NCBI GenBank assembly: GCA_033297075.1
Contig: MU858128.1
Span: 62,001 to 126,000, forward strand
DNA: 64,000 bases
Reading direction: 5' to 3'
Source of the DNA: Rhypophila decipiens
Lineage: Eukaryota > Ascomycota > Sordariomycetes > Sordariales > Naviculisporaceae
This document shows, piece by piece, positions 1 to 64,000 of the stretch (positions within the stretch are counted from its first letter, which is position 1; each line of letters begins with the position of its first letter). The notes under the pieces were generated by a model. The model was given only the letters and a program-made list of their open reading frames with translations. It made no database searches and had not been told where the DNA came from. The position numbers and the translations under genes are program-made.

Positions 1-390
1 TCGGGACCTCCTTGGCGCATCAAGGGCAGTTGATGTCGTGGGTATGATATAAATCTGTCTTCCTGCTTCTTCTTCTCTTCCTTATTGCCTGGCAGACGCG
101 CCCGGCCGTGCAGTCAACTAATCCATGTCGGCTGTCATCATTGTCAGATCAGGCAGGAGGGCAAAGATTAGGCAGGTCAAGGCAAGTCTTCCGTCTCTTC
201 TCTTCGAAGCCTACCCTATGCATTCCATGATGACAATTCAAGCTCGTCTTGACATGACCAGAGACGCAGAACACAGCGTTGGAGAAACCGAGTCCTCAAA
301 AAGCTCTGGGGTCATCATCGCTGAAGTCGCTGATGGCACCAAAAACTTGATCTAATCTGACCAGCATGTATATTGGCGTTTCCCAAGAAC
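1..390. other. Non-coding flank at left edge
   Basis: I see no supportable gene here. It is the 3' flank of the hydrolase gene that ends at 391 on the minus strand. The one short open frame, near 125-355, has no recognisable motif. Confidence 0.5.
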
Positions 391-1811
391 TTATTTTTTG
401 TTTTTATATGGGACACGTTTTCTAACTTCGTCGGTTAGAGATACCAGGCCTTCAAGTCGTTCGTCTCGGTTACTTGACAGGAACAGAGACGCCACTGGCC
501 ATGCGTGGACGCCTCCTCGCTCACGTTTGCTTTCGACTATGACGCCTGCTTCTCTCAAAGTATTGATCCAGTCCTCGATGTCGTCCGCCAGTACTTCTTC
601 CTCCCCGTAGGTAACGAATACACCCGCCAAAGGTCTTGAACGTTGCCACCTCGATTTATCCGTGCAGTTTCCCGGCGAGGCTAGGATATTATTCTCGGAC
701 GTCCTGCCGCCTGCGTATTGTAGCCCATATCGGTGGAGGTGTTGGACCTCCAAATAATCACTGGGCGTATTCTTGTGTCTCGTCGAAACTAGTGTCACCC
801 AAGGTGAGATCAATACAGCGAGTGCCGGTTTCGGGGTCGGGGTCGGGATTGGATCAGCCTGCTCATGGCGGCCGCCACCATTGTCCTCATCACCACTACC
901 GAGGTGAAGCAAGAGACTCAATATCAGCAGGGCCCCAGCAGAGTCTCCACCAATGCAAACGATAGAGGGGTCTCCGGCAACGGCCAAAACGTGCTCATAA
1001 CCTCGGATGGTTTCATCGAGCTGTACCGGGAAGGCTGCATCGGGAACCAAAGTATAATCCAGTGCGAAGATGGCTGGATTCTGATATCCGGCCCTGACTA
1101 ATGTTGACAGCCAGGTCAGGAGGAACTCGAGGTAAAAGTGAGAAGAGCCCATCGAAAAGCCGCCCCCTGGCAGAGACAGATTTTGTCAGCAAGGCTGTGC
1201 ACACGTGGACCAGGGGCAGCACATTCCTTACCATGTGCGTAGTATAACACAAAATCGGGCTTCTCCTCGGGCTTCCGTGTTATCCAGATTCCTCCATAGG
1301 ACCTCTTCATCCCATTCTGGTCAGCAACTAGCCGGATACAACTTACGGGTGACAGGCGGGCTGAGACATTACCTCGCGGTGCTCCCTCCAGCTGATGGGT
1401 GAGTGGACATAGCCATGTCGGAGCAGACGATACCTCAAGAACGGAAGGGCAACTGCCTTTGAGAAGAAGACTCTTCCAATCCTTGGGGGAAGGTTCGCAA
1501 AGGCGTGCCGTACACAGCGGACGACAAAGTCCTCGAATGGCGATGCCCTTTTCACGAATGCAGGCCGCCGCTTGAGCTGAAGAATATACCGCTCAAAAAT
1601 AAAAGAAGCCGGAAGTCGGACCACTTGCAAGCCATCGTCAGCATCCAGGGGCACGGAATCGTGCATCTGGGTCTGACGTACAGAAAAAGGGAAGCATCTG
1701 CACGACACAGAAGCACGTCTCGAACAACCCAACATACCAGATGAGCTGTGGGGCGAGCAGGAGGCAGAACACGATGCAGTCAAGGTAGGACACTGGTCCC
1801 AGGGTCATCAT
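391..1811 (-). CDS. Alpha/beta-hydrolase, hormone-sensitive-lipase type (lipase/esterase)
   Basis: A predicted 413-residue esterase or lipase of the alpha/beta-hydrolase fold-3 (HSL) family. I join four exons: 1682-1811, 1373-1623, 1232-1316 and 391-1166; the introns are 58, 56 and 65 nt with GT...AG ends. Splicing is supported because it creates the HGGGF oxyanion-hole motif across the third junction. The nucleophile motif GDSAG, an acidic stretch EEEVLADD and the late GGVHAWP histidine give the catalytic triad. The N-terminus is hydrophobic (FCLLLAPQLIW), a likely membrane anchor as in fungal steryl-ester or acetyl hydrolases. The start is the first ATG of the frame that carries this segment. 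The substrate cannot be read from sequence. No neighbour suggests a pathway. Confidence 0.85.
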
Positions 1812-2614
1812 GTCCTCCGCCGTTCGGACCTGGCCCGGATCCGTGGCATATCCACTGGTTCGGTTAACTGCCGCTGGTGAACCCCTGAGACACGAGTGAA
1901 GGGGAGCGCCTGTCAGCGAATTCGTGAGTCTGATAAAAATAGCATTGTAAATCTCCGTCGGGAATAGGCGTTCTACCTACAAATACCCGTTCTTGTCGTT
2001 CGATTTCATGATTATTGTGTTACGACTAGATAGGTCGTCATTGGGGAGGTTTTCCGTCGGGAAACAAGGATGTACCCTCCTGAGGGTATAAAATGATTGC
2101 AACTTGAAAAAAGCTGGCTACGACTGTAAAAAAAAGACGAGAGAGCAAGTTTAGTAAAAAGAGATTCAGCGGGCCATCACCGCCATTGAACATTCGTTCA
2201 TATTGATTTCATGGTGAGAGGTAAGATGGAGTGGAAACAAGGCAGCAGCAAGTCCCGGCACCTCGGAACATCAAACTTGGCAATCTCAAGCAGCTTACGA
2301 AAGCAGCCCGTTTGAATCGACCAGACACACTTCAACATTGCAATTCTCCTAATCCCGAAAATTGATCAAACTACACACAGCAAAGCATCATGATTCGTCC
2401 AAGACCTTATTGTATCATATTGTTATTGTAAAGGAAACCTACAAAAATGAGCAAGTGCTACCCCGTAATTACTAATGGCAATGGCCTTTCATCATATAAT
2501 ATTTCACAACACCAACAGCAGACAATCAAAAGATATCTCTTCTCTATTGTGCTTGTATTCCATAACTCTCCATAACCCTCCATAAATAAACGGTCTTGGC
2601 CTCTTTTCGAAAGC
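1812..2614. other. Intergenic: hydrolase promoter and xylulokinase 3' flank
   Basis: No gene seen. It holds the upstream region of the minus-strand hydrolase and the 3' flank of the minus-strand xylulokinase gene. No distinctive element was recognised. Confidence 0.5.
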
Positions 2615-4487
2615 TCACGTATTCTTAGCAACCCTTAAAATCTCCTCCTCCATCTGTTCAAAAGCCCCAAGCACACCGCCATACTTCTCAAACGTCCCCC
2701 TCTTGTACCCATCCCCAATCTTCTCAATCGCCCCCTCCTCTTTCCAGCGCTTCCCAATCAACTCATCAAACGTCTCGCCCTCCCCCCTCTCGAACGCCCA
2801 AACAGCTTTATACGCTCCCCCCAGGGCACACGCGTTTCCTCCCACATCGAGTTTATACACACCCTCGCTCCCACCCAGCACATCCCCCATGACCTGGGCA
2901 ATCGCCGGATTCAAACTTCCACCGCCAACCAAGTATACCCTTCTCGGCTGGGCAGGTAATCCCTCGCCTGGCGAGTGGACCAGTTTTGAGCTGCGGAGGC
3001 GCATGCTTAGGGCCTGGGACTCGATGATCAGGCGGGCGTCCTTTTCCTTCTCCCACGGCTGCTTCACCTCCTGCAACTGGGTTCCGTCCAAGTTGCATTC
3101 ATACTTCCAGTTCCCGGCCCTAATATTAGGCACGATTTCAGGCAGATAGAAGTACAACCCCAATTTCGCCTTGTCCTCCTCCTCAGACTGGACGTCCAAG
3201 GGCGGCGTCTCCAACGCATATTTATTAAAATTCGCCCAGACATCACCACCCCCCTCAGCAGGCTTGGGCAAGACATCGCGGACCTTCTCCCTCGCCAGCC
3301 CGCCATTCTTGTAACACAGCATAAACATGTACTGCCCCGGCGTGGTAGGGTGGTTAAAGAAGTGATACGACGGATCAGGTTTATACACGGGCGTGACCAT
3401 CAAAAACGTCGTGCTCGTGCCCAGGCTCACAATCGCATCCAGCGGACGAAGCGGCAGTGCCAATATCGTAGCAGGATTATCACCCGTAAAAGGCGCAATC
3501 TCACACTCGGCTGAAAATCCATATTTCTGCGTAAAGTAAGGGGATATAGCCCCCATGCTCCCGCCCCCGTCGCGACGCACCTTTCCGAGCTTGGATTCGA
3601 GTTCGCTGATTTCGGCCGGGGAACCGCCCGATACCAGGGCGAGAAGGGGTTTCGACCAGCAAGACGAGGGAATGTCCCAGAGGTTCATCCCGCATGCGTC
3701 GCTGATATCCATGGGCGCGATCTTGCCTAGTAGCACGGAGGCGAGGAACGAGCTGACGAGGGAGATTCGTGAGGTCGAGGCGTACATCTCTGGAAGGACC
3801 CGTCGGAGGCGCATTATTTGTGTGCCTGTGAAGCGCTTTCAAACATACAATGTTAGTACCTCTCTGGCTCTGTGGATTGGATGGGATGGGTATGAAAGAA
3901 GACATACATGATGCGCCGCACTCCCCGTAACAGCAGCCAACCTCTCAGCCGTGCCCATCTCCTTCTCAAACAAATCACACTCGTGCTGCGTGCTATGATC
4001 CTGCCAATTCGGCGCGTAGGGATGCGAGAACGCCCCCGTCATCTGCTCGACCAGATTCTTTTTCTTATCTGACAGTCCAGCGAGGAGGGATTCAGCCTCG
4101 CGGGACCAGTATACGCTCCCGTGCTGCTGGCAAGAACCGCTGATCCCCCTGACGCGGTGAAGGGGGGTATTCGCCTCGCGGAGGCGCTCGAGGACCAGGT
4201 CGAGAGCCTCGAGCCACATTGCCACGGGGGCAAAGACGCTGCCTTCATCTTCGTTTGTCAGGACGCCCTTTGTGATGTTGTATTTTGGGCCAAAGTCGGC
4301 GTCAAAGTCTACTTTGGCCGAGGAGACTACGTGGAGGTCGGATTGAACCACGATTGCTTTAACCAAGGAGGAAGGATGTTAGTACGATACGAATAGGTAG
4401 GAGTGAGTGAGTGAGCAACGACGAACCCTTGAGCTGCTGGGTTGACAGGTCGAACCCGAGGTAGAGCGGTTGCGTCTCGTCACTCAT
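2615..4487 (-). CDS. xkiA: D-xylulose kinase (xylulokinase)
   Basis: Phosphorylates D-xylulose with ATP to xylulose-5-phosphate, which feeds xylose and arabinose catabolism into the cytosolic pentose phosphate pathway. Three exons (4427-4487, 3908-4356, 2615-3835) encode 576 residues. The introns are 70 and 72 nt; both contain the branch sequence TACTAAC, and the first has a GTTCGT donor. The FGGY-kinase start [11 protein letters not shown] is rebuilt across the first intron, and the second junction restores [12 protein letters not shown]. Other family blocks are [30 protein letters not shown] and the C-terminal [12 protein letters not shown] nucleotide-binding loop. The length fits fungal xylulokinases. 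The protein is complete. The gene symbol follows Aspergillus usage. Confidence 0.93.
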
Positions 4488-5491
4488 TGTGTTTGTGTGT
4501 GTTCTTGAAGCTCTAGCTAGCTCTTACACAGAGAGATGGTCAAGTTTCTTGAAGGAATACGCTTGACCTCGAGATTCAAGGGAGAGTAGTTAACGTCAAA
4601 ACAATCGTTTGGATTCCAAATTCCCAAGTAGGTACAACAGAAGGAAGCGAGAGAAAAGGAAAAAGGAAAAGAAACAGAAAGACCCTCCTCCTCCTCACCA
4701 GCCGCAACTGCCATTCTTCCCGGCTTGGAGTGTACATTTACAAAAGGGGGATGACCCCTCCATGGGAAAACCAAACGTGGGGTAAATCAATCGTCAATGG
4801 CGGGGCATCTGTTGCTCAACGTCAGCGAACTTGCTCCATAACGGGCCAGCCTTGTTCTTTTATGCTGATATTTAGCCTGAATATTGCTCCAGCCAATAAG
4901 CGTGGTCAATGTTGAGAGCTGTGTCTCCTTTCAGTGTTCACGGTTCCTATGGAGAGTGAGCACAAGGTCTAGCTAGCGGAGATGGTTCGGTGTGTGTAAA
5001 AGTTGCATCACGCGACAGTGTCGGGGACAGGACGGTCTCTGAACGTTGGGTTGTTGTTCCTAAAATCTATCTGCCGTATCATCCAAGAAAGCTGCCAAGT
5101 CAATATGCTCCTTTTTCCCCGGTATGCTAGGCACATGAAAAGGGGTGTTGACAAACAAACAGCTCTTACAAAGAAATAAAAAAACATATTGTAAGAAAAG
5201 ACTTGCATGGTGAACGTTCTAAAAGCCAACGTCGATGGTATTTACGGCCAATAGCCCCCACAGCGACATGCTGAGAAGTATATACAATATCTATGGGATC
5301 GCAAAGAAAGGCCCAAACCCCCGGTCCTTAACCCAGGTTCGCCCATGCCAAACAAACACCCTTCCATGTTGACGCCCGGTAGATACCTACCTATAAGACA
5401 AATAAAATAAAAAATAAAAGTGTTAGAAAAGAAAGGCCTAGCCAAGTCAACACAAGCGCCGTGCTATCATCCTTGAGCTCCCAAGAGAAAC
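4488..5491. other. Intergenic: xylulokinase promoter, MMT 3' flank
   Basis: About 1 kb without a gene. It contains the promoter of the minus-strand xylulokinase gene and the 3' flank of the minus-strand cation transporter gene. A CCAAT sequence lies near 4893-4897, about 410 bp upstream of the xylulokinase ATG. Any role in CCAAT-binding-complex control is inference. Confidence 0.45.
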
Positions 5492-7308
5492 TCAATGCGC
5501 CTTATGATGATGTCCATCTCCATGGTCATGGTCATGCTCATCCTCCTCACCTTCCGGCTCAGGACTGCTCTTGGGCGATACATCACCAGGAATAAACTCA
5601 TCGCCCGCAACCTCCAAATCCTTAGGCACAAACCTAACCCTTACCCTCCTCACACCACGTACTTTATTCCCCACCTGCGCGCGAATCGCCTCCTCGACCC
5701 CTTGCACATCCTCAATCGTCCACATGCTCGGCACAGCAACCTCTACATCGACGAGATAATTCTGGCCAGACTTGACACCGCTCACCTCGCGAATCTCCAC
5801 CTCGTGACTCTCGCTGACCGTCTCGAGGCCTTTGCGCGCCTGGCGCCGAATAGACTTTTTCACCTCGTCGTCGATGCTACGGTCTGCCAGCTCGTACAGC
5901 CCTGAAATGGTGTTTCCCCACCCGGCCTTGATGACAAGCAGGGAGATGAGAAGACCGCCCACGGGGTCGAGCCAGGCGGCGTTTTGCAAGAAGTTGGCGC
6001 CCAGGATGGCGATGAGGGTTACTATTCCCGTCAGAGAGTCGACGCGGTGGTGGATTGCGTTGGAGGCTAGGACGGAGGATTTGCGTTCGCGCGCTACTTT
6101 CATTGCTATTTCGGAAAAGAATCATGGTTAGAAAAGCGGACAATGTGAGAGTATCGGAGTGAAAGGCAAAACTTACTGGCATGGTAGAGCCACTCCTTTA
6201 TGGCAACAGTACCAGCCGCAAGCCAAGCAGCGTGCAGACTAGGCCCCTCTACTCCGTGGCTGTGACTATGCCCATGACTATGTCCATGTTCCAACAGAGC
6301 AGCAGCCGCCGCCGGGTCCAGAAAGAAATGCGCATACAGCGACGTGCAGCTGTTCATGCACATAAACAGTCCGCCAAACAACAACATGCCCGACACGCCG
6401 AGCGAGCCCAAGCTCTCGACTTTTCCAAACCCCAGGGGGAATTTCTCTGTCGGTGGCTTCAAGCTCCAGGATACCGTTGCGAGGGTGAGGATGTCGGAGG
6501 CTAAATCGGTCAAGCTGTGCCACGCGTCGGCGATCATGGACTGCGAATTGAACGCATACCCGCCGGCCGCCTTCGCAATGGCCATACCAAGGTTGGAGTA
6601 GAGGCCTATGCGGGTGATGCGCACGCCGGCGTCGTTCTTGTTGGACGAGGTGAGGTAGACATTGTCGTGGGTGTGCGAGTGGCCCCCGTGGCCGTGCGAG
6701 TGCGTCATGGTAAAGGTGGCTCGTTGCTTGGAGGATATCCTAGGCCGAAAGAAAGAATTGGACAAAGAAGAAGTAGAGGGAGGGCTGGAATGGAGAGTAT
6801 GCAATTGGTGTCGTCTCGTAGATGTTGTTGCGGATAGCTGTTGCTGTGTTGGTGGTAATGAATGTCTGGTAAATCTGTCGTCAAATGAGCGGCGGGTCGA
6901 ATACGTCTCGAAGGAGCGACTAAATGCTGGACTATTAAAGCTAATAATCCCAGCTCTCGGCTGTGACTGTAATCGTGGTAATGTTTGCTGGAGGGATTGA
7001 AAAGATTGATGATGATGTGTCCTTCTCGACCGGCCCCCTACACCACTCCTCGGGCTAAATGGAGGAATGGAATGGTGGTTCCGAGCTTTTTTGCTGATGT
7101 GTGATACGCCCTGAGTCGCGGCTGTCGTCGAGCTTCGGGAGGTGGGCGCCGGGCGAGTAGCCGTCTCGGCGCAAGCAGGCGCTGTAGCACAAAACAGTCG
7201 CATCGGTTTCCAGTTCAGGTTTAAAGGAGGACGCTTTGAGCATTTCCAACTTGGATATGAATGTCTGTTGCTGATGCTGAGAGCGCCGCAGTACCGGAGT
7301 GAAGGCAT
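5492..7308 (-). CDS. Mitochondrial cation diffusion facilitator (MMT1/2-like metal transporter)
   Basis: A CDF-family divalent metal transporter. Yeast relatives MMT1/MMT2 act on iron at the mitochondrial membrane. Two exons (6177-7308, 5492-6105) separated by a 71-nt intron give up to 581 residues. The first ~200 residues are Arg/Ser/Thr-rich and almost free of acidic residues, as in a mitochondrial presequence; an internal ATG at 7200 is an alternative start. Next come a His-rich segment (HSHGHGGHSHTH), TM2 with DAWHSLTD, a second His-rich loop (HGHSHGHSHSHG), TM5 with SNAIHHRVDSLTG, a cytosolic CDF C-domain and a His/Asp-rich tail ending HGDGHHHKAH. It is divergent from the sirtuin gene. 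Metal specificity (Fe, Zn or Mn) is not readable from the sequence. Confidence 0.88.
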
Positions 7309-8045
7309 CAGTACGTTGAGGTACCTGGCTTAGCAGGTACTGGAAAATAGGGGGAGAAAGTTTGCGTGTAAAAGGTCACGGCTAACAGGGAGAAGAGGAA
7401 TATGAGATGGAAGACTGCATAGGGAAATACGGAAAACCGAGATGATGGTTGAGCGAAAAGACATTAGAGGTCGGGCAGAGGGTTATCTCGCATATCAAAT
7501 GTACATTACATGTTGCAACAAGACTTGGGGAGTTGCGACGGGATTGTTGAGTTCTTTCCAGTTTTGTCCTCAATACGATTCTATTCCGATTTCGAATGCA
7601 AAACAGGTCCCCGGGCCGCTGGAACCAAAAAAAAATTACACTTACAGGCACCAAAGTGAGCAGGACCGTACTGTACAATACCGACGTCACCAAGGCTAGG
7701 TCGGAGGTCGGAATGTGCCTTGCGATCCAATGACTGGTGATGCTGATTGAGCAATCGAACCACTTTCGCTGCTGATTTGGCCTAAGGGTTAGGGTTGGCT
7801 GTGGAATCCAGGGTTGGTGTCTCCAGCGTGGGGCTCCGGAGCTCCAAGCCAGGGCGCCGATGACGACGATAACGATTGAGCTCCCGAGCTTCAATTAGCA
7901 CATCAAAGACGTATCTCAACCACCTGACCATTTGCTCAATAGCATCGTGAGAAAACCTTGCTGTCGTTTCCCAGATAAATCATATAAAACAATCACTTCA
8001 TACTTCATACCCCTTTTCAGTCACCAACTCATTGACATCTCTCAA
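7309..8045. promoter_or_regulatory. Bidirectional promoter between MMT transporter and sirtuin
   Basis: A 737-bp interval between two divergent start codons, so it must hold both promoters. Both products are predicted to be mitochondrial. A minus-strand open frame at 7382-7894 has no family features and I treat it as chance. No specific binding site is claimed. Confidence 0.55.
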
Positions 8046-9251
8046 ATGCACAAGCCCCTCCTGCGCATCCCCTACACAGACATCCTCCCCTCCCCAACAA
8101 CAATCCCATCCTCAGCGACAACCCTCCCCGGGGCCCTTGCCGCACTGCACAATTTCTTCCGGTCCCCCGCGCCGAAAGGCCTCCCCCCCTCAACAGTGGT
8201 CCTATCAGGGGCCGGCCTCTCCGTCGCAAGCGGCCTAGCCGACTACAGAGGCGACAAGGGAACCTACCGCGTAAACAAGACCTACCGCCCAATCTACTAC
8301 CACGAATTCCTATCCAGCCACGAAGCTCGCAAACGCTACTGGGCACGCAGCTTCCTAGGCTGGTCAAGTCTGCACAATGCCAAGCCCAACAGCGGTCATC
8401 ACGCCGTGCGAGATCTCGGCGAGCTAGGACTGGTCTCGAGCGTGGTCACGCAAAACGTGGATTCTTTTCACCCCAGGGCTCATCCCGACCTGCCCACTTT
8501 GGAATTGCACGGCTATCTGAGAGCTACGGTATGTACATCGTGCTGGAACGAATATCCCCGCGATACTTTCCAGGACGAGCTTGCTAGGCTGAATCCCGTC
8601 TGGGCAGCCTTTCTCAAAGAGGTGGTTGCGTCGGGCGCGCTGGCGACCGAAGACCCGGACGAGAAACGTGCCAAGGGTATACGGATGAATCCCGATGGCG
8701 ACGTAGAGCTTCCGGAGGCCCCTTATACCACATTTCGATATCCAGCGTGCCCGCATTGTCTAGCCCATCCCCCGACGCTAGCAGATGGTAGTCGTGGTCT
8801 AGTCGAGGTCGACCATGAGGGCGCCTGGAGCCATTCCAATACTGCTGGAATTCTAAAACCGGCAGTGGTCATGTTTGGGGAGAGCATCAGCCACAAAGTA
8901 AAGCAGACGGCAGAGGAAGCTGTTGATAACGCCGGCCGAATGCTGGTCCTCGCGACATCGCTCGCGACTTACTCGGCCTGGCGGCTTGCAAAAAGAGCCA
9001 AAGATAGGGGAATGCCCATTGCTATTGTAAATCTCCGCGGAGTGAGGGGAGAGGACACATTTTTCGCAAACATGGACCCCCAGCAAACAGGGGCTGAAGG
9101 GGTGAGAGTGGAGATGTCCACCGAGAACCTCTTGCCGACTCTGGTCGACGAGTTGCGACGGACCCAGACTCCCGGGACCAATGCGCTGCCTGGGCCAGCC
9201 GTGTCGCTCAAACAAAGCAACGGCGCTGTATTCAAGGACATGCTGTCATAG
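8046..9251 (+). CDS. Sirtuin, SIRT4-like (class II) NAD-dependent protein deacylase
   Basis: A predicted mitochondrial sirtuin of 401 residues in a single exon, using NAD to remove acyl groups from lysine (or for lipoamidase/ADP-ribosyl chemistry as in SIRT4). Visible motifs are GAGLSVASGLADYRG (NAD binding), RYWARSFLGW (a SIRT4-type block), TQNVDSFH, the catalytic histidine in ELHG, a zinc site made of CTSC and CPHC pairs, LKPAVVMFGE and LATSLATYSAWR. The segment between the two cysteine pairs is longer than in human SIRT4. I chose the ATG at 8046; the frame is open further upstream but begins with non-ATG codons. Its stop lies 14 bp from the stop of the convergent gene, so the 3' UTRs probably overlap. 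Confidence 0.9.
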   Translation: MHKPLLRIPYTDILPSPTTIPSSATTLPGALAALHNFFRSPAPKGLPPSTVVLSGAGLSVASGLADYRGDKGTYRVNKTYRPIYYHEFLSSHEARKRYWARSFLGWSSLHNAKPNSGHHAVRDLGELGLVSSVVTQNVDSFHPRAHPDLPTLELHGYLRATVCTSCWNEYPRDTFQDELARLNPVWAAFLKEVVASGALATEDPDEKRAKGIRMNPDGDVELPEAPYTTFRYPACPHCLAHPPTLADGSRGLVEVDHEGAWSHSNTAGILKPAVVMFGESISHKVKQTAEEAVDNAGRMLVLATSLATYSAWRLAKRAKDRGMPIAIVNLRGVRGEDTFFANMDPQQTGAEGVRVEMSTENLLPTLVDELRRTQTPGTNALPGPAVSLKQSNGAVFKDMLS

Positions 9252-9265
9252 AAAAGGCATAGAAT

Positions 9266-9935
9266 CTAATAGAATCCTTCATCCGTCACAGTCGTAGTTG
9301 TAGGTTTCGGCGAGGCTTCGGCAGCTTTCAGTTCCTGCTGTTTCTTTTGGTAGTCCTTGACGACTTGATCACGTTCGATCTCTTTCAGAACTGTAGACAA
9401 ACACCGGGTCAGTAATGCGACATTTAGTCCGATCTTTGTCAAAGAACGTACCATCTTCCCACTGCTTCTCCTGCTCCGGATCTCCAGTGCCCAACACCCT
9501 CTCGACATCCACCTTTTCGCCCCTCTGCAGCTTCTCGACCGTCTCCCGGAGCAGAGAGATCCTGACGTCGGTCCGCCGGGTAAAGGTGGCATAGTCCTTT
9601 TTGAGCGAGATCATCTGTATGGACATGGACCCGATCATTAGAAACATGACGATGTAGTAGGTAGCCGGGTTCCAGCCTTTTTTCTGTCGGGGCAGCTTCT
9701 TCCCGTCCGGCCCGGTGACGTCCGGCCCGGTGACGTCCGGTGATCGGCGCAGAAACTTGGGAACGAGGGCTGACCAAAAGGAGGGTTGGACAACCTTGGG
9801 GGCCGCTGAAATATATTTGTTGCTTGGAAATGGGCTGCTGTTGTCTGTGAAGGCACGAGATGTGCTTGGAATCAACCGGCTGGGAGTAGCGGCGTGGGAG
9901 AGGAGGAATCCTCTTTGGATTGCTGTACGAGACAT
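9266..9935 (-). CDS. Small mitochondrial single-TM protein, fungal family of unknown function
   Basis: Two exons (9452-9935, 9266-9390; 61-nt intron) encode 202 residues. The N-terminus is a plausible mitochondrial presequence rich in Arg/Ser/Thr. A single hydrophobic helix (YYIVMFLMIGSMSIQMISL, about residues 92-110) is followed by a charged helical tail (DYATFTRRTDVRISLLRETVEKLQRGE), giving a one-pass inner-membrane topology. I believe this matches the fungal DUF5321 family but could not check. The linker before the helix carries a small tandem duplication (DVTGPDVTGPD, 15-bp units near 9710-9740). It is convergent with the sirtuin gene and divergent from separase. Function is unknown; an assembly or organising role in mitochondria is only a guess. 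Confidence 0.72.
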
Positions 9936-10433
9936 CTTGGTGGTATTTGCTCTCTATATTCGTCGACCTGGCGATGGTAAGAGTGAGATGGTGGTGGCTT
10001 TCGAGGATGGAGACTATCGAGAGATTTCAGTGTTCAAGTTTGCCGGTTCGGTTGACTCATGAGACGAGAGAATGGAATTGTTCTTCGGGAGGAAAACGCG
10101 CGCTAGAACAAACTGCCTGCCGGGACAAACTGCCAAGCCACCAAGGTGGGTCACCTCCCTCGCAGTTGCCTCGCCAACCGCCCAATGGGATTTTCAGGAT
10201 GGAGCTAAACTCAAACAGTCAACAATTGTGAATTGGAGCTTCCCCGGCCGCCAAGCGCTAACAGTAACAACCAGTTCGCGATCATCGTGCATATTCGACT
10301 CTCTAGAATCACGACACAGAAACCTCCAACTTTATCATCCTGTCGCTACCGTCTTTTGGATATACAAAGCCCCCCATCCCCATATACGGATCAGGCCATG
10401 ACATGATTAGGAATCAGACCATTAGACATCTTC
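9936..10433. promoter_or_regulatory. Bidirectional promoter between small mitochondrial protein and separase
   Basis: A 498-bp interval between divergent start codons that must contain both promoters. No motif stands out. Confidence 0.5.
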
Positions 10434-13400
10434 ATGGATACTCCTTCGGCCCAAGCTGACGCAGTGCGCAGCGCAGTCTCTTCGGTTGCGACGTGTTCAC
10501 CAGCCATCACGGCGTTGCTCAAGAGCTTGCTATTACCCAAGGACGATATATCGACAACAGCTACAATACCTAGTGTCTCTCAGCCGACTGCGCCAAAATC
10601 ATCGAGATCGAGAGCAAAGAGTACCGCGGCACCGAATAAAAGCGGGAAAGCAGCCGGTGCTACAGATAAGGATGGGCTCTCGGCCAAAGACAAGGCCGCA
10701 TTGGCGACGCAGGTCGTGAATGCCACCCTTCGCGCATTGGGAGAGGCGGCGAAACCGGCATCGTCCAATCCTCCTGCGACACCGAGCCAGCGAGCCCCGG
10801 CAGATGGAGAGCCAGGGAAGCCGATTGCGAGGAGACAACTTGGACGAACCAGCTCGGTGCCCATGACCCCTCTACAGCCTCGGTCTCTCAACAGGGTGTG
10901 CACTTCTCCTACCATGACAAGACACACGCGATCCCCATCGAAATCATCGACTCACAACAACAACAATGCAAACATGCTATCAGCCGTCGAGTGCGCCCGC
11001 ATCGCCTTTGCCGCATTGCGCCAGATGCACAGCTCTGGGAGGATATCATTGCCAGAATTGCAGCTCGAGACTGGCATGTCGGCCTTGGTGACCAAGCTTA
11101 TTGCGCTCGGTCTCCACGAGCAGGCTATCAAGGAGCTGAGAATATTAAAGAAGAGGTTGGATGAAGCCTCCACGGCGGAGGCCAAGAAGGGCGCCAAGGC
11201 AGCTTCTGTCGAGCAGAAAAGTGCCGTTCAGGCATTTGCAGAGATCCTCGACTTTGGCCAAGTCAACGCGTCCGGTCCAACTCTTTCTCTCATCGTCACG
11301 ACTCAGATCCAAACACTCCGAATCCTCTCGGCGCTCAAGAAGCCGGCATACACCGAGGTTGCTGTCCCGTACCTGGCCCACACCCGTCCATCGTCGCCCA
11401 CGAACCTCCTTTTAGCTGCTGCGACTAGCGCAAAGGAAAAAGCGGCAGAAATTGCCAAAATCGCGAGGCAACTGGAGACTGTGTCACAATGCTTGTTCTC
11501 ATTAACTCCAAACGTATCAAGCAAGGAGGACGACATAGGCGCCGAGTCTCGTTTGAATGTATCACCAGCATCCGCGCTCGAACTGCAAACACTGGCTTTG
11601 GAGGCTCGCCTCCATTGGTGGAGACTGGCTAAGCACAAGGGCGACATTGACAAGGATGTCATGCTGCCTCTGTCAAGGTGTCTGGGGGCCTTTGTGAGGA
11701 GGTCCCAGGGCTCAAGTCGAGCTGCTTATGGTGCCTGTCATCAAGCATATCTTCGGGTTGAGGGCCAAGTCAAAGCCTACGGTGCTGAGCCCGCAGGCGG
11801 ATCCAAGTTTCCGCTCGCTGGCATATATCAGACTCTCGTCACCTTGGCCCGCGAGTCTGGACAGCTACCTGATGCCGAAAAATGGGCCAGTGTGCTGCAT
11901 TCTCAGTCGGCATCGAGCGACGAGTCCATCGCAAAATCATGCTCACTCGCCGCACAGCTGCTATCGCTGCATCTCAAAAATCCTAAACGGTATTTCACCA
12001 ATGACCATCTCTTACGCCAGGTGCTTGAAGGAATCCAAGGACCGCTGAAAGGGGACACGAGCGAGTTGGATGAGCTCCTGACCAACGTTTGTCTGGTCAG
12101 GCGATCGGCCACCAACTATCTGATTTCTCTAAACAAAAAGGAAGAAGGCGTTTTCATATGTCCGGCATCTTCGAAGGAATTACTAGAAACATTCATTCTT
12201 CAGTGTCCCCGATTCTGTCTTCGGTGGCTCGGCAAGGCCCCGGAGCCCAAGAGCAGCACCAAAGACTACCTACGATACGAGCAACGACGACAGCTCCTGC
12301 TACAGTCAGTCAACCACGTCCTCGACTCAGCATTCATGACTATCAAGGCACGCTTAGACCAGAACCGCATGTCGTGGGAAGTGATGGAGTCGGTTCTGGG
12401 CGAATCGACAGTACTCTTGGACAACATGGGAGACTTGGGTGCCTCCTCTGCCTCCCCTACATCATACTATGTCAAGATATCGCATTTTTACTATGTCCAG
12501 TACAGTACGCTGCGTCAGCAGGCCAAGGACCCGAAAGACGCAGCGCCCATGCGGGCACTCCGCCGCTCGGTGGAATGCGTCAAGCATCGTTCCAGCGCCG
12601 AGAAGGAAAAGGCGCAGCTGATTCTCAAGCTGGAACGGATGGCAGAGATTTGCAAGACCATGGGCAGAGGTGACCAGGCTCTGGGTGCTCTGCAGTCGAT
12701 CCGGACCAGTCTGGTGGACGACGGTGTTCTGGAGGCTGTCTCTGGTGCGCTTGCCACAGAATCACTCAATATGGCGTGGACTCGAGATGACAAGGCCGAA
12801 TCGCTGTCCCGTGCCCTGTTCTCCATTGCCAAGATGGAACAGGTCTGGATCGACTGGAGCGTGGATCTTGCAGAGACAGAGCAGGCCGCGGTGCTCGAGC
12901 ACAGACTGCGGTATATCCTGCTTGCGGGCGTCAAGAAGCAGGAGGATATCACTCTGGAGCACCCCTGTGTGGACGCGCTGCTCCGCATCTATATCCCAAC
13001 TCGCTTCCCTGTCCGACGGCTGAGAGTCCTTCTCACGCTCTTGTGCTCGACCATTGGTAACTCTCTCAAAGTCGCCGAGCTTAGGTCTATCGCCCACGAC
13101 GCTGCACATGTCGACCAGGACGGCGCCCTCGGCGAGGATGCCGGTCTCTCGGCTTTCATCCCACATATGAAGACATTTTACAACTCGCTCACGGCCCTGA
13201 TTGATGGATATCCCGACGGCTCTGTTCTCGACCAGTCTGTGTCCACGTGGCGTGCCATCGTCACTTCTTGTCAGAGCAGACAAGACCTGGAAAAGGCCAT
13301 CGACAATGTCTCGGGTCTTTTGGACCACTTGGAGTCGATTGCCGATTTTCTCCGGATGAAAGGGCAGGACGTTATGCTCGCGACCGTCCTAGAGCTGGCT

Positions 13401-16400
13401 GCGGATATCAGCAGGGCCGCCGATGGGCCAAAGCCCGAGGATCCCATCAACCACGACGCCTACCTGGCCCTTCAATATACCAACCTGGGAAAGTCTGCAA
13501 AAGCCGACGAGATTTTCTCCAGAGCAGAAGAATATATCGGACTGCATGACCAGGTTCCTGGCGAGGCCATGGCATCCCTGCATCTTGCCTTTACCGAACA
13601 CCACCTTGCTCTGGGTAATCTGAACAAGGCTGAGGAGTGTCTCGGCCAGGCCAGAGCAGCAGTCGGCACCGAGACAGCATTGCAGAGAGTGCCTCGGGCT
13701 CGCAGAAAACACCTCATCGCCTATGCCGCATATCTGCACTCGGTCGCTGCACTTCAACGAGGCGACTCGCACCATGCGCTCGCACACTCGAGAGAAAGCG
13801 TCCGCGTGCTGTACCAGGACTGGCTGAGGCTCGAGTCCCAGGTCTCGTCCAAAGACTCTCCCGACACGACAATGGACGACGCCACCATCAACCTGTCGGT
13901 ACTCAGCTCGCAGCAGGTCATCGCTGGTCCAGAGCTGTGGAGGCTGTTTCCATGGCTATATCGAAATCTTGTTCGTCTATCGTCCATCTATGCCCACCTG
14001 GGCATGTTTCAAGAGACCATGTACTATGCAGAGCAGGCGCAGAAGATGGCCGTGAGCGCGGATTCAGAGTTTTACAAGGCTGATTGCGCCGCCTGGATGG
14101 GGTCAATATTCACCAAGGCGGCCAATCCTGTCAAGGCACTCGAGTTCTTGCAGGACGCTGGGAATATCTTGCCTGGCGATAATCAGTCGTATGCTTCGGC
14201 GGGGCTTGCGTGTCAGATTGGATCCATGTATCTCGATCTCAAGCACGGCCAAGGGGCAGAGATGATGATTGCCAAGGCCGAGGCTGTTTTGGACAAGATT
14301 GCCATGAGCGCAAAGACTAGTGAATCGGTTTCGGATATGGCTGCTGTGGAGGAAAAGATGGCCAAGCTCAAGATCGAGAGCAAGCCCATCAGAGCCACAC
14401 GAAAGACTGCTGCCACCAAGGCCCCCGTGAAGCGTGCACCGAGAGGGGCAGCGGCGGCAAAGACAAAGGCCAAGGCTGCCCCAGCCCCCAAAGAGGAGAT
14501 GGCGGTCGTTGAGGATGCCGGGGTGACAAAACTGAGGGCCTCGATTCTTGTCCAGAAAGCTGCGGCTACATTGAGCAGAAGGGATTGGGCGACCGCTCTG
14601 ACGATACTCAAGGAAGCAGCCGGGACAAGCACATCGACCGACCTTGTCCTCATCAGGCAGGTCACCATGGCTGCGTGCCTGTTGGGGATGAGCATGGAGC
14701 AAATGTCAAGAGACCCTGTGTTTTCCGTCCTCCAGGACTCGACCATCTCGTTTCCCGCCGTCTCGGCCCCCGCCTCATACGACAGGATCTCCCTGCCATC
14801 AAAGACCACGCCACCTAGAAAGACGCGTGCGCCGGCTGGTGGTCCAAAATCCACCTCCTCCAAGGATGTCTCCATGGGCGCTTATGTCGAGAGCCTAAAA
14901 GAAGCCCAGGAACATCTCCTCGAAGCCCACTCGGTGGCTACCCTAAGCGGCGACGCCAGTCTAGTCCACCGCATCTCGGTCATGCTCCAAAACGTAGGGC
15001 TGTTACTCGCAGCCACGTCGTCCAAAGAACGAGCATCGATCCACTCGGGCCATACCTCGTACTCGGTAGAGCTCGCGCGAAACCTCACCTGGCGGAGGGA
15101 GCGAAAAGCACTGGTGCTGGAAAAGAATTCCAAACGAACAGACGGGTACGAATGGCCCGCCTTGCTAGAGTCTGCAAGCACCCGACGATCGAGCCTAGGT
15201 TTTCTTCTCGACCTGAGCAGATTCCAGAGGGACTACATCGACATCATACCCAAAGCCTGGAGCGTGGTATCTATCTCTCTGAGCGAGAATAACCACGACC
15301 TGTGCATCACCAAGCTGCAAGCAGGAAACACCCCGTTTGTGATTCGGCTCCCGCTCGAGAGGGCGAGTTCTCGCGACGCGGACAATGCGGTTTTTAATTT
15401 CCAGCAGGGCCGTGGTGAATTGCTCGAGATTATCAATCTCACCAACGAGACGTGCCACAGCACGCGGGACATGTCGGCCAAGGGGGCCAAGTCCGCCTGG
15501 TGGGCGGAACGGGAAGCGCTGGATAATCGCCTCAAGGAGCTGCTCGAAAGTATCGAGCAGATTTGGCTGGGCGGCTTCAGGGGTATCTTTTCACAGCATG
15601 CCAGGAGAGCGGACTTGTTGGCGGGGTTTCAGAAGACGTTTCTGGATATCCTCGACAAGCACTTGCCCTCGAGGAGGCAAGTTATGAGCCGGGGGCGCAA
15701 CAAGACCAAGGCGGCGGCGTCTACGTCTACTGCCGGTGGGACAAAAGTTACGCTTGACCCCAGAATTCTCGAGTTATTTGTCGGACTGGGGGATGCCAAC
15801 GCTCCGGGGTGTGATTTGGACGACGAGCTGACGGACCTGCTCTACTTTGTGGTGGACATTTTGCAGTTCCACGGGGAGAGGAACGCCTATGACGAGATTG
15901 ACTTTGACTCGATGGTGGTCGAGACGTTTGATGCGTTGCGCTCGTATCACGCCGCTGCTACTGAGGCTGCTGCTACCGACGAAGCAGCATCTTCTTCAAG
16001 CAGCGTGCATACTATCCTCCTGCTGGACAAGTCGTTGCACGTTTTCCCGTGGGAGTCTTTGCCCTGCCTGCAAAATTGTGCGGTGTCGAGGATGCCCAGT
16101 CTTGTCTGCTTGCGGAGGTTGATAATGGAGCAGAAAGACCAGCAGCAGCAGCAAAAGGGCGCCGGCAGCAAAAAGGATAATAATAATAGGCCGTCTACTC
16201 CAACCCAGTCATCATCATCATCATCATCATCAAGCGACGAAGACGAATCCGAAACTACTTGTTCTTCTTCCTCTTCCTCCAAGAGGGAAGGACACCACGT
16301 CTCCCTCTCCTCGGGGACAATAATCCTCAACCCCTCAGGCGACCTAAAATCAACACAATCAACCTTTGAAACACCCCTCTCTCGTCTCCTCAAACCCTGG

Positions 16401-16883
16401 AAAAAAATCATCGCCCGCCCCCCCTCAGAAGCCGAATTCGAGCTCGCCCTCTCAAGCAGCGAGATCCTGCTCTACTTTGGCCACGGCTCGGGCGCGCAAT
16501 ACATTCGCGGCAAGACCATCCGCAAACTAGACCGCTGCCGCGCGACGGTCCTCCTCATGGGCTGTAGCTCCGCCAAGCTGGCCGAGTGCGGCGATTTCGA
16601 GCCCTACGGCCCGGCGTGGAACTACATGATGGCGGGCGCACCTGCTGTTGTGGGGACGTTGTGGGATGTTACGGATCGGGATATTGATCGCTTTACGGAG
16701 GGGGTTTTGGGGGAGTGGGGGGTTCTTTCTTCTGAAAATAGTACTGGGAGTAAAAAGAAGGGGAGGGGGGGAGGGAAGAGTTTGGTTCAGGCTGTTATGA
16801 GGGCGAGGGGGGTTTGTAAATTCCGCTATGTTAATGCTGCGTCTGTTGTTGTTTATGGGATTCCTGTTTGGGTGGATCGGTGA
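10434..16883 (+). CDS. bimB: Separase (separin, peptidase C50; ESP1/Cut1/BimB orthologue)
   Basis: The cysteine protease that cleaves cohesin at anaphase onset after securin is destroyed. A single uninterrupted frame of 2149 residues, the expected size for fungal separases. The first ~1500 residues are helical, TPR-like repeat material (for example EEYIGLHDQ, AEECLGQARAA and MYYAEQAQKMA blocks). The C-terminal caspase-like domain has the dyad histidine in LLYFGHGSGAQYIRG (about H2017) and the cysteine in VLLMGCSSAKL (about C2044), followed by MMAGAPAVVGTLWDVTDRDID. Basic, Ala/Lys-rich linkers lie near residues 1320-1350. A Ser/Gln/Asp low-complexity insert lies near 1900-1950 inside the protease region. 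The absence of introns in 6.4 kb is notable beside its neighbours. CDC27, which acts in the same switch, lies 41 kb away. Confidence 0.96.
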   Translation: MDTPSAQADAVRSAVSSVATCSPAITALLKSLLLPKDDISTTATIPSVSQPTAPKSSRSRAKSTAAPNKSGKAAGATDKDGLSAKDKAALATQVVNATLRALGEAAKPASSNPPATPSQRAPADGEPGKPIARRQLGRTSSVPMTPLQPRSLNRVCTSPTMTRHTRSPSKSSTHNNNNANMLSAVECARIAFAALRQMHSSGRISLPELQLETGMSALVTKLIALGLHEQAIKELRILKKRLDEASTAEAKKGAKAASVEQKSAVQAFAEILDFGQVNASGPTLSLIVTTQIQTLRILSALKKPAYTEVAVPYLAHTRPSSPTNLLLAAATSAKEKAAEIAKIARQLETVSQCLFSLTPNVSSKEDDIGAESRLNVSPASALELQTLALEARLHWWRLAKHKGDIDKDVMLPLSRCLGAFVRRSQGSSRAAYGACHQAYLRVEGQVKAYGAEPAGGSKFPLAGIYQTLVTLARESGQLPDAEKWASVLHSQSASSDESIAKSCSLAAQLLSLHLKNPKRYFTNDHLLRQVLEGIQGPLKGDTSELDELLTNVCLVRRSATNYLISLNKKEEGVFICPASSKELLETFILQCPRFCLRWLGKAPEPKSSTKDYLRYEQRRQLLLQSVNHVLDSAFMTIKARLDQNRMSWEVMESVLGESTVLLDNMGDLGASSASPTSYYVKISHFYYVQYSTLRQQAKDPKDAAPMRALRRSVECVKHRSSAEKEKAQLILKLERMAEICKTMGRGDQALGALQSIRTSLVDDGVLEAVSGALATESLNMAWTRDDKAESLSRALFSIAKMEQVWIDWSVDLAETEQAAVLEHRLRYILLAGVKKQEDITLEHPCVDALLRIYIPTRFPVRRLRVLLTLLCSTIGNSLKVAELRSIAHDAAHVDQDGALGEDAGLSAFIPHMKTFYNSLTALIDGYPDGSVLDQSVSTWRAIVTSCQSRQDLEKAIDNVSGLLDHLESIADFLRMKGQDVMLATVLELAADISRAADGPKPEDPINHDAYLALQYTNLGKSAKADEIFSRAEEYIGLHDQVPGEAMASLHLAFTEHHLALGNLNKAEECLGQARAAVGTETALQRVPRARRKHLIAYAAYLHSVAALQRGDSHHALAHSRESVRVLYQDWLRLESQVSSKDSPDTTMDDATINLSVLSSQQVIAGPELWRLFPWLYRNLVRLSSIYAHLGMFQETMYYAEQAQKMAVSADSEFYKADCAAWMGSIFTKAANPVKALEFLQDAGNILPGDNQSYASAGLACQIGSMYLDLKHGQGAEMMIAKAEAVLDKIAMSAKTSESVSDMAAVEEKMAKLKIESKPIRATRKTAATKAPVKRAPRGAAAAKTKAKAAPAPKEEMAVVEDAGVTKLRASILVQKAAATLSRRDWATALTILKEAAGTSTSTDLVLIRQVTMAACLLGMSMEQMSRDPVFSVLQDSTISFPAVSAPASYDRISLPSKTTPPRKTRAPAGGPKSTSSKDVSMGAYVESLKEAQEHLLEAHSVATLSGDASLVHRISVMLQNVGLLLAATSSKERASIHSGHTSYSVELARNLTWRRERKALVLEKNSKRTDGYEWPALLESASTRRSSLGFLLDLSRFQRDYIDIIPKAWSVVSISLSENNHDLCITKLQAGNTPFVIRLPLERASSRDADNAVFNFQQGRGELLEIINLTNETCHSTRDMSAKGAKSAWWAEREALDNRLKELLESIEQIWLGGFRGIFSQHARRADLLAGFQKTFLDILDKHLPSRRQVMSRGRNKTKAAASTSTAGGTKVTLDPRILELFVGLGDANAPGCDLDDELTDLLYFVVDILQFHGERNAYDEIDFDSMVVETFDALRSYHAAATEAAATDEAASSSSSVHTILLLDKSLHVFPWESLPCLQNCAVSRMPSLVCLRRLIMEQKDQQQQQKGAGSKKDNNNRPSTPTQSSSSSSSSSDEDESETTCSSSSSSKREGHHVSLSSGTIILNPSGDLKSTQSTFETPLSRLLKPWKKIIARPPSEAEFELALSSSEILLYFGHGSGAQYIRGKTIRKLDRCRATVLLMGCSSAKLAECGDFEPYGPAWNYMMAGAPAVVGTLWDVTDRDIDRFTEGVLGEWGVLSSENSTGSKKKGRGGGKSLVQAVMRARGVCKFRYVNAASVVVYGIPVWVDR

Positions 16884-17282
16884 ATGGAAGGAAGGCTTGC
16901 TTTTGTTTGCGTTTTGTTTTGGAAAAGGAAAGGGGCTTGCTTTTATGTATACCTAGCTATGGGTGGGCATAGTAAGTAAACCAACTTGCTGCCCCTTTTG
17001 TTGTTGGATACTGTTCTTCTTATGCCTTTATAACGCATTGCATTGCATTGTTGAGTGTTGGAAATACCCGGGCATTATATATGTCCTTTGAGGTTTTTTG
17101 CTTGTGGGGTTGGTGTATCTTTTATTATTAGAATGCTTTCATGGGTTCATTGAAGGCGGTCATACCCTGCCGTCAAGTCCAAAGTTACATACCAATATCA
17201 GAACTTGACCCCTAAACTGGAGTCCTCGCTTCACACTTGGACTCAAAACGCATACAACTCGCCCAAAGCAAGATATCTCCCG
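16884..17282. other. Convergent 3' flanks of separase and amidohydrolase
   Basis: 399 bp between convergent stop codons, T-rich on the plus strand and with no gene. Expected to hold both polyadenylation regions. Confidence 0.5.
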
Positions 17283-18476
17283 TCACTCCCCAACCAACCT
17301 CAGCACCCGAATCGCATTCCCCCCCATGACCTTCTCCGCCGCCTCAGTCCCCTCCCCAAGCGCCCTCCCAACAGCCTGCGCATTAAGACTCACACTCTCC
17401 CACTCACCCTGCTCATCTGTCCCCAAAGGCGGAAAAAACGGATGATCCGTCCCAAACATTAATCTCTCCAGCCCTCCTCCTCCTCCTCCTCTTTCTCCCC
17501 CCGACGACGCAGCAACAGCCGCTTGAACCCCTACATCCGAGTAAACCACCGCATCCAAGTAAATCTGCGTGTTTAAAACTTCCCATAGCGTCCTTCTCTT
17601 CTCACCACCAGTCTTTTGTTGCTGGCGGCTAAAAAGATGCCCATCATGCGCAATACAACTCTCGATCCTGCCTGCAAGGAACGGCAAAGTCCCCCCGCTA
17701 TGCGCCAGTATGATCTGGAGAGTCGGGATGCTGTCAAATACACCCGCCAAAAACATGCGTGTCACCGCGATGGTAGTCTCCATCGGGAACCCGAGAGCAA
17801 GAGGCAACACATGCCCGTATTCAGCCTGTCGCGGGCCGTAGACTTGATTCGGCAGGCCGTAGTGCGGGTGCAAAAAGATTGTGAGGTTTTTCTCTGCCAG
17901 CGCCGAGAAGATAGGGAGTAGGTTTGGGTCGTCTAGTCCGCTTCCGAGGCCTGACGTTCCGAGGATCACGCCCCTGCAGTACGGGGTCCGCGAGAGGTTG
18001 TCTATGCAAGATTGTATCTCGCTGGTTGGGGCGGTTAGGGGCAGGGTGCCGAAGAAGTACAGCCTCCCCGGGTGCGAGGCGCACATGTCGGAGAAGGAGG
18101 TGTTTGTTTCTTTGGCGACGAGGGGCGCCTCGGCGGGGGACAGAAAGTCCAGCCAGGGGTTGGCGAGGGAGAGTACGGATATGGCGATCTTGTGCGTGTC
18201 CATGAAGTGTATCTTTTGGGCGAGGGAGGAGTAGTGTCTTGTTAGGGGGCGGCCTGGGATGATCTGGTTTGAGCGAGCTGGGTTGGATTCTGCTTCGAGG
18301 AGGAGAGGGACCTCGGACGAGAGGAGGATCAGCCGCGGATCTTCTGGGGAGGCCGGAAAAGTCCTGACTAGAGGGATTTCCGTCCGGGATCTGAGCATCG
18401 AGACGTAGGAGGGCGGATACATGTGCGTGTGGATGTCTACTACTGCCGCCGCTTTTGGGGGTGATGGTTGAGACAT
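17283..18476 (-). CDS. Amidohydrolase family 2 (ACMSD-like TIM-barrel hydrolase/decarboxylase)
   Basis: An intron-free gene for a 397-residue metal-dependent TIM-barrel enzyme of the aminocarboxymuconate-semialdehyde decarboxylase / gamma-resorcylate decarboxylase group. The metal ligands appear in order: HTH in DIHTHMYPP (residues 16 and 18), a histidine in FLHPHYGLP, another in LAHSGGTLPF, and the aspartate in FGTDHPFFPP. A Gly-rich stretch (GGERGGGGGGLE) precedes the last motif. The length is usual for fungal members. The family includes decarboxylases and hydrolases acting on aromatic or semialdehyde acids, so the substrate is open. It is divergent from a 2OG-Fe(II) oxygenase, and the two may share control. 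Confidence 0.88.
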   Translation of the reverse strand: MSQPSPPKAAAVVDIHTHMYPPSYVSMLRSRTEIPLVRTFPASPEDPRLILLSSEVPLLLEAESNPARSNQIIPGRPLTRHYSSLAQKIHFMDTHKIAISVLSLANPWLDFLSPAEAPLVAKETNTSFSDMCASHPGRLYFFGTLPLTAPTSEIQSCIDNLSRTPYCRGVILGTSGLGSGLDDPNLLPIFSALAEKNLTIFLHPHYGLPNQVYGPRQAEYGHVLPLALGFPMETTIAVTRMFLAGVFDSIPTLQIILAHSGGTLPFLAGRIESCIAHDGHLFSRQQQKTGGEKRRTLWEVLNTQIYLDAVVYSDVGVQAAVAASSGGERGGGGGGLERLMFGTDHPFFPPLGTDEQGEWESVSLNAQAVGRALGEGTEAAEKVMGGNAIRVLRLVGE

Positions 18477-19046
18477 AGTGTTGATGTTGATGTTGAGACG
18501 AGAGACAGGTGGTCAGATCTGGAGAACAAGGTAGCAGCAAGGCCGAATTATATCCTCAACTGTCAAGAATTTACTTGGGAAATATCTCGAGCGTCGTTGT
18601 CCTCGTGTCCCGCAAGGTGCATGCCAAGACCCGTGATCCCTATCGGACGACCCCGCCCCCTCTGTCCGATCATTTTGCAGGGATTGAGCCCCGCATGTCT
18701 TCCTTATCACTTACACGCCTCTTATCTCTGTGGGCCTCATCAAATGGAGGGTTGCTGGCCAGTAAGGTCGCTGAAACACGCCTGCTATCAAACCATCGTT
18801 GCATGTTGACGAACGTCCTGTGATGATGGCCTGCCGTATGCGGACATGGTGCCGCCAGTTATCGGGCTTGTGAGTGGCTTGACAGCGGACAAAGACGATG
18901 CCTTATCCCCAGTCCCGCGTGTAACGGTGTAACCTCAGGTCACGGTAGCTTTGTTGGTGAACTTGAACTCTTAGATAACAGTCATTTGACATCGCATCGT
19001 CGGTGCCTTTCTCTCCTTCAAGACCTTTGCAACTCCTTGCCCCAAG
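18477..19046. promoter_or_regulatory. Bidirectional promoter of amidohydrolase and 2OG-oxygenase
   Basis: 570 bp between divergent start codons, with no gene. It must contain both promoters, which suggests joint regulation of the enzyme pair, though I identified no binding site. Confidence 0.5.
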
Positions 19047-20182
19047 ATGGAGAAAGCAGCAGTGCAAGCAGACGGGCTCCTCATTCCGGTAGGAACCATC
19101 ACTAAGCTTCCTTGCACATACTGAGCTTGACCTGACACCTGCGCAGCTGATAGACTTTGGCAATTTCCTCAACGGCGACGAGACCCAAAAGCTAGAAACA
19201 GCCAAAGCAATCCTCCACGGCTTCCAGACAGCCGGCTTCATCTACCTCAGCAACATCCCCATAACACCCCCAACCCGCGCCCACGTCTTCAATGCATCGG
19301 CCAACTTCTTCAAGCTCCCCCTCGAGACCAAGCTCTCCCACGGCTGGACAACCCCCGAAGCCAACCGGGGCTACTCGGCCCCAGGTCGGGAAAAAGTAAC
19401 CCAACTAACGGACATCTCCGAGGTCTCAAAGATGCGAACCTCAGCCCCGGACATCAAAGAATCCTTCGAGATAGGCCGCGACGACGAGTCAGGCCATCCA
19501 AACCAATGGCCCCCTGAACGAGACGACCTGATCGGGTTCAAATCAACAATGACCTCCTTCTTCGACCAGTGCAAGTCCCTCCACCTGGACGTGATGCGCG
19601 CCATCGCGGTAGGCATGGGCCTCGACGACCACAACTACTTTGATACCTTCCTCGACGTGGGCGACAACACCCTTCGTCTGCTGCACTACCCGGCGGTAGA
19701 CAAAAAGGTCTTTAAGATTAATCCAGGCCAGGTGCGCGCGGGCGAGCACAGCGATTATGGCTCCATCACGCTGCTTTTTCAGGACGAGAGGGGCGGGTTA
19801 CAGGTCAAGAGCCCCAATGGCCAGTTTGTGGACGCTACGCCTATCGAGGGGACTTGTGTGGTCAATGCGGGTGATTTGTTGGCTAGGTGGAGCAATGATA
19901 CTATCAAGAGTACTATCCATCGAGTTGTTGAGCCGCCGTCCAAGACGGACAGGGATATTCATCCGCCGAGATATAGTATTGCGTAAGTTTGTGGACAAGA
20001 AGGCTGGTGGTGGTGGTGATGGTGAATGCTGACTGACTGATGAATTTAGGTACTTTTGCAATCCGAATTCCAAGGCTTATATCGAAGCTATACCGGGCAC
20101 ATATGCCACCGAGGCAGAGAAAAAGTATCATGGTATCAACAGCGGGCAATATCTTGTGCAGAGACTGGCTGCTACGTACTGA
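19047..20182 (+). CDS. 2-oxoglutarate/Fe(II)-dependent dioxygenase (isopenicillin N synthase-like)
   Basis: A non-heme iron oxygenase of 336 residues. Three exons: 19047-19088, 19147-19982 and 20050-20182, with introns of 58 and 67 nt. The start MEKAAVQADGLLIP joins directly to LIDFGNFLNG, the usual DIOX_N opening, which fixes the tiny first exon. The N-domain also shows GFQTAGFIYLSNIPI. The iron ligands are HSD in AGEHSDYGSITLLFQD and the histidine in STIHRVVEPP; PPRYSIAYFCNP carries the RxS 2-oxoglutarate site and is rebuilt across the last intron. Relatives include fungal thymine- or flavonoid-type dioxygenases as well as isopenicillin N synthase, so the substrate is not assigned. No peptide synthetase lies nearby, which argues against beta-lactam synthesis. 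Confidence 0.92.
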
Positions 20183-20661
20183 TCGGATGATTTTCTAGCC
20201 ATGACTTGTGATTCCAAATGAACATTGGGGTATTGTAAAGGTGAAAGGAAGTTGAGCAGGTGTAAAGAGATATTATCAGTAACGCCAAGACGACCAGTTT
20301 CTCAGGAAAATTAAGCCCCTCAATCTATAACTAAACCACGATGCAAAATGAACATGGCGGTGAGAGAACTCGGTGTAAAAACCAGGAGTAACTGGTAAAA
20401 ACAACTAACAATATTATAAAGAGCCACTGATATACCGTGACCAAGTCACTGAAATTCCCTAAATTTTAACGTGAATAGTCCTGGAAAGAGACATTGAGTG
20501 AGAACCTTGACGACTGCAGTGGCCATGAGGTGGCCCCACCACCCCACTATTTTCCTCTCTTGCATACTGGAAACCAAGACCCCTGCCCATTTTTCACGAC
20601 ACCATCAACAACAACCAAACCGCTTCAAAGTCAACCACTTCACACCCAACCCCAAGCCAAA
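20183..20661. other. Intergenic: oxygenase 3' flank and J-protein promoter
   Basis: 479 bp, fairly AT-rich, with no gene. It covers the oxygenase polyadenylation region and the promoter of the J-protein gene. Confidence 0.45.
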
Positions 20662-21513
20662 ATGCCAGACGAAGACCTCATCACCTACGCGAGCGCCTGC
20701 GCCTCCCGCAACGAGGACCTCTTCGCCCTCCTCAGCGTAGACGCGACAGCCTCGGAATCCGAAATCCGGCGCGCATTCCGCAAAAAAGCCCTAACCGCCC
20801 ACCCCGACAAGGCAGGCTCGTCCTACGATCCAGCCTTGTACACGCGCCTCGAAAAAGCCCGCGATGTCCTCATCTCCCCCGAGGCACGAGAGGCCTACCA
20901 GAATGGCATGCGCGCCATCCTCCAGAAACAGCAAGCCAAGGATGCCATGTCGGCGCGACAGCGGCGCTTTGCTGAGGATCTCGAGGCGAGGGAGCAAGCT
21001 GCTGCTGCTGCTGCCAGCAAGAAACAAAAGACCGGAGGCGGGCAACAACAAGAACAAGAGTTGAGTGCAGAGTTGCAGGCTAGTCTTGCGCGGGGACGGG
21101 CTATACTGGAGGAAAGGAATCGAAAAATCCGCGAGGCGGAGGAACGGGAACGGTTGCGCAAAGAGAGGGAGGACAAGGAGATGGAGGAGAAAGAAGCTGA
21201 CCTTGAGAGGCGGTTAAAGGAGATTGAACGGCGCAAGGCCGAGAAAAAGAAGTTGAGAAAGGCGGACAAGAAGGACAAGAAGAATGATGCCAAGGTGGAA
21301 TTGTCAGGATCACGAGGGGCATCGCCGCCGCCGCTACAGGCAGGGAAAGAAGAAGAAGGGCAGACGGGTACAGCTGCTCCTCCAACGGACAATGAGGATA
21401 CAGCGCCGGGAGGTGGTGGATTCCCTGCGCTGATGGCGAGGTTAAAGGCTGCGCAGGCCAAAAAGGAAGAGGAGAAGAAACGGCGGGCTATGGAGGAGGC
21501 GATGAAGGCATAG
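20662..21513 (+). CDS. DnaJ-domain protein, DNAJC17/Cwf23-like
   Basis: An intron-free gene for 283 residues. The J domain (about residues 18-85, DLFALLSVDATASESEIRRAF then HPD at 47-49) is followed by SARQRRFAEDLEARE, which resembles human DNAJC17 and fission yeast Cwf23, J proteins of the spliceosome. The rest is a long, highly charged Glu/Lys/Arg coiled coil (about 100-245) with a KKQKTGGG basic patch that could be a nuclear signal, then a conserved-looking FPALMARLKAAQAKKEEEKKR tail. I see no RRM, which DNAJC17 has. I chose the ATG at 20662 because the longer open frame upstream starts with a non-ATG codon. A role as Hsp70 co-chaperone in pre-mRNA splicing is inferred from the family. Confidence 0.82.
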   Translation: MPDEDLITYASACASRNEDLFALLSVDATASESEIRRAFRKKALTAHPDKAGSSYDPALYTRLEKARDVLISPEAREAYQNGMRAILQKQQAKDAMSARQRRFAEDLEAREQAAAAAASKKQKTGGGQQQEQELSAELQASLARGRAILEERNRKIREAEERERLRKEREDKEMEEKEADLERRLKEIERRKAEKKKLRKADKKDKKNDAKVELSGSRGASPPPLQAGKEEEGQTGTAAPPTDNEDTAPGGGGFPALMARLKAAQAKKEEEKKRRAMEEAMKA

Positions 21514-21916
21514 AGCGAGGAGTATTGAAACATATTTTAGGTGCCTAATACGCGTTGAATATCTTTTTGGAGGCATGGAGCGAGAAAGATGGAGGCATAT
21601 TAGTTGAGCGAGATGGGGCATCTTTTCTACTGCCTGGTACGCATATTAGCGCATCGGTTGGTCGGGTCTGGGAAATTTATTGATACCCCCTTTATTCTGC
21701 TTAGACTAGACCATAGATTTGGTCTGAATACATAGCCCTGGAACGGGAAGAAGCTGTGCTCTTCTTGGAGCTGCTCGAAAGATAGATTTGTCGCCTGTGT
21801 GGGAGTGTATCAACCAACCTATGATGATGATGGTATGTAAGCCAAAAGTTCAAGTGGCATGCCACGGCCTCGGAAGATATCCGGCGAGCAAGTTTGAGAA
21901 AGATTTGCAAAGAAAC
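21514..21916. other. Intergenic: J-protein 3' flank
   Basis: About 400 bp with no gene, between the J-protein stop and the terminator of the tRNA-hairpin unit on the other strand. Confidence 0.45.
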
Positions 21917-21920
21917 AAAA
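21917..21920 (-). terminator. Candidate RNA polymerase III terminator (TTTT) after the hairpin
   Basis: On the minus strand TTTT directly follows the last paired base of the hairpin and is continued by GTTTCTTT. It is the first run of four T's downstream of the tRNA-Gln 3' end. The gap between tRNA and hairpin has only TTT. Confidence 0.55.
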
Positions 21921-22025
21921 CTATATTCAGGACTCGCAGTATATGCCAAATGTGTAACTGGTACTACGACAGATAGATGAAGTACCAGTTGCACATCTGG
22001 CACATAGCGGGAGCCCTGAATGTAG
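21921..22025 (-). ncRNA. Candidate tRNA-linked hairpin RNA (possible milRNA precursor)
   Basis: An imperfect inverted repeat. The arms are 21921-21965 and 21981-22025 (45 nt each) with a 15-nt loop at 21966-21980. In the 41 inner positions of the arms, 34 are Watson-Crick pairs. Read as minus-strand RNA, four of the seven differences are G.U wobbles, leaving A.C and two C.C mismatches; as plus-strand RNA only one would be a wobble. This favours transcription from the tRNA strand. The hairpin starts 7 nt after the tRNA-Gln discriminator base and ends at a TTTT run, so tRNA and hairpin would form one Pol III transcript of about 205 nt. The size suits Dicer-type processing. A remnant of a small inverted-repeat element is the main alternative. 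Confidence 0.6.
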
Positions 22026-22032
22026 AAATTCT

Positions 22033-22125
22033 AGGTCGTGCCCGGGTTCGAACCGGGGTTACTGGAAGGCTTGTGAGGAAAGTGTGCCTCAAAATCCAGA
22101 GTGATAACCACTACACTACACAACC
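22033..22125 (-). tRNA. tRNA-Gln (anticodon UUG) with 21-nt intron
   Basis: A cloverleaf read on the minus strand. The acceptor GGTTGTG (22119-22125) pairs with CACGACC (22034-22040), with discriminator T. The anticodon stem is CTGGA/TCCAG and the anticodon TTG lies at 22090-22092. The T arm is CCCGG-TTCGAAC-CCGGG. A 21-nt intron (22068-22088) sits after position 37, the canonical site; removing it leaves a TTTTGAT loop and a 72-nt tRNA. No T4 run follows the 3' end before the adjacent hairpin. Confidence 0.93.
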
Positions 22126-22711
22126 TTGACATCTGATTGTGATTCCTATCCTAATTATCATGTGCCTCGGGAGGCCGAGACAGGCTAAGATGTGTATCTA
22201 GAGTCGGGGATAGGACCGGTTGCCGGTGGCGTGTTTAAAGTTGGGATATATCTCTACATGATCTTCCTGTCGCCTTACAGCCGTGCCTCTGATTCATTAA
22301 TGTGATTCAGCCAATCCATCATGTCGATATTATTGAGCTTGAGCTTGGCATCTTCATCTCCGGGTTGTGCTATCCCATTCGACTCATTCCCTAATCCTCT
22401 CCTGTCATCAAGAAACCCCCACTGTGTCTGCAGACAAGGCCGATATCTCAAGCCAATACCTGCCTTCCCCTCTCCAAAGTTTACTTAAGCGGTGTAACCA
22501 ACATCTCGCACCTCAAGCACAAACCATGCGAGATAAACAAACCCACGGCCAGACGGGCATGTCAAGGGGCACAACCCAAAGAAGACATGAATGAGCAAGT
22601 AGTATCCAACTCTCATCGACGTACAGAACGCAAAAAGTAACAAAAGCCACATGGCAACCCCGAACGACATGAACCTGAATGAGGCTTGAGTGACACAAGC
22701 AACATGTCGGC

Positions 22712-23995
22712 CACGTGGGAACCGGTTTGGTAGCCTGTATTACAGACTGAGTAAGGGGCGACGACAGACTAGGTAGCAAGATAATGCATGTCTTGAGCCT
22801 TGAGATTCTTCTGGGATTCACCCTTCTCGATCGATCGGGAGAGGGCTCTCTCGTTCTCACTTTTCGCTGTCACACACATACTTGGTGTATGTGAAATTGC
22901 CATGTGGAATTTTGTCTCTGTGCCGCTTGAAGTGCCGAACCCACGTGGGAACAAATGATCGTTCCTGGCTGGCTATATACACACTCTGAGATGGTGGATG
23001 AAATGTGCGTATGAGTGGTCAATATGAAGAGAGACAGAGGTGAGGCAGGGTGCTTAGTAGGTAGTCCCTTCGCAACGCTATGTTACAGGACGAAACTTGC
23101 TTCTTCAGTCGTACACTAGATATGCAGTTCTCTGCATATTTCCCCACGTGCTGTGAGTTGAGATGAAGACGCAGAGGCTATGAAACTTATCTACGATGCA
23201 AAGCAAGCAGGCTCCAGCTCTACGGGCCTATCAGAATATCAACACAGGTATCAAAACGAATGAAATGATGAGTGAGAAAACGCCTCAAACGCACGCCCAA
23301 CACAACCAAGCCAATTACATGATTCTGTTACGATTTGAAGTCAGATTTTCTCACTTTCTCTCTCACAATTTTCTTTCAACAAGATGCAAGACGATAAATC
23401 CCTTGTTTGGGGACCCTGCATGTCAGAATCAGGGCAAGTCGGTCCCTCCCCGCCATTTCCCTCGTGGCATTCGCGTGGCATTTTCTGCGAACTGCCATGG
23501 TGTATGCCTGTTCCCGTAAGATCTACACCTTTTGAGTCCTCTGCTTGTTGCCTCGATCATGTCTCTCCCCCCCTCTCTCATTCGGAACACTTTCCCTCGT
23601 GGCCTTGACGCACCCTCACGGCGGCACCGTCTGTCCGACCAAGACATAAACTGCAAGGGGCGGCCAATGAGTAGAATAGTGACATGTTTGGATTTCTTAG
23701 CTAGAGAAGGTACGGTTTCCAAGGCCTTCAAGATGTATCTCCTAGTTAGTTGAAGTACCAACCACCTGTCTATGCCAGCAAGACAGGCAGATGAATTTCA
23801 CTTGCACTTACTTCACTCGCTCCATCCATCCCATGTCCGGCATAGATGTAAGAAATAATGGAAGATGGAAGGAGCAATTAGCTGCAGCTTTGATACAATA
23901 TCGATGCTTACGGACGGACGCTGAACCCAAGCCGACGGACCTTCCTGGCCTCTGGTTGAGACAAAGAGGCACACCGGACAGACAAGTGCCACGTG
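22712..23995. promoter_or_regulatory. Cluster of four CACGTG (E-box) sites
   Basis: CACGTG occurs at 22712, 22942, 23145 and 23990. Three copies are extended by GGG or its complement, and the one at 22942 is a perfect CCCACGTGGG palindrome. Two copies share the 12-mer ccacgtgggaac. CACGTGGG is the high-affinity form bound by Pho4-type bHLH proteins (NUC-1/PalcA in filamentous fungi). Occupancy here is inference. Confidence 0.4.
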
Positions 23996-26900
23996 GGGAA
24001 AACGTGGTTCTTGACCAAAGTGCCCGAGACAGGCATGCCATGATGGGCACGTAGATAGATGGATTTGGGTGTGATGTGATACCAGACTGCCGGACCGATC
24101 CCAGAGGGTGCTTCTCATAATTAGAAGCTAGGCACATACCCGCCTACCTACCTAGGTACGTACATGCCTCGGTAGAGCAAACCAACATCAAGACGGTCTC
24201 CCTGACGTTCAAGTCGGCCTTCCGAGTGAAGAAAGAAGAAGAAGAGAAAAAAGGCAAACCCAGAGCTGAAATCTACGGAGCTCGAGGACTAATAACGTAA
24301 AATCACCCCGCTCCCCGGCAAACGCAAGCACCAACCCGTATAAGAGATCGGGTTATACAAAACAAACGACAAGGAGTCTCCTACAAGTAGTAATATCCAG
24401 CCGGCCGGTAACCATCGCTAATGACATCAACCCCGATATGGGTATTGTTCAGGGTCCATACGACTCCAGTCCGTATCCAATTACAAATACTGGAAAGCCC
24501 CCTCCCACGGGGGGGCAGTACATACAGTACTAGTAGTACCATGGACACGATCTAGGGACGTATATCTTATACGTCCAATCCCGGTTGTCTTGGTCCCCTG
24601 GTCCTCGTATCTATCGGCTCCTTGCATAATGTCGTACGTACCTGGCGGGAGTAGCACGGGGCAAGGCAAGGGGTAACAAACAACAAAGGGATACCCGGGC
24701 CATCGGGACTCACTGCCGCTCGCTCATGGGTCGATGCTCGATTTGTATTACTAAAGTCTACAGCACTTGGTCTTTGGCTCCGTATCTTACCTGAACTTGA
24801 TTGCGTATTGAGTGTTACCAGCAAATGCCAGGGACAACGAGATGCAGTGCCTTGATTTATTCCCCGTACTGTCTCCAGTCTACCCTTAGGTTCAGGGGCG
24901 GCCCCTTTACTAATACGTCACTAAACATGATAATTCCAAGGCTTTTATATTACCGTTTGTTGTTGTCTCCCATTTGCTCACTTATGTCGCAGTCCCTTTG
25001 TCAATCCCAGAACCTCACATGGATGAGGTCAAGTCCAAAAGCAAAAAAAAAAAAAAGCCGAATCGGACATGTCCATCTCGACCTAAATCCCGAAAATGAG
25101 TGCGTCAAGATGCAAAACCCGGGGTATCATCCCGACTTGCGAGCTCACCCGGGGAACGGAACGGACACACACCTTCGACCGCCGGACTCTCGGCGATTGG
25201 GAACATGAGTGACTGACTGACTGACCAGTTGGGTTTGTCTGAACCAGGTTGGCAGATGATCTGACTGGATGACAGTGGCCAAGATGAATGATGTGCTGGT
25301 CCAGCTGGACTGCTGATAGGTTGGTTGGGCTTAGAAATCTTCATCAGGTCCCTTCGAAGATGGTGGGTGGAGATAAGATAACCATCCATTCATCGATGTT
25401 CGGGTCCCCACAGCGTCCGCACCGCCCGAGTTGTTCCCAGATCCCGAGTTTGTCCATACCGAGTGAGTGAGTAATCCGGTCCCCTTGATTTTAGCATTTC
25501 TTCCGCCTGGATAAATCCGGGCTGCGAAAAGTGCTACAGAAACGTCCGACAACCAGATGAAGCGGTCAACAAAGTAGCAACCCAGTCCTGTCCCGAGATT
25601 TACGACAAGCCAAAATGCCAAAAGGCATTGGCCGGTGATGAAAGGCGCAGCGCATATACACAGAGTCATAGAAACGAAAAGAAAAAACAAAAAAAAGCTC
25701 ATCAACCAAGGTAATCCTGCGTACCGGTCAAAAAGATGCACATCTCAGGAGGCAGGCTGGCTGGTTACGTTAGGCGTTTACATTTGTACCTACATACCAA
25801 CCTCGTCCTCAGCTCTACATACTTACTGGCTACCCCGTCCGTCTGTAAGCTGATGCTCACTTGTTTCGAGTAAGAAAAAAAGGAAATTTGAAATGATGCA
25901 GTGTTTGACAAATCGTGGTGGGGGGAGAAGAACGAAGAATCGGTGTGGGGTCATGATTGCTGCTGCGCCGCGAAGAAGCGTCCTTCTCTTGCATAAGAAT
26001 ATGCAGAGAAGGTTTGGAATGTTGCCCTTCGAGAAGGTTTCCATTTTCGTTGCCTAGGGCGCTTTTCCCGCGTTTGATGCCATTTTCTTTGGGTGCATGT
26101 TTGCTTCGCCAGCGCCCATCTATGCACGCCCTACGAAGTGGTTCTTTTTCTTCTCGAGACGTGACGATGTCGGAATATGGAACCGACTACACTAGTCTGG
26201 GGCAAGATGAGTCCTACGGTATGCTGTCATGGACGATGAGACAGGTCGACCATGTCCTTTGCTTGCGTCGCCGGAGGAACTCGTCCGCGGCTGTGTGATG
26301 TTAACTTGGAATGGCGGTAAAGAAAGCTTCGCTCAGCTTTGATAGCAGTAAGTTCCATGATGTTTGGTGCCTCCCCCTTTCTAGGGCAATACCTGGTTTG
26401 CCAAGGAGTATCTCTCCTGCGTAACGAAAGAGAGCGAGTAATTGCGTAATGCACTCGTCGTTTGTGTGCCTTCAATGCCTTGAAATGCTGGTGGTTCTGT
26501 AGGAATGACTGAGTACTCTTCCTGAACAACATGTGGAAGCCGTGAATGTGTCAATTGGTTGCTGAACCTGCTTTCGTGCAGTGCATAGGAGCACCGTGTA
26601 AGTTGATTGGTTGGTTAGCGACTCCGAGTCCGGCACCCGCGGAGATATCTGGCGATCTCTCGGTGCACATCGGTGGTTACCAATGACAGGGACCAAAAGT
26701 CGGTGCCTGAACAATTCATATTATCCGTATCCCGTTGCTTAACACATGCTGCATTTCGCTCAGGCCATACTTAGGTAGTGCAGTGTAATGGCAGCGTAGG
26801 AAATGCAGTGCAGTCGGATACCAGTATCAGCCTCAGGTTAACGTTGCTTCCAGTGCCAAGCTCCTCCCTACTCGGCGCTCATCCGCACACAGCCTTGCGT

Positions 26901-29142
26901 ACAACGTGTATGATCTTGGCCATGTTAAGCGAGTGATTCTAAAGCATTTGAGCTCCCTAGGCAGTGTTTGGTTTGCGGTGTATTCTCGTGACACTCGTCA
27001 AGATCTCAATAGTCCCGATTCATGTTCGTGTTGTTGATGTGCTCGGCAGTCACAGCAGACTATTTTGTGGCTGAGCTCATATGATGGCGGTCTGATACCA
27101 GCTGCACCCATCGGGACGGGACCTCCTTTGGGCTACGAGAGCGCATCGTGGAGATTCTTTTACTCCACGATTGGCAATTGGCCATGTGCTTTGTGCTGCG
27201 CTGTTCTCATACCTTCGCCATGTGTCCAGAGAGGGTACCTCGCCGTTGGGAACAGGGGAAGTGGGACTTCACCCCCCGCCCCCCAGTTATCAGCCCTACA
27301 AGTGGGGTTAGCGAATGCGAATCGATTCTCTCCTCCATTATGCCTCCCATCGCGCCGGTATTCCGCTGACGGACTCTGAACGTAGTGCTAGCGTGCAGAA
27401 GGACGCAGGATGAAGCCCCCAAATTTGCAGTGCTCTTCTCGCCCTTCCGCTGGTGCTCGCTCCTTTTTCGGCTCTTTTGTCTTACGGTATTCGCCCGACA
27501 GGAGCTATTCCGAAGTCCTCCCACACCGCTGGGAGCTAACTGCGGGACGACATTGGTTATGGCTTCAAATATACAGGAGGCGGAGCGCTCTCGTACATCA
27601 AGTCATTGGATCCGATGCCAAATCACTGCATCGGATATTTTGCAGTGCTGTTGTTTTGGAAGCACTAGGAAGTCGAGAATGCGAGCAAAACGAGAAGCAA
27701 TCCGCGAACCAGGACGTATTGGTGGTTATGGTCCTGTATCCGAATGTGCAAGTCTTATATGACATGGAGCTCGTCGCAGCTGCGTGTGGTTAGCCATAAC
27801 GAGGTGATTTCCCGTTATGGGCAGAAAATCCGACGCAAAAATGTGTCGACAGTTGCTCAGTGCATGGAATACGTGCGAGTTACGGATACAATTTGCATCG
27901 CCTCAATAAGACACATAACCAAAATCCCGAGTCACTTCCATAACGCGCGGAGATTGCGGTGTAGCTTGCGACGCAATGAACTGTTATGCCGACCTAGGTG
28001 GACTTGATGTATGTGATGATGAGTCGTCAACATGACATGCAAACTGGGTTCATCTTCGAAGGAGATAAAGTGTTGCATGAAATGACTCCTTCGCAGTTAT
28101 CCCGTAATTCCGCATTCTCCGTTACCAGTGATTGGGGTGGCATTCGTGGGAAAGGGAAAGTTCGCACGGGGTAATTGTTTAAGGATTAGTTATTAACCAA
28201 GGTCCAAGACGGTGGAACGGCGAAAAAGAAGCCGACAGTAAGACAGATACCGGCCTGGGGTTAAAGACCAAGGAGATAATTCGCTTTTGTGCGTGCTCGA
28301 TGCTCATTATGCATGGGTGCTTAACAATCAAGTTGATGCGTCAGCAGCCTCGGAGAGGGTAAAAAGTCTTGATCGGAGCGGTAGATTAGTGTACGATGGT
28401 ATCAAGAGTGGATCCGATCATCCATTGAACCGGAAACGAAAAGAGCGGACAATGACGCGGGCAGTAACTCCGCACCGTCAAACCACTAATCAATAGCCAT
28501 GAACAAGCAATCATCCTGAGGCCAAAGATGTGTCGTGTCGTCTAGAACAACGAATAACCACGCCAAGCTGGTTGTCTTGAGTTGTAATCCAATCCGTAAA
28601 TACGGCAAGGCACCCGTAACCCAACTGAGGAACTGCTGGCCGGGCAGCCAGGCATCCAAATTCGCTCGCCGGGGCAGGTGCACCGTGGCTTAGATCATCA
28701 TCATCAATTCCGTACTCCGTATGTCTGAGTTGTATTGTGTGTTACTGCCTAACTCCGCTGGCCGACGATGCAGCATGATGAGTCTGTCTCTTGCGGATAA
28801 CAATATTGTCCACTGCAAGGAAATCGGGCAGGGCATGCAAAATTGCAAATAACGACGATGCGTGTTAGAGTCATCCGGGAGCGAGCAGAGCGAGCAATTG
28901 CACACGCGTGCATGCTCGTTTTGGAGCGGATTCGTGGTCACGGCCTAGCGAGACTGCCCGAGGCGGCCGAGCCCTTCGGAGGAACGCAAAGGGCGCTTCA
29001 CCGCTGCCGGAAAGTCTCATGTAGCTTGTTGGAGGGAGTGAGCCAAGGCCACGTTAAGGCCGACTTTGTAACTCCAGTCGCAGGGGTGTGGTGGTGCACG
29101 GGGACAGGGCACTTTGTCCTGCCAAGCCCAAGGGATGGGGTC

Positions 29143-29185
29143 GGTACAAGGGTACAAACCAGCATGTACCCAAGTACCGCGGTAC
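29143..29185. promoter_or_regulatory. GGTAC/GTACC repeat cluster upstream of the 29.7-kb gene
   Basis: Five GGTAC or GTACC words occur in 43 bp (29143, 29151, 29166, 29174, 29181). The last two form a perfect 16-bp palindrome AAGTACCGCGGTACTT at 29172-29187. C-runs follow, including a CCCCT (STRE-like) word at 29197-29201. The cluster lies about 550 bp upstream of the ATG at 29739 and may be a regulatory site of that gene. Confidence 0.35.
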
Positions 29186-29738
29186 TTACACGCCCCCCCC
29201 TAACACCGCTCCCCCCCAGCGAAAGTGCATGCTCCGTGCTGCGTACACAAAGGAAAAGTCGGGTTGACGGGCTCTCGCTTTTGTCAGCTGCTGCGGATGG
29301 ATGCAGCACCCTGGCGCTGATGACCTGCGCGCTGTTTCGAAGCCGGAAACCACACCAACATACGGTCAAGGTCCATGGATTAGTCCTCAGTTACAAAAGC
29401 TCCTGCCTCTCCCTCCTCCGAGGCACCCACTTCTCGCCATTTATCACCAGCTTCAAAGAATCTAACCAAGTTGCCAGGTAAACAATTGTTATCTTTGATC
29501 AAGATCAACCAAAGCTCCAGTGCATCAAGCTTGCATCACCCACAGACCGCTTATCACCACCGGTACCCAGGCACAACCACAACCACACACCCCACCCTGG
29601 CTGCCTTGACGCCCTTTTAGTGAGCTATTCCGCAATCGGCTCGTTGCCTTGAGTCACCCAGACGAAACCTTGAACCCGCCCAAAAAAATACAGCAACAAA
29701 TATTAGGAGCTTCTCCCCTAGCTCTGACCTCAGACACA

Positions 29739-30548
29739 ATGTCTTCTCCTCTACACATCAGCACTTCAACAACACAATCGAGACCCAAGGGTGCTCTCCC
29801 ATCATCTCCAGTGGTTGCTTCATCTTACAAGACGCAAAAAATGTCGATTACGCAAACATACTTTCTCGCCCACAAGGCAAGGGGCAAGCTCTCCCACGAG
29901 GCTGCCCGGCCTGACCACAACCTCCGCCTCCTCGTCGGACACGCCAACCTGCTCGACTCGCTCATGCTGGAGCTCGCAGATGCCGAGAGGGAACAGGAAT
30001 CATGGTTCAACCAATCTGTCCGTGGAGCCACCAAGGCCGAGGACAGGCACATCCAATGGGCCGACAGCATCGTCGAGGAGCCCGAGCAAGACTGGCAAGC
30101 AGAGGATGCCGACTCCTACTCCGATTCCGACTCAGACTCCGACAGCGACCTCGACGAGGACGAGGACATCGAGATGGCCGACATGGTCTCCCTGAGGAGG
30201 ATACCGTCCAACAACACCAAGCTCTACTACGACGAGGACATGGAGGAGGACGACGATGAGGAGGAAGACTACGCACACCTCGCCCTCTCCCGCAGCCCAT
30301 CACACTCGGCATCACCACCCGAGCTCGAGCACGACTCCGACTCCTCAGAAGACGAGTCGATGCCACCATCACCGCCCACCGCCGTTCTGCCCACATTCTC
30401 AGAGAAGGAGCACAAGGAGGCCATCGCAACGACGAGCCTCTTTCCATCAAGCCAAGAGGAGACAGACAAAGACGCTTTCTACGAGCAAGGCTACTACCTA
30501 CCGCCACGCAACCCGGCGAGGTTGGTGTCTGCGATATCAGTCTACTAG
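29739..30548 (+). CDS. Acidic Ser/Asp-rich protein with conserved-looking N-terminal helix, function unknown
   Basis: I do not recognise a named family. The 269-residue product starts at the ATG at 29739 (context acaATGtc); the frame is open upstream but only non-ATG codons begin it. Residues about 35-100 look folded and conserved (SITQTYFLAHKARGKLSHE, then HNLRLLVGHANLLDSLMLEL), probably a helical hairpin. After that the protein is strongly acidic and disordered: an SDSDSDSDSDLDEDEDIE run, EDMEEDDDEEED, SEDESMPPSPP, and a tail ending GYYLPPRNPARL. No signal peptide or membrane helix is seen. The gene is isolated, with 7.6 kb without genes before and 9.4 kb after, which is typical of heavily regulated fungal genes. 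A nuclear or regulatory role is inference only. Confidence 0.75.
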   Translation: MSSPLHISTSTTQSRPKGALPSSPVVASSYKTQKMSITQTYFLAHKARGKLSHEAARPDHNLRLLVGHANLLDSLMLELADAEREQESWFNQSVRGATKAEDRHIQWADSIVEEPEQDWQAEDADSYSDSDSDSDSDLDEDEDIEMADMVSLRRIPSNNTKLYYDEDMEEDDDEEEDYAHLALSRSPSHSASPPELEHDSDSSEDESMPPSPPTAVLPTFSEKEHKEAIATTSLFPSSQEETDKDAFYEQGYYLPPRNPARLVSAISVY

Positions 30549-33500
30549 AAACTGTCTTTCTTTTGTCTTTTCTGCATCTTCTCTGCATTGGGCAGGCGTT
30601 TCACATTGCTTTTCGATATACCAATTTGCGAGGCATCAATTTGGCGGCCAAAAGTTGTTTTTCATACACAGACTACTAGAAGGAACAGTTACTCAGAAGA
30701 GGGATTGCATTCGCATGCAGCATGGGTTTTTTTTTTGGGATAACACACGCCACTCAGAGCGATTACAATGGGCTTGGATTCTATTTTTCTTATTCTTGAG
30801 ACTTTAGGGTGGTTGTTTCTCGCTCCCTTACGAGGTTGAGTGGGAAGACCAAACCCTCGGAGATATTTTTCTTGGACACACGGATTATTTACGTATCATG
30901 GATACATCATCATTGACTCACCACCGCATTGGCAACTTCCTCTACCTGAAAAGTTTTCCCCGTGGTGGTATCATTCTCTAGCTTGGAACAAGTTCTTCAA
31001 ATATCATCTACAAATTAATCAAAATCATATTGAATACTATACACTGCTCTCGTACTGTGAAAAAATGGTTTGCCCCATTGCTTTTGTCTTGAACATGTGA
31101 TTATCATGAGACCCACTTGCAATGGGGTTTGTGTGTTGTCGCGCTCGGTCGGGATCTCGAACTTTTTTATCGGTGGCTGCAAACGGGTATTTGCTTGCGG
31201 TATGTACGGTACTCGGTCCGGGCCAGCACACCGCACAGTTGGACACAATCCAGTGAATCCACACAAATTCGCTTAAGAACCCCTCAATTGGGTTTGTTGA
31301 GGAAGATCCAGATCCCGATGGGCCATGTTCATGATAGTGGCATCCTTGGCAATCAACGTTCCCGTGTTTTAGAGATGGCGAAGTGAACCCGTGACTCTTG
31401 TGCATTTAATTCAATCTCCGCTATCCGTTTTTGAATTTTTATCTTGATCTGGGGATTATTAATGATGGAGTTTTCGTGCTGGTTCCATCTCCCTATGTAC
31501 AATCTGAAATTCTAAATCCATATCCATCCGGCTTTTAGCGCCGCCGTATCAATCATGATGTTTCGTTCCCGGTCGTTCGGTGTTTTGTTCCGCCCGTATT
31601 CTTTATCACTTTTCGAAGTTACCGAAACTTTAGGATGCCCAAGCTTACAGTACTTTAACGGTGATAAGTTCGCAAACTATAACAAAAAAGTCTCCGAAGC
31701 AAGGCACCGAAACAAACCATTCGGTGAAATGGTACATACGCATTCAATGCTGAGATTGCGAAGGATTTAGACGAGGCTTTCTTTCTCTCACAGGAACCCT
31801 TTTTGTCATAATGCTTTTTTGCGTTGGTGTTTTTTTGGGCGAATGGCTAAGGGGCGTGAGTGGATGATCGGTACCGACCCACCGGTATGATTCACACCTT
31901 TGTTCTTGGCGGGAGCGGTGGGAAGAAAAATACCGAAATGGCCCAGAAGCCGCTCTGATCTGCTTTGGAGACACACCCGTGGTGTGGGATTGTAAAAGTC
32001 TCCTGCCGCCTTGCCCTAGCTGTGCTGTCAACTCAACTGAACCCTGATGATGATATTAGCGACAATTGGTGACGAACGCAGGGCCATCTCAACACAACAG
32101 TTTCCTGAAATCCAACACTGGTGATTTGCTTCATGTTCAGTTAGTTGGCTCGCTGCCTTGAGATGATTCACACTTAAAGTATGCAGAGTACCTAGCGCAT
32201 CCTTGGTTTCAGAGGGCCTTTCTCCCCGCATTGTGGCATAGCTACCTACGGATAGGCCTCCCGCCTTTTCAGCATCATTAACTAACCATACATCGTTGAC
32301 CATGTGGTTTTGTCGACGGACACTTTTCTGGTGCCAATCTCCGCCAGTTTGAGGACGACTCGCTCATAATGGCTCTTTGGGCACTCATTGGACTTGCTTT
32401 ACTGCGGGGATACTGTGCGCTGCCTTTTACACACAATGAGCGGTGGCCTAAATTATACTGCTAGTGGCGGATAGGTATCCGTAGCGTGAACCTAACCTAC
32501 GAGAGTGTCCGGGCGTGTTCAACGGTTTCCTTGGGCTCTATCCCCGGACTTTACTAGGCAGGAATCCCCACAGCAACCACTCGCACAAAACATGACAGTC
32601 ATAATTCAAAATGGCAAGATAAACCCTAATTTGAAGCTTCTTTGCCCCCCAGGTTGTCGTTTGTTCGTTTCAAACTTCTTGCCACGATGCTTTTGCCTCG
32701 CCGAGGCACAAAATCCGGGGTCTGGTGTGGTGGTGGTGAATGGTGCCCGAGTTGCGTACGGCGCAGTTCAGGAACACGAAACGCAGAAAAGGAACCTCCC
32801 CCAGAGGCAGGGCCAGAATAAAAAGCCATACAACTTGAAACGGAAGGAACTGAATTGAAACGAAACATTTTCTTTTGGTTTGTACCCTCTACCTACGTAC
32901 GGGTTTAGGTCTATTTAGACTTTGGTTGAGCCTTGAAACTAATGAATAGAACCAACTCAGACAAGCGGTTCTAAGATGTTATAAACCCAACCAACCAACC
33001 GTTGATTTTGCCAACTTTATGCATATGCACTTACTATATGTAATAAGGTACATACATACACAAGATGAGATATTCTCACCTCAACGTTGGGATTTCTCAG
33101 CCTCATGTTTGGTGATAGGTCGGAAGGCGGTCCAAGTCACAGTTTGCCACGATCCGACGACTCCTGGAGGCCTAAGCTAGGTGGCCTTTGACCTTCTTTT
33201 TCGATAATACATCCTGTCTCGCTGGGATGAAGCTATACATCGGATTTCCAGCCCATAGATGGTACTGGCCTACTTTCCTCCGCCTCCAGCATCTTATCTC
33301 AAGGTCAACCAAGCACATCGCATCTCCTAGCATTGCACCATTGCCACCCAAGATCAGTGAACTACGTAATGACTTCCCAGATAAGCATGTTTCGTTTCAA
33401 AAGATAGCCTTTTCAGTTAAAGATCCGGTGCCGGTCCGGTGCGGTTGCGGCGCGCAAGCCCACACCCCGGATTATCATGAAACTCCCGTCCCTTTTGCCA

Positions 33501-36500
33501 TCCACAGAACCGTGTGAAAAAAATAGCAAGGTTAGAAGCCGTTGAAAGTTTGAAACTTCTACGCCATCCATCTTTGTTCGCCGTGTAGCTACTTCGTTAG
33601 GTACTGCCGCCACCTTGGTACTTGAACTACTCGCCTCCGGATTTTTTTCACTTTGAAAGCTCAAGAAGTTCTAGCCGCAAGTTTATGTTGGAGATTTTCC
33701 AAACTTTGTTTCTATTTTGATATTTTGCCCGCGGGAAGAGCTTGTGGCCCCGGACCTGAGTCCACCGTGATGAGCCTCCCTCCCTTCCTCTCAAAGTCCG
33801 AGATCCTCTCTCTTTATTGGTTCCAGACCGCCCGACTAACCAGCCCGAGTGCCTTGCCCATTCCTTCTTCAGTTCATAATAGTAATTATTAGGGTTTGCG
33901 TCCAGGGTTAAGTAGTCCGAACTGAGCGGTGCTACCAGGACCCAAGGAGATGTATATCCTCCCGCGGGATTCTTGCTGAGGGTTGGAAGGGCGGTCCATC
34001 AGAATGGAAGCTTATTACCGAATCCGGTAATTAGCTCTCCGGACTTAGACGCCGCCCATCTCCAAGCCTCGCAAGTCGTGAAACTTGCAACCAAATATGG
34101 CGGAAATAATGGACCTGGGTTGATAAAACGGGCGCATTTTTAAAGTATCCCATTGCAACTGGTTGGCTTCTAGATCTTCTTCTATTCTACTTATGATACC
34201 ACCATAACACAATGTTGCTTACCGGCGAGACTCAGTCCTCCGCCAGGGGAGCCAATGTGGCGCTGTCGCGGAAGAAGCTTTCATTTCCCCCCTTCCGCCA
34301 TCCAGGAACATGGCGCCCGCCACCCAGTTGCTTAGGGGTTCGCGGTGATGTTCCTGCTGAAGTAGATACTTGCTCAAAGTTTCCGTACAACTTGCAAGGT
34401 TAGCAACGAAGGTTGGTCAGCGGTTTGTATCTGCTTCAGCCGTCTGGGTGTAATTGAGCGATGATCCGTCTTGACATGAAATAAACTGAGGGATGAGATG
34501 TTGGAGAATGTTGCTGTTGGTTTCTTTGTCCCAAGAGTGGCTCAAATGTGTACTACTGGTGTAAGTCAGAGTGAGAGTGAAGGCTGGTCCCAGGGGAAGG
34601 GACCCGAGGCTGTGGTCCTGACACGAGGCCCAACTCATCTCACCTTGGTGAAAAAGAAAATAGGTACGGATACGGATATCCAGATCTGAAACCCTAGCCA
34701 AGATCCTCACCAACGCCTTACAAACGAAACCAACTCTCGTCTGTAACTTGTCTTTGTCATTCATGGTTACTTCATCCATGTTCAAGGTCCTCGGTAGGGA
34801 GGGAGCAATATCTCGACCGATCAATGAAAGAGCAGTGCATGTCCTGCAGTGAGAGAGCCCCCTTTCAGGGTCCTCCACTCTGCCATTCAGCGGTGAGCCT
34901 CGAGCCGCCTTTCTTGTACCTAGTGTAACACCACACCCCTCTCCGCCAGCCCTACGGAGATGCCAAGACATCCATCTCACTGTAATACGGAGTTACAACC
35001 CCAAAGGGCTTCTCCACGATTGCGTGGGGTCTTGTCGTCGTGTACAGTGACGGCAGTGTGTCGTTGATGTTGCTACGCGTCGTGGCTGAGTGCTCGGGTC
35101 CGTTGACATTTAATTTGTGATTCCAACTTGACCGCTTCTGACGAGGATAAACGAAATAAGATTGACACGTTACTTATAGCGTAGAGTACATTGTCCTGAC
35201 CGAATAACTGATGCCTGGGGAGACCGAGGACGATGGGCTCACGAGTTCGGGTCGGCCTCGGTCCTATGGGTGATCTGAGTTCGACTGACGCGACACGGAG
35301 ACGGGGGATAAAATCTCTGCCAGGTACCGGTGGAGTTACCGTAATGGAGTACAATTTTCCGTATTGGAGTGTCTCTCGATGGGTAATTGATATGGAGAAT
35401 GGAGATGCCTTGGGAAGTGGCGGTGTTTTCTCGGCACACTGGAGCGGGTGGGTTTTCCTTTTTTATTCATAATTCCATATCAAGAACATTGCTCCGTCTC
35501 CGTCCAGTGCCTTGTATAATCCCGGTGAAGGTACGAAATTGAATCCATATCACATCGCATCGCAAGGTTGATCTAGTTGTTGTCCTGAATACCAGCGATG
35601 ATACGGAATATGCTTTGCAGCGCTTGCCGGGTCATCACACCGACCCCGACCGAGTCGGCTTAGCAATAAATGTGGGGGCCGGCCGGGGCGGAATTTCTCG
35701 CGCTGTGCCGTACGGTAATTATCTCCCGTGCGGGGCGGGGTCGTTGCCCCGGCAGGGCAAGGCAGTTTTCACTTTGATAGGGCGAAGAAGCTGCAATTTT
35801 GTTATCCTCGTGAGGGATTAGAGATACCGGTAACAGTAAAGTCTCATGGCTTGTTAATATCGAGTCTAGTGTTGGGAGTGTACCTAGTTAGGAAGAACCC
35901 CCACCAAATATCGCTGTACTCGATTTAATGGTTTACCAGGTAACTAGTTTCTTCACCCCAGACTTTTGGGTGATACGAAACAAACAAGTTAACAACCATC
36001 TGGAGCCAACAACGCATCAGTTCATGAGATTCGTCGTCGGCCTGACGGTGTGTTGCTCAGGCACAGTTTGTGGTAGCTAACTCAATGGGGCCTGATCAAA
36101 AGAGTCAGAGCTCAAGTCTTTCCGTACACCTCATCAGGTACCAATTCCAATCTCCCACCATGAATCCATAACTATCCTTTTTCAGCCAGTCCATTATGCC
36201 TTTTCATCGCCTAATCCGGCAGCGAACCCCTCGTTACCCAGGCAGGGAAGTTATATCCGCAGCTGAACTGCAAAGCAGTCCGGACTGGCCAGCAATCCTC
36301 AGGGCTGTTTCAGGAAAGCTGAACACCTGTAACCCGGCCATCTCATTCGTCTGCCCTACGGGGAAAGAACGCCACATTTCAGGGTACTTAACGCATCGGG
36401 TTTGTGTCCGGGAGCGGTTTAGGGGTCCTCTAGCTGCTGACATGATATTGACGTGACAGATGGATGACATGGCAATATCCGGGGTTTCATGGCAGGAACA

Positions 36501-37697
36501 ACGCAGCTAGTATAATCACATTGTGAGCATTGGTAACATGTGTGCTAAGCTATGTAAGCAATGGGGTCGATTGCCAGGCAATCGTTGCATCATTAGGTGA
36601 GCATAAGGGAGGCATCCGAGATAATGGTAGGTACGTAGGACCCCCTTTTTCACCACGCGTGTCGCAATATTTGTTCGTGATTGATCAATAATGACAGAGC
36701 GTCGTGGACAAGTCCCTCGACGCAGGGCTAGCAAGGGAAACAATCTCGGTCTATCGCATCCAAGTCGACGATCTTATCGCAAGATCGGCCTTATGTGGTT
36801 ATCGAAACTCAAGCCTCTAAAAGGAAAGGCGAATATAAAGACAATACCGGACTGAATCCAGCATTTATTTTAAACCAGAACCGTTGTCCTATCCTCGTCC
36901 CATCACAAACCGGTACTTTAATCCGCCGTTAGACCGGACTCTGTTATTGCCTTGGGATGATCTTGAAAATAGACAAGTCTCTTTGATTACCATGGAGATA
37001 ATACCGTAGTGTATTTAGTCCGGCCGTTGCAAACTTCTTAAAAAGAAGAATCCTGAAACATTCCAAGCCCAGTTAACCCGTACTACTCAAGAGATGTTAA
37101 AACACTTCCCGTTCCCGCGCCGCCTCCCGAGAAGCCCTAAATCGGCCGGCGGGCCGCTCAAAACAAGGCCGGCTCAGTCCTCCGTCCGTAAAACCGGCCC
37201 CAAGCTCCCGGCCCCTAACCAAGGCACCGTGGCTCTTTGGATCCAAACGAAACAGCCTGATCTTTGCAACTAGAACTTCATTTTCATGGCCGATGCTTTT
37301 TTTGACACTAGCTAGGTAGTGTTTTGTGTTCTGGCCCATCTGCTTCAGTTAGCTACCTAGGGGCGTGTGAATATCAATACCTCCCGCACGATACATCACC
37401 TCAGGTACCACTCATTACACACAACCCAAGCACGAGACTTGGCACAAGACCCAGACAGAAGTGCATCACGAGATATCTCCTTATATTATACCTTCCCATT
37501 GCTACAGAGATATATATAAGACGTGGGAGGATATTCTTCATGTGATGCCTCCCATGGTTTGAACTTCGAGCACAAGCATAATAGAGCAAAAATACAATCA
37601 CAGAACGCCCCCGTGTTTGCCTTGAGAGTTCTATACAATGAGAGGCAGGCGGGCGACGGATACGCACGGCTCTCTCATATGAGCCCCCGACACCCAG

Positions 37698-37758
<61 letters not shown>

Positions 37759-39914
37759 AAGGCATCCTCCCTCAAGAGCAACATCAAACCTCGTGATAAA
37801 CCTGGTGCCGTGACTGCTACCAAACACCAAGGTGCGGGTAGATTCACGACTGCCGGCCGATGCGGCACCGCCGTGTGTGTAACAATCTCTTATTCCTCGC
37901 CAGTCTAGTGTAGTTCCGCAGTTGGTGAATAATCCAGTTCTAGTGATCAATACCAACTGGGCACTAGGTACTGTAGCTGTAGGCACTTTGCTTTTCTACT
38001 AACGTTGTGTTTCACCAACGCGGTCTGCCAAATGGGGATAGAGATATTACCGCCAGTATCAAAATGTATGGCTTGGAGCTGTGAGTACCTACCTACCTAC
38101 GGGCCGATACACACCCCTTTGCTTTGCAGTGCAGTGGTGATCTCCAAGCCGAAGCAAGTCCTTTGCATATCAGTAATGATGGGTGAGATGGATGTTGAGA
38201 TGCGCATGATCAACATAATGAATCATCGAGACGGCAAGAGACATGTGCATTTCATTTAATCCAACATACATAGCCCTCTCATGGATCACAGACTGTCATC
38301 GGTCAAGATCCGAGAGTCCTATATCCATTTGCGATGCCAAGAGGTGGGTAAAGGGAAGAGCCGTCGTGATCGTGGTGATGGTGTGTCACGAGTAGCCGAG
38401 TTCCGCCGTAACGTGCCCACGGGAGCTTGTCGGTTCTCCGGGGCAGTGAGCGTGGAGGGTAGCTTTACTCCGTAAGGCATCGAGATAAATACGCTGCAGT
38501 GCTCCCAATCACCTCGCAAAGCGGTGAGTGGGATATATGGTAGTGCAGAAAGGCGGAAAATGAACGAGGCTTGGTATTGTGTATAATAGCTCGGTAAGAA
38601 GCGGGACATGATGACTGTACTCTGTTTGGGGTCTTGCTGCAGCATCATAAGGCTGCCGTGATGCAGTGGACATTTGGGACATTTGCGGGTTCGGTAAGAG
38701 AAATGGAGTCGAGTGTTGTTGTGTAAGGCCCCTCCTGAATCGGAGACTTTCGAATGGCCCCTTTTCCGTAGCTATCGCGAAATGTCGGCAGGGAGTGAAG
38801 CTCGGAACGGGTGTGTCAGGAGGGGAGCGTCGGGAAATTTTGGGGTGTCAAAACGCCATTTCTCTCATACATTCTGCATGTTCCAAGTTTTTGAGAGACG
38901 TGGCCGAGTCAGATGACTGATGCTCAAACTTGAGGCATAAAATCATAACTCGCGTTCATGTGGTGTTTTAGTCACTTCCCAGTTCCAAGGATGGATTGCC
39001 GTGGGTGGGTTTCCGAAAAGGGACCTTCTCAGTTGAGCCTTATTCACGTCCAGGTACATCGTGCCGATGTACCTACAGACAAAGATACCGGAAGGAAAGT
39101 TCACGGCGATCGGAACTGGAAGTTGGGGTGTATTCCGTTTCTTCTGATGATGAATCACTTGCCGTATTAGCGATCGGTTGCGGGTGTTTGATTTGTCAAA
39201 GATGGAGTGCTGGATTGATGACTGTCTGATCCATCTATCTCGGAGATATCGTTGATGGGCCTGTCCAAACCCGTTCCCGCACGGGTCTGATGAGATAAGA
39301 TTTGATCCTCGGGATCGTGTAGGACTCCGAGCCATCTCCGCTGATTACTATCCAGACGGATACAAAGAGATCAATACCACCAAAACTCCGAAAAGTTTGC
39401 AGCAGATATCCTCTTGGTGAAAGGGCCAGCTTACCACGGGATGAACTGCATCTCGTTAATGAGTCTTCAAAATAGCTACTCTCGAGCCAATTCGGAGAGG
39501 TTGCCGATGGTGGTAGAAGCATCTTCCTGACGGGGGATTGTCTATCCGGCCTAGTCAAAGTTCCTTTCGCGTCCGTACCTGCAATCGTATACGTAAGATC
39601 GCACGCGTGTGATGAAAACGAAGAACCCGACATGACGGATTCAATGCTGGGTCGGACATAACAGAAGTTCCAACGGGCGGATCATGACAAAGCCGACGAT
39701 TCCGGCCCCACGGAGGTTCATGCTTTCCGTAACTCCGGGACCCCTGCCCCATCTTTTGTGAGCAGAGAGCTTGGGCCACCAGATCACAGGTTGCCAAAAC
39801 ACCGCCAAAAAAGCTATCCACCGACGTCACCGGCCGGATTGAACTCATCGACTCCGTACTGCTAAGCAGTACTCGTCCCAATTCACAGGCAGACCGGCAC
39901 ATTGATACGATACA
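30549..39914. other. Gene-poor interval B (9.4 kb)
   Basis: No gene can be supported on either strand. Open frames are all short and featureless. I see no transposase, reverse-transcriptase or terminal-repeat signal and no strong AT-rich RIP-like block. Contents worth naming are a (GTT)n microsatellite at 37697-37758, scattered TACGGAGTA/TACTCCGTA-type words, TACCTACCTAC tracts (for example near 38086) and a 17-bp interrupted palindrome at 39856-39872 just upstream of IBA57. Confidence 0.5.
37697..37758. repeat. (GTT)n microsatellite, about 20 uninterrupted units
   Basis: 62 bases of pure GTT/AAC trinucleotide repeat in a non-coding stretch. On the minus strand it would read as poly-Gln, Asn or Thr codons, but the surrounding open frame has no other protein-like feature. 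It is likely length-variable between strains. Confidence 0.95.
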
Positions 39915-41375
39915 ATGCAGCCTGCAGTCACAAAGCTCGCCCGGCCGGCCACATCGGTCTTGCGGCTCCAGGCAAGGTCGAGCTCAGGCAAGGCTTTCGT
40001 CTGCAGTGGCTGTCTCCAGTCGCGTCAACACCTTCTCCCCCTATCCCAATCTGGACCTCCTCAACGGCGCGTCCATCCAACCGCAGTATTAGCGACCTCG
40101 AGAATATCAAGGACATTTTACAGCACAAGCACAACAAACACCACGACCCAGCCCCCTTACCATCTCAGACCACCGCCGGCCCTTGTCCGCTCCGGAATCG
40201 CCCCTCTCGAGTCCCGACGTCTCATCTCCGTGTCCGGGCCCGACGCCGCCAAATACCTCCAAGGCGTAATAACAGCAAACATCACCCAACCCGACGGGAC
40301 CCCACGAACCGACCCCTTCTACGCCGCCTTCCTAAGCGCCAAAGGCCGCGTCCTCCACGATGTCTTCATCTACCCCTACGACCTCGACCCCGCCGGCTTG
40401 TTGGGCCCAATAAAAGCAGCCGCCCCCGGCGAGAGCTTCCTAATCGAAGTCGACACCTCCGAGGCGACCAGACTGGTCCAACACATCAAGCGGTACAAGC
40501 TCCGCGCCAAGTTTGACGTGCGCCTCCTCCCCGACTCGGAGGTGCAGGTGTTGCACGCCTGGAGCGACGACGACGAAGCGGCTCTAAAGAGGAAACTAGA
40601 TACATATGACCAAAGTCATCGAGGTGCCATCTGTGTCCTGCATCCAGATCCTCGTGCGCCAGGGCTGGGATACAGGATGATATACCGCCTCACTGCCCTT
40701 ACAGACCCTGCTGCTCTCGAGTTCGCCGACCTCCTCTCGTTATTAGTCCCGGAATCGGCGTATACCCTCCACCGATACCGCCTCGGCATCCCCGAAGGCC
40801 AGCGCGAGATCCTGCGGGACCAGGCGCTTCCGCTGGAGAGCAATATCGATGTCATGGGGGGCATTGATTTCCGCAAGGGATGTTATGTGGGACAGGAGCT
40901 CACTATCCGGACGAAACATCGCGGGGTGGTGAGGAAGAGGATCTTGCCTGTTGTGGTATCTTCTACTACTGAGGACGGCGGCGAGCTATCGTCGTCGGAC
41001 GGTTTTGATTATAGACCGGCTATTACTTCGTCTGGTGGTGATCAGGCGCTGAGTCTTCCGGCTACAGAGGCTCGAATTGGCAGGAGAGAAAAGCCTGATA
41101 GGCGGGTTGGTCAGTTCCTCAGTGGGATTGGGAATGTTGGGCTCGCGCTTTGCAGGCTCGAGGTCATGACTGATTTGCAGGTTCCCGGGGAGACTGCTGC
41201 GGCGGAGTATAACCCTGAGAAGGATGAATTTGTCGTGAGCGCTGGAACTGGTCAAGGTGTAGTTGGAGAGGGTGAGGAAAAGACGGCTGTTGCGCCGGGA
41301 GGAGGGCCGCAGTTGAAAGTCAGGGCTTTTGTGCCTGAGTGGTTGAGGAAGGAGCTTGAGAAGCCGGCGCACTAG
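39915..41375 (+). CDS. iba57: IBA57/CAF17-like mitochondrial Fe-S cluster assembly protein
   Basis: A tetrahydrofolate-binding, GcvT-fold protein that works with ISA1/ISA2 in the mitochondrial matrix to mature [4Fe-4S] proteins such as aconitase and the radical-SAM enzymes. It is an uninterrupted 486-residue frame. The first ~80 residues are a basic, Ser/Thr/Arg-rich presequence. Family blocks are PLESRRLISVSGPDAAKYLQGVIT, AAFLSAKGRVLHDVFIYP and the diagnostic DFRKGCYVGQELTIRTKHRG (the KGCYxGQE signature). A less conserved, Gly/Glu-rich region lies near residues 350-470 before the C-terminal KVRAFVPEWLRKELEK. The length is somewhat above yeast IBA57 (497) or equal to it, so no domain is missing. 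It is convergent with cellobiose dehydrogenase. Confidence 0.93.
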   Translation: MQPAVTKLARPATSVLRLQARSSSGKAFVCSGCLQSRQHLLPLSQSGPPQRRVHPTAVLATSRISRTFYSTSTTNTTTQPPYHLRPPPALVRSGIAPLESRRLISVSGPDAAKYLQGVITANITQPDGTPRTDPFYAAFLSAKGRVLHDVFIYPYDLDPAGLLGPIKAAAPGESFLIEVDTSEATRLVQHIKRYKLRAKFDVRLLPDSEVQVLHAWSDDDEAALKRKLDTYDQSHRGAICVLHPDPRAPGLGYRMIYRLTALTDPAALEFADLLSLLVPESAYTLHRYRLGIPEGQREILRDQALPLESNIDVMGGIDFRKGCYVGQELTIRTKHRGVVRKRILPVVVSSTTEDGGELSSSDGFDYRPAITSSGGDQALSLPATEARIGRREKPDRRVGQFLSGIGNVGLALCRLEVMTDLQVPGETAAAEYNPEKDEFVVSAGTGQGVVGEGEEKTAVAPGGGPQLKVRAFVPEWLRKELEKPAH

Positions 41376-42041
41376 AGCCTAGGCATATGACTCGAGACTT
41401 TTAGTGGCTTTGATTTGGTTGTTGTAGCATGTAAATGTATGAAAAATATGGGTTGTATCCGTATGATAATGTATCTTATGGTCAGGTATGGAATACCTTC
41501 AGTACTACAAAACATGGATGTTCCTTGCCTTGGGTTTGTTAAAGGTCAATGATCATGATAAATGAAGTCGGGCTTGCGGACTTGTAGACTATGATAATAT
41601 TAATGTCTGACTTGGTATTTGCTCTGAAGATCGGACGGTGGGCCATGTTAACAGCAAAAATAAACCCAGTCATTGAACGAACTATCACCACGGCATGTAC
41701 GTCCGTACTTGAAAAGATCAGATGTTGTATCATATTCTGATCTGATTACATTGTCGGGCCTGGATACTTTATTTACCCTGCCGTACCAGGCTCTGTTATG
41801 GCCAAGCTCGATCAGGCATACAGTCGGTCGACGATAGCATGTGAGGACTGAATCAATCAAGCAAAGAACGATGTGTAACACATTTTGTTCATTTATACGG
41901 ATGGCCTTTGTTTGTTTATAGCTACGACCGAAAATATATACAACTGAATATAAAAGAATAGCTCATCTCCATCCACTTGCTTCCATACAAAGAAGAAAAA
42001 CTCAGCCACCTCCCAGTTCCAAGAGGAAGAAGGTGCGTGCT
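41376..42041. other. Convergent 3' flanks of IBA57 and cellobiose dehydrogenase
   Basis: 666 bp between convergent stop codons, AT-rich, with no gene seen. Confidence 0.5.
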
Positions 42042-44774
42042 TTACAAGCACTGACTATAGTAATCATTCTGATAAGTGCACTTGTAAGGGCTCGCGCAGG
42101 TCATGGATCCAGTGAATCCGATACCGCCGCACTGGCCCCACCGCGCGACGGCCTTGTTCGCAGGCAAGGCCTGGATCTTGGCCGCAGCGTGCTCAGCTGC
42201 TACAACGATATAGCTGGAGGGGTTGGTGGTGGGGACACCGGGGAAGATGGACGCGTCGACGACGAACAGGTTGTCGGTTCCGTAGACCTTGGTGTCGAGG
42301 TTTACGACCGAGGATCCGCCCGTGCGACCGTCGTCGGTGCCGATCTTGTTGGTTCCCATCCAGTGGTTGGATCTTCTGTTGGAGTAGGAGACGACCATCT
42401 ATTTGCATTGTTAGTATGGGGGGTGAGATATGGGGGAAGAGGGAAACTTGCGTTATTAACATAATCAGCCGCGGTGGTAGAGGCATTGGGGTACTGCCAT
42501 TGCAAGCCCTGGACATTCTTGAGAGCATTCTGGAGGTTGACGAGACCCTGGATAACAGCCGCCTTGTCGTTGGGGTCCTTGAGGTAAGGAACATCCGACA
42601 CGACGGTGCTCAGCTGGGGAGTGATGGTCATGCGGCCGCGGGAAGTCGCGCCACGGCCGAGGTACTGCGACATGGTCATGGCCTTGCCGTTGGGGGTATC
42701 GAAGCTACCTTCTACACGGGCCGTCCACTGGAGCTGACGGACAATACCGTCAGACCCTCTAATCTCCTCCCAGAACATGGGCCCAATGTTGGGCGCGGCC
42801 TGGGCAAAGATTCCGGTGCGGCTGTTGAGGTAGTTGGACTTGTCGGCCGGGTTGGGGCTCGTCCAGGCCTCGTAAAAGTCGTAAAACTTGACGTCCGGGT
42901 GGGTGATGACCGTGTCGGTGTTGAGGTGGTCGTCGAGGTTGTACCCGACGGGGAGGTTGATCCACTCCTTGCTGTCAATCATGGTCGGACCGTCAGCGGA
43001 CGCCTTGACGACCTCGAGCTGGTCCTTGGGGCCGATGCCGCTGCGCATCAGGATCTTGGCGCTGCCGAAGGTGCCGGCCGAGAGGATCACGCGGCCCGTG
43101 ACGGGGGTCAGGTTGAGGACGCCCTGGTAGCCGCCGTCTCTGAAGGGCTCGAGCTCGAGACCCGTCACGTGGCCGCCCTCGCGGACGACGCGCTTGACGG
43201 TCGTGTTGAGCCAGAGCTTGAAGTTGCTGCGGCCCTTGGCGCTCACGAGGTAAGTGGCCAAGGGACCACCACGCTCGCCGTTGGAGTACATGTAGGGCGT
43301 GTGGGCAAAGGTGCGGTTCTTCTGGTTGGGCGAGTTGTTGGCTGTGACTTGTTGCCAGCCGGAGCGTTGAAGACCGCCGGCGAGAGCGTTGAAGCCCTCC
43401 TGGAGGTACCGCTTGCCGTCCTTGGACGGGGCGTCGGTTCCGGGAATGCGAGAGAAGACACGGCCGATAGCCCCGGCGACATCGCTGGCCTTCCATCCTC
43501 TGGGGAAGAGATAGTCCCAGTCGAGGTTGTAGGGCTAAGTCTAGTTGTCAGTATTCTGGGTTGCTTTTCCATTTTCTTACAAAAATGATCATAAAGTGAC
43601 TTCTTACCTTGAACCAAAGACCGGCGTTAATGGCAGTACCACCGCCGAGAACGCAACCAGCCATCTGATCGGTATCAGTGCAGGCAATGCCACGAGAGTC
43701 GACCCAGATCTGGTTGCAAAGACCAGGGACGTCGAAGCGGGTGAGGTTGGTGCCAACAAGCCAATCAGGCTTGAGAGTACCACCGTGACGGCCCGACGAA
43801 GCAGGGCCCTTCTCGATGAGCAAGACGCTCTTTCCGGACTCGCTGAGCTTGTCGGCAAGGGGGATACCACCGGCACCGCCGCCCACGATAACATAGTCGA
43901 ACGTGGTTCCGGTGGGAACTGGGACGCCAGCAATCGCAGTCTCGGACGGACCAGAACAGCTTTCAGTGACCGTCTTGGTGGCCTTGGCAGCCCAGGCAGA
44001 GTATGATGGGTTGGCAATGGTGGGATCGAAGCCAGCGCCAAAGATGCCCATGCCATTGTTGTGCTGCTCCATGGTGATCTGAGCCGGGCAGGTTGGGTTT
44101 CCGGGCGCCTCGAAGGCCTGGACCCATCCGAGAACCATGAATCCTCCGCTGGTAGCCACGCCGCGGGCCATCTCGCCCTCACCCCACTGGAGACAGTTCT
44201 GGCACCTGAAGCTCAGCGAGAAGTGTGTCGCGTTGATCTTGGAGTGGATCTGCGTAAGCTTGGCATCGCCCTGGTAGACGTCGGGGAGGGCGTATCCCGA
44301 CGCGTAACGGAACGAGGTGTAGACTTGGTCCTCGTGCGGCCATGCCATCAGGAGGAGCGAGTTGGTCATGGGACCTCCAAGAGAGACACCACACCAACCC
44401 GTGTTGACCAGATCCTTGGATGAGCATTCCTGTGGGCGAGGTTAGCTGAGGTACACCAGTCTGATCATGCCTGACGAACCAGGTATCCAATAAACTCATC
44501 GGCATCGGTCGTGAGAGCGTCCGCAGGGAGAGAGACACCAAACTTGAAGCCGCCCTGGGTCTGGGGACCTCCATTGGGAATGCCCCACGTGTTGAAGACG
44601 ATGTCAGTGTCGGGGTCAGTCCATGTCTCTGGGTAGGACGACTGGCCGAGGGCAGCAGGCAGCACTGCATGGACAAAATGTTAGCACACCCTGCCGAGCA
44701 CAACGTCTTTCATGTTCACACGTACGCGTAGCAGCTGCGGCCAGGGACCGGAGAATTCTCGAGGTGGTCTTCAT
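42042..44774 (-). CDS. cdh: Cellobiose dehydrogenase, class IIA (cytochrome + GMC flavodehydrogenase + CBM1)
   Basis: A secreted flavocytochrome that oxidises cellobiose and passes electrons to lytic polysaccharide monooxygenases. Five exons: 44726-44774, 44480-44664, 43608-44429, 42452-43534 and 42042-42398 (831 residues). A signal peptide ([23 protein letters not shown]) precedes a mature N-terminal Gln. The AA8 cytochrome domain has heme ligands Met (GGPM, mature 76) and His (EQHNNG, mature 178). The FAD domain (AA3_1) begins [12 protein letters not shown]; its catalytic His and Asn are in SNHWMGT and VPTTNPSS. The C-terminus is a CBM1 ([11 protein letters not shown]...YYSQCL). The fourth intron (42399-42451) has a GC donor (GCAAGT) with a perfect TACTAAC branch site. 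No LPMO gene lies in the window. Confidence 0.96.
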
Positions 44775-46502
44775 CTTGTGAGAGCAAACACACAAGCGAG
44801 AGAGATTGACACAAAACCGATGCGCAACGAGAAGAAGGGAAAGAAAGGAAAACCAAGCGAGAGCCTGTCAAGCCTTCTTGTATATCACGACTGGGACCCA
44901 GCCCTGGACTGGATTGGCCACCATCTTGATGGGCCACCCTCACCCTTGCTAGCGACAAGTCCCCAGACTGCTATACTCGACTTGGTCAAAAAGGCAGCCT
45001 CCGCGCCGTCTACGACGCTGGACGAAGGCGAGATGAGGAGTAAATGCAAGGTAAGCTGAGTACAAGAATTCCCCGGTAGGTGGGATATTGACAAGATGGA
45101 GTGGACAGCGGCAACCTTGTCCGTGACGACTGTGGCTTGATGTAACTCTATACGTGCAGTCAACGGGGAGCAGGCGAGCATGTCCCCATCTGGAGAACCT
45201 GGTCCCGGGTCTTTTGTACGTTCGAACCGTTGGGTAGCGAAAATAGGTTGTGCATCTGGTTATTAATGAGGGAGCAATGTTGGATGAGACGGTGCTTTCT
45301 TGGTCAGCTGCCCTGCCTCCGGAAAGTGATAACCCCTTCATCAAGCACCTCTACGGCGGGACTTGGGTGCTCAACCTATCACTGTTGGCTGTTGGGAATA
45401 TCCAACATGAAGCTACCGTATAATGGATATCCGTATGAGGGAGGTGTGATGGACTGAAGAAGAGAGACTGCCAACATGGCTTACATGAGATATCATCCTG
45501 TCCAACTCACACTTGCGAGGCGATGAAGATGGTGAGCTTCTCGAAAGCTGGAGAAACCGGGTTCGACTGGCAGCCTACACGTGTAGAAACTCGAGACGAG
45601 GGCTGCCAAATACCGGCCCGCTTCCTGATATGCGACGGATAGATGTCCCGATAATTAGCACGGGGCGCTGCCGAGGGCGTCTTTCAGGCGCGCATCGAAA
45701 TCGACTCGTCCCTGTCCTGGTATGCCCCTGTATCGTCCATGCACAAGTACACGGCATAACAAAGCTGCGTAAGGGTCAAGCCACTTGGCTTGCGTGTAGT
45801 TGCCAATCATGTGGCTCCTAATTCCGTTACCCCTTAGTCGGCCAAGGAATCTCAACGGTAGCCAACGGTCCAGGTTCCTGGGTCAAGCCTCCCGGCGTGC
45901 CGTAGCCTTTCCCCAAAACGGCCCGCGGCAGACCACCTCCGTGTCGATCGCTCCGAACTGTTTCCTGCAAGTAACGGTGCCCGAAGGCCCGAACCTGGAA
46001 ATGGGAAAAGCGGCCGATGGAACGGTCGCCTAGCGTCCCCTTTTTGATATGAAGGATGGAGATGCTATTTCTGCTGTTTGGCGCCCTGCTGACTGGAAAA
46101 GACATCAGTAAAAGAGATCACGATGGAGGAATGATCTTTGAAGCGCCAAGATGGCGGGGTGATTTGTTTCCTGGTTGTAGAATATGTGATGAGCAAGGAA
46201 TTGGAAATCCATAAGAGAAGAGAGTTTGGTTGCATTGAAATGGGTTCGGCGGATCCCAAAAACTGAGCACGATTTGTGATTGAAATAGGAAGGTATGAAA
46301 CATGTCTCCCGAAATGTTTGGGAGGTTTTTCAGTGTATACACCCCAAACGGAGCTAAGAAGAGAAGAAAGGGGTGCAGCTCTCCAAAGTATACTCGCAAC
46401 TGGATGAGCAAAACGACACGTCGAGAGAGAATTCATTTGATGATCAACAATCGACTGTTCGGATTCTAGGTAAAGTCATGCAAAAAGAAAGAAAAAGATA
46501 AA
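44775..46502. promoter_or_regulatory. Upstream region of cellobiose dehydrogenase, to tRNA-Arg
   Basis: 1.7 kb without a gene, containing the cellobiose dehydrogenase promoter on the minus strand. A CACGTG word lies at about 45577. On the minus strand a TTTTT run at 46492-46496, eight bases past the tRNA-Arg 3' end, is the expected Pol III terminator. Confidence 0.5.
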
Positions 46503-46585
46503 CGACCCACGTGCGGCTCGAACGCACAATCTCCAGAGTGGCTGATGAACCGAAATCTGGCGCCTTACCATTTGGCCAGCGGGCC
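46503..46585 (-). tRNA. tRNA-Arg (anticodon UCG) with 11-nt intron
   Basis: A cloverleaf on the minus strand. The acceptor GGCCCGC (46579-46585) pairs with GTGGGTC (46504-46510), with discriminator G. The anticodon stem is CCAGA/TCTGG and the loop TTTCGG contains anticodon TCG. The T arm is GTGCG-TTCGAGC-CGCAC. A very short 11-nt intron (46539-46549) follows position 37; without it the tRNA is 72 nt. A TTTTT terminator follows within 11 nt. Confidence 0.9.
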
Positions 46586-47100
46586 TGAATACTGGTTGTT
46601 GGGTTCAGGGCTGCTTTCACCCCGTCAAGAATTGGAGTGGAGTCCGGACGACAACGCAGGCGATTCGAAACTTGGATCCAAAACTTCTAGAATTTTTGCC
46701 CCACTATCCGTACCCGTGACCCCACTGTTAACCGGAATACTTCAGGGAGCTCAGCGTCAACGAGTCAACGATGGTGGCATTGGAGTCTCTCGTATCTGAT
46801 TCGAGAAGTTATAGAGAGATATTCTCTCGTCGGCTTAGACGTTGTCGTGATAGGCGCAGCAGTCTTGCCGTCCAGTCAATGCCTTCCCTTGGACAAAATT
46901 CATCATAAAACGCGTAACCAAGGAAGGCACAGTAACGCCGAGATGAGACCCCATTGTCAATGTCATGAACACAAGACGGAGGGAGTGGAGAGACGGATCC
47001 CTGCCTTCTCGTTGTCATTCTTGACTGTTCAACCTCTGACTTGAACCAAAGTAAACAGGTTTCCTACTTTGAACATGTTTGATCAAATCCAAGTCGAGAA
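46586..47100. other. Intergenic: tRNA-Arg 5' flank and dioxygenase promoter
   Basis: 515 bp with no gene. It holds the 5' flank of the minus-strand tRNA and the promoter of the prolyl-hydroxylase-like gene. Confidence 0.45.
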
Positions 47101-48033
47101 ATGTTCTCATATCTCGTTCCTCTCTTGGCGGTTGCTTTATTCTTTTATAGTCCCATCGTCGAAATCCTGACGGGAAGAAGCGCCCCGCCTAAGCAAATCC
47201 GGCGGACGCCACTCCCGCCAATAAACAAGGACCTGCTCGCACTTGAGGCGACCAACCGCTCAACGGGACCATCAAGCTGTGGCACTGATTCATACTCAAT
47301 CCATGTGTTTTCGAGAGAGCCTCTCGTGATTTACATCGAGAATTTCATATCTCTAGAAGAAAGGACACATCTCCTTGAGATCAGGTTAGAATGTTACAGT
47401 CTCCTGTTGAGAGTGATGACGACACCGATGGACTAATAATAGCACTCGGTAATTACGGATAGTGACCCCATCTTCGAGCCATCAACCGTTACCCATGATG
47501 GCGGTGATTCCACACTCCGCGACACGACAGTGAGAGATTCCGAGGTGGCTGTGATCCCCCGGACTGACGTCGTGAGGTGTATCGAAGACCGGGCCCGCGC
47601 GTTCCAGGGATGGAGAGACAAGGTCTGGATTGAGAGGCTGCGCGTCCAGCGCTACCACGCCGGCGGTCACTATAATCACCACTTCGACTGGAGCTCAAGC
47701 CGTGGTGGCTGGGGCCGCGTCAGCAGCTTCATGGCTTGGGTTGACGACGATGAAGGCCAGCTCCAGGGCGGCGGGACCGAGTTTCCTCTCCTGAGACCTC
47801 GACCGGACCCAAGGTGGTGCAGCTTTGTCGAGTGTCGGAACGCTACCGAAGCTAGTGAGCAGCATGCAGGTGGTGTGGTGTTTAGGCCACTGGCTGGTAA
47901 TGCTGTCTATTGGGAGAACTTTCGATCAGATAACACTGGGAGGGGCTACGACCAGACTTGGCATGCTGGGCTCCCGGTTGAGAACGGAGTTAAGGTCGGG
48001 CTGAATATCTGGAGTTGGGGGCGGATCGAATAG
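47101..48033 (+). CDS. Prolyl 4-hydroxylase alpha-type 2OG-Fe(II) dioxygenase, membrane-anchored
   Basis: Two exons (47101-47384, 47463-48033; 78-nt intron) encode 284 residues. I chose the acceptor at 47461-47462 because a nearer AG leads to a stop codon, while this one yields EISDPIFEPSTVT in frame. Residues 1-23 are a hydrophobic signal anchor (MFSYLVPLLAVALFFYSPIV). The P4Hc domain shows the iron ligands HFD in GGHYNHHFDW and the histidine in TWHAGLP, with the 2-oxoglutarate lysine in NGVKVGLNIWSWG. Relatives hydroxylate prolines in secretory-pathway proteins, but fungal targets are largely unknown. The length fits small fungal and plant P4H proteins. There is no peptide-binding domain as in animal collagen hydroxylase. 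Confidence 0.9.
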
Positions 48034-49234
48034 AGACAGAGACAGGGTATAGTTATCAGTACACGTGTCGACCCGGGCGGTGTTCCGAGCAATCATGACC
48101 GAATCGCCGAACGGAAGACGACGGGTCGGTGAATGTGATCTCCATATGCATGGAATTTCCGGGAGTCACTGCTCCTCCTGCACGGTGAGACGGCGGGGTG
48201 ACTGACTCACCCCTGCCCCAGATTGTTCCATACAGATACAGTATATGAACATGTCAGACAGAATGCAAGCCAATCCAGTGATATTGTAGATACTAGTATT
48301 CGGATGTTAAATCCACTGAGATCCCCGATAGGGCGGTATTCCGCCATGGATTATACGTCGTTGTCGATATGCGAAAGCGAGCGTTGCGAGGAGCAGGTAA
48401 AGTTGTATCCGCTGACCGGTCTCTCCCGATGACGTCCCGAGTTCATTCGTCGATTTACAGGACTCCTACGGAACTTTGGTGGAAGGCGTAACCGGCATGG
48501 ACTTCTCACAGCGCAATAATGGCCCAACTTGGAAAGAGTGAGTCAACAGCTCTTTTCCGGGCGTGAGAGAGAGCAAATTAAGGTTTTGGCGTTGCTTGGC
48601 CCCAATTTGATGACCAGTGCAATCTTCATTCTGCATTTCACTTCCCTATTCTTTCCATTAATTCGGCGAATTGGCTTCTCAACAGTCCTGAACTCGCTGT
48701 CTTTTATCCCTGTCGACTCGACGACTCGACATTATGCTTTCGGTAGTCGGCACAAAATCCGTCCGCTTGACTTCCCCGAGCGTTACAGAGGCCGTGCCAT
48801 CATGACCCCCCTAGACTTGTTGGGGGTCTGGATTTCAGGCAAGACGAGGCATGGCTCCAGGCAGACTGAGGTATCGTCCTGGCTTACGCAACCAAACAAA
48901 CGGTCAGGGATGCGATGCCTTGGAGCGTTGGCAGGGCTGAAATCGATATCTCATATTGTCAGTACCCCATAGGGCCCATTCCTTAAGTAATATATCAGGC
49001 ATGGAAACATACTTCGATGGCCAGGCCAGGCCATGCATTGTGTTGTCGTTGTCTTTGTTGATGGTTGTTACTGCTCCTTATTTTCTTTCTTTTGTCTTAT
49101 CCAAGTCAATACCGAACTGGATTTCGTTTGTCTTTTAGGCTTGTTGGACTTCGGCCTCGGACTTTGACGTCGATGTTCGGCCGAGGGCAGACATCGGCAT
49201 TGGAGTCTAGCGGCGGCAAACATAACACAACGGC
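48034..49234. other. Intergenic: dioxygenase 3' flank and Zn2Cys6 gene promoter
   Basis: 1.2 kb with no supportable gene. A 7-bp stem with 5-nt loop (GGGGTGA/TCACCCC) lies near 48195-48215 downstream of the dioxygenase stop. An open frame at 48529-48972 has no protein-like feature. Confidence 0.45.
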
Positions 49235-52200
49235 ATGGCGACCAACTGGGAGGACGACTTTACCGAAGCTTCAAGTGGAGGGCCTTCCGAACAGTCTACC
49301 AGTATAGAAGCCCTAGCCTGTGTTACTTGCCGGGCAAGGAAGCTCAAGTGTAAGCTCAGTCGACTCTGCTTCAAGCCCACACCCCCCCCGAGTCGGGCCC
49401 AGAGTTGGTCCGGTTCGCGGGTTGCATTCCGTTCTCCATGTATTCGGTCTTCGCTTTCAGTTCCCAGTTGGCTTACATCCTTCTCAGGCGACAGGAGAGT
49501 CCCGGGCTGCTCCAGGTGTGAAAAGTCCAACAACAATTGTGTTTATCCAGAAACAAGGAGAAAGCCAGCTTTCAAACGAAGAAACGTAAAGGACCTCGAA
49601 CAAAGACTTGGTACCATCCATCCTGTTTACTTTTCCCTTTCTTCCACTATCGTTCTCTGACACTAACTCTGTCTCTGTGTAGCACAGGTCGAGGGGGCCC
49701 TCAAGAATGCTTCGTTTCGAGGAACGAGAAGAGCGGAGAGTATTGCATCTGGAAGCAATGCCTCCGGGCAGTCTCCCGAGAGCACTTTCACTGTCCCGGA
49801 CAGACATGGCTCTGTCTCCCAGGTGCCCGACGAAGACAATGTCAACAGTCCCGAGCCGGGCGAGCTGATGGGATTGGGTCGCTTTGAGGCACTCCCTCCG
49901 GATCAGATGATCGAGGAGCTGTAAGTTGGAGACCCACAAGACGACCTCTGGGATAGCGAACCGCATACTAACCTGTATACCAGACATGATATCTTTTTCG
50001 AGAGCGGACACCCAATCTTACCACTTCGTGGCATGATCCATAAGAACCGCTACATCCAAGCCTTCTACTCAGCACCGCACAAACGACCACCCATGTGTTT
50101 GCAGTATGCGATTTGGACTATGGGGGCCAGCAACCACGACAAGTATCGGCGTTATCATCCTGTATTTTACCGTCGTGCCCGACAATACCTCGAGACGGAC
50201 GAGTTGAAGGTCAGTCAGATGGTGCCACAGATATCCGACTCGTTGCTAAGCCCGTCGCAGGGGTCCGGGGAACATTTTATCACACTTGCTCACGCACAGG
50301 CGTGGGCGCTGTTGGCCATATACGAAGCGGGATGTATGCAGTTCTCAAGAGTCGCCATAAGCTCAGCCAAATGTGTCCGTTTGGTTCATGTCATGGGCCT
50401 CCACAGACTCGACGAACCGGGGGACCAAGACGGAAAAGCATCCCTTCCGCAAACATTGCCGCCGCCACAAAGTTGGGTAGAGCTGGAAGAACGCCGCAGA
50501 GTTTTCTGGTGCGCCTTTTGCATCGATGGGCATAGTAGCATTAGCACGGGGTGGCCAAGCTTGATGAATCTTGATGAGGTACGTACTACACGGCGATATG
50601 TGAGAAAGCCTAGGTCATGCTAATACATAGTTCAAGATTACCACGCACTTGCCAGTCCCCGAAGAAGCCTTTGAAACTGAGAAAGCCGAAAAGAGCTTCC
50701 CGCTTCAGGATGTATTCAACGGTGCACAGTATCCGACGCTTGCCGGAGTTGTCATCAACTGCCACATCTTCAAGGTCTTGCTCAGTCATATCAACCGGCC
50801 TTGGCCAGACGATAGACCACAAGATGTGGACTCGGGTCCGTTTTGGCAGCGCCATCGGGATCTCGATAATATGCTGTCCAACACATTCATGTTTCTTCCC
50901 GAACAATTTCGACTTCCCAAGAACCTGTTGGATCCTATTGCTGTGCGAACGACTCTCAACCTCCATGGGTCCACGATATGCCTTCACAACACAGCCTGGA
51001 GCGTCGCCGACAGGTACAATTTACCAGATGCATTGAAGAACATCAGCAAGACCAGATCGCTGGCCGCCGCACAGGAAATTGTGGGAGTGATAAAGCTACT
51101 CCGAACCGCTGGAGATTTTGTTGTATGTTGCCCTTGACCCATTTGTGCGAGTTTGTCGGAGAGCTGACATTGTCTAGAAACGTCCTCTGACGATTCCTTC
51201 TTTATACTGTGCGGCGGCTGCGTTTATACACCAAGGAATGGAAAACCCAGACGACTTCCCGGTCAGCAATCTCGAATTCATCGTCGAGTCTATCGAGATT
51301 GTCAGCCGGCAGGATGTCATGGCACGAGCATATCTCAACCAACTTGTGCTCGACATCGTCCAAAGCGGTCTCTCAGCGTATATCAAGATCCCATTGCCAC
51401 CTAGCCAATCTCCCGGTACACATATCCCGCTCTTGGCCCGGGGCACGCTATTTCGTCATAATCAGCTTCAGCGCCTTCCCTTTTCTGCTCGGACGGGCAA
51501 TACGATGGAGACTTTGGCAGCGTGGGATAATAGTATGGATTTCTCAGTCGACTTTGAGAATGATGATGGCGCTTCTGCGGCGGGATCCTCGAGATCGGGT
51601 CAGAACAGCAAGCGCAAGCGTGTTGAACCGACAGTAGCATCCTCTCAGCCCCTATTCAGTTTTACGCTGGCGGACAACTGGTTTGGGCAGTGCGGACCGT
51701 TGCACTTTGATCCAATGACGTTGCCTGGGCAATCTGAGCCTGTAACAGCAGCTGCAGGAAGCTCGAGATACCAAGCCACTCTTCCGGACCGAAGTACAGT
51801 TGGCAACTCCAGCAGCGGCCAGCAATCGGGCAGCTTCTTTTCGCCTCAGCGAGCAGCCGGGCAGGCATCGCCGTCAGAGGATCTACTGATGGCTTTTGGC
51901 GCCTTGGACGAGAGCACCTCGACCAGTCCGATTCTCACGTCGCCCATGTCATATGGGGATGTCAACGACCTTTTCGGCTCTGCGGCGGACCCTCATGGAT
52001 ATAACAGCTTCGTGAATAGCGACAACTCTACTCAGTTACCGAACATGGGGATGGGTGTTGGTGGGGATTTGTTTCCAGGCTTGGATGTCTGGGGACAGAT
52101 TCACGATGGTGGGAGTCAGCAGCAGCAGCAGCAACAGCAACTTTTTGGTTCTCAGGAAGGGGACCCCTGGGCTGATCTTCAACAAGCCATGGACCCCGAG

Positions 52201-52251
52201 CCGAGCGAACGTCAACGCCGGGGAGGAGATAATTGGGGATCTGGTGGGTGA
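49235..52251 (+). CDS. Zn2Cys6 transcription factor with fungal-specific regulatory domain
   Basis: Seven exons (49235-49349, 49488-49610, 49683-49920, 49984-50209, 50261-50578, 50631-51122, 51178-52251) encode 861 residues. The binuclear zinc cluster is rebuilt across the first intron: CVTCRARKLKC, then DRRVPGCSRCEKSNNNC, which completes all six cysteines. The basic linker KRRNVKDLEQRLAQVEGAL is a short coiled-coil dimerisation element. The middle region (HAQAWALLAIYEAGCMQFSRVAISSAKCVRLVHVMGLHRLD and ELEERRRVFWCAFCID) is the Fungal_trans (PF04082) domain. The C-terminal 300 residues are Ser/Gly/Gln/Asp-rich with a Gln run, probably an activation region. It is not clearly XlnR, CLR-1, CLR-2 or AraR. 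A target such as the neighbouring cellobiose dehydrogenase is conceivable but unsupported. Confidence 0.9.
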
Positions 52252-53222
52252 CTGACTAATTTTCAAGCGTCTCTCCCCCATGATCTCATCCTTTTGTTTT
52301 GTATAACTTTTGTAAGATGGTGGACATGGAACTATAAAGGTTCTAGACTCTTGTACAACAGGAAAGATAAAGTATCCCGGTGATGGCAAAGGGACAGAGG
52401 TGGTATTGTAATGACTTAATGATAATAGGTAGATAGGTTTTTTCCCTTCTTTCTGGTGGGTTTGGATCATAGCGAGCGAATAAGGGGCTTTGGATAAGGC
52501 CAAAGAAGCCGTTTGTATCAAATACTTGTATACTATTGTACCATTTATATATGGGAATCGGGGCTAAAGGGCTGGGGGAAAGGAGGATCTATGGTACACT
52601 GAAACTAATATACCACTCATTCACTCTAGTTATTCTTTTTTGGTATCCAGATATGTCTCTGACCTTGATATGATTACCGACAACAACAAGTCCAACGAGC
52701 TTCGTTCCGTTTTGTTGATACTACGTTATGGAACCTTTCCGAATCAACGGAGGACGCGTTTTCAGCCCTGAAGAGTAATTCGTACTAGGTAAATCATTGA
52801 TGCATGTATATAACCATCATTGCATAGGACCGTTGAATGCCAAACAAGATAAACACCAAGTTGATCTGTACACGTATTCATCGAGACACGTTTTGCCAAG
52901 TAGGGGGGAAGGATCCTGACTCTTAAGTGTCATTATTATTATTTCGTATTTCTTTTGTTTTGTTTTGGCCCACCTCTCTTGATGAGCCTGATTTGCCCTC
53001 TCCTTTTTAAATGATATAATTCCCATCTAAGCCAGGAAAGCTATGCCGTAACCCAAAGAAAGATTCGCCCATGCAACTACCCCCAATAAAATAATAACAG
53101 AATAAATCCTTGCTTGAAAGGGTGATCGAGGCAGCAAGATACGGGTTCATTGAATTGATATACAGGTTCAGGGACGTTGCGGTGTGATGATTTCGTGAAT
53201 TATAGGGAGAAAGAAACGACCT
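52252..53222. other. Convergent 3' flanks of Zn2Cys6 factor and b5 reductase
   Basis: 971 bp of AT-rich sequence between convergent stop codons, with no gene seen. It is longer than the other convergent spacers here, so a small non-coding RNA cannot be excluded. Confidence 0.45.
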
Positions 53223-54409
53223 TTAGAAAGCAAAGACCTGGTCCCCGAGCTTGCTGACGGGTCTGGCCTTCTTGAAGCCGAGGGCCTCGGTCGTCTTCTT
53301 GAGCCCGCTGATCATGGGGGGAGGACCGCATAGGAGAATCTTGACGTCGTCGGCGGGCTTGGGGAGCCATTTCTGTTGTTACGAAAAAGAACGTTAGCTA
53401 TCCATGCTTCTTATTTTGTGTGCATAGAAAGAGGACAGAGGGCAGGCACATACGGTAATCATATCAGCGGTAACATAGCCAACACCACCTTGCCAATCGG
53501 CAGGGGGCTTGTCGAGAACATAGTGGACGCGGAAACCCTTGTCCTCGGCGGCGAGGGCATCGAGATCCTCCCTGAGCAGAATATCCTGGGGAGTGACATT
53601 GGCAAAGATGAGGTCGACCTCGGTGGTGTCGCCCGTCTTGCGGCCGCGGATGATGGCGCGGACGACCTGGAGCATGGGGGTGATACCGGTGCCGCCGGCA
53701 ATCATTCCAAAGTGGCGCACCATGTTAGGGGTGTAGACAAAGGCTCCCTTGGGACCGCGGACCTTGATGGTCTGGCCGACGCCGAGGCCGGCCAGGTGCT
53801 TGCTGATGTTTCCGGTGGGGTAGGACTTGATCAGGAGGTCAAAATAGCCGGGCTGGTGGTCGCCGCTGATCGGGGTGTAGGAGCGCACGATCTCCTTGGT
53901 GGTGCCGTCGGGCTGGGCAATATTGGCGCCGATGGAGATGTGCTGGCCGATTGGGAGGCCGAGGACGGCCTTCGGGTGAGGGAGGGAGAAGCGGTAACTA
54001 GAGAAGCGCAAAGGGGTCGGTTAGACATCTGAATAGTATCGTGATGTATGCTGGGGTCGAGAGTGTTTGCTTACATGGCGACATTGTGCGAGATGATGGT
54101 CTTCTCCTTGAGCTCGAACTCTTGGAATTGGTCAGGCTTGAGGACCTTCTTGGGTTCTAATATGAGGCGAGGTTTGCTGTCAGTTTTACGTTGTACATTG
54201 GGCCATTGGGCTGCCTGCTGTCGGCTTTTCTAAGCAAGGGGCAACGTCAACATACGCATGTTGAAGAACTTGAGAGCTCCCAGGGCAACCGCCAGGAGGG
54301 CAGCATAGGGCGCCCATTCTGGCTTGGTCAAAAGTGATCCCACGACCAAAAGACCAGCCGGGATGTAAATCCCATCAAAGTATTTCCTCGAGAGGACTGA
54401 TTCGGACAT
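53223..54409 (-). CDS. cbr1: NADH-cytochrome b5 reductase 1
   Basis: Transfers electrons from NADH to cytochrome b5 for sterol, fatty-acid and diphthamide synthesis, at the ER or outer mitochondrial membrane. Four exons (54256-54409, 54075-54156, 53454-53997, 53223-53372) encode 309 residues; the introns are 99, 77 and 81 nt. A membrane anchor ([20 protein letters not shown], then [11 protein letters not shown]) precedes the FAD-binding domain with [27 protein letters not shown] and [10 protein letters not shown]. The NADH domain has [31 protein letters not shown] and [11 protein letters not shown], ending KLGDQVFAF. The YRFSLPHP and WLPKP junctions confirm the splicing. The protein is complete. 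Confidence 0.94.
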
Positions 54410-55453
54410 TTTGCTGATCCTCCGCGACTGCTCTCGAGGTAAAAAAAATTGTTGGGATCGGACTTGCTGGATTCGGCGGACGGTTTCGCAAGACAGGATC
54501 GCTTTCGAATGTAGTATATCGACAGTTCAACGGCGCATTGGTGATCAGGGCGAGGTCGCAGAAATCCGAGTCGCGGGTTCGGAGATGTGGGATGGGGGGT
54601 TGTCGACTGTCGTGAATAAATTTACTTTTAAAGTCCGGGGCTCCTCACCAGATCCAGATCGTGGTGGGCCGATTTTGCTGCGAAGCTGGGGCGGCCCCAT
54701 TCTGCCGGGGCCAGCTCAGCAATTGGGAACGCGGTGATTTTTTTTTGGGACGCCCTGTCGTCCAATAAGCTTCCAGGGTTTATTGTGTAAGTCGGGCGGG
54801 AAGCGGCTCTAGCACCCCTCTACTGGACAAGAAACTCACTGGGGAAGGGCCCGCTGTCCGGCAATTCGTGACATCGAACAGGGCGAACGGCTTACCGGTT
54901 CGGCAGTCTACGGAATCGTTTGAATATTCCTCCTCTGCATAGCCGTTACACTACTTTGGCCTGAGAAGGTGTCGTCGTGGGGAGAACTTGGAGTTTAGGG
55001 GCATCAGCACTAATTCTAGGTCCGAGATTCAAGACCGCTAGAGCCCGTATTACCTCAGCACAAGTATTGTGTACGATTAAGGAGTATACCGAGAGGAAAG
55101 TCAAACTCCAGATGAACGGCCAAAATACGGTTTGCCAAACTTCCAGACTGACTTTTGCTATAGCCGATCTGAGACCAACAACTCAAAAAGGAAGTATTTA
55201 TTTCCTAGGGGAAAAATCATTCCATGAAAAATACCCTCAGGTCACTGCTTCGTTTGTCTCCTGCTTCCCAACTTGGCAACATTCCGAGAAAAGTCATATT
55301 GCCCCGCCTGAACCGCAACCCCTCGATTACGATCCCGAAACGACGCCTAAAGGTGCGCAGCTTGAGGCTACCGACTCTTGACCCCCGTGCTTGCCACACG
55401 TGTATCATGCTAACTGCCTGCGACTACAGTACCCGAGAGGAAAACATTTCCAG
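54410..55453. promoter_or_regulatory. Divergent region between b5 reductase and DUF3605 gene
   Basis: 1.04 kb between divergent start codons. It holds both promoters and possibly a long 5' leader of the DUF3605 gene. An open frame at 54977-55381 is featureless. Confidence 0.45.
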
Positions 55454-56165
55454 ATGGGGGATTATAGCACCACACCCCAGGAGGAGGCCCCATTTCCCCT
55501 GACTGACACCGATAAGTGGGTGCTCTCGCTCACGGACGAGGAGTATGCCTATCACACCTGGGACGACTTGAAAAGAATCATAGGTAAAACGAAGGATCTT
55601 TATTATTACTTTATTTATTCCATTATGTCGGCTTGCCGGTGATGCTAACAACGGACCAGAGACCAATGACCTCGCCGCCCTCAAAAGAAAACCATCGGAT
55701 CTTCGTCGCTATCTGAAGTGGACAGCCGAGACCAAAGTCGAGTATGGCAGCATGACCGAGTACCTCCTGGTTCATCGACTACCAAAAGTCTGGGGAAAGG
55801 CACCATTCACGCCTGTTTTAAACGTTCCATTTGCGGACCCGTCCGACTACCGGGTGCTGATGAACGATTGGCCGTATGGTTTCGTCCCCGGGATCACCCA
55901 TCTCGTAGTGTGGAGCCGCACACCGATCCCCACGGACCCGGAGACCGGAGATCTGACTGCGGAATCCAGAAAGACCGTGGCCGACTTCGTAAAGCGGTAT
56001 TTCGTAGATGCCATTGGTCCTGGCGGCGAAGATAAGGTATTGTGGTTCAAGAACTGGACGGCGTTGCAGAGCGTCAGGGCGCTGGAGCATTTCCATGTTT
56101 TGGTGAGAGATGTTGAGCCCTCGCTGTTGCAAGAGTGGACGGCGGAGCAGGAGTGCCATAGATGA
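55454..56165 (+). CDS. DUF3605 protein (N-acetylglucosamine-induced protein 1-like)
   Basis: Two exons (55454-55583, 55660-56165; 76-nt intron) encode 211 residues. Conserved blocks are EEYAYHTWDDLKRIIETNDLAALKRKPSDLRRYLKW (rebuilt across the intron), EYGSMTEYLL, RVLMNDWPYGFVPGITHLVVWSRTPI and WFKNWTALQSVRALEHFHVLV. This is the fungal DUF3605 family, named from a Candida gene induced by N-acetylglucosamine; the biochemical role is unknown. The LEHFHV histidines and the DWPYG loop suggest an enzyme-like pocket, but that is inference. I start at the ATG at 55454 where conservation begins; an earlier in-frame codon at 55391 adds 21 residues of no obvious meaning. The stop is 76 bp from the convergent SND2 gene. 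Confidence 0.85.
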
Positions 56166-56241
56166 TAAATCTGAGTATTGAAGGCGTTGTTGCGAGGAGA
56201 AAATAGAATAAAAGGTCCCGGGCTGCATCGTTGATGGCCCC

Positions 56242-56748
56242 TTAAGAAGATGTTGCCGCCGCCCGTCGTTGCTTCCGGTTACCAGCAGGAGCCGCAGCTG
56301 CCTCATCCGTTCCGCCCGCAGCACTGCCCATCCCGGCCATCTGCCTTGCAATACCAATCAAGCCGTAGCCTTTGTAAAGACCATAGGCGGGCACAACGGC
56401 CCAGAGGGTCCAAGCCTTGTCGCCGAAGAAGACGGCGAGAAGGGCGACTCCCCAGGTCACCCAGACAACATCCCACATGTACTCGGTGAGGCCCGGAGCC
56501 GAGAGGTCTTCACCCGATGATTTGATGACGCCGCGCTCCTCGTCAATGGTGGGACGTCCAGTTGTCTCCAAGATGTACTGGCAAATGAAACTCGGGATGG
56601 AGAGAACAATCCATGCTACGATGGAGCGGTTGTCGAAAGTGATGTAGTTCAGGAACCAGAACAAGTTGACCGCGAAGGATCCCCAATGGAGGTAGTTCAA
56701 GGCCGAGATGTTGGCCTTGGCCCGGTCTTTGAGCGCTTTCTGAGCCAT
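56242..56748 (-). CDS. snd2: SND2/TMEM208 (SRP-independent ER targeting membrane protein)
   Basis: An ER multi-span membrane protein of the TMEM208/ENV10 (DUF788) family that helps insert tail-anchored and other membrane proteins without SRP. The gene is intron-free with 168 residues from the ATG at 56748 (AQKALKDRAKANISALNYLHWGS, the standard opening). The longer frame from 56850 would add 34 residues that do not look conserved. Hydrophobic segments are NLFWFLNYITF, IVAWIVLSIPSFICQYI, MWDVVWVTWGVALLAVFFG and LWAVVPAYGLYKGY. The C-terminus is Ala/Gly-rich and ends in basic residues (GNRKQRRAAATSS), as in relatives. It is divergent from CDC27. Confidence 0.9.
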   Translation of the reverse strand: MAQKALKDRAKANISALNYLHWGSFAVNLFWFLNYITFDNRSIVAWIVLSIPSFICQYILETTGRPTIDEERGVIKSSGEDLSAPGLTEYMWDVVWVTWGVALLAVFFGDKAWTLWAVVPAYGLYKGYGLIGIARQMAGMGSAAGGTDEAAAAPAGNRKQRRAAATSS

Positions 56749-57990
56749 TGGAGTGAGAGATTGGTGGTTGTTGATTGCGTGCCGGACGAAGAAATGAAGA
56801 CGAGAAGCGTTTGTGATGAAGTTTGAGCACTGAGGGAGCGATGAAGCCACTTTATGACATATGGTAGCCCGGATTTTATTGGTTACGGTGGAGCCAGGCC
56901 CGACGAACCGGAATTGGGGTTAGGGTCGGGAAGACAGCTCAAACCATCCGCAACTCGGGTTTACATCTGTGAGGAGTATCGTAAATAAACTAATAGGGAG
57001 TCAAGAGGCTTGTTTTAAATGTTTTAAACCGATAGACATTCGTTTAGAATACAATAACCTTTCTGACACTCCTGTGACCTTTCTGTGTAAGACCGGGAAT
57101 GGCTTCCATCGTTCACGAGAGGCTGAACCCGGACCTGCCTCTGTGTGGACCCAGCCTCTGTGGCTGGTTACCCACTACGTAGCTTCCATGGAAAGCAACC
57201 GCTCGTGGCTTTCCGGTACGGCGTAGCACGCAGTAGGCAGGTTGCTCGGTCGGCCCAACCCCCACAGCGTTGAGCAGCGCGTAGCCAATCAACTAACGGC
57301 TGCTACAACCACCACAACATCGCGAGACAAACAGCAAGAAGGTCACCCTTCTTGACGCCTTGTTGTTTCCCGCCCAAGTCTAGAGCGAAACGGACTGGAG
57401 GTTTATCAACCTCTTCAGAGTCCTGGTAACTTCTTTTTTCCTTGGTTCATTATTTTCTTTGGGCTGCATAATTCATGTATGGAAAAGGCGGCAGAGACTG
57501 AACTGTCGACATTTCTCTCAGCTTTTTTCCTTACCAAAACCCGGTATCTTTGTTTTTCGTCGACTCTGCAAGCGGCAACCCGCCATCCCCCGCCACCCTT
57601 TCACACAGTCGGCCTGCAACGACTTCGTCCCAGATCAACAGTGACGACATTTTCGACGACTCTTTTACGCAACTTATCCTCTCTGATAATCCATTAATTC
57701 AGCAGCAGCATCGACCATCTCTTCGCGCCATCCCATTCACAAAGCTGGCGCTCCCACCAGCCTCCTCCTTCGCTCGTTTTATTCAGAGGTGTGCATCGCA
57801 ACTCACGGCTTATACCCGACCTTCCGCATGCGATTGAAGATCTCTATCTCTTTCCATCGATAATACCCAACCCAACCCGCTCGCCCCGTCCCGAATCTCC
57901 GTCTTGCGATTGCAGTCTGGTGACGATTCCATGGATCCTTGTCCGTGAAAACAACACTTCGACGACTAGGTCTGGTGTGCCCTCCGCTAG
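56749..57990. promoter_or_regulatory. Divergent region between SND2 and CDC27
   Basis: 1.24 kb between divergent start codons. The right half (57310-57990) is C/T-rich and carries several short upstream ATG frames, as expected of a long CDC27 leader. No gene is supported. Confidence 0.5.
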
Positions 57991-60528
57991 ATGGCGCCAT
58001 TTAGTGCCACTATATCGGGTCTGCTCCGGCAGACCATCTATTACCATCTCGACAACTTTTCTTTGGAGAACGCCCTTTTCTTCGCTGAGCGCCTTCAAGC
58101 TCATGATTCACGGTCGCCCGAGTCGGCCTATCTCCTCGCCCTGTGCCATTTGCGGCTTGGCGACTATCGATCAGCGTACGAGACGAGTAAACCTTCCAGC
58201 TATCGAGGCCTGCATCTAGGATGTGCCTTTGTCTTTGCCCAGGCATGTCTCGAGTTGGAGCGGTACAAGGAGGGGATAAATGCGCTTGAGAGAGCCAAAA
58301 TGTTATGGGCTGCTAAGAGCTCCATAGGCAAACATTCCTCTTCTACCCGGATGCCCTATCCGGATGAGGCTGCCGTATGTTGTCTCTTGGGAAAAATGTG
58401 TCGGGCTCAAGACGATAAAAAAAAGGCAATCTCCTATTTCGAAGATGCGCTCAAGGCGAACCCTTTCATGTGGGATGCTTTCACGGCTCTTTGTGACATG
58501 GGGGTGAATGTCTGGGTGCCCAACATCTTCAAGCCCAGTGACTCTCTGGTGCGACATTTTGACCAAGGGTCGAATGGAAACGTACAAGACCAGGTCGCCA
58601 TCCCGCCCCAGCCGGAGCCGTTGCAGGCAAAATCGACCCTCCAGGTCAATCAGGATAACGATCCATTTGAATCACATCGTTCAAATGCCTTTCACGATGC
58701 TAATAGCAACGGCTTCGTGTTTACCGACACAGGTGAGAACGATCTCATGTCCAAAATTGCTGCTGCGCAATCCAGGTATCCGACTACACAGCCCAGCAGG
58801 CTTGGGCCCGACGGGATGGAAACCCCAACGGGTGCTGCTCCTACTGCGCCTCCTGAGCCAGCTGTGTCGCGAAATAATCACCTGGAACCGCCCCAAGCGC
58901 CAATCCGCAGAACCCGTGCAGCGCAAGCGGTTGACCCGACACTTCTCGAAGCACCTCCCAGGATGAGTTATCGTGTTGGCGCAAAGAAACGAGAGAAAGG
59001 TCAAGATGGGTCTAGTGATCTTTCGGATTCAATCATTCGAGGCTTACCACTCGCATCGACAGCGATAGAGAGGAAACGGACAGCTTCGGGACACCCTGTC
59101 CAACCACGGTCTGCTGTTAATGGCGAGGAACCGCGGAGGAGTGCGAGGCTCAACGTCTTTCCCAGAGCCAATACCGCAAAAGTGAACGCCGGTATTATAT
59201 CAGCCGGCTCGGCAGGAACTCGCGAGCTCAAAAAGGCTAGACCCCCAATCTCGCGGATTCACCGTCCGGGTTCTAGCGGCTCTGGCATGGGTAGAGTTGT
59301 GAGCGGAAACAGGAAGCCCATGGAGGAAAATATTATGGATATCGACCAGCCTGAAGGCCCGAGGATTAAGGAGCCTCCGGCCGTGCAACAGGCGCCGCCG
59401 CCACCACCACCAAAACCGGTCGAACCAGATTCCGTGAAGGTAGAGGAGGCGTTGAGATGGATTCTAGAGCTGTTGAAAAAGATGGCGTCTGGTTATCTCC
59501 TCTCATCACGATTTCAGTGCCAAGATGCACTGAACACGTATACAGCCCTTCCCCAGAGACACCAAGATACGCCTTGGGTTATGGCCCAGATGGGTCTGGC
59601 ACACTTTGAGCAGATGAATTATGTGGAAGCCGAGAAGTCTTTTAGACGTCTACGAGTTCTTGCTCCCACCCGGCTCGAGAACATGGAGGTGTATTCAACG
59701 GTTCTGTGGCATCTGAGAAAAGAAACCGATCTTTCTTTCTTGGCCCACGAGTTGATTGATGCGGTATGGGATTCCCCAGAGGCGTGGTGCGCGCTAGGCA
59801 ACGCCTGGTCTCTAGCTTCCGACCACGAACAAGCCCTCCGGTGTTTTAAACGGGCGACACAGCTGAGCCCCAACTTTGCTTATGCTTATACGCTACAAGG
59901 ACACGAGCACGTGGAGAATGAGGAGTACGACAAGGCACTCACGTCGTACCGACATGCCATCTCTGCTGACAAGCGACACTACAACGCTTATTACGGCATT
60001 GGACGAGTGTATGAGAAGCTGGGAAACTTCGACAAGGCCTTGAGCCACTATCATGCAGCGTCGGTGATCCACCCTACCCACGCGGTTTTGATCGCCAGCA
60101 TGGGATCAGTGCTACAGAAACAAAAACAGATCGTCCAGGCGATACCCTACTTCAACAAGGCCACCGAGCTGGCGCCTCGTGCGCCAGACGTCCGCCTCCG
60201 AAAGGCCAGGGCACTCATGCTCACCGGGCAGCTGCAGCTGGCGCAGAAGGAACTGCTCATTGTGAAGGATTTGGCCCCAGAGAGAGCTCAAGTTCACTAT
60301 TTACTGGGCAATCTGTCCAAGATGCTCCGAGACAAGAAGGCAGCCGTGAGATACTACACGATTGCGTTGAGTCTAGATCCAAAGGTAAGTCAGGTGGTCC
60401 AAGAACCCTCGGTTTGGCTGAGTGGACCCCTTGCTAACACAGTCTCAATACAGTCAAGCAGTCTGATCAAGGAGTCCATCGAGACTCTGGAGGACGACGA
60501 TGGTATGGACGATTCCATGATGCACTAG
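57991..60528 (+). CDS. bimA: Anaphase-promoting complex subunit 3 (CDC27/Nuc2/BimA)
   Basis: A TPR scaffold subunit of the APC/C ubiquitin ligase that binds the IR tails of CDC20/CDH1 and APC10. Exons 57991-60384 and 60454-60528 give 822 residues. The 69-nt intron (GTAAGT donor, GCTAAC branch, CAG acceptor) is a multiple of three and has no stop codon, so an unspliced reading frame is also open. The N-terminal TPR domain (residues about 1-170, YYHLDNFSLENALFFAERL) is followed by a disordered, Ser/Pro-rich linker with basic patches (residues about 190-480). The C-terminal TPR superhelix runs from about 490 to 800 (VMAQMGLAHFEQMNYVEAEK, AWCALGNAWSLASDHEQALR, AYYGIGRVYEKLGNFDKAL). The acidic end DDDGMDDSMMH is typical. 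Confidence 0.96.
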   Translation: MAPFSATISGLLRQTIYYHLDNFSLENALFFAERLQAHDSRSPESAYLLALCHLRLGDYRSAYETSKPSSYRGLHLGCAFVFAQACLELERYKEGINALERAKMLWAAKSSIGKHSSSTRMPYPDEAAVCCLLGKMCRAQDDKKKAISYFEDALKANPFMWDAFTALCDMGVNVWVPNIFKPSDSLVRHFDQGSNGNVQDQVAIPPQPEPLQAKSTLQVNQDNDPFESHRSNAFHDANSNGFVFTDTGENDLMSKIAAAQSRYPTTQPSRLGPDGMETPTGAAPTAPPEPAVSRNNHLEPPQAPIRRTRAAQAVDPTLLEAPPRMSYRVGAKKREKGQDGSSDLSDSIIRGLPLASTAIERKRTASGHPVQPRSAVNGEEPRRSARLNVFPRANTAKVNAGIISAGSAGTRELKKARPPISRIHRPGSSGSGMGRVVSGNRKPMEENIMDIDQPEGPRIKEPPAVQQAPPPPPPKPVEPDSVKVEEALRWILELLKKMASGYLLSSRFQCQDALNTYTALPQRHQDTPWVMAQMGLAHFEQMNYVEAEKSFRRLRVLAPTRLENMEVYSTVLWHLRKETDLSFLAHELIDAVWDSPEAWCALGNAWSLASDHEQALRCFKRATQLSPNFAYAYTLQGHEHVENEEYDKALTSYRHAISADKRHYNAYYGIGRVYEKLGNFDKALSHYHAASVIHPTHAVLIASMGSVLQKQKQIVQAIPYFNKATELAPRAPDVRLRKARALMLTGQLQLAQKELLIVKDLAPERAQVHYLLGNLSKMLRDKKAAVRYYTIALSLDPKVSQVVQEPSVWLSGPLANTVSIQSSSLIKESIETLEDDDGMDDSMMH

Positions 60529-62148
60529 TAACTCAATGTCTTGATTTGCTGTTCCACGACGAAACGACGGCGACGACGATGACGACAGGGCGGCGGGAAT
60601 TAGATATCCTTGGGTTTCTTGCTGTTCCGTTGGCTGGTTTTTGGGGGCATCGTGTTTGCTTACGCAAGGCAGGGCAAGGGTATCCTTCATCAATCAAAAG
60701 GATAAAGGATGATAATCACTGGCATTCGGAAACGATGGCTACTTGCAACGGGCGGACAGATTTTTGAGCTACTTCGCATGAACTTTCATGGCTATGAAAG
60801 GTGGCGGGGAGCGGTGTTTACAACATAGCATTATTTGCATGGCAAAGGCGTTTTAGGAGAAGAAAAGAAAGACCAAGGGGCACTGTTCTTTTGCTTGCCT
60901 TTCTGGGTTGTTTGTGTGATATTTGGGTTTCTTTGTATGGATACGGAAGCATCGCATTGGCAGGAAGACACTGTAAACAACTAGTATGATACACAATGAG
61001 GTTTGTCACGATGGGACAATATGGGAAACGAACATGTTAGATGGGACCATGGATAGTTGGAACAACGTCGTTTGGGTTGCGATATGAGGGTTCGGGTGAA
61101 CCATTGAATCAAACCGTCTTCCGACATCATTATTGTCCTCTTCCTTCCACGATGTCTCATGGACCACACAATGTGATGGATAAGAAACTCAATCGGCTTG
61201 AACTGAGATCAAGCTTTCAGACTTGGGAGGATACGTATATCTATTGTCAACCGGGGACAATGGACCTCAAATGGGGTGACTCAAGTGAGCATGAGTGACT
61301 GTCACTGAGGTGTAGTCGTGACTGATCTGGATCGTCAAGCGGCAAAGCAAAGCTTCGACCCTTGAGAGGACCCAGAGTACAAATATGTCATAGATCCCTC
61401 TATCCCCTCCAGTGAACCGTCTTCTCTTCCCTTTTTCTTTCTCCGTACGCGACGTCTTCCATCACTTCGCTCACCCAAAGTCTAGTGTCATGGGTTGGTG
61501 GATCCATTTTGAGGGGGAGGGAAAGAGGCCGGGCTTCGCGGAACACCAGACGTTGAACCGTCAAATCAGCGAGGGACCCACTTTTCCCGCTTTTCCAAAT
61601 CACACCAATTAGAAATCAGCACCAGAGCTGAGCCAAAAACAGCCGCGGATCACGCTCGGACCACCTGCAAAATTGGAGAAGCCTGGCTCCAAAAACGCGC
61701 TGCACGCCAAACAAACCAAAGCAACTTTGACACCGATTTTTCGAGCTCCATTGCCAGCTTTTTAAACATGGCAAAAATAAGCACAACAACCGCCCGCATT
61801 AATGTTTAAAAGAGACAAGCCCCACACCGTAACAACGAAACTTGCTCCCCGAATCGGGACTAGTGCCCTAAATGTGATCACTCGCCTGCACACTGACCAC
61901 TTTCTGATTCTGATTCTGATTTCCCGTGCCTTCTGTGACTGCCGTAGCCCCCAGTCTCCAGCTATTTAACGGGTACTGCCCATCCCCCAATCCCCTCTGC
62001 AACTGTTCTTTTCCCCTCTTCCTTTACTTACTACATCCACCAATTGCTTCACTTTCATCATCATCAATCAACATCATCAATCTTGTCCATCAACGACAAG
62101 ATATTCATCAACACATAATTTTATTAAACACTCAATAACTCCATCAAC
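60529..62148. promoter_or_regulatory. CDC27 3' flank and histone H4 promoter/leader
   Basis: 1.6 kb with no gene. The proximal H4 promoter holds TTTTCCCGC (about 61582-61590, E2F-like), CCAAT near 61605, ACGCG (MCB core) near 61695 and a (GATTCT)3 tract near 61905-61922; the leader is C/T-rich. S-phase control through these words is inference. Confidence 0.45.
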
Positions 62149-62664
<516 letters not shown>

Positions 62665-63470
62665 ACAACCCAACATCCCACCATCGCATCGACAAGGCTT
62701 GCGCACCCACAAGCAAGCACTCTCAACACCGGCGCCACTCTCTTGCGAGCGCTATTCTTCCGTTCGAGGCGTTCAATCGTTCTGTCACTGCAGTACAACG
62801 ACAACACCGAGGAGGAATCATCTGTCATGAATTTCTTTTTCGAGCAATTTTGTTTTTAGCGGCGTTTTGATCAGGCGGTTACTTTTTATGGGAAACATTG
62901 GGGTGATGGTCACACACCAACGGGAACGGGTTCTTTTTACACTTGTAATGGTCTGATATCCATGGATTGAGGCAGACAGGGGATGTTGCATATAATTAGG
63001 TGATGTTGGCTGAGATGCTTGCATAGATACACCTGATTGGGGATGAAGGGAATCAATAATTGATATCCGTAACCAGCGAATGTCCAGAATGTGCCTCTTG
63101 TGTCGTGACTGATCATGATTTATTTGACTCTTGACATATTGTTCTTTCTGACAGCTCACGTCTCGGTGCTGCGCGTCTTGTGGCTCTCTATCTTAACACA
63201 CCGATGGTATCTTCGCGTCAACTGCCTTGGTCTCATAACAGAATTCCTGTACTCGCCGTCCAACACCACGTCGATCATGACGAGAACTTGTATCATTCTC
63301 AAAAAACCGGAACCCCAACACAAGGTAGTGACGCCGTGACCATCCGTTAGTGATAATTATAGCATTACTCCTCCCAATCCATGGATATCTCTTTATCAAC
63401 TCAAACCATCCTTTGTTCTCGTCTTCTTTCACCGCAGCCCGCCACCCGCTGCCGCTGCGGCTGACCTAAT
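62665..63470. other. Convergent 3' flanks of histone H4 and TRS20
   Basis: 806 bp between convergent stop codons, with no gene seen. Confidence 0.5.
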
Positions 63471-64000
63471 CTAGAGGTACTTCCTCCCAGCAGCAGCGAC
63501 TCGATTCTTAAACACAGGACTCTTGATCTCCATATTGACCCTGTAAAACGGGGACATGACAGCCTTGACGTAATTCTCGTACACCTCGCCAAAAAAATTC
63601 TTGATGGCTTCTTCTGTCTGCGGGGAAGTCGGGTTCGCTGCTATGCTTGTTGAGGAAGATCTTGTTCCACCTACCCCGCCGACACCGCCTAGTGAAGGTA
63701 TCGCTGTTACCGAAGACGACACTGACGCTGAGGAGGAAGATGTGACGGTCGATGATGATGGGGCTATCGAAGCGGAGGAAGGTGGTTGGTGTAGGAGCAG
63801 GAATTTCGTGTTTGAGGGTGTGAGGAAGACGGATATGTAATTGTTGAAGAAGCGGTCTATTACTTTTAGGTAGCTACATACATGGAACCATTGGTTAGAT
63901 TGACTGGGGGGTTTAGGGGGAAGAGGAGGAAGGAGGAGGAGAGGTACATACAGAGCTCCGTTGGTCCATTGGACTTCTTCGACGATGTCTAGCGAGGAGT
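63471..64000 (-). CDS. trs20: TRAPP subunit TRS20/sedlin (TRAPPC2), 5' part outside window
   Basis: A small longin-fold subunit of the TRAPP complexes that act as Rab GEFs in ER-Golgi traffic and autophagy. Two exons are visible: 63952-64000 (continuing past the edge) and 63471-63873, with a 78-nt intron (GTATGT donor). Splicing joins SLDIVEEVQWTNGAL to YLKVIDRFFNNYISVFLTPSNTKFLLLH, matching sedlin strands and helix. Then comes a Ser/Thr/Ala-rich insertion of about 50 residues (SSASIAPSSSTVTSSSS...) before the conserved C-terminal EAIKNFFGEVYENYVKAVMSPFYRVNMEIKSPVFKNRV. Human sedlin has only a few residues at that point. The insertion is in frame and the gene looks functional. The N-terminal ~35-40 residues are missing from the window. 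Confidence 0.88.
   Translation of the reverse strand, partial: SSLDIVEEVQWTNGALYVPLLLLPPLPPKPPSQSNQWFHVCSYLKVIDRFFNNYISVFLTPSNTKFLLLHQPPSSASIAPSSSTVTSSSSASVSSSVTAIPSLGGVGGVGGTRSSSTSIAANPTSPQTEEAIKNFFGEVYENYVKAVMSPFYRVNMEIKSPVFKNRVAAAGRKYL

Follow-up and report, generated by a model that had tools for sequence, protein, structure and literature searches.

A tRNA-Gln gene with an adjoining long hairpin is a candidate Pol III-driven milRNA unit in Rhypophila decipiens

Dicistronic tRNA-snoRNA genes, found in plants and other organisms, use the promoter of a tRNA to drive a second RNA. Murine gammaherpesvirus 68 encodes units in which a tRNA-like part is followed by a hairpin—in some units by two—within one Pol III transcript, from which the hairpin is released by tRNase Z. 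The fungus studied here, Rhypophila decipiens, belongs to the same order, Sordariales, as Neurospora crassa. For the latter species, the original report (PMC3547838) describes milR-4 as a Pol III product that is co-transcribed with two tRNA-Ala genes, needs RNase Z and partly involves Dicer; its authors likened it to murine gammaherpesvirus 68. A literature search for fungal milRNAs made from tRNA precursors returned milR-4 and no further case (passages of PMC3132168 concern tRNA fragments only), and a search for work joining Rhypophila with small RNA found none. With respect to transcript ends, a yeast study (PMC9278858) reports Pol III assays in which a hairpin placed immediately ahead of a T4 run, or 7 nt from it, turned a nearly non-functional terminator into a moderately efficient one, and in which an 18-nt spacer between hairpin and T4 abolished the effect.

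An earlier note on the DNA described below proposed that a tRNA-Gln gene and a hairpin behind it are transcribed together by Pol III and that the hairpin is then released for Dicer, citing Neurospora milRNAs made by Pol III. Neurospora milR-4 (PMC3547838) offers a closer precedent than the milRNAs it named; since the mechanism has been published for that RNA, it is already known in Sordariales and is not new.

An intron-bearing tRNA-Gln gene and the hairpin behind it

The window, i.e. the whole stretch of 64,000 nt that was analyzed, spans positions 62001-126000 of contig C84 in a 45.7-Mb assembly of 408 contigs. Elsewhere in it, one encoded protein (57991-60528) has a counterpart in Rhypophila sp. 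PSN 637, 96% identical over its whole length, and a mechanically called, putative open reading frame on the minus strand (37401-37868) holds a run of ~20 glutamines (CAG-type repeat).

A minus-strand tRNA-Gln(UUG) gene with an intron occupies 22033..22125 (Rfam RF00005, 54 bits); it does not appear in the ARAGORN list obtained in default mode. Alignment against four intronless Gln-type copies (L036-L039) revealed the TTG anticodon, in agreement with the identity originally assigned, as well as a 21-nt intron located 3’ of anticodon position 37 (22068..22088, minus strand, boundaries set by eye). In the alignment, L002, L003 and L004, three further genomic copies, have exactly the same exon sequence, and the gene therefore looks intact. 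A pattern match placed GGTTCGAACCC, the B box of its internal Pol III promoter, at 22044..22054 on the minus strand (C84:84044-84054). As in a milR-4-type arrangement, then, a same-strand tRNA gene with its internal promoter lies upstream of the hairpin.

Reading on along the minus strand from the tRNA 3’ end, where tRNase Z is expected to cut, there follow a 7-nt spacer, AGAATTT (22026..22032), the 5’ arm of the hairpin (21981..22025), a 15-nt terminal loop (21966..21980), the 3’ arm (21921..21965) and, directly abutting the latter, TTTT (21917..21920). Both arms were delineated by inverted repeat and fold, the loop by the inverted repeat. This anatomy had been given correctly to the base beforehand. 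The spacer lacks a T4 run, so that, as expected of a milR-4-type unit, no T-run separates tRNA and hairpin and one stands behind the hairpin. It is only a T4—the first one 3’ of the tRNA, at a distance of 112 nt—and the next T5 is 568 nt off. We regard this TTTT as a probable hairpin-assisted Pol III terminator.

The inverted-repeat search scored the 45-nt arms as 82% complementary. On the tRNA strand, 37 of the 45 positions form Watson-Crick and four G-U pairs, leaving two A-C and two other mismatches; the 45-bp stem thus pairs at 41 of 45 positions and has no bulges, as would suit Dicer. Folding of 21910-22130 yielded −90.7 kcal/mol (z −8.5), a stability reached by none of 200 shuffled sequences. 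The hairpin scored 64, as compared to a maximum of 34 in 60 simulated 64-kb sequences (first-order Markov), which is well outside chance expectation, and no other hairpin in the window exceeded the threshold.

The genome offers a less extreme background. Within a sample of ~316 kb, tRNA-centered and with slight overlaps, five places scored at least 34: the loci L091 (103) and L089 (68.5), the tRNA-Gln locus itself, L117 (38) and L032 (36.5). Big hairpins are therefore not unique to the tRNA-Gln locus. Those of L117 (1981-2138) and L032 (2241-2279) lie in tRNA-centered loci, not directly 3’ of a tRNA.

The strand on which the hairpin acts deserves consideration, as a DnaJ-domain open reading frame on the plus strand (20494-21513) points at it and ends ~400 nt before it. 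The palindrome might hence be a Pol II-derived feature in the 3’ untranslated region of that gene. We hold this to be very improbable: the plus-strand fold is weaker, scoring 57—a value surpassed in the ~316-kb sample by two other hairpins, those of L091 and L089—and a plus-strand role leaves unexplained how the hairpin fits between tRNA and T4.

T-runs and structure downstream of tRNA genes

To place the distance of 112 nt in context, we compiled 80 tRNA loci: 62 from one search (in which 63 of 1769 candidates were scored), the two of the window and 16 that were Rfam-scored later. The genome holds tRNA genes beyond these 80; among the B-box matches listed, 23 distinct loci were examined. Five tRNA-like loci below the Rfam gathering score, recognized by ARAGORN or alignment (L102, L089, L090, L099, L115), also lie outside the set.

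The first T4 falls within 61 nt of the tRNA in 77 of the 80 loci (median distance, 12 nt). It lies further off in L041 (91 nt), at the tRNA-Gln locus and in L091 (154 nt), and in each of these three a long hairpin precedes the next T-run. As a caveat, a stretch of 112 nt without T4 is common in arbitrary DNA of the window (probability 0.67-0.71). Of the control regions, 51 of 79 upstream flanks and 63 of 79 sites located 285 nt further on have no T4 within 61 nt; as most control flanks lack one, nearby T-runs are a property of tRNA 3’ sides. The suggestion that the tRNA-Gln gene is unusual in missing its terminator stands, as does the accompanying observation that the second tRNA of the window (46503-46585) has a close one: a T5 starts 6 nt past its end. 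ARAGORN gave no identity to this second gene, called tRNA-Arg in the earlier note. Each of the eight other Gln-type matches has its T4 3-16 nt past the tRNA and is without this hairpin. As for further trailers, eight tRNA loci starting GCCCGGCT (L015, L051, L053-L058) have CAATTCCCGGCG in common, one of them with a single change, as the first 12 nt before the T-run, which makes this a conserved trailer.

The first 115 nt 3’ of tRNA-Gln are the most structured among the 80 loci (z −12.2). Over this length, z fell below −3 in five of 80 downstream regions, as opposed to none of 79 upstream and none of 79 further downstream (Fisher p = 0.004; p = 0.012 without the tRNA-Gln locus). In three of the five (L065, L014, L034), a T4 lies 7-9 nt past the tRNA, ahead of the structure, and structured trailers are therefore confined to the tRNA-Gln locus and L041; removing those three together with the tRNA-Gln locus leaves one of the five.

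Could the hairpin serve transcript ending alone, assisting Pol III at a weak T4 and perhaps tRNA 3’ processing, with no small RNA made? Its gap to the T4 is 0 nt, a geometry that rescues T4 in vitro (PMC9278858), and some other trailers (e.g., L026, L031, L040) form short stems before their T-run. Given this abutment, hairpin and T4 would constitute a composite terminator as in the yeast assays, which answers the objection that a T4 is weak, yet also supplies the hairpin with a rival function. However, the first run is exactly T4 in 29 of the 80 loci, mostly with no stem of this kind; a stem of 45 bp far exceeds the need; and tRNA trailers as a group are weakly structured (mean z −0.92, median −0.46; 32 trailers of at least 20 nt). 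A role restricted to termination or trailer processing is thus improbable in our estimate.

Hairpins at other tRNA loci and the origin of the palindrome

Two of the exceptional loci invite comparison with the tRNA-Gln gene. At L041 (501-670; G000:C93, tRNA at 144163-144236), the tRNA, a tRNA-Trp as judged by eye from its anticodon loop, directly adjoins (0 nt between) an imperfect hairpin of 88 nt, after which come 3 nt and a T5. Other copies of this tRNA match its tRNA part only. By its layout, L041 is a candidate second tRNA-hairpin unit of the genome.

The tRNA of L091 (1409-1858; G000:C3, ~506.6 kb) is weak (32.4 bits). Behind it lies a 259-nt palindrome (1578-1836) whose arms are 77% identical and which matched only itself in the search. 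A T5 follows the palindrome (at 1854), and T4 runs occur inside it (at 1677, 1806 and 1815). The end of the tRNA, GCTCAGGGGCATCT, returns on the far side of the palindrome as GCTCGGGGGCATCT, and ATTTTTGC comes next; this makes a 14-nt repeat of the tRNA end with 13 of 14 positions identical. The initial 55 nt of the insert, without the tRNA, match at least 20 other places, and other members of this tRNA family carry a T-run at the equivalent spot. The flanking repeat, the repeated start of the insert and the position of the T-run in the family together imply that an incoming sequence inserted at the end of the tRNA and displaced the terminator; judged from these features, L091 looks like a mobile insertion. 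It thereby supports insertion as an origin of tRNA-hairpin units, and it weakens the arrangement alone as proof of function.

A further palindrome was found at L089 (1801-1974), ~280 nt past a tRNA-like gene that has its own T5. This element of ~174 nt has relatives at four other places or pairs of places, on C189, C13, C116 and C39, and is likely a MITE.

These loci bear on the most serious alternative, namely that the tRNA-Gln hairpin is an inert insertion—a palindromic element or a local inverted duplication that came to lie between tRNA and terminator, has no role, and whose transcript, if any, is degraded as an over-long trailer. L091, where an insert sits at a tRNA 3’ end between flanking repeats, and the multicopy element near another tRNA at L089 both fit this account. 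So does a deletion made on paper: without AATTT, the hairpin and one flanking TAG, the T4 would stand 3 nt past the tRNA, as in the paralog L004 (TAG, 3 nt only, compared by eye). Moreover, the arms differ at eight of 45 positions, six of the differences being transitions. Against it, the tRNA strand has kept its pairing at nearly all positions, and a DNA search of the 45.7-Mb assembly (E up to 10) found no second copy of the hairpin. As to target-site duplications at the hairpin, a search returned 3-nt matches only, none of them convincing. We consider an inert insertion somewhat unlikely, although it is the strongest of the rival accounts.

Pattern searches of the genome gave a concordant picture. 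With up to three mismatches allowed, a 24-nt hairpin pattern matched only itself. A 21-nt pattern matched the two arms and one place with three mismatches; its reversed control gave two matches, and the single partial match is at chance level, so that no near-perfect target was found in the genome. Several known classes were tried and set aside. A MITE should occur in several copies, and this hairpin matches only itself. No Rfam family reached its gathering score, the best being miRNA precursor models (32.6 bits against a required 136, and 31.8 against 89), and no snoRNA family matched at E up to 10. Viral contigs gave one match to a 17-nt word of an arm, taken as chance; prokaryote genomes gave no match to the arms, as expected.

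Two of the eight other Gln-type matches, L002 and L003, have part of their 5’ flank in common with the tRNA-Gln gene in the alignment, from which we infer that the hairpin’s gain here, or its loss elsewhere, postdates these copies. In a neutral-decay test, we counted G-U versus A-C mismatches on the tRNA strand (4:2 at tRNA-Gln, 3:1 at L041, 9:5 at L091); the pooled ratio of 16:8 favors the tRNA strand and is not significant (p = 0.076).

A predicted tRNA-hairpin transcript and its relatives

The arrangement at the tRNA-Gln locus is best explained as follows. The tRNA gene’s internal A and B boxes would start Pol III transcription, and the polymerase, meeting no T4 on its way, would copy the 105-nt hairpin, making tRNA and hairpin one transcription unit. 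Hairpin and abutting T4 would terminate the transcript. Cleavage by tRNase Z 3’ of the tRNA would then free an RNA of the form 5’-AGAAUUU-hairpin-UUUU, which Dicer may cut into small RNAs, as for Neurospora milR-4. The machinery is present: PF03368 (Dicer_dimer) was detected at two loci of the genome, and PF02171 (Piwi), indicative of the Argonaute type, gave six matches, four loci having E < 1e-50, so the genome carries both Dicer and Argonaute-type genes, as milR-4-type biogenesis would demand.

The steps of this pathway differ in strength. Co-transcription, as claimed at the outset, is likely and well supported by the anatomy, in that the hairpin exactly fills the stretch from tRNA to first T-run where nearly all other loci have ended. 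Dicer processing to a milRNA is a plausible prediction. The full reading—co-transcription, tRNase Z release, Dicer processing and loading—we put forward tentatively, at a little under an even chance.

A broader and more speculative proposal concerns the origin of such units. Terminators of tRNA genes may be recurrent birthplaces of hairpin-RNA genes in this fungal lineage: a palindrome arriving between tRNA and T-run would at once acquire a promoter for Pol III, hairpin-aided termination and release by tRNase Z, and could become a Dicer substrate. The tRNA-Gln locus, L041 and L091 would then be three stages or instances of the process, among 80 tRNA loci. We offer this generalization with considerable doubt. 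Should the tRNA-Gln locus prove to be a tRNA-driven fungal milRNA unit, it would be a second and simpler one, in another family of Sordariales and in a genome that holds two more candidates; tRNA-driven hairpins would represent a route to small RNAs taken more than once in fungi; and the origin of milRNA genes would become testable, as landing site, promoter and release step are all defined.

Compared with known systems, the locus resembles MITE and foldback insertions in being a short palindrome whose position insertion could explain, and departs from them in that no second copy was found; of target-site duplications, 3-nt matches were seen, none of them convincing. Unlike in tRNA-snoRNA genes, the second RNA matches no snoRNA family. 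Where the gammaherpesvirus 68 units are viral and tRNA-like, the gene described here is a genuine tRNA, with exons shared by three genomic copies. As regards milR-4, the original report (PMC3547838) places its mature strand between the two tRNA-Ala genes and its star strand past the second, whereas the present candidate locus consists of one intron-bearing tRNA-Gln followed by a complete hairpin. In both cases, a hairpin precursor and a tRNA share one Pol III transcript—a predicted one here—and tRNase Z is expected to make the 5’ end.
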